From IMG/VR virus record IMGVR_UViG_3300031785_001363, positions 1 through 48,996 of that record: a stretch of 48,996 nt of DNA, one strand, 5' to 3'. The position numbers were made by a program, and so were the translations under genes. The number at the start of each line of letters is the position of its first letter. Position 1 is the stretch's first letter. Source of the stretch: a virus. This document shows positions 1-48,996 of this stretch, piece by piece. The notes beneath the pieces are model-generated. The model was not told the origin of the DNA and ran no database searches. It was given only the letters and a program-made list of their open reading frames with translations.

Positions 1-510
1 TATAGTATAGGGTTGAATACTTTTACCACTTTGTGCCCCTTTATCTGTTTTGAGTGTGTTACAAGCATGAAACTTCCTGAAACCTAAATCATATAATTTA
101 TCAATGTCACGTAAACTCATTTGAGGGGATAATTTTACTATAGGATTTCTACCAACAAACTTTTCTATTCCGTTTGTATATTCGTTGTAATGTTCTATGT
201 TTGGACAAGAAATATTAAGTTCTAATTTAATGTCTTTTGGGATCAGATGTTCTAGTTCTTTCCAATCTCCTACGTCGATGGCCGCTATACTTAATATGTT
301 ATCTGGTTTGCATTTGCCTATACCATTTATTACACCAGGATTACGTAAACCTAAAGCATTGTACCAACAACCATCTTTAAAAGAATATCTTAAGGTTTTA
401 ATCATCTGCATCAACAATCCACTTCTCTTATTAAGTGTAAAAGTTCCTATTACAGATGTGGCATTTTTGTGTGTAAGATAATTTCCAAATGGGGCTGATA
501 TGAATAACAT
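1..510 (-). CDS. pyrD: Dihydroorotate dehydrogenase-like protein, C-terminus beyond window edge
   Basis: FMN enzyme family that oxidises dihydroorotate to orotate in pyrimidine synthesis. 170 codons are visible from the ATG at 510, which has AGGA about nine bases upstream; the rest lies beyond base 1. Seen in the protein: SAPFGNYL near the N-terminus, the strand LELNISCPN (residues 96-104), IVKLSP (124-129) and CNTLKTDKGAQSGK, in the order expected for the FMN and orotate sites of DHODH. Pyrimidine synthesis recurs in this window as pyrF (29211-29882) and prs (42835-43794), which supports the assignment. The electron acceptor class cannot be told from this fragment. Confidence 0.82.
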   Translation of the reverse strand, partial: MLFISAPFGNYLTHKNATSVIGTFTLNKRSGLLMQMIKTLRYSFKDGCWYNALGLRNPGVINGIGKCKPDNILSIAAIDVGDWKELEHLIPKDIKLELNISCPNIEHYNEYTNGIEKFVGRNPIVKLSPQMSLRDIDKLYDLGFRKFHACNTLKTDKGAQSGKSIQPYTI

Positions 511-525
511 TTTAGTATTCCTGCT

Positions 526-861
526 TCAGTTATTTAATCCTTGCATTTCTTGTTGTACACAAATCGGAAATGTAGCAGTGGCAATCATAACCATTTCTGA
601 ATTTGTTGAATTATCTAATATTTCCTGATATGTAACTGAATGTCTAAAAGCATCAACTACACAACTACAAACAGATCTTACCTGTTCAGGCCACATAGAC
701 TGTGTAAATGGTAATTGATTTTTTTCTACTTGGTCGGCACACCCAGTAACATAACCATATATGAAACTAGAAGGATACCAATACGGTTTTGCTCCATCTG
801 GGTGTGCCTTAACTATTGTAGTAAACAAGATAATTGCTATGGTAAAAATTAATGTTTTCAT
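526..861 (-). CDS. Small exported protein, unknown function
   Basis: 111 residues. The first 19 form a clear signal peptide (K, then a run of I/L/F/T, ending VKA before HPDG), so the product is probably periplasmic. The mature part has four cysteines (GCADQ, CSC, ICVQ) that could form disulfides. It sits between the pyrD-like gene and a small cytoplasmic gene with a 4-base overlap. No family recognised. Confidence 0.65.
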   Translation of the reverse strand: MKTLIFTIAIILFTTIVKAHPDGAKPYWYPSSFIYGYVTGCADQVEKNQLPFTQSMWPEQVRSVCSCVVDAFRHSVTYQEILDNSTNSEMVMIATATFPICVQQEMQGLNN

Positions 862-1139
862 TTTTTGTTTTTTAGTTTTTTAAGTAATATCGTATCACTG
901 TAATCTGCTTTGATTTTTTCTAATTTTTGAGCAACCTTAGCAGATTTAGAATCTTCTTTGATACGTTTTTCTAAAGCTACTGTTTGAATATATTTTTTAT
1001 ATAAACTATCGCAATGGTTTTTATACTTTTGATCCTCTATGCGCCATTCATCTTCAATCATCGATCGATGATCACAATACCAGTAGTATTCCATTAAGAT
1101 TTCATGAGCAGGTCTGTGTTTAGTATAGATTGTTTCCAT
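858..1139 (-). CDS. Small charged protein, unknown function
   Basis: 93 residues, highly charged, with a lysine-rich and probably helical C-terminal half ending KKLKNKK. Its stop overlaps the start of the exported-protein gene by 4 bases, which implies translational coupling. A TATAAATA box lies about 50 bases upstream at 1187-1194. No family recognised. Confidence 0.6.
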   Translation of the reverse strand: METIYTKHRPAHEILMEYYWYCDHRSMIEDEWRIEDQKYKNHCDSLYKKYIQTVALEKRIKEDSKSAKVAQKLEKIKADYSDTILLKKLKNKK

Positions 1140-1148
1140 GCAATAATA

Positions 1149-1313
1149 TTATACATGAGGCTCCGTATGACCGTGAGCGTCCTCAATATTTATACCGTCT
1201 GTGTGGCATCTATTGTGCATGATATTTTCTTTCAACACAAAAGTAAATCTTATAATTACGGCTAATGTTACTGTAAGCACTAGTAACATCGCCGTAAGAC
1301 ATATATACATCAT
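1149..1313 (-). CDS. Possible 54-residue single-pass membrane peptide
   Basis: Begins ATGATG at 1313. The first 27 residues are hydrophobic (MMYICLTAML followed by a V/I/L run), then a polar His-rich tail (HNRCHTDG, DAHGHTEPHV). It fills an otherwise empty gap between co-directional genes. Caution: a TATAAATA box (1187-1194) lies inside it and no good ribosome site is visible, so it may not be translated. Confidence 0.4.
   Translation of the reverse strand: MMYICLTAMLLVLTVTLAVIIRFTFVLKENIMHNRCHTDGINIEDAHGHTEPHV
1187..1194 (-). promoter_or_regulatory. TATAAATA late-type promoter box
   Basis: Exact match, read on the minus strand, to the T4 late promoter consensus. It lies about 50 bases before the gene starting at 1139. 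No TTGACA-like element precedes it. Confidence 0.4.
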
Positions 1314-1316
1314 ATA

Positions 1317-1514
1317 TTATTTTTTTAGTTTATGACAAACATATTTGTTGCCAATTGGTGTTTCTATTGCAATATGAGGTAATGACTCATTAGGAGCTCT
1401 ACATTCGATTTGCTCCCATTTATAACCTTGAGCCAATTGCTCATTCATTGTATCAATATATTCTCTGTTGTCCATAGACCATAAAGCCAGAACGACAACG
1501 CCAAATGCTAACAT
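1317..1514 (-). CDS. Small membrane-anchored protein, unknown function
   Basis: 65 residues from ATG 1514, chosen because AGGAG lies at proper spacing just upstream; an earlier in-frame ATG at 1547 would run into the tRNA gene. N-terminal hydrophobic segment (LAFGVVVLALW), then a polar domain with two cysteines (IECRAP, YVCHK). Lies directly downstream of tRNA-Thr. Confidence 0.55.
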   Translation of the reverse strand: MLAFGVVVLALWSMDNREYIDTMNEQLAQGYKWEQIECRAPNESLPHIAIETPIGNKYVCHKLKK

Positions 1515-1538
1515 GTTTTTTCTCCTTTGATAAAAAAG

Positions 1539-1614
1539 TGGAGCCACTGATAGGACTTGAACCTACAACCTACTGATTACAAATCAGTTGCTCTACCAAT
1601 TGAGCTACAGTGGC
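1539..1614 (-). tRNA. tRNA-Thr (anticodon UGU)
   Basis: 76 nt including an encoded CCA. The acceptor stem is a perfect 7 bp pair (GCCACTG with CAGTGGC), the D arm reads AGCTCAATTGGTAGAGC, the anticodon loop is TTTGTAA on a CTGA/TCAG stem, and the T arm has the standard TTCAAGT loop. It starts 2 bases after the stop of the preceding gene, so it is likely processed from a longer transcript. It reads ACA and by wobble other Thr codons, helpful in an AT-rich phage. Confidence 0.95.
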
Positions 1615-1615
1615 A

Positions 1616-2074
1616 TCACTTGCAGTATAAATCTACAAGTTCTAAAGCCTTATCACCCTTATGCCAATAACTGAAAGCCTCAGCTTCTAGTAATGCATCT
1701 TCTTTATTGTATTTCTTAGTCACATAAGCTGGTATTACTATGTCATTATTAAGAGCTACAAGGACACTGTTATTTAATCCTGCTTTACAATCTTGGGCAA
1801 CATGTACTGCTTCATGTAAAAGTATTTTCCTGTATACATCTACATGTCGATTAGTTGGCCAATTGCGTTCAAGATTGGTTTTGCAAAATTCTAATCTATT
1901 CATACCCGGTCTGTAAAAGCCATCAAAATTTGTATTGGTTTTGCATAGACTTGTGTCTACTTCAATTGACACATAATTATTAAGTTTTGTAATAATGTCT
2001 TCATATGCAAAAGCAGGATGACATCCTTTTAAAGCAAAAAATACAGAAGCAAATATTATAGATATTTTTTTCAT
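1616..2074 (-). CDS. Exported HExxH zinc-metallopeptidase-like protein
   Basis: 152 residues with an N-terminal signal peptide (MKKISIIFASVFFALKGC... to about residue 23; the cysteine at 18 is a less typical lipobox). HEAVH at residues 87-91 is a zincin motif, and LLEAEAF further on offers a third ligand. Probably acts in the periplasm or cell envelope. Its start overlaps the glycine-zipper gene by 4 bases. The substrate is unknown; the metallopeptidase call rests on the motif and the export signal. Confidence 0.6.
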   Translation of the reverse strand: MKKISIIFASVFFALKGCHPAFAYEDIITKLNNYVSIEVDTSLCKTNTNFDGFYRPGMNRLEFCKTNLERNWPTNRHVDVYRKILLHEAVHVAQDCKAGLNNSVLVALNNDIVIPAYVTKKYNKEDALLEAEAFSYWHKGDKALELVDLYCK

Positions 2075-2505
2075 TTTTGGAACCTAACAGTATAATTCTT
2101 TCCTTCGTACATAAAACTTACAATACTATGACTGTAAATTTCTCTAGGTGTATCATTGTACCTCGTTTCGATACGACACACTCTTTTGGTGCCTCCTGTA
2201 GCATTGCTATTGTTATGACCTAGCATACCTCCAATAACTGCTCCCAATGCACCACCGTTCTCTACATTACCAACATTGTTACCAATAATACCTCCGATGA
2301 TTGCACCTTTGAGAGTATCACCTGTTTTATCACCAGATACTTGTTCGTTGTAGCATACTTCTACATCGTAGGCATCTCTTTCAATTACTGTCTTGTAATG
2401 ATCAGTAATTTTAGTTACGGCGCCTACATATTCGGCATTAGCCACTCCGGTAAGTCCACATAATGCACTTGCCACAGTAGCCAAAGTAATTTTAAATTTT
2501 TTCAA
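2071..2505 (-). CDS. Exported glycine-zipper (17 kDa antigen-like) protein
   Basis: 144 residues: signal peptide ending VANA, then a glycine-zipper hairpin of two glycine-rich hydrophobic stretches (GAIIGGIIGNNVG and GALGAVIGGMLG, roughly residues 67-96), then a polar C-terminus with paired cysteines. This is the 2TM glycine-zipper pattern of envelope-inserted proteins. Likely associates with the host membrane or outer envelope; whether it serves lysis or envelope remodelling is not shown. Confidence 0.7.
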   Translation of the reverse strand: MKKFKITLATVASALCGLTGVANAEYVGAVTKITDHYKTVIERDAYDVEVCYNEQVSGDKTGDTLKGAIIGGIIGNNVGNVENGGALGAVIGGMLGHNNSNATGGTKRVCRIETRYNDTPREIYSHSIVSFMYEGKNYTVRFQK

Positions 2506-2797
2506 CCTTTTCTCCTCTAGTTACTTTAGTTACTCTGTCATATTTAAATGACCGCCAGCCGTTGGCGTTAATATCCCAAACTGTAACATTACCCTTAGGA
2601 GGTTCTTTGTCACTCTTTGGATGATGGGATTCTGGAATTAGTTTAAAATTTTTCGTGCAACTCATTACACGTTCGTCGCCATTTAATTTGTTAAAGGTAA
2701 CTACAAGAACTTCTTCTTTTAATTGTTTAAGTAGTTCTTCTTGTGTAGGAATACCTTTAAGTTCAGCGACTTTCGATGACACTATCTGCGAGTCCAT
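2492..2797 (-). CDS. DUF2693-like SH3-fold phage protein
   Basis: 101 residues. The core [17 protein letters not shown] followed by [19 protein letters not shown] matches the pattern of a small beta-barrel family common in T4-like phages (VTF-K-DG-R-M-CT ... VWD---WRSF). Function unknown in that family. Its start lies 35 bases inside the 3' end of clpP. Confidence 0.65.
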
Positions 2798-3347
2798 ATT
2801 TTACTGCCTTTTCCGCACTCATAAAGTTATCTCTATCCATGTCAGCCTGCAAAATATCTACAGATTGACCGGTGTGTTTTGCATACAAATCTGTCAGTCT
2901 ATCTTTCCAGAATTGTAATTCTTTGTATTGTATTTCAACATCACTAGCTTGTCCTGATGTTCCGCCTAGTGGTTGATGAATCATATGTCTCGAATTTGGT
3001 AACACAAATCTTTTGCCTTTTTCTCCGGCACTGGCTAAGAAACTACCCATACTTGCCGCTATGCCCATTACAATAGTATGGACTGGACATTTAATATACT
3101 GCATGGTATCATATATACTCATTCCTGCCGTTACACTACCGCCTGGACTATTAATATGAAACCTAATTGGTTTTTCTTTGTTTTGTGATTCTAAAAACAG
3201 CATTTGTGCTACAATTAAACTTGCTGAAGTCTGACTTACTTCCGTGTCTAACATGATAATTCTATCTTTTAACAATCTTGAATAAATGTCATAGCTACGT
3301 TCACCACGTGCTTCTTTTTCTATGACTACTGGAACTAAATTAGGCAT
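2763..3347 (-). CDS. clpP: ATP-dependent Clp protease proteolytic subunit
   Basis: 194 residues, the length of bacterial ClpP without a long propeptide. The catalytic triad is complete and correctly spaced: Ser99 in GIAASMGSF, His124 in MIHQPLGG and Asp173 in [11 protein letters not shown], each shifted by two from E. coli ClpP. ClpP forms a 14-subunit chamber fed by ClpA/ClpX; no Clp ATPase is seen here, so it would depend on host unfoldases. The same phage carries clpS (10766-11077) and a tmRNA (22211-22597), both of which route substrates to ClpAP/ClpXP. Confidence 0.95.
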
Positions 3348-3534
3348 CTTGTTTTACCTCTTTCAGTGGAGTAGTTGAAGATGTATCATGATAGTCACCA
3401 TCCTTCATATATCTTCTAGTTGCTACCTCTTTTACTATCATACCGTCTCGGACTTTATATACTGTTACTTCTTTTAAAAATACACCGTCTGAAATATCTT
3501 CTTGAGCGGTTGTTACAAATGGACCATCGTTCAT
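3340..3534 (-). CDS. Small hypothetical protein upstream of clpP
   Basis: 64 residues, soluble, rich in Asp/Lys/Val, with repeated KEV motifs ([26 protein letters not shown]) suggesting a small beta-rich fold. It overlaps clpP by 8 bases and the next gene by 4, so all three are probably co-translated. No family recognised. Confidence 0.6.
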
Positions 3535-3761
3535 CTTTGTCTCCCTAAATTGACTTCGTACTGTTTCGGACCTTTACTAATAAACTCCATACCAAGTTTA
3601 TTTCCTATATACATACCTTTACCATTATAATTTAGCTGAATTTTGTTCCCAGCTATTGCAACTATGAGTCTGTCCTCAGGCTTGAACTGCATTACATCAC
3701 CAGTGGCCTTAACGTCGTTATCGTTACAGACTATTTCGCATTTATCTTCATATCTTAACAT
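3531..3761 (-). CDS. Small hypothetical protein
   Basis: 76 residues, soluble, predicted mostly beta (alternating patterns such as DRLIVAIAGNKIQLNY). First gene of the run leading into clpP. No family recognised. Confidence 0.6.
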   Translation of the reverse strand: MLRYEDKCEIVCNDNDVKATGDVMQFKPEDRLIVAIAGNKIQLNYNGKGMYIGNKLGMEFISKGPKQYEVNLGRQR

Positions 3762-3826
3762 ATACTACCTTTATTCTATTAATATAACACATTGCACAAA
3801 TAAATGCAAATATCAATTTAACCAAA

Positions 3827-4504
3827 CTACACACGATATAGTTTGACATAATTAAGTTGTGTTTCGTTTACATCAAATAACTTGTTCTTTACGTGAGCTT
3901 TGACTTTTGCCTTTATTCTTCTACGTTCATTTACAGGTATTTCCCACTTAGTCCAAAATGAAATTAAGTTTCCCATCATATCAGCAGTATACACATGCTT
4001 TTCATATTGACTTATGTAGTTGGAGTTTAGAATAAGGCAGACACCTTCTACAGGATCTCCTTTTTCGCCTATAACATTACTATCTCTATATTCTGTTCTA
4101 ATTGTTTTTTTGAGACTGTTTTCTTTTTGTTCTCTTAATACTAGTTCTGGAACATATGCCGCTATGCCCAATTTCTTCATAGGTATTGTTTCTGATAAAA
4201 CAATGTCTAAAATATCCTGTTGAAAATCATTTAAACTTTCTCCCAACAATCCTAGAGTATATCGTCTAAAATGTTTTAATGCACTATCAACAGAATCGTA
4301 ATCTTGTTCACATACTTTAATAGGTATAAAGTCTGGTGGTCTATGTTCGGGAATAAACTGAAATTTTAAATAATCTTTATTTGAAAATATTGTTTTATTG
4401 TTTGTTTCACTGAATCTTTGGGTATCTTTCATGTACCCATTATTTTTATTTTGTATAGCATAAGCATATGCTAAAACTTCTTGTGTATTAAATACTGGAT
4501 TCAT
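3827..4504 (-). CDS. Conserved-looking hypothetical protein
   Basis: 225 residues, soluble, no signal or membrane segment; charged mid-region with LREQKENSLKK and a C-terminal basic stretch ERRRIKAKVKAHVKNK. It sits alone behind a strong sigma70-type promoter (4535-4563), suggesting early expression and perhaps a host-directed role. No family recognised. Confidence 0.65.
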   Translation of the reverse strand: MNPVFNTQEVLAYAYAIQNKNNGYMKDTQRFSETNNKTIFSNKDYLKFQFIPEHRPPDFIPIKVCEQDYDSVDSALKHFRRYTLGLLGESLNDFQQDILDIVLSETIPMKKLGIAAYVPELVLREQKENSLKKTIRTEYRDSNVIGEKGDPVEGVCLILNSNYISQYEKHVYTADMMGNLISFWTKWEIPVNERRRIKAKVKAHVKNKLFDVNETQLNYVKLYRV

Positions 4505-4534
4505 TTTTGCCTCTCTTTATGCCTTATTTTATAC

Positions 4535-4563
4535 ATACTAACATACTACTATGTAAAAGTCAA
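4535..4563 (-). promoter_or_regulatory. Sigma70-type promoter (TTGACT-17-TAGTAT)
   Basis: Minus-strand -35 at 4558-4563 and -10 at 4535-4540, spacing exactly 17 bp, upstream of the gene starting at 4504. Confidence 0.65.
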
Positions 4564-4570
4564 CTAAAAA

Positions 4571-5038
4571 TTATTTAGAGCTTTGAGTCCATTTTAGGTG
4601 GCCTAACTTATTCTTCTCAGCCCACTGCACAAATAACCCAATTTCTCTACCATGTGCTTCTATTTCCCAAGGTGCGTCCCAGTACTCAGGATCTTTGTTT
4701 AACCACGTACCTTGCCATCTATGCTTATTAGCACTATTTTCATATAATTCGCCTCTAGCAAATTGTTTAACATGCACCATTTCGTGTGCAACAGTTTCAA
4801 GTAGTCTGCGATTTCTTTGATTTTTGTGAATTTCTATTTCAAATTCACGAGGTCTATGCGGATCTGCATTGTCTTCTGGTATACAATAACCCAGAGAATC
4901 ATCTCTACCAAAATTTTTCAGTTGAAAATTTACAATGACACTGCCCATGCGAGGCATCAATTTTTGATGACAAAATTCAGCCATACTTCTAACCAGCTGT
5001 TTTTGACGTTTTGAGCCACCCCTAATATAGACTTGCAT
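4571..5038 (-). CDS. SprT-like zinc metallopeptidase
   Basis: 155 residues. HEMVHVKQ at residues 85-92 gives the two His ligands and catalytic Glu of a zincin, and WEIEAHGRE about 40 residues later supplies the third-ligand region typical of SprT-like proteins. No signal peptide, so cytoplasmic or virion-associated. SprT-like domains in other organisms process DNA-bound proteins; whether that applies here is inference. Confidence 0.7.
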   Translation of the reverse strand: MQVYIRGGSKRQKQLVRSMAEFCHQKLMPRMGSVIVNFQLKNFGRDDSLGYCIPEDNADPHRPREFEIEIHKNQRNRRLLETVAHEMVHVKQFARGELYENSANKHRWQGTWLNKDPEYWDAPWEIEAHGREIGLFVQWAEKNKLGHLKWTQSSK

Positions 5039-5111
5039 ATACTCTTATCCTTGCTAAATTATACAATATACTTATAATAGCAAAAATATTGGTAAAATGC
5101 AACTATTTTGG

Positions 5112-5306
5112 TTAACTACCGAACATTTGCATTAATTTTGGACCAAAACTACTGGCGGCCCAGCCCAAAGCTACGATTGTAACCACTCCTAGCACTAACC
5201 ATTTCATTTTGAAGTCATCTACAGTCATTTTTAAAGCAATTAGCTCATTGCCTAATACTCTTACTGCAACTTCTAGTTTTCCTTGATCATCTGATTTTTG
5301 TGACAT
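5112..5306 (-). CDS. Small tail-anchored membrane protein
   Basis: 64 residues: a helical charged N-terminus (about 1-33), one transmembrane segment (WLVLGVVTIVALGWAASS) and a short exit GPKLMQMFGS. The layout resembles small phage holin-like or membrane-anchor proteins, but nothing proves a lysis role. Confidence 0.55.
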   Translation of the reverse strand: MSQKSDDQGKLEVAVRVLGNELIALKMTVDDFKMKWLVLGVVTIVALGWAASSFGPKLMQMFGS

Positions 5307-5407
5307 TTTTATTCCTTGATTTCTTCTTTTTCATACCCATATAGTGTTCACTTGGTTCGTAGTTCCATTTCATTCCATGATGTCCACGTATATCAGCATA
5401 AAATACT

Positions 5408-5644
5408 CTAAGTTTTACTAGATACTTTACCAGGGGATTCTGACTTACTTTCACTGTCGTCCTTTACTTCTTCGATGATGATAGTACCCTGATCACCGAT
5501 CTTAACTTTTATTTTTGTGCCTTCTCCCCAGCCTTTGGCTTTGAGCATTTCATCAGGAATCTTCATCCGAATGTTCTTAGGGTTATCTGGGTCAGGAGAA
5601 AATATCTCCTCTTGGCTGAATGTTAATTTTCCGTCTTGTTTCAT
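5408..5644 (-). CDS. AbrB/SpoVT-like DNA-binding protein
   Basis: 78 residues. The segment IPDEMLKAKGWGEGTKIKVK (residues 29-48) followed by TIIIEEV fits the swapped-hairpin AbrB/MazE fold (I-P---L----W--G--I-V). Such proteins are transcription regulators or antitoxins; no toxin partner is adjacent. The C-terminus is Ser/Glu/Lys-rich and probably disordered. An ATAAATA box at 5655-5661 lies just upstream. Confidence 0.6.
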   Translation of the reverse strand: MKQDGKLTFSQEEIFSPDPDNPKNIRMKIPDEMLKAKGWGEGTKIKVKIGDQGTIIIEEVKDDSESKSESPGKVSSKT

Positions 5645-5654
5645 ATTATATACC

Positions 5655-5661
5655 TATTTAT
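5655..5661 (-). promoter_or_regulatory. ATAAATA late-type promoter box
   Basis: Minus-strand ATAAATAGG eleven bases before the ATG of the AbrB-like gene (start 5644); it overlaps the stop of the upstream oxygenase gene. Confidence 0.4.
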
Positions 5662-6209
5662 TAATTTTCTTTAAATTCCAAATCAGCGGCTACTATAAAC
5701 CTATTTTGCTTGGATTGAAGTATACCAGGACGATGCCAAATTTTTCCAGGATAGATCATCCAGTGTCCAGTTCTCCACGGAGCAAAATATCTACCATCGG
5801 CTTCTACTCCTCCAGGTGCTAGTTCCGTACCTGCCATTTCCAAGTCAGTAACATCATCTGGAATATGCATGTAATACACTCCACTGACAGTTTTTGTAGT
5901 TGGATCGTGATCATGATTGTGCCACAATGAATCTCTATGTTCACCAGGCAAACAGGTCATAAAACTCCAACTCTGAATATTATGTATTTTTACTTCTTTT
6001 CCCATGTATGAAAAGCAAGACCAAATGAAGCTCATTTTTAAGTTTACAAAGTCTTCATTTGGTGTTGCGAATATGTTCCAATTAGTTTGAAACTTAGGAC
6101 TATTATGCCAGAACTTTCCGGCCTTGATACCCATTTCAACATTGTTACACATTCGTTGACGTGCATCTTTGCTTATAAGGTTAGTCCAATCAAAATACTC
6201 ATGCACCAT
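5661..6209 (-). CDS. 2-oxoglutarate/Fe(II) oxygenase family protein
   Basis: 182 residues. A double-stranded beta-helix core is visible: WHNHDHDP with an HxD-type iron site, SGVYYMHIPDD, then the distal His in YPGKIWHRPG and the 2-oxoglutarate-binding Arg in NRFIVAADLEF. These enzymes couple 2-oxoglutarate decarboxylation to hydroxylation; the substrate is unknown. Overlaps the peroxiredoxin gene by 11 bases, so the two are likely co-expressed. Confidence 0.75.
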   Translation of the reverse strand: MVHEYFDWTNLISKDARQRMCNNVEMGIKAGKFWHNSPKFQTNWNIFATPNEDFVNLKMSFIWSCFSYMGKEVKIHNIQSWSFMTCLPGEHRDSLWHNHDHDPTTKTVSGVYYMHIPDDVTDLEMAGTELAPGGVEADGRYFAPWRTGHWMIYPGKIWHRPGILQSKQNRFIVAADLEFKEN

Positions 6210-6732
6210 TTAGATAACCTACACAGTTTTCTGGTGTAGTTTCTACATACGGATCGTCATCGTCTCCATCGTTGTTGATGCCAGGTTCCTGCCACCATTT
6301 TTCAACGACACCGTCATTAATGACTGCCATATATCTCCAAGACCGCATACCAAAACCTAAATGATTTTTTCCTATAAGCATTCCCATGTATCTTGTAAAG
6401 TTACCAGAACCGTCTGGAATAACTTTTACATTTTGAATCTTTTGGTGTTTAGCCCATGCATTCATAACAAAGGCATCATTTACTGAAATACAGTAAACTT
6501 CATCTATATCTTGATTCCTGATATTGTCATAGTTTTCTTCAAAACCTGGCAATTGATATGTTGAGCAAGTAGGTGTGAATGCTCCTGGTAAACTGAACAA
6601 CACTACCCGTTTACCTTTTAGTAAAGAATCACTTGTAACGTCTTGCCAACGATAAGGATTATCTCCGCCAACTGATTCATCGCGAACTCTCATTTTGAAA
6701 GTGACGCACGGTACTTTAAACCCTTTGATCAT
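6199..6732 (-). CDS. Peroxiredoxin, Prx5 type
   Basis: 177 residues. The Prx5 signature PGAFTPTCS places the peroxidatic cysteine at 56; further family features are VYCISVNDAFVMNAW and DGSGNFTRYMGM. These enzymes reduce hydroperoxides using thioredoxin or glutaredoxin; a glutaredoxin is encoded at 23365-23619. An acidic insert (NNDGDDDD) near the C-terminus is unusual. Expressed from a sigma70-type promoter at 6819-6847 with a leader of about 80 bases. Confidence 0.88.
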   Translation of the reverse strand: MIKGFKVPCVTFKMRVRDESVGGDNPYRWQDVTSDSLLKGKRVVLFSLPGAFTPTCSTYQLPGFEENYDNIRNQDIDEVYCISVNDAFVMNAWAKHQKIQNVKVIPDGSGNFTRYMGMLIGKNHLGFGMRSWRYMAVINDGVVEKWWQEPGINNDGDDDDPYVETTPENCVGYLNGA

Positions 6733-6818
6733 AACATTTTTTCCTTGTGTGAATAAGTGCTTTGCACTATATATTTAATCTAATCAAAACAGTAATTTCT
6801 GCTTTTTGATTTACATAT

Positions 6819-6847
6819 ATACTAGCATCACAATCAATGCTTGTCAA
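6819..6847 (-). promoter_or_regulatory. Sigma70-type promoter (TTGACA-17-TAGTAT)
   Basis: Minus-strand -35 at 6842-6847 and -10 at 6819-6824, spacing 17 bp, driving the peroxiredoxin/oxygenase pair. On the plus strand, CTAAATA at 6848-6854 directly abuts it and may serve the divergent DUF3307 gene. Confidence 0.65.
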
Positions 6848-6874
6848 CTAAATATTTTACGAAGGGGCATTTAC

Positions 6875-7240
6875 TTGGAAATCTATATTTTTTTGTTGTT
6901 ATTGTTAAAACATGCAGTTGTTGACTTGTGTATGCAGTCTTATAATGGTGCAGTTAAAAAAACTGAATATATAAGCAATGCTCATAAACATTATCTACAA
7001 CATGGTATCTTTACGTTTGCGGTTCTATTTTTTTTCGGACCTCTTGAATTCGTCCTCTTAGCCACATTTCTCGATTATGTAGCACATTGGCATATTGATC
7101 TTGTGAAGTCGCGGATTGTACAACGTTTTGAAGTAGATCGCCAAAGTTCGACTTTTTGGACGATACAGGCTGTGGATCAGGCTTTACATTATTTGACTTA
7201 TTTTGTAATTGTAATTTCATATCAGCAATACGTTGTTTGA
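6875..7240 (+). CDS. DUF3307 membrane protein
   Basis: 121 residues from a TTG at 6875, chosen because GAAGGGG lies seven bases upstream; ATG at 6806 is in frame but has no ribosome site. The family pattern is clear: KHAVVDLCMQ at the N-terminus, HYLQHGIF, DYVAHWHIDLVKSR and VDQALHYLTY, with hydrophobic helices between. Function unknown, common in marine phages. It is one of only three plus-strand genes and ends 2 bases from the stop of a convergent gene. Confidence 0.75.
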   Translation: MEIYIFLLLLLKHAVVDLCMQSYNGAVKKTEYISNAHKHYLQHGIFTFAVLFFFGPLEFVLLATFLDYVAHWHIDLVKSRIVQRFEVDRQSSTFWTIQAVDQALHYLTYFVIVISYQQYVV

Positions 7241-7242
7241 TA

Positions 7243-7539
7243 TCACTTACCCTCCATTCCATCTCTTGCATCTTTTTTAGGTTCCTTCCATTGTAATTTT
7301 TCACGCATTTGAAGTTGTGATTTGAACTTCTTTGTTACGGCAGGATCATTACCTGATCTTGATATAAACATCTTCAGTGCCATATAGCCATCCCCCAGGA
7401 ACACTAATTGATTACCATCGTATAGTTTTGCCCTGGCAGAATTATCCAAATCAAGGACTAGGTGTTTCCAATAATATTTCACTGCACTGATATTTATTTT
7501 ATGTTTTCTCGGAATTTTAAAATTTGCTCTTCTGTCCAT
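7243..7539 (-). CDS. Hypothetical protein
   Basis: 98 residues, basic and soluble, with SAVKYYWKHLVLDLDNSARAK and a Lys/Glu-rich C-terminus. Convergent with the DUF3307 gene, with two bases between the stops. Overlaps the next upstream gene by 46 bases. No family recognised. Confidence 0.6.
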   Translation of the reverse strand: MDRRANFKIPRKHKINISAVKYYWKHLVLDLDNSARAKLYDGNQLVFLGDGYMALKMFISRSGNDPAVTKKFKSQLQMREKLQWKEPKKDARDGMEGK

Positions 7540-7745
7540 TTGTTCCCCTTGTAGTCTCTCTCTTTGAAAGGTAATGGTTTTCGATCAACATAAATTTTTA
7601 CAGGACATTGATATTCTTTTAGTGTTCTTGCGAATTCTTTAGTCGTGTCTCTGCATTGATAAAAACATAGTATATCATCTTTCACAATCATTTCTTCTTT
7701 TATATCACAGGCTAACATTCCTGCCATGGCTAATTCAATGATCAT
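7494..7745 (-). CDS. Hypothetical protein
   Basis: 83 residues with four cysteines (ACDI, LCFYQC, YQCP) and a C-terminal helical stretch KWTEEQILKFRENIK. The N-terminus is moderately hydrophobic (IIELAMAGMLAC). No family recognised. Confidence 0.55.
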   Translation of the reverse strand: MIIELAMAGMLACDIKEEMIVKDDILCFYQCRDTTKEFARTLKEYQCPVKIYVDRKPLPFKERDYKGNKWTEEQILKFRENIK

Positions 7746-7965
7746 ATATATTAGGTCCGTCCTTTACATATACTGGTTTACAATAAGCTGTCACTCTATC
7801 TTTAGGGTCTATATAATCTTTGTATTTGTAGTTCCCGTATTGTCTAGGAATACGAGCGGCATAATATTGACATACATTTATACTTCTAAATATCATTGCA
7901 TTAGGCTGGATCTTCCTAAACTCGCCTGTGCCCAGCACCACGACGAGCATAAAAGCATGGATCAT
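7735..7965 (-). CDS. Small probably exported protein
   Basis: 76 residues beginning with a hydrophobic stretch MIHAFMLVVVLGTG that may be a signal or anchor; two cysteines, several Tyr. Start overlaps the stop of the upstream gene as TAATG, so translation is coupled. No family recognised. Confidence 0.55.
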   Translation of the reverse strand: MIHAFMLVVVLGTGEFRKIQPNAMIFRSINVCQYYAARIPRQYGNYKYKDYIDPKDRVTAYCKPVYVKDGPNIYDH

Positions 7966-8441
7966 TAGTAACCTCTATTCATATAGAGATAAATTACTCC
8001 ACCTACAAATCCGATTATAACAATTACTAGCAATCCAATTGCACACCATTCCATGACTTGACGCCTGCGTTCTTGTTGTGCATAAATCATTGCTTGTCTT
8101 TTCTTACGAATATCTGCTTCAGTTTTAATCAGTTCATCCCACGCACTCATTCCTCTTGTCATTGTAATAAGTTGTCTAAGTTGCTCTCGCATATCTTCGG
8201 CTTTTTTCTTAGCCATAAAAACCTGCATAGCTTCTTCTTCAACCGAACCGGCCGCAAATAATTTTTTGAATAGAGGTGGTTTTTTGGTATATTCTTCAGC
8301 TTTTTTAAGATCAGATACACAGTTCATCCACCGGCCCAAATCACCCGCCATGGATTCTATATCCCTGCCTACACTAAACCCGGATTTGATTGCATTGAAT
8401 GCCGCGGTTGCCCCCGCAATGGCCGTTACTGGATCTATCAA
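7965..8441 (-). CDS. Coiled-coil protein with C-terminal membrane anchor
   Basis: 158 residues. Small-residue N-terminus (AIAGATAAFNAIKSG), a long helical region with heptad-like content (EEEAMQVFMAKKKAEDMREQ), a basic patch QERRRQ and a transmembrane segment GLLVIVIIGFVGGVIYLYM at the C-terminus. Topology is like tail-anchored phage proteins; function not known. Confidence 0.6.
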   Translation of the reverse strand: MIDPVTAIAGATAAFNAIKSGFSVGRDIESMAGDLGRWMNCVSDLKKAEEYTKKPPLFKKLFAAGSVEEEAMQVFMAKKKAEDMREQLRQLITMTRGMSAWDELIKTEADIRKKRQAMIYAQQERRRQVMEWCAIGLLVIVIIGFVGGVIYLYMNRGY

Positions 8442-8508
8442 ATTCTAAAGCCCTCACGCTCTGCTTATACATATTTAAAATTTTTTGAGATAGAATTATA
8501 GTAGTAGT

Positions 8509-9516
8509 TTATATGGTAAAATGCATTTGAGGATGAACTTGTTGTTCTGGTCCTACTACATAAGGTTGTCCTGCTATGAGTACACCACTGACTGATTGAG
8601 CATCAGTAAAAAATAGACTATGTGCTTTTGGACCATCTAGCAATAACATAGCATCAAACTTACTCATTCTTTGATAGTTAATAAAACTTAATAGTCCCCA
8701 TTCATGTTTAATTTGATTCATATCACCATTTACCAAAGCATTTTTCAATGCATTGGATTCTGATGCTTCAACAAATGCAAATGCCCCCGCTATAATTGTG
8801 TCTGCTAATTTTGGTAAGGCTTGTGGATCTAAATTAGGTCTGACATCCATTGCATACATCCTTCCGGATATACCTTTACCTATTTCAACACCTAATGCTT
8901 TAAATGCTTCTTCTACCATACGTTGATTCATTTTTGCTTTTCTAGCATCCATGAATCTACCGCCTGAGCTTTGTTTTGCTTTTACTTCTGTCATTACTCC
9001 GTCTATAACAAGGTCTCCAGCCATTTCTGCAGATCGGCCTGAGAATCTAATTGATGGACTTAATACTGCTAATGCAAATTCACCTGCGCCAATACCTTGT
9101 GGTGTATATGAGTAAATGTTAGTGAACACTCTTCTTGTAAAATCATCTCCCATTAACCATTCACTGTATGCATGAACTTGATTAGGAGCCATTAATTTTT
9201 GGACATCAATAAAGCCTTGTGGATATTTTGCGACAAAGTTTTGCTTTTCAGCAAATGTGCCTTCAGTATTCATAACCATGCCTGCAAACACTTGTAATTT
9301 AGATTTAGCATCTTCGTCTGCGGCTAATACGGTAGTAATTCTTTCATCTAAGGTAGATTTTTCTAATGCTTGATATATTTTGTCAAGCATTTGTCTATCT
9401 TGTTCTGTTTGTAAACGTTGCACAATCAAATCTTTTAATTGTTCATCAGAAATATTAGGATCATACTCTAAAAGTATATTAGGATTTGGTACTGTTTTGA
9501 ATTCGTTGAAACGCAT
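8509..9516 (-). CDS. Putative packaged PD-(D/E)XK nuclease-like protein
   Basis: 335 residues. The N-terminus MRFNEFK matches the capsid-targeting-like pattern shared by about twelve proteins here, so it may be an internal head protein. Residues 167-181 read GDLVIDGVMTEVKAK, the D-(X)n-E-X-K arrangement of PD-(D/E)XK nucleases (Asp168, Glu177, Lys179), with an upstream acidic residue in GAGEFALAV. Upstream are an ATAAATACT box (9533-9539) and AGGAG. The nuclease call is motif-based and could be coincidence; the packaging idea is inference. Confidence 0.55.
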   Translation of the reverse strand: MRFNEFKTVPNPNILLEYDPNISDEQLKDLIVQRLQTEQDRQMLDKIYQALEKSTLDERITTVLAADEDAKSKLQVFAGMVMNTEGTFAEKQNFVAKYPQGFIDVQKLMAPNQVHAYSEWLMGDDFTRRVFTNIYSYTPQGIGAGEFALAVLSPSIRFSGRSAEMAGDLVIDGVMTEVKAKQSSGGRFMDARKAKMNQRMVEEAFKALGVEIGKGISGRMYAMDVRPNLDPQALPKLADTIIAGAFAFVEASESNALKNALVNGDMNQIKHEWGLLSFINYQRMSKFDAMLLLDGPKAHSLFFTDAQSVSGVLIAGQPYVVGPEQQVHPQMHFTI

Positions 9517-9532
9517 ATAATACTCCTAAAAG

Positions 9533-9539
9533 TATTTAT
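9533..9539 (-). promoter_or_regulatory. ATAAATAC late-type promoter box
   Basis: Minus-strand ATAAATACTTTTAGGAG precedes the nuclease-like virion gene; the box, ribosome site and ATG follow at ordinary spacing. Confidence 0.5.
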
Positions 9540-10231
9540 GCAATTTTAGGAAAGAGCATATCAGTGCAGAACTTGTCTACATCTGCTTCATTCAGTCCTA
9601 AACTTTTCATTGTGCGGGGTGTATGAGGATTTTTTTGTTGGTTTTCACAGTAATAGTTTTGCGACCCTATAGTCATTTCTCTATCACCATAACCTGCATA
9701 TTCAGGTATTTCTTTAAAATAAGTTTCTAAATTACTTAAAGCTAGATCTATAATTGCGGTTGCTTCTTCTTCCGACTTTACATTACCGGCGGCAATCATA
9801 CTGTCTGTAAAAATATTTTGAGCCCATTCAGGTAGTTCACGTTTCTTACTTGGAATATATTCTTTAACTGAATCTTTATATCCTATTATCATAGGATGGT
9901 CTTCACCACCAGAACTAGCACTGAAATCGTGAAATGCTCCAGTCATTTTTTTAGATCCTGCTATGACATCGAAACCATATATTGGACCGTCGTTGTCAAG
10001 CTGGGGGAATATACAAACATGCATCATCCAAAGACCTTTAGTTTTTCTTGCATCAACTACATCTATATGAGCTCTTCTAATAAATTCATTTGCCCATACT
10101 CTGTTAATCCAAGTACCGTCAGGACGATTGAAGTAATCTAATCCTTCTTCTTCTATTTCTGTTGCTTGTTCATCAAAAATGTTTATAATTTGATTTTGAC
10201 AGTCAATCAGTTTGTTCCATATAATGCTCAA
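9536..10231 (-). CDS. pcyX: Ferredoxin-dependent bilin reductase, PcyA/PcyX type
   Basis: 231 residues. PcyA catalytic positions are recognisable: His71 (MMHVCIFP) and Asp88 (YGFDVIAG) are 17 residues apart exactly as His88 and Asp105 of Synechocystis PcyA; the Glu76 region HIETA becomes HIDVV, so Glu is probably replaced by Asp57. The C-terminus (YYCENQQKNPHTPRTMKSLG) also follows PcyA rather than cyanophage PebS. PcyX enzymes from non-cyanophage marine phages turn biliverdin into phycoerythrobilin using ferredoxin. The gene overlaps heme oxygenase, its substrate supplier, by 29 bases. The PcyX versus PcyA product cannot be settled by eye. Confidence 0.88.
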   Translation of the reverse strand: MSIIWNKLIDCQNQIINIFDEQATEIEEEGLDYFNRPDGTWINRVWANEFIRRAHIDVVDARKTKGLWMMHVCIFPQLDNDGPIYGFDVIAGSKKMTGAFHDFSASSGGEDHPMIIGYKDSVKEYIPSKKRELPEWAQNIFTDSMIAAGNVKSEEEATAIIDLALSNLETYFKEIPEYAGYGDREMTIGSQNYYCENQQKNPHTPRTMKSLGLNEADVDKFCTDMLFPKIA

Positions 10232-10769
10232 TATCTAACTCCATTAAATCTTGAAACAGTTTAGTTGCAGATTCAAACACAAACTTAGCTTCGTCTGCCA
10301 TGTCATCATTGGTTTTTGCTCTAATCAACTCTTTAAGTTCTTTTTTATCAGTATCAAATTGGTACATACGACCTTCACCTGGTACTTTACGGGCAATCAT
10401 TTGTCCACCACTTAAATCACCCATATGTAAAACATATATGTGAGCCATAAGTTTAGCAGGATTATCCATAATTTCTTTCATATGCATAATATAATCTCTA
10501 GTGCTTTGAACGATAGGTGGTTGCTCTTCATCTTTCCATAGTTCAAGAAAATCTTGTTCTATTTTCATTTTACGTCTTATGTCAGGTAAATCATCTAAAC
10601 AACCTTGGGCACCTGCTAATGCTTCTAATAGGTCGTACTTTTTATGTTGGTTCCAAAGATATGTTGCATAAAATTTTGGATTTATTTTTCCACTTAACAA
10701 CACCTTCACGTAGGATTGTCTCTCTGCGTTTTTATGGTGTTCCCAAGTTAATTCTTTTAAATTACTCAT
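10203..10769 (-). CDS. Heme oxygenase (HO-1 family)
   Basis: 188 residues. Opens heme to biliverdin, iron and CO. Visible: the proximal-His region LTWEHHKNAE (His11/12) and the distal-helix signature HMGDLSGGQMIARKV. It is shorter than plastid-type HO-1 but close to bacterial forms. Transcribed just before the bilin reductase (29-base overlap) and just after clpS (4-base ATGA overlap), so one mRNA makes biliverdin and reduces it. Confidence 0.93.
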   Translation of the reverse strand: MSNLKELTWEHHKNAERQSYVKVLLSGKINPKFYATYLWNQHKKYDLLEALAGAQGCLDDLPDIRRKMKIEQDFLELWKDEEQPPIVQSTRDYIMHMKEIMDNPAKLMAHIYVLHMGDLSGGQMIARKVPGEGRMYQFDTDKKELKELIRAKTNDDMADEAKFVFESATKLFQDLMELDIEHYMEQTD

Positions 10770-11077
10770 GCTTTCTCCACACGTATATTTAATGGAAAGC
10801 CTGCATTCCTAGCGGCTAAAGTGGCTTCAGTACCTTTTTGTTCTGCTATCTCAAAACTGTAAGTACCTACTATTGCACTTCCATTTGTGTGGACATCAAG
10901 TGTAATTTTTTCTGAAGTTTCTCTTGAATGTTTAAAAATACCTATCAAGACTTCAATTACAAACTCCATAGGAGTTTGATTATCATTTAAAAATACAACA
11001 TTGTATTTTCCAGGATCAATTACTGTTCTCTCGATTTTTTCGTCGAGTTTTACTTCTTCAATAGTTTCAGTATTCAT
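10766..11077 (-). CDS. clpS: ClpS adaptor for N-degron proteolysis
   Basis: 103 residues, standard ClpS length. YNVVFLNDNQTPMEFVI aligns with the E. coli ClpS pocket, and His63 in DVHTNGSAIVG matches His66. The second Asp of the NDD pocket is Asn here (Asn31-Asp32-Asn33), which may alter degron preference. ClpS hands substrates with Leu/Phe/Tyr/Trp N-termini to ClpAP; the phage also encodes ClpP (2763-3347). The N-terminal extension needed to engage ClpA is present (about 22 residues). Confidence 0.93.
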   Translation of the reverse strand: MNTETIEEVKLDEKIERTVIDPGKYNVVFLNDNQTPMEFVIEVLIGIFKHSRETSEKITLDVHTNGSAIVGTYSFEIAEQKGTEATLAARNAGFPLNIRVEKA

Positions 11078-11093
11078 AATATTCCTCTAGTGT

Positions 11094-11116
11094 TAGGGGG
11101 GTAGTTAGCCCCCCTA
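11094..11116. other. Strong GC hairpin between hsp20 and clpS
   Basis: Perfect 8 bp inverted repeat TAGGGGGG / CCCCCCTA around a 7-base loop, in a 45-base intergenic gap. A T run follows on the plus strand only; read in the gene direction there is no U tract, so it is more likely an mRNA stability or attenuation element than a full terminator. Confidence 0.6.
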
Positions 11117-11122
11117 GACTTT

Positions 11123-11593
11123 TTACTTGTCTGATGATGTACCTTCGATAGTTTTGCCTACATTTATTTCGATCTTTTTAGGCTGTAACTCTTCAGGTAA
11201 CTCTCTCACAAGATGAATGTTTAGCATACCATTTGCTAATTCTGCATTTTTCACATCTACGTGATCTGCAAGGGTGAACTCTCTACGGAAGCTTCTGCCG
11301 CCAATACCTTTGTGTAGGTAATTAACATTATCTTCTCCTTTTGGAGTTGTACCTTCAATCTTTAGTGCATTACCATCTTTGGTAATATGAAGATTGTCCA
11401 TACCAAACCCTGCTACTGCAAGTGAAACCATAAATTCGTTTCCATCTTCGTCTAGTTTAGCAATGTTGTATGGAGGATACCCCTGGCTATTTACACTGTT
11501 TTCAAACAGCCTGTCCATTTCATCGAACATTCTGTCGAATCCTACCATGTGTCTATGTAGTGGGGTTAAGTCTAGAGTTGTTAGTCTTGTCAT
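11123..11593 (-). CDS. Small heat-shock protein (Hsp20/IbpA family)
   Basis: 156 residues with the alpha-crystallin domain: PYNIAKLDEDGNEFMVSLAVAGF, then the GGRSFRREFTLADHVD strand and ANGMLNIHLVRELPE near the C-terminus. Hsp20 proteins hold unfolding proteins soluble; related genes occur in marine T4-like phages. Strong promoter at 11684-11712 and hairpin downstream suggest high, possibly early expression. Confidence 0.93.
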   Translation of the reverse strand: MTRLTTLDLTPLHRHMVGFDRMFDEMDRLFENSVNSQGYPPYNIAKLDEDGNEFMVSLAVAGFGMDNLHITKDGNALKIEGTTPKGEDNVNYLHKGIGGRSFRREFTLADHVDVKNAELANGMLNIHLVRELPEELQPKKIEINVGKTIEGTSSDK

Positions 11594-11683
11594 TGTTTTC
11601 TCCTTTATTAAGCAAGATTAATTATAGATCCCCTATTGGGCAATCTAGTAGTAAAAGGACTCTTTCCTCTTTCTACACTATTA

Positions 11684-11712
11684 TTTATACAATCTTTTTC
11701 CAAAGTTGTCAA
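11684..11712 (-). promoter_or_regulatory. Sigma70-type promoter (TTGACA-17-TATAAA) upstream of hsp20
   Basis: -35 at 11707-11712 and -10 at 11684-11689, spacing 17 bp. The -10 is part of a full TATAAATA (11682-11689), so it could also be read by a T4-type late factor. Confidence 0.7.
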
Positions 11713-12752
11713 GAAAAGATTAGTCCAATTCCGGCTGTAGCTATTACTAATCCACCCCAACCGCATAATATAGTCAAATAATACCGTAATTTTGTACCAA
11801 AATACAGCATACCAATTGTTACACATTTATGCATTGGACTTATAAGATATCCACAGAAATCCACGGCAAAAAACCAAGGTAAGTACTCAAGACCGTATAT
11901 ACTAGCTAAAATTACTGTAATTGCACCAAATCTTGAACTAGATCCTAGTGCAAAGGCTCCTGCAAAGCTGAACAAACTTAATAGTGTAAAGCCAGATATA
12001 GTATTAATATCAAGTCCTGTATTTCCAAGGAAATCTTTTATTTCATTAGTATTTGTTCTTACTAAATTTGCTAGAAATATAATCAATGCCACCCAAGCTA
12101 CAAGTTTCCAATCAACATACTTTAACAATTTTGGAATATCAAATGTTTTGGTTACTATCATATAATATGCAGTCAACGAACCAAATGCCCAAAGAAAATC
12201 TATACCTGCTACGATTGCTCCTACACCTGCAATATAAGGTAATACATATCTTGTTATACGGCTGACTTTGATTGTTTCTTCTGTAGTCTTTAATTCTACA
12301 TCGCTTTCTTTTACACCCCATACTAGATAGCCAATAATAAATGCAATTGATACAACTAATAGAGGCCACATGATACCCATAAATGCACTATAGGATAATC
12401 CAAATGCCGCCATTGGCAGTATTACTGTTTTTTCTAATGGTGACCAAAAATAGTAGTGGTGAGTGGATACATAATCAATCGGACCAAATTTTTCTCTACC
12501 ACAGCAACCTTTATCTGGAGCAAGTGTATCTAAAATACCTGCACTTACTGTTACCCTTCCTTTTATAGGTAACAATCCTGTTATTGCACTTACCACTGCA
12601 ACTACAGCCTTTTTACTTTTTAAGTTTTGAGCAAAGAAACAAAATACATCAGTAAATAATCCATGTTCTTTTACCATACCTGCAATCATCATTACAAATA
12701 TTACAAGGAAAAGATATACTTGTCCTTTAATTGCTAAGTCTAAATATTCCAT
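11709..12752 (-). CDS. Multi-pass membrane permease, DUF401-like
   Basis: 347 residues with roughly ten hydrophobic segments; conserved-looking polar loops PIKGRVTVSAGIL, the Cys-pair loop DKGCCGREKFG and the late re-entrant-looking segment GYLISPMHKC. The arrangement is that of the ion-transporter-type permeases (DUF401). A permease near guaC and heme catabolism could move an ion or small acid; no substrate can be assigned. Confidence 0.55.
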   Translation of the reverse strand: MEYLDLAIKGQVYLFLVIFVMMIAGMVKEHGLFTDVFCFFAQNLKSKKAVVAVVSAITGLLPIKGRVTVSAGILDTLAPDKGCCGREKFGPIDYVSTHHYYFWSPLEKTVILPMAAFGLSYSAFMGIMWPLLVVSIAFIIGYLVWGVKESDVELKTTEETIKVSRITRYVLPYIAGVGAIVAGIDFLWAFGSLTAYYMIVTKTFDIPKLLKYVDWKLVAWVALIIFLANLVRTNTNEIKDFLGNTGLDINTISGFTLLSLFSFAGAFALGSSSRFGAITVILASIYGLEYLPWFFAVDFCGYLISPMHKCVTIGMLYFGTKLRYYLTILCGWGGLVIATAGIGLIFS

Positions 12753-12771
12753 TAAAAATTCCTAACTTTTT

Positions 12772-13821
12772 TTAAGAGTTGTACTGATTGAAAACTTGAT
12801 TCACTTGTTGAGTACATCTCACAAATGTAGTACACTTGGGCATGTCTTTAATACGTCTAGCACCAATGTAAGTACAGGCACTTCTGACACCTCCTAGTAT
12901 TTCAGTAATTGTTGCTTCAACTGGTCCTCGGTGTGGTAATTCTACAACTTTGCCTTCTGCACCACGATAGCCGTCTTTTCTTCGACCATGCTTAGCCATT
13001 GCGGCATCTGAACTCATACCATAAAATTGTACTTTGCCATCTACTATTTCACCTTCGCTTTCATCATGTCCAGCTAACATACCACCAAGCATGACAAAAT
13101 GAGAGCCTGCACCAAATGCCTTTGCAACATCTCCTGGATAAACACAACCTCCATCTGCAATGACATGTCCACCAATACCGTTGGCGGCATCTACACATTC
13201 AATCACACCTGAAAGTTGAGGTACACCTACACCTGTTTGTAATCTTGTTGTACAAACACTTCCTGGACCAATACCTACTTTAACAACGTCAGCACCTCTA
13301 ATAATAAGTTCTTCAGTCATTTCGCCAGTTACTACGTTACCTGCAATAACAGTTTTGTCCGGATATGCATCTCGAATACGTTCTATAAAGTCGCCGAAGT
13401 TTTCATGATATGCATTTGCTACATCAACGCAGATAAATTTAATATCTGGATATGCTTCTAAGACCTGCTTCATAGTATTGTAATCTGCGGCTTGATTATC
13501 CCAAATGTATCCAGTGCCTGTGCAAACACTAATATACTTCATTTTAATTCCGCTACCAATAGCTTCTTTCCAATCTTCAAAAGAGTTATGTTTACCAATT
13601 ACAGTAAGCATCTTATGATTTTGTAATTCTTTCGCCATTGAAAATGTGCCAACACCATCCATGTTACTTGCTATGATAGGAATGCCTGTCCATTCGTTAC
13701 CGCTATTATGGAATTTTATTGTACGGGTTAAATCTACATCACGCCGACTTTCAAGTTTACTTCGTTTTGGTTTAAACAGAACGTCTTTGTAATCAAGTTT
13801 TACATCATCTTCTATTCTCAT
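12772..13821 (-). CDS. guaC: GMP reductase
   Basis: 349 residues, near-identical in length to E. coli GuaC (347). It shares MRIEDDVKLDYKDVLFKPKRS at the start, ASNMDGVGTFSMA, the catalytic loop GIGPGSVCTTR (Cys at about 190), ADGGC..PGDVAKAFG and the C-terminal GGVRSACTYIGA. GuaC converts GMP to IMP with NADPH, feeding adenine nucleotides, which suits an AT-rich genome. Lack of a CBS domain and the GMP-reductase-type flap separate it from IMP dehydrogenase. Confidence 0.96.
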   Translation of the reverse strand: MRIEDDVKLDYKDVLFKPKRSKLESRRDVDLTRTIKFHNSGNEWTGIPIIASNMDGVGTFSMAKELQNHKMLTVIGKHNSFEDWKEAIGSGIKMKYISVCTGTGYIWDNQAADYNTMKQVLEAYPDIKFICVDVANAYHENFGDFIERIRDAYPDKTVIAGNVVTGEMTEELIIRGADVVKVGIGPGSVCTTRLQTGVGVPQLSGVIECVDAANGIGGHVIADGGCVYPGDVAKAFGAGSHFVMLGGMLAGHDESEGEIVDGKVQFYGMSSDAAMAKHGRRKDGYRGAEGKVVELPHRGPVEATITEILGGVRSACTYIGARRIKDMPKCTTFVRCTQQVNQVFNQYNS

Positions 13822-14075
13822 TACTTTACCTCTATATCTAAGAATTGTCCTTGCTCAGCTTGGGCTTGTTGTATTTGCCTTTGTCTATTATAAGTGTTTA
13901 ACAAAGCAATTTTTTCCCAATACTTTTCTAACATCAATTGTGTCAATTGAATACGTTTATTATGGTGTTCTTCCATTCTCTTTTTATTGTTATAATATTC
14001 TTCTAGTCTTTCTTGTTGTAATATTTTATCATGGTGGATAGGCACATTACTTTGTAAGTTTGAAATCTGTGTCAT
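13821..14075 (-). CDS. Small helical coiled-coil protein
   Basis: 84 residues, very rich in Gln/Asn/Glu/Lys with Tyr and His clusters (EEYYNNKKRMEEHHNKR), likely one long helix. Overlaps guaC by 1 base and the next gene by 4. No family recognised. Confidence 0.55.
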   Translation of the reverse strand: MTQISNLQSNVPIHHDKILQQERLEEYYNNKKRMEEHHNKRIQLTQLMLEKYWEKIALLNTYNRQRQIQQAQAEQGQFLDIEVK

Positions 14076-14653
14076 GACTTAGCCTCATAATTAAAACTGA
14101 TACTTATTCTATCTATGTTACTTTGATTACCCTGTACCGAATGTTTTAACCAACCAGGGAATATATAAAGTCCATCTGTTTTACACGGATATGTTGCTCT
14201 ACTTGCACTGTAATAGGTTTGCTTGGCAACATACTCGGGTAAAAAAGCTTCTGCCCCGTCCATTCTTTCGAATTGAATATTTCCTTGGTTTTCTTCGCCA
14301 TGCACATAATATACTCCGCTGAATACTGCACCAATATGATTGTGTAAATGATTATATGAACCTGGAGGATTTATGTTTAACCATATGTTGGTAATTTGCA
14401 TTTCAGGAAGACCTACCTGTTGTGAACACCAATTTACTTCTTTATCCAAGTGTTCTACTAATATGTCAATTTGTGAATTATCTTTAGGAAGAATGTCTGA
14501 ACTTTGAAATCCCCCAAAGTTGCTCACTACACGACCGACATCATTTTGTTTACGTTCATATGCCCAACGTTTTAATTCTTGATTGTCTATCAGGTCGGTA
14601 GCTACTTTAGACCATATTACTTGGGGAAACCATAGTTCAGTATGCATTGCCAT
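14072..14653 (-). CDS. 2OG-Fe(II) oxygenase-like protein (TIGR02466 type)
   Basis: 193 residues. Pattern of the phage family: NIWLNINPPGSYNHLHNH, then SGVYYVHG and FPGWLKHSVQGN...RISISFNYEA. The His residues in NHLHNH and LKHSV and the Arg in DRISISFN fit iron and 2-oxoglutarate binding. Substrate unknown; frequent in marine T4-like phages. Second of three 2OG oxygenases in this window. Confidence 0.72.
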   Translation of the reverse strand: MAMHTELWFPQVIWSKVATDLIDNQELKRWAYERKQNDVGRVVSNFGGFQSSDILPKDNSQIDILVEHLDKEVNWCSQQVGLPEMQITNIWLNINPPGSYNHLHNHIGAVFSGVYYVHGEENQGNIQFERMDGAEAFLPEYVAKQTYYSASRATYPCKTDGLYIFPGWLKHSVQGNQSNIDRISISFNYEAKS

Positions 14654-14656
14654 GAT

Positions 14657-14917
14657 TTAATATCCACGATCTATTTTTTCTTTGGCTTGTTTTTTAAGCC
14701 ATCGTGCTTTACCTGCCGCTTTAGCTTTTCTTTTCTTTTCACTAGGCTTGACATAAGATTGCCTTTCTTTTATTTCTTGAATAATACCTGCTTCTTGTAC
14801 TTTTTTCTTAAATTTACGTAAAGCGGCATTAACATCGTTATTACGAACTATAACCGTAATACCATCTCCTGGAGTATAGTTATCTTTACTCCATTTTCTT
14901 TTGTTATTAAATCTCAA
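14657..14917 (-). CDS. rpsU: Ribosomal protein bS21
   Basis: About 86 residues. ITVIVRNNDVNAALRKFKKK followed by AGIIQEIKERQSYVKPSEKK and a basic KRKAKAAGKARWLKK tail is the bS21 pattern. I place the start at TTG 14917 because GGAGGT lies immediately upstream; the in-frame ATG at 14941 overlaps the preceding gene by 35 bases and has no ribosome site. bS21 sits near the anti-Shine-Dalgarno region of 16S rRNA, so a phage copy may bias initiation to phage mRNAs. Marine phages carrying bS21 are known. Confidence 0.9.
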   Translation of the reverse strand: MRFNNKRKWSKDNYTPGDGITVIVRNNDVNAALRKFKKKVQEAGIIQEIKERQSYVKPSEKKRKAKAAGKARWLKKQAKEKIDRGY

Positions 14918-15296
14918 ATTTACCTCCGAGTTTTGATTCAATTTCTTCTACTGCAAATATTCTATTCGCACTAATCTTATTATACATTATTTCTTCGGCT
15001 TTTGTCAAGTAATAAGTGTTACCAAAACTAACCAAATATGATTCTAATTTCTTCCAATATGGTGGTAAATTGTCCAAATCCAAAATTACTATTTGGCTAA
15101 GTTTGTGTACATTGAGAACCCAATCTATGTCTTTTCCGTTAGGATCTTCATACATATAAACATTAAATCTATTTTTGCTTTTTGAAATGATTTCTTGGAA
15201 TTGTTCTTTCACATATAAACTAGGATAAAATAAGAATACTGAAAAATTTTTATTATGTAAAAAATCAGGTGGTGTTATTATATTAATATCACTCAT
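14907..15296 (-). CDS. Hypothetical protein
   Basis: 129 residues, soluble, alternating hydrophobic strands (NFSVFLFYPSLYV, IVILDLDNLPPYW), resembling a Rossmann-like or receiver-like alpha/beta fold with an acidic loop. It precedes bS21, overlapping its start. No family recognised. Confidence 0.6.
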   Translation of the reverse strand: MSDINIITPPDFLHNKNFSVFLFYPSLYVKEQFQEIISKSKNRFNVYMYEDPNGKDIDWVLNVHKLSQIVILDLDNLPPYWKKLESYLVSFGNTYYLTKAEEIMYNKISANRIFAVEEIESKLGGKFEI

Positions 15297-15383
15297 TGTT
15301 TATTTTTCGCCATATGCTTTTATCAGACTGTTCGCTATTTTGTATATAGCTTTGTGGTTCAATTACTGTAGTTAGATCCGGCT

Positions 15384-17216
15384 TTATTCTTGGTTCCGTT
15401 TTAATATCTTTTTTTTTAGATCTGTGTCTTCGTCTTTGAGATATTTTTCCCATGGTAGATTATCTATCTTACCTTGTAAATACCATATTTTGTAGTTTTT
15501 AAGTTCATCACCTGGATTATCTATTTTCCATTTTTGTTTTGCTTCTTTCCAATCATCCAATTCATCAAGGGCATCAAGATCCTCTTCTGTTAATCGATAA
15601 TCTTCCGACGATGACTCTTTTTTTTCGACCTGCTCAGGTACTTCATCTGGTTCTGCTGGAATAAGTTCTGGCTCTGTTTTATTGTTATGCTTGTCCCATG
15701 CTTCGCTATAACCTGTTGCAATATGACCTGCATCTAATGGGGTAGGGTTAGAAACCTGTCCTTTGTTTTCCTCCACTGTCTCCCGTTCTGGAACACTTGG
15801 CTCATCACTGGCTTCTCCATTTGGTTCATCGTCTGCCACATTAATTTCTTGTAGGTCGTTTCTAGCTTCGTCCCCATCATCTGATCTAACATTTTCAGAT
15901 TCAGGAACTGGATCGTCAATAGATTCTGTATCATCTTGTTCTTCCTTTACATATCCGGGATTGGCAATTATTTTTTCTGCACGAGCTTTTTCATACTCTT
16001 TCCAATCTTCGTCATTAGTTTTCCTGGGACGGTTAAATTCAAAAGTATACTGACTTGCAATTAGCAATAGTACTGCTAATGGATCAAATACAATTATAAG
16101 AATTATAATCACCCACCTCACTGCTTCTTCTAATAAATCCCTATCAGCTTCTTCACCGTAAACAAATTCAGCAATGTATTTTATAGGTCCTACCTCAGCC
16201 TCTAATGCTCTGTATTCCGCTTCTAAAGAATATTTTTGTTCAGTTAATGTGTCTATCTCTTGATTTGCTTTTTTAATTTTAAGCAAATTCTCTTCTATCA
16301 AATCTGTATTATTATCTGGAGTAACACTGCCTATTTCTGAACGTAGTTTGTTAATAACTTTATTTGAATCTGCAATTTCTTTTTCTGCAATATCCCGTAA
16401 TCTTTTTATTTCTTCATTTGCGGATATTATGATAGGCGATTCTTTTTCTTCTAGTTTAGTAATAGTTGAAAGAATGCTTTCCCTTTTTGCAATTAATCCG
16501 TCTCTGTAATTTTCAACCTGTTTTGCAGTTCTACTACCATAGGTTCCGTCTACTCTAGTGCCTACAATGCTTTGTAATCTTCTTATACTTTCACTGTCTC
16601 GTCTATTAAGTAAATCAGATAGTGTTGCTAGATCTTCATCTATACTTGTAATCTGTGCTAGATAAGGTTCTAGCTTTCCATCTTTTCTTTCAGTTTCTTC
16701 TTGTATTATTTTTTGTTGTTCTGCTACTAATGGTTGGATTCTTGTATATGCAGTATCAATTCTTTTTTGTTCTCTATCAATTTGATCTTGAATTGTATCA
16801 TTTTTATTTGCACCTTGATTTTCAGCTTCTTCTATCTTGCGTTCTGCTTTATTAATAATAATTTCTTGGCGAGTTATTTCAGTATTCAGTCGTTCTATCT
16901 TTTCAATAGATTCTGTACTTGCCGAAGTCTGTTCAATGTGTGCTTTAGATAAAAATCCAAAAATCCCCATTGAAGTGATAATCATGAGAACTATTACTGC
17001 TATGCTAAGATAGGTTTTCAGCCACCAAGTGGCTTTCTCCCAATATCTATGTAGCCATACGGCTGTTACTAGTTTACCTATCTCTAAAGTACCACCCATT
17101 ATCATAATTGGTACTGCGGCCGCGGCAAAGATAGCCACTAATCCAGCAACAGAGTAATATATAGCAACTGCACTAATAGATAATGCAGTAATTAATGTCA
17201 AGACTGCTAAGAACAT
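15384..17216 (-). CDS. Large membrane protein with coiled coil and PG-binding-like motif
   Basis: 610 residues. Three N-terminal hydrophobic segments (about 1-45 and 68-90), a long coiled coil (about 100-350), another transmembrane stretch (WVIIILIIVFDPLAVLLLIAS near 370), then a very acidic, Pro-rich tail. Inside the coiled coil, residues around 215-240 (IRRLQSIVG..VDGTYGSRTAKQV) match a peptidoglycan-binding repeat. AAATAC at 17220-17227 lies three bases before the ATG. Likely sits in the host inner membrane and spans toward the wall; role unknown. Confidence 0.65.
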   Translation of the reverse strand: MFLAVLTLITALSISAVAIYYSVAGLVAIFAAAAVPIMIMGGTLEIGKLVTAVWLHRYWEKATWWLKTYLSIAVIVLMIITSMGIFGFLSKAHIEQTSASTESIEKIERLNTEITRQEIIINKAERKIEEAENQGANKNDTIQDQIDREQKRIDTAYTRIQPLVAEQQKIIQEETERKDGKLEPYLAQITSIDEDLATLSDLLNRRDSESIRRLQSIVGTRVDGTYGSRTAKQVENYRDGLIAKRESILSTITKLEEKESPIIISANEEIKRLRDIAEKEIADSNKVINKLRSEIGSVTPDNNTDLIEENLLKIKKANQEIDTLTEQKYSLEAEYRALEAEVGPIKYIAEFVYGEEADRDLLEEAVRWVIIILIIVFDPLAVLLLIASQYTFEFNRPRKTNDEDWKEYEKARAEKIIANPGYVKEEQDDTESIDDPVPESENVRSDDGDEARNDLQEINVADDEPNGEASDEPSVPERETVEENKGQVSNPTPLDAGHIATGYSEAWDKHNNKTEPELIPAEPDEVPEQVEKKESSSEDYRLTEEDLDALDELDDWKEAKQKWKIDNPGDELKNYKIWYLQGKIDNLPWEKYLKDEDTDLKKKILKRNQE

Positions 17217-17219
17217 GTA

Positions 17220-17227
17220 GTATTTAC
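17220..17227 (-). promoter_or_regulatory. GTAAATAC box immediately before a start codon
   Basis: Minus-strand GTAAATAC, then TAC, then ATG (17216). The same layout (box, 3-4 bases, ATG) recurs at 22195-22201 and 35644-35650. Confidence 0.35.
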
Positions 17228-17232
17228 CTGGA

Positions 17233-17703
17233 TTAGCTTTTTGAAATAAATGTCCATTTATCTCTCACGGCATTATAACAGGCAGTATCTTGCCAACTTT
17301 TGTGTTTTCCATTATAATGCACAGTATTATATAATACATGACACATTTTGCTATCCTGTGGATAAATCATTCTAATGGCGACTACACCTTTAGCACTATT
17401 GTCTGGACTATACCAAGTACACCCTTCACCAGCATCTAAGTTATCTAATACAAAATAAACACATTGTTGGTGTCTATTTCTATCTTTTCTTGGAACGGAA
17501 TATGCACTATTTTTAATTCCGTTACCTAGTAAATGAAAAATTGAAGTTCCAGAGTGGGTCCTATCAGCAGTCGTGAACTGTCCATAGTATTGGTTTTGAG
17601 TTGAACAACCTGTGCTAATGAGGCAAAGGAGGCTCAATAAGCTCCCAACTGTCGCTACCCGGCATTTTGCAATAAATTCCTTTAGCATTTTTAGTCTTTC
17701 CAT
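17233..17703 (-). CDS. Lipoprotein with 17 kDa antigen-like C-terminus
   Basis: 156 residues from ATG 17703, or 151 from ATG 17688, which reduces an 89-base overlap with the next gene. Signal peptide with lipobox LISTGC, so probably lipidated at the cysteine. The C-terminal half (GVVAIRMIYPQDSKMCHVLYNT, DTACYNAVRDKWTF) follows the cysteine-containing pattern of rickettsial 17 kDa-type surface antigens. First-to-last in a run of three lipoprotein genes. Confidence 0.65.
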   Translation of the reverse strand: MERLKMLKEFIAKCRVATVGSLLSLLCLISTGCSTQNQYYGQFTTADRTHSGTSIFHLLGNGIKNSAYSVPRKDRNRHQQCVYFVLDNLDAGEGCTWYSPDNSAKGVVAIRMIYPQDSKMCHVLYNTVHYNGKHKSWQDTACYNAVRDKWTFISKS

Positions 17704-17944
17704 TTTTTAGATATCTTTGTCTGTACCTAGTACAGTCATCTGATATACCTGTTGTTTTTGCAAATATTTTAACAGTTGAATCATCACACTCTATTTTTGT
17801 GATACTATCAACTTGCTCACCATTTTTTACAGTAATGTTTTGTTTCGTAGAGCAATAATTATTTTCATTTATTGCATATTTAGGAGCAGAGCTACATGCA
17901 GTAACGATGAGGCCTACTCCAATAAGGAGTAGGATTTTATGCAT
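17615..17944 (-). CDS. Lipoprotein, unknown function
   Basis: 109 residues with signal peptide and lipobox VTACSS, so lipidated at Cys17. The mature part has further cysteines (YCST, IECDD, DDCTRY, IYCKM) and ends Pro-rich (LIEPPLPH). It overlaps both neighbours, unusually by 89 bases downstream. Small lipoproteins near lysins can be outer-membrane spanins, but no inner-membrane partner is evident. Confidence 0.65.
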   Translation of the reverse strand: MHKILLLIGVGLIVTACSSAPKYAINENNYCSTKQNITVKNGEQVDSITKIECDDSTVKIFAKTTGISDDCTRYRQRYLKNGKTKNAKGIYCKMPGSDSWELIEPPLPH

Positions 17945-18422
17945 CGTTATTTAACTTTGCTTGATTTTTAAGTGTATCAAAAATTTCTTTCTTCATCTTA
18001 ACTCTTACAAACTTATAGTGTTGACCACCTAGTTCATACCATGCAGTTTCATATTGAACATATTCATTTATTGTAGTCATAGGTACAATATGCTTAATCA
18101 TTGTTGAAGAACTTTTCTTTTGATTGTTAAATTTTACTATCGTTTCTGAATCGATAGTTCCGTTAATTCTCTGTGCTAAGGCATTCAAAGCAAATGCTTT
18201 CATTTCCTCTTCTGCCGCTTGATGATGTACACTTACACCTGCACCACAGGAATAAACATAATCTTCTTTCCACCAGAACCAACCATCAGTTCCAGTTTCT
18301 TGACATTTTTCATACCACTTGGGCATTGAATACGAAGTTCTTGTTTCAACTTCTGTCATTGTTGAACAAGCACTCATCAATGTTACTGCACCAATCGCTA
18401 GTCCTAATTTTACGCCTTTCAT
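17937..18422 (-). CDS. Lipoprotein, LPP20-like
   Basis: 161 residues with lipobox LMSACS. The mature part starts with MPKWYEKCQ, a Trp-rich loop GWFWWKEDYVYSCGAG and a helix HHQAAEEEMKAFALNALAQRI, reminiscent of LPP20-type lipoproteins. First gene behind the strong promoter at 18458-18486, so the three-lipoprotein run is likely expressed together. Confidence 0.6.
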   Translation of the reverse strand: MKGVKLGLAIGAVTLMSACSTMTEVETRTSYSMPKWYEKCQETGTDGWFWWKEDYVYSCGAGVSVHHQAAEEEMKAFALNALAQRINGTIDSETIVKFNNQKKSSSTMIKHIVPMTTINEYVQYETAWYELGGQHYKFVRVKMKKEIFDTLKNQAKLNNDA

Positions 18423-18457
18423 TATAGCCTCCTTAGCCTTAATTAAAAATTACTTAC

Positions 18458-18486
18458 ATAATAATACAAAAATGTTGAAAAGTCAA
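18458..18486 (-). promoter_or_regulatory. Sigma70-type promoter (TTGACT-17-TATTAT)
   Basis: -35 at 18481-18486 and -10 at 18458-18463, spacing 17 bp, upstream of the lipoprotein run. Confidence 0.65.
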
Positions 18487-18501
18487 CACTTTTTGGTTAA
18501 A

Positions 18502-19152
18502 TTAGTTTTTTGAAAATAATTCAGCCGATTGTTTGGCTTTTTCTTTTACGAGTGCGGTGTATTTTGGATTTGTACTCCAAGCACTCAAAAGATTTATCAT
18601 TCGATCAAGATCGACAATGCCTTCTTCTAATTGTCGTTGACGTTCTATCCTGAATGGATTATAAACTTTTAATCTGTTAAGAATAGAAATCATATCTGCT
18701 ATAGATTTACATTTAGTAATATATGTTTTTACACCCCATTCAGCATCTGGATTATCTTTAGGTTTCATTTGTGCTTCGTTTTTGTTCCAAGTTCTTATGC
18801 CAAATAAATTATTACCTTGTATTGCAAATCTGCTTGTGCCATAACCAGATTCAATTACAGCCATTGCTACTATTATATCTTTATGTATTCTGTCAGCAGG
18901 TGGGGTAGTTAAATTAACAAAGTCCACACAACTGTTCACTGCTCTCATAAAAGTTTCATTATCATTGTATACTATTTCAGGCTCAAAAAATTTGTGTTGA
19001 GCATAATCTTTCTGAATTTCTGATGCTATTTTATTTGTTAGATCAACTAATACCTTTTGATTTGGTTTCATTGTTCCAAAATAGTAGGCTGAAGATGTTG
19101 TAAAAATCCACAGCCCAAGGTAAAGGATTATGTGTTTTAATTTTATCGCCAT
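18502..19152 (-). CDS. Glucosaminidase-family cell-wall hydrolase (Bax-like)
   Basis: 216 residues from ATG 19152; an ATG at 19206 would lie inside the upstream gene. An N-terminal signal-anchor (IILYLGLWIFTTSSAYYFG) directs it to the envelope. The catalytic region DIIVAMAVIESGYGTSRFA followed by QGNNLFGIRTW is the glucosaminidase/Bax signature, with Glu in AVIESG as the likely acid. It would cleave the glycan backbone of peptidoglycan. Overlaps the SleB-like gene by 10 bases: a two-enzyme endolysin pair. Confidence 0.82.
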   Translation of the reverse strand: MAIKLKHIILYLGLWIFTTSSAYYFGTMKPNQKVLVDLTNKIASEIQKDYAQHKFFEPEIVYNDNETFMRAVNSCVDFVNLTTPPADRIHKDIIVAMAVIESGYGTSRFAIQGNNLFGIRTWNKNEAQMKPKDNPDAEWGVKTYITKCKSIADMISILNRLKVYNPFRIERQRQLEEGIVDLDRMINLLSAWSTNPKYTALVKEKAKQSAELFSKN

Positions 19153-19763
19153 CTGTAAAAAATATGTGTTCCTATTCTGCCAACTAAATCCAAAGTAGGT
19201 GCCCATTTTGGATTGACATAAGTTGCATGATAGTGAGTTGCACCTTCAGTAATGCCACGGTGCTTACCTTCGTTAGTTAGCCTGTAAGCAATCTCCTGAC
19301 ATTTACGCCATGAATCACTATCTTTAATTTTATCAGATTTACCATCACACCACCAAGAAAATTGACATCTATCTCTTTTGGGTATATAAACTCTTTCTGA
19401 GTCAGGCAAGTCTTTTTGTTTTTGTGTTTTCCAACTTTCTCTAACAGGTCCTTCATATACTACTTCACAAATAGTATTAGGAAATCTAGTATCCTTGACT
19501 CTGTTAAGAACAACATCCGCAACGGCATATTGTCCAGCTATAGGCTCTGATTTGGATTCGAAGTAAATATTCTTTGCCAAACAGTATAGCTGAGGGTGAG
19601 AAACTTCAGTATATAATTCACCTTCTACTGCATTCATTAAAGTTACAGCCTGGGCCCAAGTTACAGGCACCATCCAGAAGCCGTAGAATACAAAGACGAT
19701 GAATGTGATCATCAACCTCATGTAGTATTTACAATGGTGATATAATTTGTTAAACACTAACAT
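19143..19763 (-). CDS. SleB-type cell-wall hydrolase
   Basis: 206 residues from ATG 19763, preceded by AAAGGAAA; an ATG nine codons earlier (19790) is also in frame. Signal-anchor (LMITFIVFVFYGFWMVPVTWA), then the Hydrolase_2 pattern: CLAKNIYFESKSEPIAGQYA, ADVVLNRV, FPNTICEVVYE and QFSWWCDGKSD. SleB enzymes are lytic transglycosylases; Glu in IYFES is the catalytic candidate. Adjacent to a glucosaminidase, pointing to lysis or wall penetration. Confidence 0.85.
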   Translation of the reverse strand: MLVFNKLYHHCKYYMRLMITFIVFVFYGFWMVPVTWAQAVTLMNAVEGELYTEVSHPQLYCLAKNIYFESKSEPIAGQYAVADVVLNRVKDTRFPNTICEVVYEGPVRESWKTQKQKDLPDSERVYIPKRDRCQFSWWCDGKSDKIKDSDSWRKCQEIAYRLTNEGKHRGITEGATHYHATYVNPKWAPTLDLVGRIGTHIFYRWR

Positions 19764-19929
19764 TAGTTTTTTCCTTTCTTTTCTCAACATGGTTTTTGAT
19801 AAACTGTTTAGGAATATCCGGATTTAAAGCACGAAGCTCTTTTTCAGTATATTCATAAGGTTGCTTGATCCCGTATTTTTTTAATTGATCAAGAGCCCAT
19901 TCGGTAGCTTGTTCTTTTGTTTTGAACAT
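19750..19929 (-). CDS. 59-residue soluble protein upstream of the SleB gene
   Basis: ATG at 19929 with a strong GGAGAGG site. Composition is protein-like: KEQATEWALDQLKKYGIKQP, then YEYTEKELRALNPDIPKQF and a basic tail. It overlaps the SleB start by 14 bases and begins at the base where the upstream gene stops. No family recognised. Confidence 0.65.
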   Translation of the reverse strand: MFKTKEQATEWALDQLKKYGIKQPYEYTEKELRALNPDIPKQFIKNHVEKRKEKTNVSV

Positions 19930-20390
19930 TATCCTCTCCTCATTTTTGCGATTTCAGTTGCTTGTTTCGATCCTGTCCGATCGTCTTCATCAGCAAATAC
20001 AGGAACCATGTTACTTTTGTGCATAGTTGCTATACCCACTAATCTTCTTTCACCTGTGTATTGTATTGATTCTTTTTTTACACATGGTGCAAATGACTTG
20101 TCACTGTTAAGGCTTGGTGCATCTATTGTTGGTCGCTCCCAAACTGTACCGCCTTCATGATACCAATCCGCAACCGGAGCGGCTTTTCTTCTCGGTTTAT
20201 GTTCACCATGGCAGTAAGCTATGTACTGCTCTAAATCCATTTGTAAATCATGAGCTCCGATACGCCTCATGTGTTTATTATGTTCTTTTAGTGATGTTTG
20301 GTATTTTTTTATTCGCTCAGGGGTGAGCTTTTTCTTTTTGGACTTCTTCGTATTTAAAGTAGTAAGTCCTCTTGCTAGGTGCATTGTCAT
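19929..20390 (-). CDS. Conserved-looking basic phage protein
   Basis: 153 residues with the start motif MHLARGLTTLNTKKSKKKK, a helix LTPERIKKYQTSLKEHNKHMRR and a C-terminal VGIATMHKSNMVPVFA...EIAKMRRG, a pattern I associate with marine T4-like phages but cannot name. Its promoter overlaps a 12 bp inverted repeat (20389-20440). Function unknown. Confidence 0.65.
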   Translation of the reverse strand: MTMHLARGLTTLNTKKSKKKKLTPERIKKYQTSLKEHNKHMRRIGAHDLQMDLEQYIAYCHGEHKPRRKAAPVADWYHEGGTVWERPTIDAPSLNSDKSFAPCVKKESIQYTGERRLVGIATMHKSNMVPVFADEDDRTGSKQATEIAKMRRG

Positions 20391-20440
20391 TATGTGCTAC
20401 TCCGCATAATAAGTGAATTTTATACATTGTAGCACATAAT
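20389..20440. repeat. 12 bp perfect inverted repeat, operator-like
   Basis: Arms ATTATGTGCTAC (20389-20400) and GTAGCACATAAT (20429-20440), centre-to-centre 40 bp, about four helical turns. One arm overlaps the -10 element of the promoter at 20426-20454, the other touches the start codon of the downstream gene. Confidence 0.6.
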
Positions 20441-20454
20441 TTATATAATATCAA
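20426..20454 (-). promoter_or_regulatory. Sigma70-type promoter (TTGATA-17-TACAAT)
   Basis: -35 at 20449-20454 and -10 at 20426-20431, spacing 17 bp; partly covered by one arm of the inverted repeat, so it may be repressible. Confidence 0.6.
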
Positions 20455-20469
20455 CCTGATTTGGTTAAA

Positions 20470-20736
20470 TTATACAGTTACTCTTCTTCTTGGAATAGAG
20501 TAGCTTACTGCTGGTCTTCCTACGTTACCAGAATCAATTGAACTAACTTTTACGTTAAATCCAGCTTCTCTTAATTCAGTAAGTCTTGCACCTGGTGAAG
20601 CGATCTTTAATTTCTTTTTAAGATCTAAAGTGGTAAATGTTTTACCATTTCCCCAATAGTTTTGCAAGATTTTTTGATTTTGGGTACCTGCGTTAAAGAA
20701 TTTTGTACCTACTGTTTTTGTTTTACTCATGATCAT
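20470..20736 (-). CDS. Winged-helix DNA-binding-like protein
   Basis: 88 residues. FTTLDLKKKLKIASPGARLTELREAGFNV has the helix-turn-helix spacing and the (A/G)ARL-ELR-AGF recognition-helix pattern of small phage winged-helix proteins, followed by a beta wing RPAVSYSIP. Strong ribosome site (AAAGGAG) and strong promoter (20766-20794) suggest early expression. A candidate to bind the inverted repeat next door (20389-20440). Confidence 0.65.
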   Translation of the reverse strand: MIMSKTKTVGTKFFNAGTQNQKILQNYWGNGKTFTTLDLKKKLKIASPGARLTELREAGFNVKVSSIDSGNVGRPAVSYSIPRRRVTV

Positions 20737-20765
20737 TATTACTCCTTTGTTATAATGTTGTGCTT

Positions 20766-20794
20766 AATATACAACAACTTTACACGAAAGTCAA
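20766..20794 (-). promoter_or_regulatory. Sigma70-type promoter (TTGACT-17-TATATT)
   Basis: -35 at 20789-20794 and -10 at 20766-20771, spacing 17 bp, in front of the winged-helix gene. Confidence 0.65.
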
Positions 20795-21022
20795 TTATTT
20801 TGGTAAAATACCTTTTGACAAGTCAATTGTAGGAATATCTTTATTAAATTCCTCCAAATCCCAATCATCTATACATACTAGTCCAAAATTGAAATCCACG
20901 GAATTAATATGAATTTCATGATCTAAACACTCTTCTAATGTATCAAATGTTTTATTTGTTACAATATTTAGGTTCAAATCGCTGAAGACGCTTAAAATTG
21001 TTAATACTAATACAAATTTCAT
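20795..21022 (-). CDS. Small exported protein, unknown function
   Basis: 75 residues. N-terminal MKFVLVLTILSVFSDLN looks like a signal peptide; acidic mature part with FDTLEECLDHEIH and VCIDDWDLEEF. Two cysteines could pair. Expressed from its own promoter (21031-21059). No family recognised. Confidence 0.55.
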   Translation of the reverse strand: MKFVLVLTILSVFSDLNLNIVTNKTFDTLEECLDHEIHINSVDFNFGLVCIDDWDLEEFNKDIPTIDLSKGILPK

Positions 21023-21030
21023 AATAACTT

Positions 21031-21059
21031 AATATACTACGAATTTTCTTCTTTGTCAA
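21031..21059 (-). promoter_or_regulatory. Sigma70-type promoter (TTGACA-17-TATATT)
   Basis: -35 at 21054-21059 and -10 at 21031-21036, spacing 17 bp; it lies over the 3' end of the zinc-finger gene and drives the small exported protein. Confidence 0.65.
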
Positions 21060-21210
21060 CCTCTAATCTGAACTTTATATCACAATATCCACATACTGCT
21101 TCACCATTTTCTGGAATGGTATAGTAAACTTTTGGATGATCCATGTCTTCCCCCATACACCAAACACGGGGGTTTTTAACATATATAATGGTTTCTGGAG
21201 GTTCTGTCAC
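21037..21210 (-). CDS. CHCC zinc-finger mini-protein
   Basis: 57 residues from GTG 21210, which overlaps the upstream stop as GTGA and so is translationally coupled. One zinc site is visible: Cys18 in VWCMGE, His25 in DHPKVYY, Cys40 and Cys43 in VCGYCDIKF. This C-H-C-C pattern is the zinc-finger family related to the NDUFS6 subunit of complex I, also found as stand-alone bacterial proteins. Role in the phage unknown. Confidence 0.7.
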   Translation of the reverse strand: MTEPPETIIYVKNPRVWCMGEDMDHPKVYYTIPENGEAVCGYCDIKFRLEVDKEENS

Positions 21211-22190
21211 TTATCAGAATCCAAATAATTTCTTACCATACTGCCAAGACCTTTTTTTAATTTACTAAAGTATCCTGGTTTTTCTTCTGGTTTAATTTCT
21301 GGTTCTAATGCTTTAGTAACTGTTTTGTCTGTTGCAGTTTTATTTACTTTGGGTGTTTTTGGGTCTGTTTCTAAATCGTCAGGTCTTTTTGGAGGAGCCT
21401 TGGTAACCATTTCAGGACGCATAGGTTTATTATCTCCGTATATGTTTTTAGCTTTACCAAAATGCTTGTAGTTCCATGCTTTTGCAAAGTCTTCTAAAGT
21501 AGCAAATTCTCTGCCGCCTTTTTTTGCAATTCTATCTGCAAAATTCATTTTAAGTAGTATTGCTTCTAACATCAGTGTGGTCAACTTTTGTATACTTGTT
21601 ACATCATCCCAATCAGCATAATTAAAAGTTCCTCCTTTTACATCTCCGTATGTTTTTGGTTCTACCTGTCCAGGACCTATACCACTGTCTAGTCTTCCAT
21701 TAACATCATGATAACTGGCGTAGGCACTTGTCCATAAGTTGACTGGATTTTCAATAGCCTTCACAACGTCAATACAGCCCCTTGGAACGGTAGTTGCACT
21801 AGAAGATATAGATTGCTCTACCCTACTATTAATATAATTGTCTGTAAATCTATTGGCGTTTTCTAAAAATCCTCTCATGGTAGATACATCAAGAACACCT
21901 GATACAGGAAGACCACATTCTTTTTGCATCATACCTACAAATGTATAAAATCGGATTTTACTTCCTCCTCTATTCATTATGTTTGGGTTGATGTATTTCA
22001 TGCCGTTTCTTTTACACCAAGTTCTAAAGTATGCTCTTGCTTTGGCATGTATCTTTCCAGGATCGTTTTGGAATTGACCCTGACTACCAGCTCGTTTTGC
22101 CGTTGGGGTCTTTTTTAATAGACTGATGATACTCTGGCCTAAATCAGCGGTTTTGTCTTTTTTCTCTATAAGGATTTCTTGTACAAGCAT
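21207..22190 (-). CDS. Putative packaged protein, lytic-transglycosylase-like middle
   Basis: 327 residues. MLVQEILIEKK fits the capsid-targeting-like pattern, with an (L/I)XE site at residues 8-10 where T4-type prohead protease could cut. The middle (NLWTSAYASYHDVNG, SGIGPGQVEPKTYGDV) resembles the substrate groove of lysozyme-like transglycosylases (GxGxxQ...T). The C-terminal 80 residues are Lys/Pro/Thr-rich and disordered. An ATAAATAC box ends four bases before the ATG. Could be an injected wall-degrading protein; confidence in that is low. Confidence 0.5.
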   Translation of the reverse strand: MLVQEILIEKKDKTADLGQSIISLLKKTPTAKRAGSQGQFQNDPGKIHAKARAYFRTWCKRNGMKYINPNIMNRGGSKIRFYTFVGMMQKECGLPVSGVLDVSTMRGFLENANRFTDNYINSRVEQSISSSATTVPRGCIDVVKAIENPVNLWTSAYASYHDVNGRLDSGIGPGQVEPKTYGDVKGGTFNYADWDDVTSIQKLTTLMLEAILLKMNFADRIAKKGGREFATLEDFAKAWNYKHFGKAKNIYGDNKPMRPEMVTKAPPKRPDDLETDPKTPKVNKTATDKTVTKALEPEIKPEEKPGYFSKLKKGLGSMVRNYLDSDK

Positions 22191-22194
22191 ACTG

Positions 22195-22201
22195 TATTTA
22201 T
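22195..22201 (-). promoter_or_regulatory. ATAAATAC box four bases before a start codon
   Basis: ATAAATAC, AGT, ATG in the gene direction. If this is a -10 element, transcription would begin at or inside the first codons (leaderless). Confidence 0.45.
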
Positions 22202-22210
22202 TTTATGTAA

Positions 22211-22427
22211 GGAAGGATTGGCCCGTTCTGTTGCCCGGTGGAACCATACCGCGAAGTTGCCGGTTATTAAGCGGCAATAAGTTCACGATCCATAGAAAGA
22301 TCTAAAGAAGTGAACGCTTCAGGTGCAAAGTTTTCGTTTGCATTTGTAAAGGTGTTCGCGTTAACCGAGCTTACATCCGGACGACTCCACTTTCCTAATC
22401 ACTGCCTGTCGATCCTATTTCACCCCC
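22211..22427 (-). ncRNA. ssrA: tmRNA, coding (tag) piece of a permuted two-piece tmRNA
   Basis: Starts GGGGGTGAAATAGGATCGACAGG at 22427, the conserved tmRNA 5' end. The resume codon is GCA at 22339-22341, opening a 24-codon tag ANENFAPEAF...SMDRELIAA (22341-22270) closed by two TAA codons (22264-22269). The end LIAA is the hydrophobic degron read by ClpXP. No acceptor 3' end follows; instead the matching CACCTCC-ACCA lies upstream (22534-22544), the permuted order seen in alphaproteobacteria. The 3' end is uncertain; 22215-22224 can pair 8 of 10 with 22561-22570 in the acceptor piece. Confidence 0.9.
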
Positions 22428-22533
22428 ATCATAAACACACCAATAATATTTTGCAAACACTTCACGCCAACGATCTCCGTAAATCTTAATGTAAGTCTTT
22501 CGTAATTCATCAAGATCTTCCTTCGTGTGTTTA
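22428..22533 (-). other. Intervening segment of the permuted tmRNA precursor
   Basis: 106 bases between the two RNA pieces. Its ends, 22524-22533 and 22431-22440, are a perfect 10 bp inverted repeat continuing directly from the acceptor stem, so the precursor would fold as one helix of about 20 bp before processing (presumably RNase P at the 5' side). A reading frame of 65 codons (22395-22592) crosses it; the part inside the loop (DELRKTYIKIYGDRWREVF) looks protein-like. Confidence 0.7.
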
Positions 22534-22597
22534 TGGTGGAGGTGCGGGGTACCGCCCCCCGGTCCAGTCCAACTTTTGAATTGCTTCAACATCGTAC
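22534..22597 (-). ncRNA. ssrA: tmRNA, acceptor piece
   Basis: 3' end CACCTCC-A-CCA (22544-22534) pairs with GGGGGTG of the coding piece as a 7 bp acceptor stem with one G-U. T arm at 22545-22561: CGGGG stem, loop GGCGGTA, CCCCG; the loop departs from the usual TTCGAAT. The 5' end is set by the promoter (22603-22631), giving about 64 nt; the upstream gene stops at 22603, so no overlap is needed. Confidence 0.85.
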
Positions 22598-22602
22598 TAT
22601 AT

Positions 22603-22631
22603 TTATAACATATATTGTATAGTCTTGTCAA
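22603..22631 (-). promoter_or_regulatory. Promoter of the tmRNA (TTGACA-17-TTATAA)
   Basis: -35 at 22626-22631, -10 at 22603-22608, spacing 17 bp; TATAAATA (22600-22607) overlaps the -10. Predicted start about 22596. Confidence 0.7.
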
Positions 22632-22878
22632 CCTGATATTTGAAAACTTGCAAATAAAAAATGTCTGTCACGATGTATGCAAATGATGTCCAAAATAAAC
22701 AAAGAACTCCTAACCGAATTCTTTCTTTTCTTTTGTGTATCCATAATTGGAACTCTGGATCATCTGATGCATAGAAGACAACCGGCCGACCGTGATACAG
22801 CCGACCGATTCCTTTATATGGTTGATATTTTTTATTTGGCTTTTCGTCTTTAAAGGTTTGACCACCTTTCATAGCCAT
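22603..22878 (-). CDS. Small membrane protein, unknown function
   Basis: 91 residues: a basic N-terminal half (KKYQPYKGIGRLYHGRPVVFY) and one or two membrane segments (LGVLCLFWTSFAYIVTDIFYLQ). The tmRNA promoter lies inside its 3' end. No family recognised. Confidence 0.55.
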   Translation of the reverse strand: MAMKGGQTFKDEKPNKKYQPYKGIGRLYHGRPVVFYASDDPEFQLWIHKRKERIRLGVLCLFWTSFAYIVTDIFYLQVFKYQVDKTIQYML

Positions 22879-22884
22879 TTTTAA

Positions 22885-23061
22885 TCACATATTGTTTTTC
22901 TTCTCTTGGATTTCCTTACGTCTTTCTTTTGTAAGTTTACCAAGGTCACCCAATGCTTTTCTAGCACGAGCCGCCGCGGCTTTCACACCTTTTGTTTCAA
23001 AAGATTCTTGCTCAGCCACATAATTATTAAATGCTTGAACAATTTGTTCATGTATACTCAT
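22885..23061 (-). CDS. Histone-like small basic DNA-binding protein
   Basis: 58 residues from ATG 23061 with AAAGGAG. GVKAAAARARKALGDLGKL followed by TKERRKEIQEKK is the recurring small histone-like (Hc1-like) pattern of T4-like and other phages: an Ala/Lys/Arg helix. Likely binds phage DNA. It follows the glutaredoxin/Sm-like genes. Confidence 0.72.
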   Translation of the reverse strand: MSIHEQIVQAFNNYVAEQESFETKGVKAAAARARKALGDLGKLTKERRKEIQEKKNNM

Positions 23062-23072
23062 ACTTATCTCCT

Positions 23073-23399
23073 TTAGTTTAGTTTTAAACCTGTGGTTGCT
23101 TCTAGATATTTTTTGTTTATATCTTCAATAGTTTTTGCAGTCGTTATAATTAGACTTGCATTAAACTTAATATCTGTACTTGTAGTGGTAAACATGTAAG
23201 GTGCCAACCCTATACCTTGTCCAGACATTACAACCATCATAGGTTTTTTTAGCTTGACATGTGAAGGTGTCTCCTCAACCAATCTACCAACAACTTCTTC
23301 TCCAGATGTTATTTTGATAGACACAGTATCACCTTCTTTGTAAACATTTTCTACTAGCATATGATTACCCGTGTCCTGAATTTGTAAATCCAGTGTCAT
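23073..23399 (-). CDS. Sm-like beta-barrel protein
   Basis: 108 residues. GDTVSIKITSGEEVVGRLVEETPSHVKLKKPM reads as strands 1-3 of an Sm/LSm barrel (V-I---GE-V-G---E----V-L), with a later ITTAKTIEDINKKYLEATTG helix. Such proteins in marine phages have no defined role; RNA binding is possible. Overlaps glutaredoxin by 35 bases. Confidence 0.55.
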   Translation of the reverse strand: MTLDLQIQDTGNHMLVENVYKEGDTVSIKITSGEEVVGRLVEETPSHVKLKKPMMVVMSGQGIGLAPYMFTTTSTDIKFNASLIITTAKTIEDINKKYLEATTGLKLN

Positions 23400-23619
23400 C
23401 GATGTACCTCATAAAGTCTTCGAATCCGCCTACATTTTGGCCATGTATTCTTATTTGCGGAAAAGTCCTGGCACCTGGAAATTTTTCTAATACATCTTCT
23501 CGAGTAAAATCTCGGTCAAGCTCTAAGTATGAAAAATCCCAATCACGACTTTCGCAATACATTTTAGCTTTTGTACAACTTGCACAATTTTGCTTTCCAT
23601 ATATTTCTATTCTTGTCAT
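23365..23619 (-). CDS. Glutaredoxin
   Basis: 84 residues. Active site CASC near residue 13-16, followed by the family cis-Pro TFPQIRIHG and GGFEDF. Reduces ribonucleotide reductase; overlaps nrdB by 4 bases (ATGA), so it is co-translated with its client enzyme. May also serve the Prx5 peroxiredoxin. Confidence 0.93.
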   Translation of the reverse strand: MTRIEIYGKQNCASCTKAKMYCESRDWDFSYLELDRDFTREDVLEKFPGARTFPQIRIHGQNVGGFEDFMRYIDDTGFTNSGHG

Positions 23620-24719
23620 AGTTCAAACCCTTTCAGGGCGTCTTTTGTTACGTCTTGTTTTATTCCGCCTACTATATAACTTTCTACTTCAGTTTCTTGT
23701 GGAGCAACTTGTAGTCCTGCACTACTCAACCAGTGTTGTGTCCAAGGAAGCGGATTATTATTTTGTGGTTGATCAAATATTGCATCATAGCCTAATGCTT
23801 TGAGTCTTCTATTAGCTATGTATTCAACGTATCTATGTAAAAGTTGTGCATTCAATCCTATCATAGAACCGTCTTTAAATAAGTATTCAGCCCAGGCTTT
23901 TTCTTCAGCTACACACTCACGCCACAAATCATATACTTCTTCTTCACATTCTTTTGCTATCTTTGCCATTTGTGGATCGTCTTTGCCTTGTTGCCATAGT
24001 TTCAAAACGTGTGTACTTAATGCTAAATGTTGTGCTTCATCTCTTGCGATGAGAGAGATAATTTTTGCACTGCCTTCCATTAATTTTAATTCTCCAAATC
24101 CAAAAGTACATGCAAAAGATACATAAAAACGTAATCCTTCTAGTATGTTTACAGTCATCATTGCAAGATATAATTTCTTTTTTACGTCTTTCATAGATCC
24201 TTGCTTTAGATGCATAAACTTGTCTGCGGTTTCATTGAAAGCATCATAATGCTTTGTAACACTTACTGCTCTTTCTAAAATCTTTTCATCATCTAATATA
24301 GTATCAAACACTTCACTAGGATCTGCATATACATTTTTCATAATATGTGTATAAGAACGACTATGAATAGTTTCAAAGAAGTCCCAAGTTACAATACAGC
24401 CTTCAAGTTCTGGTAATGATACATGGGGCAAAAAGGCTAAACATGGACCTCTGCCTTGCACTGAATCCAACAAAGTTTGATATTTTAAATTTGCAGTAAA
24501 AATATGTTTTTGTTCTGGTCTAAAGTTTGCATAATCTGCTCTGTCTTTTTGCAAACTAACTTCTTCAGGTCTCCAAAAATAACCTAACATAGTTTGATTT
24601 AATTTATCAAACACAGGAAATTTAAATACATCATATCTTTGAGTATTTTGATCTGCACCAAAAAACATGTTCTGCTTGGTGAAATCTACTTTGTCTTTAT
24701 TGAATACAGTTTTCGCCAT
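23616..24719 (-). CDS. nrdB: Ribonucleotide reductase class Ia, small subunit
   Basis: 367 residues. Diiron ligands and radical site are intact: Asp85 (LLDSVQG), Glu116 and His119 (FFETIHS), Tyr123 (SRSYTHI), each one residue beyond E. coli NrdB numbering; a second ligand set lies in ARDEAQHLALS. The C-terminus DALKGFEL can dock to NrdA. Supplies the tyrosyl radical for dNTP synthesis. Own promoter at 24738-24766, so it can be made independently of nrdA. Confidence 0.96.
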   Translation of the reverse strand: MAKTVFNKDKVDFTKQNMFFGADQNTQRYDVFKFPVFDKLNQTMLGYFWRPEEVSLQKDRADYANFRPEQKHIFTANLKYQTLLDSVQGRGPCLAFLPHVSLPELEGCIVTWDFFETIHSRSYTHIMKNVYADPSEVFDTILDDEKILERAVSVTKHYDAFNETADKFMHLKQGSMKDVKKKLYLAMMTVNILEGLRFYVSFACTFGFGELKLMEGSAKIISLIARDEAQHLALSTHVLKLWQQGKDDPQMAKIAKECEEEVYDLWRECVAEEKAWAEYLFKDGSMIGLNAQLLHRYVEYIANRRLKALGYDAIFDQPQNNNPLPWTQHWLSSAGLQVAPQETEVESYIVGGIKQDVTKDALKGFEL

Positions 24720-24737
24720 TTTTCATTCCTTTTTAAT

Positions 24738-24766
24738 AATGTAACATCAGATAAACACTGTGTCAA
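24738..24766 (-). promoter_or_regulatory. Sigma70-type promoter (TTGACA-17-TACATT) before nrdB
   Basis: -35 at 24761-24766 and -10 at 24738-24743, spacing 17 bp, between nrdA and nrdB. Confidence 0.65.
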
Positions 24767-24767
24767 C

Positions 24768-27080
24768 CTAAATAGTGCAGGCCTCACATTCTTCTTCGTC
24801 TTGCTGTTCCGCTGATATAGGTTGTGTATTTACCAATGGCTTCTCCTCTTCAACTTCACTAGGATCCGTTTTGAAGTCATAGGTGTTTTGATAATAACTT
24901 GTTTTCCAACCAAGTTTATATGTAGTTAACAAGTCCTTAATCATAACACTCATAGGTACTTCGTTATTTTCATACTGTGTTGGATTGTATGACCAGTTAC
25001 CTGATATTGCTTGATCAAAGAACTTTTGCATGACAGCAACAATATTAATATAGCCTTCGTTACTAGTCATTTCCCATAATAATGTATATTCATTTTTTAA
25101 GCTATGATACTGCGGAACAATCTGCTTAAGAGGCCCTTTTTTACTTTTCTTAACGGACAGGTATCCTCTAGGTGGCTCAATACCGTTTGTGGCATTCGAC
25201 ACAACGGAACTGCTCTCTGAAGGCATCTGTGCGGACAATGTGCTGTGCCGTAAACCGTGTGTTCGTATGTTCTCGCGAAGAGTATCCCAATCATATTTTA
25301 ACTTATGCGGAACAAGATTGTCCACATCCTTCTTATAAGTATCAATAGGTAGTATGCCATCACTATATTTAGTGCGGTTAAAATATTCACAAGCTCCTCT
25401 TTCTTCTGCTAATGTGTTACTAGCTTTAAGTAAGTAATATTGAAAAGCTTCTGATAAATCGTGTACATATTTCCATGCACGTTTACTATCATATGATACA
25501 CCTTGTTTTGCCAAATAATGTGCTAGTCCTATATATCCTATGCCTAAACTCCTTCTAGCTTTTGTGGACTTTTCTGCCGCTACAATAGGATATTTTTGAT
25601 AATCAATAATTTCTTCCAAAGCTCTTACAGCCAAATCACATAGATCTTCTAAATCATCTAATGATTTTATTACACCTACATTAATAGCACTGAGAATACA
25701 AAGTGCAATCTCACCATTATCATCATCGATGTGTTGCAATGGTTTTGTTGGTAATGTTATTTCTTGACATAGGTTACTCATGTATACAGGATCCTTAAAT
25801 GAACTATGTGAATTACAATGATCTACGTTCATTATATAGATACGTCCTGTTTCTGCACGTTCTTTTATTAGTGCAGAGAATAATTCCATTGCGTCAATAG
25901 ACTTTTTCTTGATACTTGTTTTTCTTTCGTAAGATTCGTATAATTCTTGAAACTTATCTGCATCTCCAAAATATGCTTCATATAATCCTGGCACATCATG
26001 TGGAGAAAAAAGTGTAATTTTACCTCCACTTAACAACCTTTCATACATAGTTTTATTCATCTGGATTGAATAATCTAACTTACGTACACGATTGTCTTCA
26101 GTACCTTTGTTATTTTTAAGTACAAGAATATCTTCAATCTCTTGATGCCAGAATGGAAAATGTGTCGTAGCACTTCCGCCACGTACACCATTTTGTGTGC
26201 AACAACGTACAGTTGATTCAAACTTTTTTAGAAAAGGAATGATACCTGTATGTGCTACTTCTCCTCCTCTGATTTTTGAGTTGACGCCTCTGATACGTCC
26301 TGCGTTAATACCGATACCAGCTCTTTGAGCCGTGTATCTACCGATGGACATGTCTGACGCAAAGATCGAATCAAGTGTGTCGTCACTATCAACGAGCACA
26401 CAACTGGCAAACTGCCTAACTGGAGTACGCACTCCGGCCATGACCGGCGTTGGTATGTTGAGTCTAAAAAGGGAGGTCGCATCGTAATATCTCCTTACAT
26501 AATATAACCTATCTTCTTTTGGATAATTTGCAAATAAAGTTGCCGCTATCATCATATACATATATTGTGGAGTTTCATACATCTCTCCGCTTGATCTATC
26601 TTGACAAAGATATTTGTCAACAACTTGTCTTAAGCCTGCATAGGTAAAATTTTCATCACGTTTATGATTAATCCATTTATCTAATTTTTCTAATTCGTCG
26701 TCTGTATATTTTTCTAAAATTTCTGGATCATACACTCCGTTATCAATATTAATATCAATAAGCTCTCGTAAAGGCAAAGTTTTATATTCGCCAAAAATTT
26801 CTTTGTATGTTGTGTAAAGTAAAAGTCTTGCCGCGGCATATTGATAATTAGGATTATCTAAGGAAATAAGATCATTTGCACTTTTTATTAATATTTCTTG
26901 TATTTCTGTCGAACTCATACCATCGTAGAACTGTATGTTAGCATTCATTTCTATTTGGCTACTGCTAACACCAGCTAACCCTGTACAGGCAAATTCAACT
27001 ACTTTATGGATTTTATCAATGTTTAATTCTTCTTTGTTTCCGTCTCTTTTAATAATATAAATGTTATTTCCGTTTGACAT
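24768..27080 (-). CDS. nrdA: Ribonucleotide reductase class Ia, large subunit
   Basis: 770 residues. An N-terminal ATP-cone (YIIKRDGNKEELNIDKIHK..) gives dATP feedback. Catalytic parts: VRQFASCVLVD (first active-site Cys), NLCQEITLPTK (Cys and Glu of the radical site), and the redox-shuttle pair at the very end, CEACTI. Reduces ribonucleoside diphosphates to deoxy forms with NrdB. An ATAAATA box and a GAGG site precede the ATG at 27080. Confidence 0.97.
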   Translation of the reverse strand: MSNGNNIYIIKRDGNKEELNIDKIHKVVEFACTGLAGVSSSQIEMNANIQFYDGMSSTEIQEILIKSANDLISLDNPNYQYAAARLLLYTTYKEIFGEYKTLPLRELIDINIDNGVYDPEILEKYTDDELEKLDKWINHKRDENFTYAGLRQVVDKYLCQDRSSGEMYETPQYMYMMIAATLFANYPKEDRLYYVRRYYDATSLFRLNIPTPVMAGVRTPVRQFASCVLVDSDDTLDSIFASDMSIGRYTAQRAGIGINAGRIRGVNSKIRGGEVAHTGIIPFLKKFESTVRCCTQNGVRGGSATTHFPFWHQEIEDILVLKNNKGTEDNRVRKLDYSIQMNKTMYERLLSGGKITLFSPHDVPGLYEAYFGDADKFQELYESYERKTSIKKKSIDAMELFSALIKERAETGRIYIMNVDHCNSHSSFKDPVYMSNLCQEITLPTKPLQHIDDDNGEIALCILSAINVGVIKSLDDLEDLCDLAVRALEEIIDYQKYPIVAAEKSTKARRSLGIGYIGLAHYLAKQGVSYDSKRAWKYVHDLSEAFQYYLLKASNTLAEERGACEYFNRTKYSDGILPIDTYKKDVDNLVPHKLKYDWDTLRENIRTHGLRHSTLSAQMPSESSSVVSNATNGIEPPRGYLSVKKSKKGPLKQIVPQYHSLKNEYTLLWEMTSNEGYINIVAVMQKFFDQAISGNWSYNPTQYENNEVPMSVMIKDLLTTYKLGWKTSYYQNTYDFKTDPSEVEEEKPLVNTQPISAEQQDEEECEACTI

Positions 27081-27099
27081 ATTTTTTCCTCGTATCCTA

Positions 27100-27106
27100 T
27101 ATTTAT
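27100..27106 (-). promoter_or_regulatory. ATAAATA promoter box before nrdA
   Basis: AATAAATATAGG about 20 bases before the nrdA start, overlapping the stop of the upstream gene. Confidence 0.45.
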
Positions 27107-27531
27107 TGTATATTATCCATTAGAAAAGATTTTTGAACAATTAAGTTTGTGGGTAACTGGTTCATTTGTAAAACCTCTCCGTCTGAAAAGCCAAGTACAT
27201 ATCCCTGAATAGTAAGATAATAATGTAGTGATGAATTTTTGTTATCTTTTGCAATATGTATCTCAAAAACTTCTCCTTTAAAACGTTCTGTTAACTGTAA
27301 AGTGTAACACATTCCTAGTATTATACAAAAATTACAGTATTGATTTTCATATACTAATTCCCAAGGCCCTGGCCAAATCTTTTTATTCCAAGGATCAGTA
27401 TTAATACTACATCTAGGAATACGATTGTAGAAGTCTACAACCTTTTGAAACGGATATTCATCCTTTTCTAGGCTTTGTCGAAACTCCGCCCATTCAAGGA
27501 GTCTATCCTCATATTGGCTAAGGCTGAACAT
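27103..27531 (-). CDS. Hypothetical protein following the tail fibre gene
   Basis: 142 residues, soluble; Trp-rich central motif (DPWNKKIWPGPWELVYEN), cysteines in QYCNFCIILGMCY and a beta-rich C-terminus. It starts at the base where the fibre gene stops, so it may be a fibre-assembly chaperone; that is inferred from position only. Confidence 0.6.
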   Translation of the reverse strand: MFSLSQYEDRLLEWAEFRQSLEKDEYPFQKVVDFYNRIPRCSINTDPWNKKIWPGPWELVYENQYCNFCIILGMCYTLQLTERFKGEVFEIHIAKDNKNSSLHYYLTIQGYVLGFSDGEVLQMNQLPTNLIVQKSFLMDNIQ

Positions 27532-29183
27532 TACACAAGGCTAGTTTTTCTATTGAGTACTCTAAACTTGAATTGTGTCGTGTCGTTGCTCGGCATTGTA
27601 CTTACTACTGTAACATCTATTGTGTCGTTTGTCAAGTCTGCATTTACATCTGCAATCGCCGCGGTGAATGAAATATTATCTTCATATGTAACATCTCCTG
27701 AATAATCATAATCGTCAGTGATATTTACTGTGGGTGTAGATCTTATTTCGGTTGTTATAGTCATTGTTCCAATTCTCTGCATTTCGTAAGTTTCGCTCAT
27801 CATCTGATATTCAATTATGAACGATTGATTTGCAAAGCCAGGCAGTCTAAATAATTTTGTTCCGCCTGTTTGTGATATTGAAAGACTATGTGTAAATCCG
27901 TCCGTATAATCTATTGTTCCTTGTATCTCTGGTACATACGGAGAAGAATTAATATTTGCCTGTGTATATGAAAGTGCTTCTGTTCTTGCAAAAAAATCAG
28001 ATACACTTTGGTTGCCTACTTTGTTAAATTTAATACATGAATATACTGGTTGTGCTTCAGTACCACCTTCATTTCCTACCAGTGTAAAACTATTTCCTTT
28101 GGAAGTATTATAAGTGCCGTTTTCTACCCAAATACCATATCTATTGATATTTGAAAAAACATTATTAGATATTAAAGTATTGACCGGTCCTGTAGATCTA
28201 CCAGTGGCAGGTGTGCTTAATGTCATATTCACACCTAAGTTAATTGCATTGCCACAATAATCAAAATGACATTTATCTATTACGGTATTATCAATATCAA
28301 AATTACTCATAATGCCATATGCCCAGTTTGTAATTTTACAATTTATAAATTTATTTTTGCTACTTTCAACTGATCCACTTAATGAATCCATTCTTACACC
28401 TGTGCTAGATGCAAAGTCTGCAGGAATAGTATCTGCAGTCTGCCAAGGTCCAATAATGTTTACATTTTCAAATACACTGTCTCTACAACTTTCTAAAAGC
28501 ATTCCTAAATTTGTTGTATTATTTTGCAATGTCAAGTCTTTTATTATAATTTCTCTTGCTTGATTGTTAAAAGTACTAGACGAATCGTTTGCATAACTAC
28601 CAGGTGTACTACTATCGTTGACTGTTTTAATTATAGGAAAGTTACCAGTCTGTCTAATTACTGTACGATCAGGCCCTGCGCCTTGTAAAATACAATAAGG
28701 TGGAATATTTATTGTTGCATCAATTATATAAATTCCAGGTTCTAAATTAAGCACTACTCTGCTTTGTTCACTTCCTTTTGTAGCAGAGTTTAAAAATAAT
28801 TGATCAATTGCCCTCTGTAATCCTACAGTTGCATTTTGGCTAGTGACTCCAGTCAATCCAAAAGCTCTTACACTTACGTTATCATCTAGTCTATCTTGTA
28901 ATGTTCGTTGTATAGGACTAACACTAGAACTGCCAGTCTGTATGTATGCATCATCTGTTCTGTACGTATATGTATCTGCTAGTGAAAATATGTTATCATA
29001 TTGCGTTAATACTTTTGTGTTACCTACTGCTGGCGACCCTTCACTTACAGAACCATTACCTATGTATAATTCTCTTGTATCAATAGCCCAACCAAGTTCT
29101 CCGCTGGCTAATTGTGGTAAACCAGACCCTTGGTTCTTTTGTCCTCTTCTTATTTGTATACGTGATATCTGTACAACGGCCAT
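27531..29183 (-). CDS. Tail fibre / spike protein with beta-helix
   Basis: 550 residues. The N-terminus IQIRRGQKNQGSGLPQLASG then ELGWAIDTRELYIGNGS is the fibre/tropism-determinant attachment motif shared by many T4-like phages. Residues about 100-380 show parallel beta-helix repeats (ENVNIIGPW, NKFINCKITNW, NTVIDKCHFDYCG, NTLISNNVFSN), as in pectate-lyase-like spikes that bind or cleave surface glycans. The C-terminal domain is a separate beta region. Late-type box upstream at 29208-29214 with AGGAG. Confidence 0.85.
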   Translation of the reverse strand: MAVVQISRIQIRRGQKNQGSGLPQLASGELGWAIDTRELYIGNGSVSEGSPAVGNTKVLTQYDNIFSLADTYTYRTDDAYIQTGSSSVSPIQRTLQDRLDDNVSVRAFGLTGVTSQNATVGLQRAIDQLFLNSATKGSEQSRVVLNLEPGIYIIDATINIPPYCILQGAGPDRTVIRQTGNFPIIKTVNDSSTPGSYANDSSSTFNNQAREIIIKDLTLQNNTTNLGMLLESCRDSVFENVNIIGPWQTADTIPADFASSTGVRMDSLSGSVESSKNKFINCKITNWAYGIMSNFDIDNTVIDKCHFDYCGNAINLGVNMTLSTPATGRSTGPVNTLISNNVFSNINRYGIWVENGTYNTSKGNSFTLVGNEGGTEAQPVYSCIKFNKVGNQSVSDFFARTEALSYTQANINSSPYVPEIQGTIDYTDGFTHSLSISQTGGTKLFRLPGFANQSFIIEYQMMSETYEMQRIGTMTITTEIRSTPTVNITDDYDYSGDVTYEDNISFTAAIADVNADLTNDTIDVTVVSTMPSNDTTQFKFRVLNRKTSLV

Positions 29184-29207
29184 TAAATGCTCCTAATTAA
29201 TTATTAG

Positions 29208-29214
29208 TATTTAT
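29208..29214 (-). promoter_or_regulatory. ATAAATAC late-type promoter box before the tail fibre gene
   Basis: ATAAATACTAATAATTAATT then AGGAG and ATG: box, leader and ribosome site in normal order, in front of a virion gene. Confidence 0.55.
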
Positions 29215-29882
29215 GCCGATAAGCTCTGTCGTATATTTTGGATTGTGTCGATCGGATCGCTTGACTCAGTAATAGATCTTCCAATAACCAAGAAATCTGC
29301 ACCAAGTTGCTGTCCTTCTTTAGGAGTTGTAACTCTTTTTTGGTCTTTTTTTGATTCATAGTTTTTTGTTTGTATTCCAGGACAAACTTTAATTAAATGA
29401 TTGTAAGGTTTTACAAATTTTATAGTTTTGATATCTAATGGACTACAAATTACACCAGCAAATTTATATTTTATCATTTTATCAATACTGGTTTCCCACA
29501 TTTGTTCCACAGTATTGTTATATAAAGCTGTTCTTTCTTGTTCGTCCCAACTTGTAAGATATGTTACTCCTAAAAGTTTTGTCATACTTGCGAATGGCTG
29601 TATTGCTTCAAATACACTTTCACTGTTTTGTGTGCAAATAGTTGCCATTGTTGCACCTTTGTCTACAATTTTTTGTAATACCTGTTTGACAGTGTTAGGT
29701 GTATCCCATAGTTTACAATCAATAAAAAGTTCGTTATCTTTTGTATAATCTTTTATATAAACACTTTGACTCCATAATGCATGGTTAATTTTAAATCCGT
29801 CTACTACGTCTCTAAGTTTAGCCGCCATTTCTAATGCATCTAAAGGATTTGTGTAATCTAGTGCAACTATAATTTTAGTCAT
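29211..29882 (-). CDS. pyrF: Orotidine 5'-phosphate decarboxylase
   Basis: 223 residues. The catalytic DxKxxD tetrad region is FIDCKLWDTPNTV (Asp55, Lys57, Asp60); the N-terminal strand IIVALDYTNP and the phosphate-binding GADFLVIGRSIT are also standard. It makes UMP from OMP. With the pyrD-like gene, prs and a phosphoribosyltransferase elsewhere in the window it suggests phage control of pyrimidine synthesis. It ends directly before the late-type box of the tail fibre. Confidence 0.95.
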   Translation of the reverse strand: MTKIIVALDYTNPLDALEMAAKLRDVVDGFKINHALWSQSVYIKDYTKDNELFIDCKLWDTPNTVKQVLQKIVDKGATMATICTQNSESVFEAIQPFASMTKLLGVTYLTSWDEQERTALYNNTVEQMWETSIDKMIKYKFAGVICSPLDIKTIKFVKPYNHLIKVCPGIQTKNYESKKDQKRVTTPKEGQQLGADFLVIGRSITESSDPIDTIQNIRQSLSA

Positions 29883-30103
29883 TAATATTCTTCCTTGTGT
29901 ATAGCACTTCTATAAAAAATATAATCTATTAGTACTACATTTATTAGTAAACCTACAGGAGTTAATGAAAAACCAAATAAAAATGGTAATATGAATAAAC
30001 AAAATGTTTGCCCCATACAGTATCTTACAGGCTTTATAGGTGTCCATTCTGTAAAACTTGGTGGAGGTCCTTTTTTCCTATAATCTTCAAACTCAAAATT
30101 CAT
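29882..30103 (-). CDS. Small membrane protein
   Basis: 73 residues with a Pro-rich N-terminus (YRKKGPPPSFTEWTPIKP) and a hydrophobic hairpin (FCLFILPFLFGFSLTPVGLLI then VVLIDYIFY). Start and stop each share one base with the neighbours. No family recognised. Confidence 0.6.
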   Translation of the reverse strand: MNFEFEDYRKKGPPPSFTEWTPIKPVRYCMGQTFCLFILPFLFGFSLTPVGLLINVVLIDYIFYRSAIHKEEY

Positions 30104-30795
30104 TAGGCATGTTTCTCATAATAATTGTATACCCTATTGTACCATTCATTACGCCACTCTTCATATTCATGAGGCCATACATCAAACTGTTGATATTGCA
30201 AATCACGTGAACACATGAAAACATGTCCTTCTTTAATACTTGTTCCGTAAATTTCATTATGGGCTTCTGCGTAAGCAACCAATTGAAGGTAATAATCTAT
30301 TACCCATTCTTCTTTCTTTGGTTTGTTAGTTTGCTTGAAATCCATAATGCAATCATTGCCCTTGTATTGTCCTACTAGATCAGTTGTACCTGCATACATA
30401 CTGGGCATATATAAATTTACTTCTGACCCCCATATTTGATTTACATCTTTCAATGCTTTGTTTTTTATCTCACCTGCCATTTTATGGGCTTGTTGGGCAT
30501 AAGGATTACTGCCAGGATTAGGCCAATCGCCTGTATCAATATAGTCTTCTAAATACTTGTGCATACGTGTGCCAACACCAGCCGCTTCTGTAGTAATCTC
30601 TTGGGCTTTTGCTTCTCCCACTCTCTTACGCCAATTGATTAAATGTGTTTTATCTTTTGTAGCATCTAGTATAGTAGTCACACTTGCGACAGCTTTTCCG
30701 TCAGGAGTCAGATATTTTCTTTTACCATCTATTTGTTTGCGTTCTATTGGATTATATGTAAATTTTTCACTTATCAGCGTCATGGGCATCTTCAT
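30103..30795 (-). CDS. PD-(D/E)XK exonuclease, Cas4/RecB-like
   Basis: 230 residues from ATG 30795; other in-frame starts (30825, 30783) are possible because the region overlaps the NifU-like gene. The nuclease core reads GVGTRMHKYLEDYI (conserved His), AGTTDLVGQYKGNDCIMDFK (Asp, Asp-x-Lys) and YYLQLVAYAEAHNEIYG (Gln/Tyr motif), the RecB-family order. Such enzymes in T4-like phages act on DNA ends during replication or host DNA breakdown. No cysteine cluster, so no Cas4-type Fe-S site. Confidence 0.83.
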   Translation of the reverse strand: MKMPMTLISEKFTYNPIERKQIDGKRKYLTPDGKAVASVTTILDATKDKTHLINWRKRVGEAKAQEITTEAAGVGTRMHKYLEDYIDTGDWPNPGSNPYAQQAHKMAGEIKNKALKDVNQIWGSEVNLYMPSMYAGTTDLVGQYKGNDCIMDFKQTNKPKKEEWVIDYYLQLVAYAEAHNEIYGTSIKEGHVFMCSRDLQYQQFDVWPHEYEEWRNEWYNRVYNYYEKHA

Positions 30796-31105
30796 ATTCG
30801 TCAAACTTCTCCATAAATGGGTCATGCATGTAATATGGGTCTACATTACTATTTGGATCATCTTCTGCTGAAATGGATTGTACTTCAGGAACATAATGTT
30901 TAATCATGTTCTCCACACCCAATTTCAGTGTAATAGTGCTACTTGCACAACCACTACATGCTCCACCTAGAATTAGATTGAGATGCCCGTCTTTATAATT
31001 TACAAAATCTATAACACCGCCGTGACTTGCCACCGCTGGCTTCACATTGGTTTCAATAAGATGCTTAATTTGCTCGATGATTTCTTCATCAGTTCTATCA
31101 GTCAT
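30767..31105 (-). CDS. NifU C-terminal-domain (Nfu-type) Fe-S scaffold
   Basis: 112 residues. KPAVASHGGVIDFVNYKDGH then GGACSGCASSTITLKLGVEN is the Nfu domain with its CxxC cluster site; an acidic tail (about 30 residues) is added. Nfu proteins carry 4Fe-4S clusters to client enzymes. A second Fe-S assembly-type protein, DUF59, lies at 42335-42655. Expressed from a near-consensus promoter at 31130-31158. Confidence 0.92.
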   Translation of the reverse strand: MTDRTDEEIIEQIKHLIETNVKPAVASHGGVIDFVNYKDGHLNLILGGACSGCASSTITLKLGVENMIKHYVPEVQSISAEDDPNSNVDPYYMHDPFMEKFDEYEDAHDADK

Positions 31106-31129
31106 AAAAAGGTTCTCCGTATGTTATAT

Positions 31130-31158
31130 ATACTACACGAATTTTATTTAATTGTCAA
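31130..31158 (-). promoter_or_regulatory. Sigma70-type promoter (TTGACA-17-TAGTAT)
   Basis: -35 at 31153-31158 and -10 at 31130-31135, spacing 17 bp, in front of the Nfu gene. Confidence 0.7.
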
Positions 31159-31159
31159 G

Positions 31160-31543
31160 TTATAATTTATCGCCAAGGTTGGTTGCGGATTTAGCCATTG
31201 TTGCAACCTTGTCGCCTGTTGTGTCTTGTTGTGGAGTATCCCTATCTATTTTTTCAGCTGTTTTAGGTTCAATACCTTCTGCACTGAAATTAGAAACCAT
31301 TGTTTTGACTCTTGGATCAGTGTCGTAGGCGGCTTTAAAAGTCCCATAATCAAACTGTTCACCGCCTACATTTTGCATTAGTTTGTTTAAGTCAAGGTTT
31401 TTAGCGCCTTGTTTAATGTTTTCTTCTTTAGGTTTAGTGAAATGTAAAAATAAAGGAGTGCCTTTTCTGTCCGCACTTGAAATCACAGTTCTTAATACTT
31501 GAACTAATTTAGAGCTCGAGTCTGTAACTTCGTTGATTCTCAC
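31160..31543 (-). CDS. Putative internal virion protein (capsid-targeting-like N-terminus)
   Basis: 127 residues. MRINEVTDSSSK has the M-(K/R)-hydrophobic-x-E-hydrophobic start shared across this block. The rest is soluble and helical (LVQVLRTVISSADRK; FDYGTFKAAYDTDPRVKTMV), with a polar C-terminus. It follows the large acidic/basic protein with a 4-base overlap, so both are made together. No enzymatic motif seen. Confidence 0.6.
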   Translation of the reverse strand: MRINEVTDSSSKLVQVLRTVISSADRKGTPLFLHFTKPKEENIKQGAKNLDLNKLMQNVGGEQFDYGTFKAAYDTDPRVKTMVSNFSAEGIEPKTAEKIDRDTPQQDTTGDKVATMAKSATNLGDKL

Positions 31544-33138
31544 TTTTTTTTTGAACTAAGAATTTGGCCTAGTTTTAATGATAATTCTATTGATTCTCTT
31601 TTAGCACGGCCTGCTTCGTCTTCACCACCTGCCGCTGGTTCTGAAGCGTCAAAGTCATCTGCCGGTGCCGCTGGCTCTTCTGCGTCCATGGATGGTTCCA
31701 TATCAGCATCCATTGCTGGCTCTGCACCTGCTTCGTCGCCCATCATTTGTGCAGGATCTTCTTCGCCTGTCAATTTGGCTACGCCACTTGTAAGTGCCCC
31801 ACGTGTTACCTCTAATGCCGCATACAAAGATTCTAAAGATGGCTTAACAGTTTGGATATATGATTCAGATTGTGATACTCCTAACTCATCTCTAATTGCA
31901 TCACCAAGTTCAAGCATGGACTCAGCCTGCATTTCTGCTGTGTCTTCCATCCAACTTGTAATTCTGTCTACCATGTCCTTAGCCGCCATTACAATCTCAG
32001 CTTTATCTTCTTCGCCTTCAATTAAGGAATTGAAATAATTTTCAATAATTAGTTTACCTTGGTCTTTGTTTTCTTTCATTTCTTTTTTGCAATCTTTAAT
32101 CATTGCCTTTAATTTGTCCTTATCTGCATCCGAATGCATGTCCATCATTTCTTTTTCAGACTTGCCATCTTTAACCATTTTCATTACATGAGCTTTTGTA
32201 GGATTTTTTCCTTCGTCCATTTTTTTCTCTCTTATACATCTTTTGCCATCTGGAGATAACTTGTATCCTGATGGACATTTACCGTCCATTGGCACTGGTG
32301 AAATACCTTCCATTTGTGACTCATCCTTACCTATTAACCTATAGAGACTTTCAATGTGCTGTCTCATAATGTCAAGTTGTTCACTTATGCCACCACCCAT
32401 TTTTTCTCTATTCAATTGCTCTAATTCATCATAGACGTCGTTTATGCCTTCAATTTCACTGAAAGCATCTGCTCCCATGCCTTCCTTCATTTTTCTGCTT
32501 TTTGTTTTTTTAGAAGCATGTTTATGTCCTTCTGAAACAATATCAGTTGCTTCTGCAATAGGCACATTTTTTGCAATATAAAGTTTACCGTCTTTTTTAA
32601 ACTTTACATCATAATGAGTAACAGTTCCATCTTCTAGTAAAGTATGTTGTCCTGGAATACATATACATTCACCTAACTTAGGATGTTTAAATGATTTTGC
32701 ACAATCATGATAAATTCCATCTCCCTCTTTCATAGGCCCTTTTTTCTTTTTATCTTTAAGAGCTTTTTTCATAGGTTCTTTTTTATCGCCATCTTTATCA
32801 AAATCTAAATAATCTGGCTTGGCGCCCTTTTCATTTACAGTGCTCATTTTGTTATCCTCGTCTGCTTCATTATCTTCTGAAATAGATTCTCTGTCAGCTA
32901 CTGCGGAATTTAACACGTCTAGGAACATTTTTTTCTTTTGGTAGTCGGAATCTTTCAGCACAGAGTCAAAACTTTCATTTGTTTCTATTTGACTAAGTTC
33001 AGTTCTTATTTTATTTCGAGCGTCCTGTAATTGTTCTAAAGTGAAAGCATCAACATTGATTCTTTGACCAAAGGTTTTTGCAAGACTCTCGTTTAGAGAT
33101 GCAGTTGTTTGTGGTTTTGAAATTTCTTTTAGTTTCAT
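31540..33138 (-). CDS. Large prohead-core-like protein
   Basis: 532 residues. Starts MKLKEISKP (capsid-targeting-like). Contains a calcium-loop-like DFDKDGDKKEPMKK (about residue 112), very Lys-rich and Glu-rich helical segments, a conserved helical domain near 385-455 (DRITSWMEDTAEM, SLESLYAALEVTRGAL) and an Ala/Asp/Glu/Pro-rich linker before a last helix ESIELSLKLGQIL. Composition and gene position fit a T4-like prohead core or scaffold protein. Two ATAAATA boxes precede it (33160-33170). Confidence 0.6.
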   Translation of the reverse strand: MKLKEISKPQTTASLNESLAKTFGQRINVDAFTLEQLQDARNKIRTELSQIETNESFDSVLKDSDYQKKKMFLDVLNSAVADRESISEDNEADEDNKMSTVNEKGAKPDYLDFDKDGDKKEPMKKALKDKKKKGPMKEGDGIYHDCAKSFKHPKLGECICIPGQHTLLEDGTVTHYDVKFKKDGKLYIAKNVPIAEATDIVSEGHKHASKKTKSRKMKEGMGADAFSEIEGINDVYDELEQLNREKMGGGISEQLDIMRQHIESLYRLIGKDESQMEGISPVPMDGKCPSGYKLSPDGKRCIREKKMDEGKNPTKAHVMKMVKDGKSEKEMMDMHSDADKDKLKAMIKDCKKEMKENKDQGKLIIENYFNSLIEGEEDKAEIVMAAKDMVDRITSWMEDTAEMQAESMLELGDAIRDELGVSQSESYIQTVKPSLESLYAALEVTRGALTSGVAKLTGEEDPAQMMGDEAGAEPAMDADMEPSMDAEEPAAPADDFDASEPAAGGEDEAGRAKRESIELSLKLGQILSSKKK

Positions 33139-33159
33139 AGCTGTTTTCCTAACGTATTA

Positions 33160-33170
33160 TATTTATTTAT
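33160..33170 (-). promoter_or_regulatory. Double ATAAATA late-type promoter boxes
   Basis: Overlapping ATAAATAAATA read in the gene direction, about 22 bases before the ATG of the prohead-core-like gene (33138), with AGGA between. Confidence 0.55.
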
Positions 33171-33174
33171 CATA

Positions 33175-33594
33175 TCAGTAAATAATCATATCGGCTAATT
33201 TGACTCTTGCATCATATATAAGATCATTTGCTATATCTAAGCGTGTTTGGGCTGATAGTATCCTTGATTTATCACTGCTTTTGTTTACTGTGTTTCTGTA
33301 AAACATAGCATCTAATTCATTTTTTTCTACAATTTTGTCTAATCTACGTATTTCCGGTGCGTTGCTTCTTGATTCTTCCCAACCTTTTACTAGTGCTAAA
33401 GCCGCACTTTTACTCCAAGTAGAAGTTTTTTGTTCATGAGATTGGCAATCATATATCAAATATCCGGATTTATTTTTCCTAATAACGTATTTGCCTATGC
33501 GAATACTGTTGCCTTTTTGGTAAGGAATTTTGGCCAGATATTTGCTATTTGTAACAATATCTTCAAGTTGTTGTAGTGTACGCTCATCTATCAT
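33175..33594 (-). CDS. Hypothetical protein of the late block
   Basis: 139 residues: a small beta domain (NSIRIGKYVIRKNKSGYLIYD) followed by helices (KSAALALVKGWEE, RRLDKIVEKNELDAMFYRNT). This layout recurs in marine T4-like phages, but I cannot name it. Overlaps its upstream neighbour by 11 bases. Confidence 0.6.
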   Translation of the reverse strand: MIDERTLQQLEDIVTNSKYLAKIPYQKGNSIRIGKYVIRKNKSGYLIYDCQSHEQKTSTWSKSAALALVKGWEESRSNAPEIRRLDKIVEKNELDAMFYRNTVNKSSDKSRILSAQTRLDIANDLIYDARVKLADMIIY

Positions 33595-33790
33595 TCGGTA
33601 TAACCAAGAAATAGTCCTTATGTGCTATCTTACTTACTAAACTCTTCTTGATTAAATTCTCTAAAATGACTTGCTCTCTGTCTGTAAAGTCTGTAATACG
33701 CTTAGGCTCACTAGGCATAACATCTAACAGGGCTTGTTCTTCGATAGTTGTAAAGACGGTGAAATCACCTATAAGTTCGTTTAACTTCAC
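33584..33790 (-). CDS. Small protein with capsid-targeting-like N-terminus
   Basis: 68 residues. MKLNELIGDF fits the shared pattern; the body DREQVILENLIKKSLVSKIAHKD looks like a small winged-helix-like unit ending in strand DYFLVIPND. Start shares a base with the upstream stop. Possible head-internal regulator, inferred only. Confidence 0.55.
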   Translation of the reverse strand: MKLNELIGDFTVFTTIEEQALLDVMPSEPKRITDFTDREQVILENLIKKSLVSKIAHKDYFLVIPNDR

Positions 33791-34053
33791 TATACAGGAC
33801 CGCCGACCTTGACCTTTGCACCTGGGCCAATTTCTTTGGGTACTGTGCCATTTGATTTCATGTCTAATTTAAAACTTTTTCCTGTAGCATCGTCTGGATC
33901 AGGTTGTATCATACCTGGCTTATTTGGATCTTTAGGAACGATAGTTTGAATTTTTGTCTTTGGATCGACAAGTGTGATTTGGCGGGCATCGGAGTTCACT
34001 ACTGTAAGTTCTTGTTCTGACAAAAGTATTGATGCAATTTCATTTATTTTCAT
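33790..34053 (-). CDS. Small protein with capsid-targeting-like N-terminus
   Basis: 87 residues from ATG 34053, selected because AGGAGGG lies just upstream; the in-frame ATG at 34110 is inside the preceding gene. MKINEIASILLSEQ matches the shared start and offers (I)NE and (L)SE cleavage sites. The rest is short beta/loop sequence rich in Lys, Pro and Asp, possibly disordered. Confidence 0.6.
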   Translation of the reverse strand: MKINEIASILLSEQELTVVNSDARQITLVDPKTKIQTIVPKDPNKPGMIQPDPDDATGKSFKLDMKSNGTVPKEIGPGAKVKVGGPV

Positions 34054-34054
34054 G

Positions 34055-35077
34055 TTACCCTCCTTGTGTTGCCAGTGCGTATGGTGTTCTCTGACCAACT
34101 TTCTTTTCAAGATCTTTTTCAGCTTGGCTTCCTACTGGAACTCCATCCAATGTTCTATTATCTATTCTATTGATTTGTCTATCAATATCTGCACTTTTCT
34201 TATTAAGTCTATCAAGCTTCGCTTTTTGTTTATCAGTGCCATGTTTTGCAACTGCTTGGTCTGGAGTCATTTTTTTGACTGCTAAAATTTCATTTCGCAT
34301 TGCCATAACTTGTTGCACAACGTCTTTTCTTTCTGCCGGCGGTAACATTGTAGTTTTCTGTAGCATAAAGTCCAATGCTCCAGCAAAGTCTAATTTTTGC
34401 ACATACATTGCTAAATCTTTATTAATATATGCTCTTGCAAGTTTACCAAATTCTTCTCCGCTTACTTTACCTTTTGCTGAAATTAAAGATTTTAAGTCAT
34501 CAAACATTTCTGGATTACGCATTTTGCCTTTAATCTTTTGATCTACAAGATCAGCAATTTTTTTATCTTCTCTCTTCTTTAGAACATTTTTAACTAATGT
34601 GTCAAGTTCTTGTTTTGCTTTGCCAACGCCAGCGGCTTTCTTTGCATCCATTTCTCCACGTTCTTTTCTGTCAGCAACTTTACGCATCGCCATAATAGTA
34701 TTTTTACCTACTAACCCGTCAACTTTCAAGCCTTGAGCTTTTTGGAATGCTTTTACAGCTCTTGCAGTGCCACTACCAAATACACCATCGTCATTAGGAA
34801 ATGTTTTACCAGTTCTTTTACTCTTAAATGTAGGTTTTAGATATCCCAAAGCTATTAACATTTTTTGCATTTCTTTTACAGCTGGTCCTTTTGATCCTTT
34901 ACGCTGTAGTTTAAATTCAAGGAGGTTGGTTTTTGATTCTTTGACTTCCTTTTTAACAAGGGTGCCTTTTGAATCGACTTCATGTCCTGCTGGTATGGGT
35001 TTGCACTTCTTTGATTCTCTGCAGAAGTATTCCCCATCACCACATTTGGCTTCTTTTATAAATTCATAGTATCTCAT
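34055..35077 (-). CDS. Putative packaged peptidoglycan-binding protein
   Basis: 340 residues. MRYYEFIKEAKCGDGEYFC closely resembles the T4 internal-protein targeting peptide MKTYQEFIAEA, with IKE|A as a prohead-protease-like site. Then a cysteine-containing small region (CRESKKCKPIP) and a PG-binding domain (VKEMQKMLIALGYL ... DDGVFGSGTARAVKAFQKAQ, about 66-122), then a long Lys-rich helical part. Suggests a protein stored in the head that engages the wall on entry. Packaging is inference. Confidence 0.68.
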   Translation of the reverse strand: MRYYEFIKEAKCGDGEYFCRESKKCKPIPAGHEVDSKGTLVKKEVKESKTNLLEFKLQRKGSKGPAVKEMQKMLIALGYLKPTFKSKRTGKTFPNDDGVFGSGTARAVKAFQKAQGLKVDGLVGKNTIMAMRKVADRKERGEMDAKKAAGVGKAKQELDTLVKNVLKKREDKKIADLVDQKIKGKMRNPEMFDDLKSLISAKGKVSGEEFGKLARAYINKDLAMYVQKLDFAGALDFMLQKTTMLPPAERKDVVQQVMAMRNEILAVKKMTPDQAVAKHGTDKQKAKLDRLNKKSADIDRQINRIDNRTLDGVPVGSQAEKDLEKKVGQRTPYALATQGG

Positions 35078-35364
35078 TTGAACTTTTTCCTTCCGAATGG
35101 CGAAGACTTTGGCTTGTTTAATCTTGGTAAACGTCTACTAGCTGGATTAACTCTCTTAGTAATTTTACTTTTTACTGCTTGTGTACCTGCACGTTGGGCT
35201 CTGGTTGCTCCCATTGAAGCACTCTTTTTAACATTAATCGGAGCATTACAAGCAGATGGACTGCTCATTACACGGCCTTTACGATGTCCGTGTGTACATC
35301 TATACTTTCTTGTTTGCTTTCCGCCAGTTCTAGCCCAAACTCTTGTTACTTCTTGTACTATCAT
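35074..35364 (-). CDS. Basic virion-type protein, tandem paralogue A
   Basis: 96 residues, very basic. MIVQEVTRVWARTGGKQTRK then YRCTHGHRKGRVMSSPSACN is shared with the next gene upstream (VWAKRGQSVVRKYRCTSGNRKGRVV), so the two are tandem duplicates. Two conserved Cys may pair or bind metal. High Arg/Lys content suggests nucleic-acid binding in the head. Confidence 0.65.
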   Translation of the reverse strand: MIVQEVTRVWARTGGKQTRKYRCTHGHRKGRVMSSPSACNAPINVKKSASMGATRAQRAGTQAVKSKITKRVNPASRRLPRLNKPKSSPFGRKKFK

Positions 35365-35639
35365 CTTGCCGCCTTATTAAGTGTCGCAACTCTACGTGAC
35401 ACAGGATTCATGCGTTTTGTTCTGCGTGCCTTTCTAGCCATTCTCGGTCCAAGTCTTGCTTTGGTCTTTTTAAGTGTTATTCTTTTCTTTATATCAGGAG
35501 CCTTAAAACACTGTGAAACCTGTGCAACGACACGGCCTTTTCTATTGCCAGAAGTACATCTGTACTTTCTTACAACGCTTTGACCTCTTTTAGCCCATAC
35601 TTGTTTTTCAGCCACAAGGGCAAATTCTTTTATACGCAT
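35361..35639 (-). CDS. Basic virion-type protein, tandem paralogue B
   Basis: 92 residues, Arg/Lys-rich, starting MRIKEFALVAEK. Shares RKYRCTxGxRKGRV and a following Cys with paralogue A and diverges toward the C-terminus (ARKARRTKRMNPVSRR versus KSKITKRVNPASRR). An ATAAATAC box ends four bases before its ATG. Likely DNA-binding, packaged. Confidence 0.65.
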   Translation of the reverse strand: MRIKEFALVAEKQVWAKRGQSVVRKYRCTSGNRKGRVVAQVSQCFKAPDIKKRITLKKTKARLGPRMARKARRTKRMNPVSRRVATLNKAAR

Positions 35640-35643
35640 AACG

Positions 35644-35650
35644 TATTTAT
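35644..35650 (-). promoter_or_regulatory. ATAAATAC box four bases before a start codon
   Basis: ATAAATACGTTATG in the gene direction; same spacing as 22195-22201. Confidence 0.45.
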
Positions 35651-35652
35651 GT

Positions 35653-35889
35653 TTATTGTACGTTTATAAGGATAACTACGATAGTGGATAGCAGTCCTGC
35701 AACTACTGTGCCGGCGGCACCTATCATAACTTTAATCATAGCTTTGTTGCCATGAATCATATCATTATGGATATGCTCTACTTTTTCTTCGATCTTCGTG
35801 AGACGACCCTCCAATGCTTCATACCTCTGTTGGCATAAGTCAACGTGTGCTTCTAAATTTTCTTTTTCTAAATCAGTGGCTCTTGCCAT
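35653..35889 (-). CDS. XhlA-like coiled-coil membrane protein, possible holin
   Basis: 78 residues: Glu/Lys coiled coil (about 8-45, EALEGRLTKIEEKVEHIHND) and one C-terminal transmembrane segment (GAAGTVVAGLLSTIVVILI). This is the layout of XhlA-type haemolysin/holin accessory proteins. It could help lysis together with the hydrolases at 18502-19763; the pairing is inference. Confidence 0.6.
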   Translation of the reverse strand: MARATDLEKENLEAHVDLCQQRYEALEGRLTKIEEKVEHIHNDMIHGNKAMIKVMIGAAGTVVAGLLSTIVVILINVQ

Positions 35890-35991
35890 CTCTTTCTCTC
35901 CGTTCCTTTTGTCTCTTGGACGGGGCCTAATCTCTAATGCCTAGTAAGATGTAATGTTTGCCGTAATACTATTGCCTATTCTCTATATAAT

Positions 35992-36408
35992 CTATTTATC
36001 TGTGCCTAAATCTTCTTTATCTACAAACTTAAAAACAATGTTAGTTTCAACACTATCTTTCGTTCTAAAAGCAGAGTTATTTATCAAAGCAGTTTCATCT
36101 AATCCAGTAATTATTGGCACTAAATCAAAATCGTCTTTAAGCTGATCTATATTAAGAGCATTTTCAAATTCATGTTGAAATGTGAATACCCAGTATCTCT
36201 GCTTGTCTTTTATAGATGATCCAAAGCCTATTCCATCAACTACATCTACCTTACATTCTAGTGCTATAGGCATAGGATTGACTCGCAAACCTGCTGTTTG
36301 TACCACTGTATTGTAATTTGCTTGTTGATTCCGTTGCTTGGCTTCTCCACTACGACCAACATTTGTTTCTGTCATGTCGATCACAGTGAATATTTGTATT
36401 CTCTCCAT
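35992..36408 (-). CDS. Conserved hypothetical phage protein
   Basis: 138 residues, beta-rich. MERIQIFTVIDMTETNV and NQQANYNTVVQTAGLRVNP form a pattern I associate with marine T4-like phages; later YWVFTFQHEFEN is a strand-rich core. No enzymatic motif. Located behind the terminator at 36430-36462. Confidence 0.62.
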   Translation of the reverse strand: MERIQIFTVIDMTETNVGRSGEAKQRNQQANYNTVVQTAGLRVNPMPIALECKVDVVDGIGFGSSIKDKQRYWVFTFQHEFENALNIDQLKDDFDLVPIITGLDETALINNSAFRTKDSVETNIVFKFVDKEDLGTDK

Positions 36409-36429
36409 GCAACTATTTAATGGTCAAAA

Positions 36430-36462
36430 AAAAAGGGCGAACAAAATATGAACGCCCTTTTT
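36430..36462 (-). terminator. Intrinsic terminator
   Basis: Stem AAAAAGGGCG / CGCCCTTTTT with a 13-base loop, followed in the minus direction by a run of nine T. It ends transcription from the MATVT gene pair. Confidence 0.85.
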
Positions 36463-36486
36463 AAAAATTCCCCCTTAGGGTGTTAA

Positions 36487-36825
36487 TTAATAACCTTCGT
36501 GGAAATCAGCTAACAATGATGATGTAACACCAGTTGAGCCAATACCAAAGTTTGAAGCCGCTGTAAATGCGCCTGTACCTTGGATCATAACCTGAACATC
36601 ATCAGTAGTTCCACCTGTGAAAATACCTGACTCTGTCATTGGTGCCACTGCCGCGATTGTGTGAGCATCGTTAGTGCCTGCAACATCACCTGCCGCAAGA
36701 TATTTCAATGCCGCAGTTAATTCTGCTTCAGTCATGTTTGATTTATTAAGGTTAATGATTCTGGTTCTTGGACCGTTACCACTACCGGATCTGCTGATTC
36801 CGTTTGTATTTGTTACTGTTGCCAT
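36487..36825 (-). CDS. Small virion-like protein, MATVT paralogue 1
   Basis: 112 residues. Starts MATVTNTNGISRSGSGNG; Gly/Thr/Ala/Ser-rich, few charges, typical of phage surface or tail-associated proteins. Shares the MATVT-NG start with its neighbour. A strong terminator follows, which suits an abundant product. Confidence 0.65.
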   Translation of the reverse strand: MATVTNTNGISRSGSGNGPRTRIINLNKSNMTEAELTAALKYLAAGDVAGTNDAHTIAAVAPMTESGIFTGGTTDDVQVMIQGTGAFTAASNFGIGSTGVTSSLLADFHEGY

Positions 36826-36856
36826 ATTCTTCTCCTATTATGAAAGTAATCTACGA

Positions 36857-37192
36857 TTATGCGTCTGCAATATCGAATAAGTTTGTTTGTAATGCCACGG
36901 TTGAACTTGATAGATCAAATCCATTCACTGTACCTAATGCTTGTACTCTTGCTTGAAGATCTGCCGCACTAGTTGAGTGCCCATCGACGATAATGCCGAT
37001 GAATCCGTCTGTTCCAGATGAAACATGCATAAGTGCTTGACACTCTTGCATAACTGCTTCAATTGCTCCGCCAATTCCGCCTTGTGAAGCAAGTGTTGCT
37101 TTTGTGTCAATTGCGTAAAAGTCGAGGTTTGCTGTTGAATACAGAGTACCGTGTGCATGGCCTAAGCCATTTACTCTTGTTACTGTTGCCAT
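36857..37192 (-). CDS. Small virion-like protein, MATVT paralogue 2
   Basis: 111 residues. MATVTRVNGLGHAHGTLYS, then Ala/Gly/Thr-rich with GIGGAIEAVMQECQALMHVSS and IIVDGHSTSAADLQARVQALG. Same start and size as the next gene, so probably a duplication. Likely structural; a CTAAATAC box (37246-37253) lies upstream. Confidence 0.62.
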   Translation of the reverse strand: MATVTRVNGLGHAHGTLYSTANLDFYAIDTKATLASQGGIGGAIEAVMQECQALMHVSSGTDGFIGIIVDGHSTSAADLQARVQALGTVNGFDLSSSTVALQTNLFDIADA

Positions 37193-37245
37193 TTTTTTCT
37201 CCTTATCTTAAAATAGCCTTCACGCTCAGTGAAGTTTTTACATAT

Positions 37246-37253
37246 GTATTTAG
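37246..37253 (-). promoter_or_regulatory. CTAAATAC promoter-like box
   Basis: Variant of the late-type box before the MATVT pair; the same CTAAATACA occurs at 41062-41069. Confidence 0.4.
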
Positions 37254-37268
37254 TGAAAATGGGTATTT

Positions 37269-38141
37269 TTAGCTTTTTACGCTGTTTTTGGCCCGATTTT
37301 GGATAGATCTTAACATATTGATGTAAGATGGGCCTGCACGGACAATATCATCCATTGCTTTTGCTACTGGTTGGTATGCACGTACCATATTTCCTGGTAT
37401 AGGTTTACCTGCTCTCATATATTCTAGGAAACCTTTTATAAGTATTAAGTTTTCTGGTTTTGCTAGGAGTCTATAGTATACATAGTCTGCACTAGTTGTT
37501 GGTTTTATATCTGGACTACTGACTGTTGGTTCTGTGTCATCTACCCAATTACTTTCTAATCCTTTACCAGCAACTAGTTTAGAAAAGTCATCTATGATAT
37601 CACTGTTTCTTAATTTAGCTCGTAAAGCATACAGTATTCTTGTAGCTAAAGTTTTTTTATCGTTGTTAGAAAGTCTTGAAAAATTTGTTAAAGATCGTCT
37701 ATTATTTTTATAATCTGTATTAGGTATATCTAAACCATTCTCTAAACGTATAAACATTTGATTTATGTTTGTAGGTTTTAAGCCACTGCCTACTTTACTT
37801 AAAAAGTCAGCAACATCATTCTTTGGCCAAGCTATTGATGCCTGCATTCTTTTTGCGGCTCCAGGATCTTTTAATTTTCCTAGAGCATGTTCGTCACCTC
37901 GTATAAAGTAAATTAAATTATACAGATCAGTACCACTTATTTTAAAATGTTGGTAGTTATGATGTCTTGATTTTTTACAATAGTCCTGCACAAAAGAAGT
38001 GTAAGATGGAAAGTTTCTCATAAACTCTAATGCTAAAAGAGATAGATAAGTCCGCTCACAACAATCGGTATAGGTCAAAACCCTTTGGTTTGAACTATCA
38101 CGTGTCATTCTAGCTTCTGTAATCTCTTTTATAAATTCCAT
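37269..38141 (-). CDS. Putative packaged protein, unknown function
   Basis: 290 residues from ATG 38141; an ATG at 38207 is in frame but lies inside the upstream gene. MEFIKEITEARMTRD carries a capsid-targeting-like start with ITE|A as cleavage site, close to the T4 internal-protein peptide. The body is soluble and mixed, with FRGDEHALG-like and LDIPNTDYKNNRRSL segments. No recognised domain. Confidence 0.6.
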   Translation of the reverse strand: MEFIKEITEARMTRDSSNQRVLTYTDCCERTYLSLLALEFMRNFPSYTSFVQDYCKKSRHHNYQHFKISGTDLYNLIYFIRGDEHALGKLKDPGAAKRMQASIAWPKNDVADFLSKVGSGLKPTNINQMFIRLENGLDIPNTDYKNNRRSLTNFSRLSNNDKKTLATRILYALRAKLRNSDIIDDFSKLVAGKGLESNWVDDTEPTVSSPDIKPTTSADYVYYRLLAKPENLILIKGFLEYMRAGKPIPGNMVRAYQPVAKAMDDIVRAGPSYINMLRSIQNRAKNSVKS

Positions 38142-38142
38142 C

Positions 38143-38517
38143 TTACATATACTTTTGCATAAAAATTTGACCCATCTTGTGGTAATCTTTGACATCAATA
38201 AAATCATGTAGTGTTTGACTGTTTTGGATATCCTTTGTAAACTGCATCTTTACGTTAGGCTTTATACCTTCGGCAGTTAACAGTTGTCTAAGCACTCGTG
38301 CCTGTTGAGGTGATACTTCAATTTTTTCACCGTCATCTGTCATAACATGCTTAATAGGATTTGGATTTCCAGCACTATCAAGGATTTTACCTAACTGTTC
38401 AAACATCGAGTCATTCTTAAAACCTGCTCCTGTGTCGTCTTGGTCTAGTTCTTTACCATAATTTTTTAGACCTAAATCGTCAAAGTCGCCTTCTTTCATT
38501 ATGTCTTTAAGTTTCAT
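38143..38517 (-). CDS. Small putative packaged protein
   Basis: 124 residues from ATG 38517, preceded by AAGGA; the earlier ATG at 38565 overlaps the ligase-like gene. MKLKDIMKEGDFDDLG is the shared start pattern with Asp in place of Glu. Acidic and soluble, with SPQQARVLRQLLTAEG as a probable helix. No family recognised. Confidence 0.6.
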   Translation of the reverse strand: MKLKDIMKEGDFDDLGLKNYGKELDQDDTGAGFKNDSMFEQLGKILDSAGNPNPIKHVMTDDGEKIEVSPQQARVLRQLLTAEGIKPNVKMQFTKDIQNSQTLHDFIDVKDYHKMGQIFMQKYM

Positions 38518-38527
38518 AGTTTTTTCC

Positions 38528-39655
38528 TTATCTTTGTACTGCTCTATTAGCGGCAGTAAATCCACTTCTATTTACTAGTTTTATATCACCTTGTGGGTGA
38601 GCTAAAACATATCCTTCTCCGCCTGGATTATTGCCTATACTTGCCTTAACATCAGCATCATGGTTATCAAATTGGTTGATTATATCATTCTTAACCTTTT
38701 GGATGCCAGATACAACTTGCCACAAAGCGTCAAATCCTGCTTTGTTTTGTCCGATGTATTCTATCATTTTTTGTTGTTTTATCTTACTCACACTACTCGT
38801 GCCTAACCATTGTACAAAATCACTTTTCATATTTGTTTGATTAACATACTTGTAAAGCACGTCACTAAAGTCACTTAATTTAAGACCAGCTAATGTATTT
38901 TTATCTAATAACTTGTCCATTGCAGATGCGTTTTTAGAAACTATAGTTTGTAATTCTTGTATTTCTTTATCTATAATTTGCGGACCTTTTGTTACTGTTA
39001 CTGGAGGAAATACCAACACATCATTGCCTTCAAAGAAAGTATTAGCATCTATAGTTATAGCACTTTCATTACCTTGTTCATCTAACTGTCTGTGTATAAC
39101 AATACCAGATTGGCTTTGTTGTATACGTTTTCCAATGTCACTATCAACATCTACAGTATAAGTTACAATATTAGGTGTAAAAACAAAAGTATTATTCTTT
39201 AAAGGCGGAGTTGTGTAATATAACAAGTCTCCTTTGAAATATCCTCTATGATCTTTTGGTGTTGCACGTTCATATAATTTAAATGCCTGCTTCATCTTTC
39301 CGGCAAATGCTATGCGGTCTGGGTTATCCTTGTTTGCTCCGCCACCGCGGTTAAGTAAGAATTGTTCAAGGTCAGCGCCGCTGGTTGCTCTCTCAACTCC
39401 TCCTTTTTTGACGAATCCACTCTTGTCGGTAAACACGAACTTTCCATCAACATCGCGTCCAAAAATGATTGCGGGAGATCCATCCCATTTGATTGTAACA
39501 TCATTATGTCCTCCTTGCTCAAGTTTCTTTAAACTTTCTATAGCTCTGGCCGCACCTTTAGAACCTTCCCAGAAAACAACATCTTCAGCATGTTGAATAC
39601 GAGCTTCAGCTTCAAATAATTTTGACTCTGTTAGTTTAAATTCGTGGAATCTCAT
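38528..39655 (-). CDS. Putative packaged ligase-like nucleotidyltransferase
   Basis: 375 residues. MRFHEFKLTESKLFEAEARI is a strong capsid-targeting-like start (LTE cut site). Covalent-nucleotidyltransferase motifs follow in order: motif I TIKWDGSPA with Lys56 as the possible AMP-accepting residue, motif III-like KGDLLYY (142-146), motif IV GEGYVL (Glu347) and motif V DIKLVN (Lys359). The arrangement is that of DNA/RNA ligases, though the 200-residue gap between III and IV is unusual. Overlaps by 4 bases a pol-beta-type nucleotidyltransferase. Substrate unknown. Confidence 0.65.
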   Translation of the reverse strand: MRFHEFKLTESKLFEAEARIQHAEDVVFWEGSKGAARAIESLKKLEQGGHNDVTIKWDGSPAIIFGRDVDGKFVFTDKSGFVKKGGVERATSGADLEQFLLNRGGGANKDNPDRIAFAGKMKQAFKLYERATPKDHRGYFKGDLLYYTTPPLKNNTFVFTPNIVTYTVDVDSDIGKRIQQSQSGIVIHRQLDEQGNESAITIDANTFFEGNDVLVFPPVTVTKGPQIIDKEIQELQTIVSKNASAMDKLLDKNTLAGLKLSDFSDVLYKYVNQTNMKSDFVQWLGTSSVSKIKQQKMIEYIGQNKAGFDALWQVVSGIQKVKNDIINQFDNHDADVKASIGNNPGGEGYVLAHPQGDIKLVNRSGFTAANRAVQR

Positions 39656-40419
39656 AATCCTGCTAACTCTCTTATTCTGTCTATTTCTTTGCTTTCAGGT
39701 AATGTTAAGTTCATTCTACTAAATGTTTCTCTAGCATCAGCCACTAGTTCTTCGTAATTAGGTAAAGTTTTTGCTCTAGTAATAATAGTTTCTACTGATT
39801 CTAAATCATCTTGTTGTGCATTTGGTCCTAACAGTTTCTTTGCAATATCTACAGGACTTTTGCTAATAATTTCATTTGTTTCTCTATCCATTAAACCAAC
39901 GTTAGCAGACCATTTCATTCCTTGTGCTGATGCAATGCTACTCATAAGTATCTGCCTATGTTGTCCTTTATATGGACTATCACCACTTGCCCCACGTAAA
40001 CTCCACTTCATCCAATTTGGATCACCAAACATAAGATCAGTTTGTACAAATCCATTTGCTTCTTCACCTCTTATTGGTGTAAAGAAGTGTACAGATATAC
40101 CAGACTTTTTAATCCATTGCTTTGGATCTTTTCCATTTTGTTTACACCAAGCTACTAATCTTTGTACAAGATCATCTTTTGTAACTTCTTCTTGATTGAC
40201 TGCAACATCTAGGTCACCACTAGTGTCTTTTTTACCAGTGGTGCCTAGCATAAAGTCTTCATGGGGTAGATTGGTAATTTTTTCAAGCCATTGCAAGGTA
40301 GGAATAACATCTTCTTTGTTAATCCTTTGTGTTAAAGGTTCCTTTGTTTCAGGATCCTTAAATATATTACCACCTTCTTTTAATAACAAATTACTCTCCT
40401 TTGTAACTACGTAACTCAA
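39652..40419 (-). CDS. Pol-beta-type nucleotidyltransferase-like protein
   Basis: 255 residues. GTTGKKDTSGDLDVAV (Asp69 and Asp71) is the G-(x)n-S-G-D-x-D metal-binding motif, and VQTDLMF (Asp128) the third carboxylate, as in tRNA or antitoxin-type nucleotidyltransferases. No capsid-targeting-like start (MSYVVTKESN). It precedes and overlaps the ligase-like gene, suggesting they act on the same nucleic-acid end. Target not known. Confidence 0.7.
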   Translation of the reverse strand: MSYVVTKESNLLLKEGGNIFKDPETKEPLTQRINKEDVIPTLQWLEKITNLPHEDFMLGTTGKKDTSGDLDVAVNQEEVTKDDLVQRLVAWCKQNGKDPKQWIKKSGISVHFFTPIRGEEANGFVQTDLMFGDPNWMKWSLRGASGDSPYKGQHRQILMSSIASAQGMKWSANVGLMDRETNEIISKSPVDIAKKLLGPNAQQDDLESVETIITRAKTLPNYEELVADARETFSRMNLTLPESKEIDRIRELAGL

Positions 40420-40792
40420 TTCCTTCGGGTACTAATTTAAAATTAACACCAAAACCTATTACGCAATACACATTATAGGGTGCTTTATGATATTCTATTA
40501 CTGTAAAAGTACCTTCATCAAGATTGGCATATAAAGCCCATGGTAAAATTGCAGGACTAATTGATATTCCATCCTTTTCATCTGGGTCTCTCACTTGAGT
40601 AAGTTGGTCACTTACTGCAATTAAAACTTGATCTCTAGATGCTATGGCTGAAAATGTTTCTGCTTGATCTGCACATATAACCGGCTTATCGTTCCATTCA
40701 CCTGCAAACGCAGGTACTACAAACAATGCTATAAACATAACAAATAGTAATGCAGGATATATTAATCCGGTTGTCAAGTTATTAAGTTTCAT
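40391..40792 (-). CDS. Exported protein, unknown function
   Basis: 133 residues with a signal peptide (LIYPALLFVMFIALFVVPAFA), so probably periplasmic. Mature part: VICADQAETFSAIAS, DPDEKDGISIS and a strand-rich C-terminus with one Cys pair possible. Overlaps the nucleotidyltransferase start by 29 bases. No family recognised. Confidence 0.6.
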   Translation of the reverse strand: MKLNNLTTGLIYPALLFVMFIALFVVPAFAGEWNDKPVICADQAETFSAIASRDQVLIAVSDQLTQVRDPDEKDGISISPAILPWALYANLDEGTFTVIEYHKAPYNVYCVIGFGVNFKLVPEGIELRSYKGE

Positions 40793-41043
40793 TTTTTGCT
40801 CTCTATGATTTTTTGTACACCACGTTTGAACTTTCTAGGATCTCCAGACTTTATAGAATTCAAAAATCTACGTTCCAGTTCATTAGCAGTATGAGCGTCG
40901 TATGTTTCATTTATTAGGTTTAATAGGTTGATACTGCTTTTAATTATATTATCAGCAGTCGTTTCAATCAATAAATCACTATTCGGCTTGTTTAAAGCTA
41001 ACGAATTAAGTTCCTGTAATATTGTTCTAGTTTGTTTTTTCAT
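40789..41043 (-). CDS. Small helical protein
   Basis: 84 residues, soluble and helical (LLIETTADNIIKSSINLLNLINE; ANELERRFLNSIKSGD), basic C-terminus ending IIESKK. It is the first gene of the leftward late block, facing away from the lipase. CTAAATAC box upstream. No family recognised. Confidence 0.6.
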   Translation of the reverse strand: MKKQTRTILQELNSLALNKPNSDLLIETTADNIIKSSINLLNLINETYDAHTANELERRFLNSIKSGDPRKFKRGVQKIIESKK

Positions 41044-41061
41044 GGCATCTACCCTGTAATT

Positions 41062-41083
41062 GTATTTAGCGTGATAATAAATA
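41062..41083. promoter_or_regulatory. Divergent promoter boxes between late block and lipase
   Basis: Minus-strand CTAAATAC at 41062-41069 faces the leftward gene at 41043; plus-strand ATAAATA at 41077-41083 faces the lipase at 41110. Only 67 bases separate the two starts. Confidence 0.5.
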
Positions 41084-41109
41084 TGTTTATAATAATGAGG
41101 AGCAGGGCA

Positions 41110-41856
41110 ATGGACTTAATTTCATTAAACTTTAAAGATCGATCTCTATTGTTTGCTAATTTAGCAAGGATCGCTTACTATAACATTGACAAAGCTAAAA
41201 GTCAAGCAAAAAAATTAGGATTTTCAACAATCGAGTTTTACGACAAAAAAGGTGCTCAAGCATACAGATTTATGAATAAAACAGATCTTGTTATTGCATG
41301 TAGAGGCACAGAACCTACTTGTTGGAATGATATCAGTGCAGACTTAAAAGCTATCCCTGTTATGTCAGAAACTATTAGCAGAGTGCATAAAGGCTTCAAA
41401 GAAGAAGTAGATGAACTTTGGCCAATGGTATGTGAAGACATAAACAGAAAGACAAACCTAAAGAAAAACTTATGGTTTTGCGGACATAGCCTAGGCGGAG
41501 CAATGGCAACAATAATGGCGTCAAGAGCAAAATTTAATGATGAACTAAATGATCCTGTCGAACTTTACACATATGGTTCTCCTAGAGTAGGTTGGAAAAA
41601 ATATGTTAAAAGCCTAGAAGTTAAACATCACCGTTGGAGAAACAACAACGATATAGTTACCAAAGTGCCTTTATGGATAATGGGTTATAGACACCACGGC
41701 ACTTTACATTATATTACAAGTGATAACAAAATAGGTAAACCGGGATTCAAAGACTGGTGTAAAGGCATGTGGGCAGGAATCAAAGCTAGGAAGTTTGACT
41801 CAATAGGCGATCATGATATAATTGCATATCACACAAATATTAGTGAAGCAATGTAA
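41110..41856 (+). CDS. Class 3 lipase (alpha/beta hydrolase)
   Basis: 248 residues from ATG 41110, chosen because GAGGAGCAGGG precedes it; upstream in-frame ATGs lack a site. VIACRGTEPTCWNDISADLK, the nucleophile elbow GHSLGGAMAT (Ser127), YGSPRVG, NNNDIVTKVP (Asp181) and a C-terminal DHDIIAYH follow the class 3 lipase plan. No signal peptide, so it would act inside the cell, perhaps on membrane lipids. One of the few plus-strand genes, with its own late-type box. Confidence 0.9.
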   Translation: MDLISLNFKDRSLLFANLARIAYYNIDKAKSQAKKLGFSTIEFYDKKGAQAYRFMNKTDLVIACRGTEPTCWNDISADLKAIPVMSETISRVHKGFKEEVDELWPMVCEDINRKTNLKKNLWFCGHSLGGAMATIMASRAKFNDELNDPVELYTYGSPRVGWKKYVKSLEVKHHRWRNNNDIVTKVPLWIMGYRHHGTLHYITSDNKIGKPGFKDWCKGMWAGIKARKFDSIGDHDIIAYHTNISEAM

Positions 41857-42044
41857 TGAAAGATTGGGTTCTTATACTTGTCACAGCCTTGAATGACGGA
41901 TCAATTACTACAGAACATGTAGCAACATTTGACTATAAACCTAGATGTGAATACTCTGCCAAAGCAAGAAAGTTGTATTTCCCTGCACTTTTTAATAAAG
42001 AATTTATATGTTTACAGAAACCTATACAAGCCAAACATAAGTGA
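41856..42044 (+). CDS. Small protein coupled to the lipase gene
   Basis: 62 residues; its ATG overlaps the lipase TAA as TAATG. WVLILVTALNDGSITTEHVA then a basic stretch YSAKARKLYFP and one Cys pair. It may modulate or partner the lipase, judged from coupling alone. The 3' end overlaps the convergent DUF3147-like gene by 33 bases. Confidence 0.6.
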   Translation: MKDWVLILVTALNDGSITTEHVATFDYKPRCEYSAKARKLYFPALFNKEFICLQKPIQAKHK

Positions 42045-42344
42045 TCCTGTAATTACACAGCCTACTGACATTGCTATCCAAAACCCATAGGCTGGCAAAG
42101 TATAGACAAATATAGGAAAGAATAACAAACTGACCAACACAAAGTATATTGTTTGAATACTTAATGTTTTAAATGTTTGAATATCAACACCTGCATAATA
42201 TAAGAACACAAATGATACAAAACTTGCTAATGGTATTCCTAATATAAAAGCACCTATGGTAGGATATCTTTCACTTACTGTGCTTACTGTAGCAATTATA
42301 ATCCCACCGATTACTGCTTTTATTATAAGTTCCACTAATCCCAA
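42012..42344 (-). CDS. DUF3147-like membrane protein
   Basis: 110 residues with four hydrophobic helices (IIKAVIGGIIIATVST, AFILGIPLASFVSFVFLYYAG, TIYFVLVSLLFFPIFVYTLP, GFWIAMSVGCVITGSLMFG). The GAFILGIPLASF segment and total layout fit the DUF3147 membrane family. Function unknown. Overlaps the DUF59 gene by 10 bases. Confidence 0.65.
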   Translation of the reverse strand: MGLVELIIKAVIGGIIIATVSTVSERYPTIGAFILGIPLASFVSFVFLYYAGVDIQTFKTLSIQTIYFVLVSLLFFPIFVYTLPAYGFWIAMSVGCVITGSLMFGLYRFL

Positions 42345-42655
42345 CCCATTGCTAATTTTGTTTCTTCAGGAACCATGTCCATACTAAATGGTGGTTGGAA
42401 TGTACAATTTGCTATTGATTCTTTGATGCCTTCTACCATACCAGCATTTTTTATATTCTGGTTAATTTCATCAGCCATAGGACAAAAAGCACTGGTAAGA
42501 GTGTGTGTGATTTTTACAACTGTATTTTCTTCCAATACTTCGATATCATAAATTAATCCAAGGTGTATTACAGATACACTAGGCATTTCAGGGTCAAATA
42601 CTTGCTCCAAGTTTTTAACTACATCAGCTACTATTCTGTTTCTTTCCTGATTCAT
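42335..42655 (-). CDS. DUF59/MIP18-family Fe-S assembly-type protein
   Basis: 106 residues. LEQVFDPEMPSVSVIHLGLI then YDIEVLEENTVVKITHTLTS and FCPMADEI with the conserved Cys form the DUF59 core; the end PPFSMDMVPEETKLAMG is also family-like. Bacterial relatives (SufT, PaaD) assist Fe-S cluster maturation. With the Nfu protein at 30767-31105 the phage carries two Fe-S helpers. Confidence 0.88.
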   Translation of the reverse strand: MNQERNRIVADVVKNLEQVFDPEMPSVSVIHLGLIYDIEVLEENTVVKITHTLTSAFCPMADEINQNIKNAGMVEGIKESIANCTFQPPFSMDMVPEETKLAMGWD

Positions 42656-42835
42656 TTATTCTTTTACTTCTATTACAGACGGTTTACACCAAGCAGAATA
42701 AGCACCTGCTAACCTATCGCTTTCTTTATTAATCATTTTAGCATACCAACTACATTTCTGCATACTTGGATATTGTATTTGTCCTTCAGTTTCTTGACCG
42801 TTCATTATCATTAATATAAAAACTAGCTTTGACAT
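42656..42835 (-). CDS. 59-residue Cys-containing small protein
   Basis: ATG at 42833-42835 shares a base with the prs stop (TAATG), and the stop ends one base before the DUF59 start, so all three are probably co-translated. A short hydrophobic start (LVFILMIM), then MQKCSWYAKMINKESDRL and YSAWCKPSVIEVKE; two Cys, two Trp. No family recognised. Confidence 0.6.
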   Translation of the reverse strand: MSKLVFILMIMNGQETEGQIQYPSMQKCSWYAKMINKESDRLAGAYSAWCKPSVIEVKE

Positions 42836-43794
42836 TATATAAACAAACTACTTACTGACTCTTCGTTGTGTACACGTCTTATTGCTTCTCCAAACAATTC
42901 AGATACTGTCACTTGTCTTGTTTTTTTACAGCCTTTAGGACAACGATTAGGTATGGAATCTGTTACAACTAATTCTGCAAGTACACTTTTTTCTACACGT
43001 TGACAAGCATCATCACTTAATACACCATGTGTTATGTAAGCACGGACACTTAAAGCACCTGCATCCATAATTGCTTTTGCGGCATTGCAAAGTGTGCCTC
43101 CACTGTCAACAATGTCATCTACCAGTATTGCATGTTTGCCTTTGACATCTCCAATCAAATTCATTACTTCTGATTTGCCTGCTTCAGGTCTACGTTTATC
43201 AACTATTGCAATGTCTCCTAGAAACATGTCTGCAAATTTTCTAGCACGAACTACACCACCTGCATCTGGTGATACAAATACTGTGCCTACTTGATTCACA
43301 TCAGGATCATCTACCAAGCCAATACTTTTTTTAATGTCTTTAGAGAAAACCACCCTGCTGGTAAGATCATCTACAGGTATATCAAAGAAACCTTGTATCT
43401 GACCAGCATGAAGATCCATCGTAAGTATTCTATCTGTTCCTGCTGTCACTAGTAAATTAGCAACTAACTTAGCAGTGATTGGAGTACGACTTGCACTCTT
43501 TCTATCTTGTCTGGCATAACCATAATACGGAATCACTGCGGTTATCCTATCTGCACTAGAACGTCTGGCGGCGTCAATCATAATCATAAGTTCCATTAGA
43601 CTGTCGTTGACAGGTGTGCATGTTGGTTGGACAATGAAAACATCTTGCCCTCTAACATTTTCTAAAAATTCTACACTAGTCTCGCCATCAGCAAAGGTGC
43701 TGATCTTCGCTGGGACTAGATTTGCAAAACAATGTTCTGCAATTTCTTGTGCCAATTTATTATTGGCGTTACCTGAAATAATTTTCATACTCAA
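42835..43794 (-). CDS. prs: Ribose-phosphate pyrophosphokinase (PRPP synthetase)
   Basis: 319 residues, the bacterial class I length. Visible: FADGETSVEF, PYYGYARQDRK, the flexible TPITAKLVAN, DLHAGQIQGFF, and the PRPP loop ILVDDIVDSGGTL. Makes PRPP from ribose 5-phosphate and ATP, the common precursor for purines, pyrimidines and salvage. Serves the pyrimidine genes and the phosphoribosyltransferase at 48176-48637. Strong promoter at 43826-43854. Confidence 0.97.
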   Translation of the reverse strand: MSMKIISGNANNKLAQEIAEHCFANLVPAKISTFADGETSVEFLENVRGQDVFIVQPTCTPVNDSLMELMIMIDAARRSSADRITAVIPYYGYARQDRKSASRTPITAKLVANLLVTAGTDRILTMDLHAGQIQGFFDIPVDDLTSRVVFSKDIKKSIGLVDDPDVNQVGTVFVSPDAGGVVRARKFADMFLGDIAIVDKRRPEAGKSEVMNLIGDVKGKHAILVDDIVDSGGTLCNAAKAIMDAGALSVRAYITHGVLSDDACQRVEKSVLAELVVTDSIPNRCPKGCKKTRQVTVSELFGEAIRRVHNEESVSSLFI

Positions 43795-43825
43795 TGTAAG
43801 CCTTCCTCTTAATAGATTTAGTTAT

Positions 43826-43854
43826 AGTATACAATAAATTTACACACATGTCAA
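43826..43854 (-). promoter_or_regulatory. Sigma70-type promoter (TTGACA-17-TATACT) before prs
   Basis: -35 at 43849-43854 and -10 at 43826-43831, spacing 17 bp, the best consensus match in the window. Confidence 0.75.
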
Positions 43855-44864
43855 TAATTTTTATATCTATGTGCTTTAAAACAGGAATTTTGTTTACCAG
43901 TTATAAATTTATTGAGCGGTTCCGGGTATTCGGCAAAGTCAGGAATTACGTATTCCCAAACTGTTTCACCTTGTGGAGTAACTTCGAAAAGCCTGCCAAA
44001 GGCACTTTCACATATAAAAGTATTGCCATTCCAAAGTCTTTGCACACTACCCATATAGGGACTGAAAAATGCTGGGGGCATGTCGTCTACGTAAGTCCAG
44101 ACCATTTCTTTAGTCACTAAATCAAATTCTACTATTCTACTATGATGTACACTAGGAGGACGTATGTTGCCGTTACAGAATGCAATCAACGTTCCTTTGT
44201 CAGTTACAACAGGACAATGTTGTTGTGCTACATCTGGCCATTTCTTTTGCCACACAACATCTTTGCTGTCTATGTGTACACCAATTATACCTGATGTATT
44301 TCTCAAGCTCATGTATACTATATTGTCATGTAGATGCACACCATTAATCATGGGCCAATGGTTGTCTGGCATACCTTCATGCACAGGCCAGTTCTTTTCG
44401 CTTAGTTTTTTCCATGCACACCATTCCCATGTCACGTTGCCTTGACGATCAATTATTCTAACTACATCACTGTAACGACCTTCTTTGTAATCAGCCGCGG
44501 CAACATAAAGTAATCCGTGTGTTAACCATTGTGCATCGTGATGGGCATATGGATCTTCATACTCCCAAACAATATTGCTTTTGCTATCTGCTTCCATAAA
44601 ATGTCCGCCATGCCAAATATCCCAAGGTGGATAAAGATCAACACTGGTGTTGTGACTGCCATTGTATCCTAAGTTACCATTTGGTAATATCACAGCATCA
44701 CGACCTGGTCGAACTGGCATGTTCCATTCATGCACTAGGTCACCTCCATCGTCGATCAATGGCACTCTACCGCCACCTGTCTGTGGTGCAAACAATGTGT
44801 AACCACCTGCTGTTCTATTATCGTAATGTGTAAGTCCTAGTTTTCTACGAGCTACTGTTGTCAT
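43851..44864 (-). CDS. Arylsulfotransferase (ASST)-family beta-propeller protein
   Basis: 337 residues from ATG 44864, which has GGAG upstream; an ATG at 44894 is inside the next gene. Repeated blades with the ASST pattern: AGGYTLFAPQ, GDLVHEWNMP, VWEYEDPYAHHDAQW, GNVTWEWCAW, PDNHWPMINGVHLHDN, and the C-terminal GETVWEYVIP. No signal peptide, unlike periplasmic AssT enzymes. It may transfer sulfate between phenols or have lost activity. Neighbours: 2OG oxygenase and ABC importer. Confidence 0.78.
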   Translation of the reverse strand: MTTVARRKLGLTHYDNRTAGGYTLFAPQTGGGRVPLIDDGGDLVHEWNMPVRPGRDAVILPNGNLGYNGSHNTSVDLYPPWDIWHGGHFMEADSKSNIVWEYEDPYAHHDAQWLTHGLLYVAAADYKEGRYSDVVRIIDRQGNVTWEWCAWKKLSEKNWPVHEGMPDNHWPMINGVHLHDNIVYMSLRNTSGIIGVHIDSKDVVWQKKWPDVAQQHCPVVTDKGTLIAFCNGNIRPPSVHHSRIVEFDLVTKEMVWTYVDDMPPAFFSPYMGSVQRLWNGNTFICESAFGRLFEVTPQGETVWEYVIPDFAEYPEPLNKFITGKQNSCFKAHRYKNY

Positions 44865-45738
44865 TTTGTATCTCCAAGTTTTTGTTTTTACCAAATTTCA
44901 TCATTAAATGTTCGCCTGACGTTGTCCCGTCTACTTCTGTTTCATAATTAGGTGCATGAAAGTATACAATACTCATGCGTCTTGACTCACTACCTACTGG
45001 AGGATTAGTAACTCTGTGTAATGTGCTACGCCATTCAGGATTCCAACGTGGCATAAGGTCTCCCAAGTTTACAATAAAAGTATATGGCAACGGCTTTACA
45101 TCGTGCCATTGATCATCTAAACCCATTACCTGTAGTCCACCTGGTTTGTCTTCAGTCAATAACAGAGTAAGACTTCCAAAGTCTGTATGCATACCTGCTC
45201 TTATACCTTCAGGCGATACATCTTGTTTAGGATAGTTATGCACAATCAAATTGCTAATTGGCTTGTCACTGCGTAGAGGACAATGCATTAGATCTAGTAA
45301 ACGTTGTGATAAATCAACACACATCTTATCGTACTCTTCATAGACTGCTTTCATATCTTCATTGGGCCAGATGTTTGGATAGAAGAAACCCTTGGCACCG
45401 TCTGTTTCGTAATATGGATCTCCAGCAACACCTTCCTGACCCATGCTGAATGTTTCTTTTTCATCAGGTGGAGCATCCTCAATACCTAAAGTTTTGGCAA
45501 GTGCCTTTGCTCTTACTTTGTAATAACCTCTGCCATGCTCCATATTTTGAAACTGTTCTTTATGTTCTAATGGCTGATCAAAAAATGTTTTGTTAATACT
45601 AAACATTCTATCAATAAGATCTTTGCTTATTCCATGTCCGCTTACAACAATGAATCCCCATTTTTTACATGCTTCATCTATTTCTTCATGTACAATTTTA
45701 GGATCTCTACTGATATCTATTACTGGTACTTTATCCAT
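44845..45738 (-). CDS. Isopenicillin N synthase-like 2OG-Fe(II) dioxygenase
   Basis: 297 residues. The DIOX N-terminal domain (VPVIDISRDP, EACKKWGFIVVSGHG) and the catalytic core: HTDFGSLTLLL (His, Asp), TLHRVTNP (second His) and the 2-oxoglutarate-binding RRMSIVYF (Arg-x-Ser). Family members hydroxylate or desaturate small molecules. Overlaps the ASST-like gene by 20 bases and abuts the permease gene, so a joint uptake and conversion pathway is plausible. Substrate unknown. Confidence 0.88.
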   Translation of the reverse strand: MDKVPVIDISRDPKIVHEEIDEACKKWGFIVVSGHGISKDLIDRMFSINKTFFDQPLEHKEQFQNMEHGRGYYKVRAKALAKTLGIEDAPPDEKETFSMGQEGVAGDPYYETDGAKGFFYPNIWPNEDMKAVYEEYDKMCVDLSQRLLDLMHCPLRSDKPISNLIVHNYPKQDVSPEGIRAGMHTDFGSLTLLLTEDKPGGLQVMGLDDQWHDVKPLPYTFIVNLGDLMPRWNPEWRSTLHRVTNPPVGSESRRMSIVYFHAPNYETEVDGTTSGEHLMMKFGKNKNLEIQNDNSSS

Positions 45739-46512
45739 TTAACTTCCTTTCATTTCTGATTCATGCCATTTACGCATCAAGTACCAACCAATAGTTTGTA
45801 CCGTTATAAAAAATGCAAAGCCTAGTCCTGTGGCTGTCAGTATTAAAGCCATTACTAGAGCTGTTTCTAATTCTGCTTGTGCATATATAATCTGCACTCC
45901 TAATCCGCCTGCCATGCTACCACTGCCTATAATAAACTCTCCTACAATAGCACCAATAACACTAAGTCCTGCACTAATCTTAAGTCCTGCAATTATGTTA
46001 GGAATCGCGGCAGGAAAACGTAATTTTATAAAATTTGTAAAACTATTTGTTTTATGATATTGAAATAGTTCAACAAGTGTTTTGTTTGTACTGTTCAATC
46101 CTAAAAGTGTATTGTTGATAATAGGAAATAAACTAATAATAATACTGATAATAATAATGCTTTTTATTTCAAACCCAAACCATAATACAATCAATGGTGC
46201 AACAGCAACCACTGGAACTGTTTGTAATAATATTGCATAAGGATATAAACTGCGTTCTAAAACTTTGTTAAGACTCATTACTGTAGCAACAGTTATGCCT
46301 ATCAATATTGCAATTACATAGCCTGTGAAGGCGGCTCTAAATGTAAGTCCTAGTCCTATCATAATTATTTCAAAGTCAGATACAAATTGTTTTGCAACGG
46401 CAAAAGGAGTAGGCAATATAAAAGCCATATCGTATATTAACGCACCAATATGCCAACCTCCTAAAAACAAAGCCAATATCAATGCAGGTGGTATAATCTT
46501 TTTTATTTCCAT
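45739..46512 (-). CDS. ABC transporter permease (SsuC/TauC/ThiX family)
   Basis: 257 residues with about six membrane helices. The EAA-like loop, here near GLNSTNKTLVELFQYHKTN...FIKLRFPAAIPNIIAGLKIS, is the usual coupling helix of this family; GAIVGEFIIGSGSMAGGLG is the conserved C-terminal part. Pairs with the ATPase (10-base overlap) and the binding protein. Imports small organic compounds such as sulfonates, taurine, nitrate or pyrimidines; the substrate is not decided. Confidence 0.92.
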   Translation of the reverse strand: MEIKKIIPPALILALFLGGWHIGALIYDMAFILPTPFAVAKQFVSDFEIIMIGLGLTFRAAFTGYVIAILIGITVATVMSLNKVLERSLYPYAILLQTVPVVAVAPLIVLWFGFEIKSIIIISIIISLFPIINNTLLGLNSTNKTLVELFQYHKTNSFTNFIKLRFPAAIPNIIAGLKISAGLSVIGAIVGEFIIGSGSMAGGLGVQIIYAQAELETALVMALILTATGLGFAFFITVQTIGWYLMRKWHESEMKGS

Positions 46513-47207
46513 GTTCTTAACTTTCCTGCTATATCATTTACAACTTTACTAAATTGTGGTTTTGTTCTTATATCTGGTGTTCTTTTATTAAATGGTATAT
46601 CTACTATGTCTGTAATTTTGCCAGGTCGAGGTGACATTACAACAACCCTGTTGCTTAGATAAACTGCTTCAGCTATGTTGTGGGTGACTAGGATTGCAGT
46701 GAACTTGTCTCTGGTCCACATGTCGTATAATTCTTCTTGCAGTACTTCTCTTGTTAATTCATCTACTGCACTTAATGGTTCATCTAATAAAATGTATTCG
46801 GGATCTAACACTAAACTTCTTGCAAGGCTTAATCTCATTTTCATACCGCCTGATAACTGATGTGGGTATGAACGTTCAAAGCCATTTAGGCCTACCTGTC
46901 TTAGAGCTACCGCGGCTTTGGCTCTTTTGTTGTCTGTATGTTCTAGTTCCATAAGCAATTCTACATTGCCTTGTACGGTACGCCATGGTAACAATGCACT
47001 GTCTTGAAATACAAATGCACCTTTTTTGGGTTTGGTCACACTTCCATCTGTTGGCACTAGATCAGCAATTATTCTTAGTAGTGTAGATTTGCCACAGCCT
47101 GAAGGTCCAACTATAGAAATGAACTCGCCTGTGGCAATATCTAAATTTACTTCTGCTAATGCTTGAACTTCATCAAAGTGTTTACTAACTTTGGAAATTC
47201 CTATCAT
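46503..47207 (-). CDS. ABC transporter ATPase (SsuB/TauB/ThiZ family)
   Basis: 234 residues. Walker A GPSGCGKSTLLR, Q-loop FVFQDSALLPW, signature LSGGMKMRLSLARSL, Walker B YILLDEPLSAVD and the H-loop LVTHNIAEA are all intact, so an active ATPase is expected. The Q-loop and GPSGCGKS form match the nitrate/sulfonate/taurine importer group. Confidence 0.95.
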   Translation of the reverse strand: MIGISKVSKHFDEVQALAEVNLDIATGEFISIVGPSGCGKSTLLRIIADLVPTDGSVTKPKKGAFVFQDSALLPWRTVQGNVELLMELEHTDNKRAKAAVALRQVGLNGFERSYPHQLSGGMKMRLSLARSLVLDPEYILLDEPLSAVDELTREVLQEELYDMWTRDKFTAILVTHNIAEAVYLSNRVVVMSPRPGKITDIVDIPFNKRTPDIRTKPQFSKVVNDIAGKLRTWK

Positions 47208-47219
47208 TGCAGTTACCTT

Positions 47220-48146
47220 TTATTCACAGTTGCCCATAAAAGATAAATTATAACTCGTTGAAGGATCAAAGTCTGCAGGTACCATATCAACTTGTTTTAG
47301 TTGTCCTGCCAATTCGTCCCAACGTTCTGACTTCATACAACCTAGTTTGCTATAGTCTTTAGGTAAAAATTCAGCCTTCATAAGCTCAATAGCATTCATA
47401 TGAATATCTCTAGTAACTTTCTTTGATTTTGAAAGAATAAGGTCAGCAGTTGGATCTGGATTGTTAAGTGACTTTACAAATGCCGCTCGCAGTCTATCCA
47501 CAACTTCTTTTACAAGTTCTGGGTTCTCGTCAATCATCTTTTGTGTTGTAAAAAGAGTACTGTAAGGTCTGTAGCCTAAGTCTACCAATTTAATTTGATC
47601 TGTTGGTACACCTTTGGCGGCGAGTCTAGCAGGAAGAAAAAGTGAATAGCCCTGTTGGAACATTTCTTTTTCTCTAGCAAACAATCCTAAGTCGCCTTTT
47701 AGTGGAAATTCTTGTGCAGTTACACCGTATTCTGCTTTGACCCATTTCCAATATGTTACACCCATCTTAACGGCAAATCTTCTACCTTCAAGATCCTTGA
47801 CAGTTTTAATCCCTTGGTCAGGATGAAATACAAGTGTATAGGGCACGTGGTCAAGGTTGGCAAAAATTGCAACAAGACCTGCACCTTTGGCGTTAGCGGC
47901 CATTACTGAATCAGATGCTTGAAGTCCAAATTCAACTGAACCTGCGGCAACCTGTGCAGTGGTATGTACTTTTGGACCACCTGGTTTGATATTGATTTTT
48001 AAATCGTGATTGTCATTGTCAAGCATTGCTTGCCAAAAAACACTTTGGTTACCTTGTGGGAACCAATCCATAAGCAAAGTGACTTCCTTTGCTTGTACTG
48101 TAGTCGCAAATAAAATTGCAACAAGAGTTGTTAAAAAAGTTTTCAT
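47220..48146 (-). CDS. ABC substrate-binding protein, NMT1/THI5-like
   Basis: 308 residues with signal peptide (TFLTTLVAILFATTVQA). The mature start EVTLLMDWFPQGNQSVFW resembles THI5/ThiY and SsuA binding proteins; QVAAGSVEFGLQASDSVM and LEGRRFAVKMGVTYW match the NMT1 fold. The periplasmic receptor of the three-gene importer. Candidates are a thiamin pyrimidine, a sulfonate or a nitrate-type ligand; the DWFP motif leans to ThiY-like, weakly. Confidence 0.9.
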   Translation of the reverse strand: MKTFLTTLVAILFATTVQAKEVTLLMDWFPQGNQSVFWQAMLDNDNHDLKINIKPGGPKVHTTAQVAAGSVEFGLQASDSVMAANAKGAGLVAIFANLDHVPYTLVFHPDQGIKTVKDLEGRRFAVKMGVTYWKWVKAEYGVTAQEFPLKGDLGLFAREKEMFQQGYSLFLPARLAAKGVPTDQIKLVDLGYRPYSTLFTTQKMIDENPELVKEVVDRLRAAFVKSLNNPDPTADLILSKSKKVTRDIHMNAIELMKAEFLPKDYSKLGCMKSERWDELAGQLKQVDMVPADFDPSTSYNLSFMGNCE

Positions 48147-48175
48147 TTGTTATCTCCTTCCGAGTTATTACTTTT

Positions 48176-48637
48176 TTATACAGGAGCATTCCACCAATGC
48201 TCCCAAGGAAAGTGTATCCAGATATCTTTTGAATCTTTGGCACATTCCTGTACGTGATAATGAGGTTTAAATTCACACTCATTATTCCACCACAAAGATG
48301 CAAACCTTACCTCAACTGGTAAGTTGGTTGCACCTTTAAGATGTTCTTGGATTTTTAAAAATGTTTCGCCTGAGTCACAAATGTCATCTACAATCAAAAC
48401 TCTTTGGTCAGTCTTCTTGGGCATATAGTCTTCCCAGTCTGGGAAATCCCTAAGCGAAGTTCTGATAGGTTTGAATGGTTTTTGGAACCAATGAGACATC
48501 ATTACACCTGCTGTCAATCCTCCCCTTGATAATCCTACAATTACCTGCGGGTCAAATTTATCTAACGTAATATTTCTGCACAGAGTGTTTACATCTCTCC
48601 GCATCTCATCCCATTTGTACCAAAGTTTGTTAGACAT
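48176..48637 (-). CDS. Purine-type phosphoribosyltransferase (Gpt/Hpt-like)
   Basis: 153 residues. IVGLSRGGLTAGVMMSHWF and the PRPP-binding loop RVLIVDDICDSGETF are the type I phosphoribosyltransferase core; a C-terminal Trp-rich WIHFPWEHWW resembles xanthine/guanine enzymes. Uses PRPP to salvage a base; together with prs it closes a nucleotide-salvage loop. Base specificity cannot be set by eye. Confidence 0.88.
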   Translation of the reverse strand: MSNKLWYKWDEMRRDVNTLCRNITLDKFDPQVIVGLSRGGLTAGVMMSHWFQKPFKPIRTSLRDFPDWEDYMPKKTDQRVLIVDDICDSGETFLKIQEHLKGATNLPVEVRFASLWWNNECEFKPHYHVQECAKDSKDIWIHFPWEHWWNAPV

Positions 48638-48664
48638 TAAAGCTCTTGCTTCATTTTAAAAAGT

Positions 48665-48672
48665 TATTTATA
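48665..48672 (-). promoter_or_regulatory. TATAAATA late-type promoter box
   Basis: Exact TATAAATA about 27 bases before the phosphoribosyltransferase start, between that gene and the terminator at 48694-48722. Confidence 0.5.
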
Positions 48673-48693
48673 TAATTCATATTGTTGTGAAGT

Positions 48694-48722
48694 AAAAAGG
48701 TGATACTAGTCAGCATATCACC
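48694..48722 (-). terminator. Intrinsic terminator
   Basis: Stem GGTGATA / TATCACC with a 10-base loop, followed in the minus direction by TTTTT. It closes the permease gene to the right. Confidence 0.75.
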
Positions 48723-48730
48723 CTTACTTA

Positions 48731-48996
48731 CTAAAGTCCGCTTGGTACAATCACATAGTGTATCATTAACACTACGCCTACTGATGCACCTAGTCCTATC
48801 ATCATCTTAAAGAAGTCTTTGGTAACCAAAGGAAACACAGATCTAAATTTCTCTTTTCCTGTAATGGTTGCCATAGCAAGTTCACGTCCGCATAATAAAC
48901 CAACGAACACCCATGTTGTTGACATTGGAATGTCATTTAGTTCTTTGAAGAACCAAAGTATTAGGAAGTATACACAATCAATAATTGTAGCAGATC
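48731..48996 (-). CDS. PiT-like phosphate permease, C-terminal part only
   Basis: The frame is open from the window edge, so the 5' part is missing; 87 codons plus stop are seen. Hydrophobic helices surround NDIPMSTTWVFVGLLCGRELA, close to the G-(I/L)P-(V/M)-STT repeat signature of PiT inorganic phosphate carriers. Phosphate import would fit nucleotide demand in a P-poor ocean. With so little sequence this is only probable; it could be another two-repeat permease. Confidence 0.5.
   Translation of the reverse strand, partial: SATIIDCVYFLILWFFKELNDIPMSTTWVFVGLLCGRELAMATITGKEKFRSVFPLVTKDFFKMMIGLGASVGVVLMIHYVIVPSGL

Follow-up and report, generated by a model that had tools for sequence, protein, structure and literature searches.

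Is the spacer between the two pieces of a split phage tmRNA an inert linker, or a slot in which small phage genes are carried? The question is raised by a locus on the minus strand of an IMG/VR viral record (IMGVR_UViG_3300031785_001363), the whole 48,996 nucleotides of which are referred to here as the window. We consider it likely, with a probability of roughly 0.85, that the phage encodes a circularly permuted tmRNA at this locus and that the intervening sequence (IVS) of the gene forms an exchangeable cassette slot.

Identity and anatomy of the tmRNA gene

ARAGORN and the Rfam models agree that the minus strand from 22600 to 22211 is a circularly permuted two-piece tmRNA gene (Table 1). 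Both Rfam models are matched over their full length, alpha_tmRNA at 131.6 bits (E 9e-36, gathering score 50) between 22648 and 22217, and tmRNA_permuted at 106.6 bits (E 6.5e-20, gathering score 47) between 22596 and 22267. The order on this strand is promoter, acceptor piece, IVS and coding piece, so that the 3' half of the gene precedes the 5' half, and CACCTCC-ACCA (22544-22534) pairs with GGGGGTG (22427-22421) in an acceptor stem of 7 bp that includes a G3.U70 wobble. A sequence-only reading had recognized both of these ends, the permutation, the stem between the pieces and the alphaproteobacterial type of the architecture, and had proposed the alpha_tmRNA model as a check; read on the minus strand, each of these points is borne out. 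The T-arm of the window (CGGGGGGCGGTACCCCG) has an intact T-loop, which sets the gene apart from group I intron-bearing tmRNAs, and an Rfam scan of the window returned no match to an intron family. SmpB was not found in the 48,996-base record, which may be a fragment; host SmpB may serve. These observations support reading the locus as a phage-borne permuted tmRNA in two pieces, of the type known from Alphaproteobacteria.

Table 1 Positions of the tmRNA gene, its parts and other features in the window
Feature	Position	Strand	Source
-35 element of the tmRNA promoter, TTGACA	22626-22631	minus	read from sequence
-10 element, TATAAATA, also a T4-type late-promoter motif; separated from the -35 element by 18 nt	22600-22607	minus	read from sequence
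Acceptor piece: T-arm, acceptor 3' strand and CCA, the 3' half of the tRNA-like domain (5' end at 22600 approximate)	22534-22600	minus	Rfam
CCA of the acceptor piece	22536-22534	minus	read from sequence
IVS, 106 nt, exchangeable cassette (putative) closed by a 9-bp terminal helix	22428-22533	minus	comparison with L040 and L264
Frame A through the IVS, (T)KEDLDELRKTYIKIYGDRWREVFAKYYWCVYDGGEIGSTGSD, with its stop in the coding piece	22395-22526	minus	conserved frame in relatives
Frame B, SD-preceded ATG, 31 codons (MNYERLTLRFTEIVGVKCLQNIIGVFMMGVK); rejected as a gene	22415-22510	minus	sequence
Coding (mRNA-like) piece, starting with the acceptor 5' strand GGGGGTG (3' end at 22211 approximate)	22211-22427	minus	ARAGORN, Rfam
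Tag frame ANENFAPEAFTSLDLSMDRELIAA, 24 codons and two stops	22264-22341	minus	ARAGORN
tRNA-Thr (TGT) gene	1539-1614	minus	ARAGORN, Rfam

The tag frame begins with an alanine codon and ends with a hydrophobic -AA degron before the stop. It lies, with both stops, where it had been read from the letters, and its length is indeed unusual, as had been remarked: 71 of the 101 tags read by ARAGORN in the set of permuted tmRNAs described below have 13 or 14 residues. The same 24-residue tag family is common to a clade made up of the window, L021, L030, L033, L040, L041, L165 and L173, and its codons differ synonymously at several places; a comparison of the window with L033 reveals 4 synonymous and 2 non-synonymous codons. 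This family, about 10 residues above the usual phage tag, spans tmRNAs with differing acceptor pieces and IVSs. The start of the window's tag was not found in the phage records searched.

The promoter elements of the window recur among its relatives. Of 161 permuted phage tmRNAs, 106 are preceded by a TTGACA-like hexamer 16-19 nt before TATAAn, compared with 1.5% of random 140-nt windows, and 108 by TATAAAT, compared with 3.2% of random windows. This recurrence is clear sequence evidence that the tmRNA gene has a promoter of its own, from which the acceptor piece, IVS and coding piece are predicted to be read as one transcription unit.

Pairing between the pieces and at the ends of the IVS

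The ends of the window's IVS pair over 9 bp inside the IVS (TAAACACAC/GTGTGTTTA), or over 11 bp when the CA of the CCA is counted; the helix had been foreseen correctly, but not its length, which had been given as a perfect 10 bp. The pattern behind the set of 164 tmRNAs demands perfect acceptor and T-stems, so that acceptor-stem covariation within that set would be circular. We therefore used L040 and L041, which came to light by way of a 327-residue protein encoded nearby (93 and 96% identical) and not by way of the RNA. Their acceptor stems, CGCCTCC/GGGGGCG in L040 and CGGCTCC/GGGGCCG in L041, differ from the CACCTCC/GGGGGTG of the window by compensatory changes, and the IVS helix also varies by compensation in both. 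The comparison with kin phages, to which the sequence-only reading had looked for a decision, thus finds the acceptor stem kept by compensation and the 24-codon tag kept as well.

Across 62 tmRNAs that were not selected on the 3' end of the IVS, the IVS helix is 91% paired in register, compared with 31-51% when slid by 1-3. A terminal helix of at least 8 bp closes most IVSs in the set, compared with 3 of 164 after shuffling. Register and compensation together argue strongly that the acceptor stem is prolonged by pairing between the two ends of the IVS.

The IVS as an exchangeable cassette

The comparison set holds 164 distinct permuted tmRNAs, nearly all from IMG/VR viral contigs, that were gathered by pattern scans and a neighbour search; frequencies in it follow the sequence patterns and the matches listed and are not population frequencies. 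Its IVSs range from 19 to 499 nt. The closest relative of the window among the matches listed, L040, is 90% identical in the acceptor piece and 92% in the coding piece but 26% in the IVS, whereas the distant L264 is 79% identical in the IVS and 60% in the coding piece. Because identity splits in this way between the IVS and the mature pieces, the IVS behaves as an exchangeable cassette, and the simplest reading would be that it is swapped as a unit, independently of the mature pieces. In contigs that are syntenic with the cultured phage Melnitz around the tmRNA (L004, L243, L169, L161 and L192), the IVS holds differing frames. The IVSs of L040 and L041 are short and non-coding, so the payload is dispensable. 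Two contigs each carry two different permuted tmRNAs, with IVSs of 85 and 94 nt in L206 and of 81 and 99 nt in L230.

Protein frames inside the IVSs of relatives

For a count of coding IVSs, the 164 sequences were dereplicated to 88, and an IVS was scored as filled when an ATG frame covered at least 75% of it, with 200 dinucleotide shuffles as the null. Filling frames are present in 21 of the 24 IVSs of at least 130 nt (shuffle mean 0.73, maximum 4; antisense 1), in 11 of the 22 IVSs of 90-129 nt (shuffle mean 1.73, maximum 5; antisense 5) and in 2 of the 42 IVSs shorter than 90 nt (shuffle mean 5.2). Infernal, which is independent of the pattern scan, confirms the tmRNA in eleven cargo contigs, including L113 with its 499-nt IVS.

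The dN/dS ratio is 0.05-0.06 in the frame family of L178, L254 and L240, 0.06-0.56 in the MEIIWH family, 0.12 or less where estimable among L171, L247 and L101, and 0.21 between L037 and L248, values that speak clearly for purifying selection on several multi-contig families of IVS frames. The L057 frame matches Pfam DUF6356 at 43.3 bits (cut-off 24.4), and the frames of L248 (E 7e-10) and L037 (E 2.6e-5) match phrog_16066. Several families also exist outside the IVS. MEIIWH frames lie within the IVS in eleven contigs, and in Melnitz (gene 85), L243, L169 and L185 the family stands alone as the gene directly before the tmRNA; the MDAKIF family is found inside the IVS and stand-alone before the tmRNA in L006, L007, L032, L034 and L038, and the TFKEK family inside the IVS and stand-alone near the tmRNA in L197, L168, L195 and L214. 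Many relatives evidently hold a small, same-strand predicted protein gene in the IVS, with the start predicted just within the 5' strand of the helix and the stop within or close to the 3' strand.

In cultured phages that infect Rhodobacter, Ruegeria and Mesorhizobium, the IVSs measure 93-111 nt and do not look protein-coding, so a coding IVS is not general to phage split tmRNAs. Nor are long IVSs always coding, since the 410-nt IVS of Sinorhizobium phage Phosso has no filling frame. The coding cassette seems to be confined to a marine phage group. The 117-nt IVS of L130 looks to hold a tRNA-like remnant with a T-arm.

Frames in the IVS of the window

Frame A (TKEDLDELRKTYIKIYGDRWREVFAKYYWCVYDGGE...) is homologous to frames in L264, L277, L278, L284, L199, L192, L257, L282 and L039. 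These nine sequences represent six other IVS types, among which the frame differs in length by whole codons and stays in frame, and their tags and acceptor pieces differ. Synonymous change is saturated in most comparisons and non-synonymous change is moderate; the window and L264 give a dN/dS of 0.65, with few sites for dS. The residues kept are Y-x-K-x-Y/W-G-x-R-W and WCVYD, part of the latter sitting in the IVS helix, where the RNA is also constrained. This pattern indicates that frame A is probably selected as a protein in its family.

Where frame A would start in the window is less clear. Its N-terminus in the IVS has no ATG, GTG or TTG: position 7 of the IVS is ATG in L264 and L277 and ACG (22526) in the window, a codon that maintains a C-G pair of the helix. 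Three of the seven lineages of the family (the window, L039 and the L192 group) have no start codon within the IVS. The sole in-frame ATG in the window is at 22592 in the acceptor piece, and all members without an ATG in the IVS have an in-frame ATG near -59 in that piece; it is uninformative as a start, because an ATG there is common in other tmRNAs (58 of 153). Without a canonical start in the IVS, translation of frame A in this phage is uncertain, and we regard it as possible but somewhat doubtful. The frame in the window may be translated from an unusual start (ACG 22526 or ATG 22592), or it may be a decayed copy. Its peptide has no match in Pfam or PHROGs, nor by tblastn in 50,697 phage records. 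Frame B was rejected as a real gene, since it has no conserved counterpart, and is probably due to chance.

Alternative explanations

The main competitor is an ordinary phage two-piece tmRNA with an inert spacer, in which the frame of the window would have arisen by chance and stayed open because of the helix and the conserved ends of the tmRNA. We give this explanation slightly less than even odds. It would account for the short, non-coding IVSs of the closest relatives, for the missing canonical start of frame A, for its entry into conserved tmRNA sequence at both ends and for the upstream ATG that is common in non-coding kin. It is harder to reconcile with residues that are conserved in six other IVS types through in-frame, whole-codon length differences, with the saturated synonymous and moderate non-synonymous change of most frame A comparisons, and with a frequency of coding among the long IVSs of kin that is far above that of shuffles.

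Cassettes that move between tmRNAs of different lineages at a constant site might also be selfish, homing-like mobile elements rather than resident phage genes. This is improbable: no homing endonuclease or integrase is among the payloads tested against Pfam and PHROGs, where the only hint is a sub-threshold NUMOD1 match (E 0.02, L183), the frames are as short as 27-62 codons, the payloads are mutually unrelated, and several of them are resident tmRNA neighbours in other phages. Still less credible is a functionless pseudogene or partial tmRNA, such as an integration relic. Neither SmpB nor an integrase was found with the locus, as such a relic would have it, but the full-length match to both models, the intact acceptor stem, which varies by compensation in close kin, the tag conserved with synonymous changes and the gene's own conserved promoter speak against it.

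A model for the cassette slot

In our preferred reading, an exchangeable slot within a phage-encoded tmRNA gene, the RNA would mature by analogy with known permuted tmRNAs. Host RNase P would cut before G22427, 3' processing would expose the CCA at 22534, and the two mature pieces would remain paired. Host AlaRS and SmpB would serve the phage tmRNA, which may free stalled ribosomes in infected cells by appending the 24-residue tag. As the IVS would be discarded, it should tolerate any insert that keeps the closing helix, so that small phage genes may lodge there, with either the precursor or the released IVS as the template for their translation; the cassette in the window would carry frame A of one such peptide family. 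For marine T4-like phages at large, we somewhat favour the view that the split-tmRNA spacer is a general, helix-closed cargo slot in which small phage genes would be carried, exchanged and expressed, their expression being tied to transcription and processing of the tmRNA precursor.

In the relatives, protein genes would sit inside the part of a split stable RNA that is thrown away, a concrete case that recurs with proteins unrelated to one another. Were the frames translated, a ribosome-rescue RNA and a small protein would both come from one precursor, and the choice between the two products could lie with processing. A tmRNA with its removable spacer could be readily transferred to a laboratory host.

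Relation to known systems

The sequence-only reading had supposed that a split phage tmRNA might be unknown, which is not the case. It had passed over the contents of the spacer between the pieces, where the unusual feature lies. Buchholz et al. (2022) reported that the cultured phage Melnitz has a two-piece tmRNA, and 53 of the 133 phage tmRNAs in their count were two-piece structures, 50 of them marine or aquatic (PMC9004378). The DSS3_MAL1 and Melnitz records both have a two-piece tmRNA annotated. The ten phages with a tmRNA in the 2014 tmRNA website paper all infect Mycobacterium or Bacillus (PMC4131195), and the tmRNA_permuted covariance model was added with the 2025 database (PMC11915505).

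The ssrA of Methylophilales phage Melnitz is, like that of the window, phage-encoded, permuted and of the alpha type, with its own upstream promoter and the same terminal IVS helix (TAAACAC...GTGTTTATGAT). It differs in having a tag of 14 residues (ANDNYVPVDYALAA) rather than 24, an IVS of 142 nt rather than 106 nt that holds an unannotated, SD-preceded 41-codon frame, and a glutamine riboswitch just downstream; such a riboswitch was looked for in the window and not found. The passages of the Melnitz paper that were consulted make no mention of a frame in the IVS (PMC9004378). This frame (L004) is the best experimental entry point. The Melnitz riboswitch, at 3191-3239, begins just downstream of the end of the tmRNA model match at 3183, a placement that differs from that paper's wording, which puts it within the ssrA 3' domain (PMC9004378).

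Alphaproteobacterial permuted tmRNAs (Rfam RF01849 and RF04321) share the gene order, the acceptor stem between the pieces, the CCA and the alanine tag frame. In contrast to these, neither the exact T-arm sequence of the window nor the tag start ANxNFAPEAFT was found in 84,980 GTDB species genomes, and many phage members carry frames in the IVS. A tRNA-Ala gene or a repetitive element is known from the spacer of some permuted tmRNAs (PMC11915505); these likewise illustrate that the spacer can hold extra sequence, even another gene, but they are single cases and not protein-coding; the phrase 'open reading frame' is absent from the searched text of that paper. A protein frame in the removed spacer of a stable RNA is also found in 23S rRNA IVSs encoding S23p, for example in Coxiella, although these, in the portion of the source accessible here, concern ribosomal RNA, one protein family and bacteria (PMC4990558), rather than tmRNA, many unrelated small proteins and phages. 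No description of protein-coding tmRNA IVSs was found in open-access full texts. What is apparently new is the putative protein-carrying, swappable IVS slot, the split phage tmRNA itself being already known.

Genes within IVSs have been missed because ARAGORN detects few tmRNAs with long IVSs (3 of 20 with an IVS of at least 200 nt) and because annotation tends to avoid coding sequences inside RNA genes. The permuted tmRNA of Phosso (L306, 1047-1649) is unannotated and was missed by ARAGORN. In the Ruegeria phages DSS3P8 and vB_RpoS-V10 (L303 and L304, both 845-1278), an unannotated permuted tmRNA is immediately preceded by a GOLLD RNA, and in Rhodobacter phage RcRudolph (L300, 1425-1760) a hypothetical protein is annotated across the permuted tmRNA.
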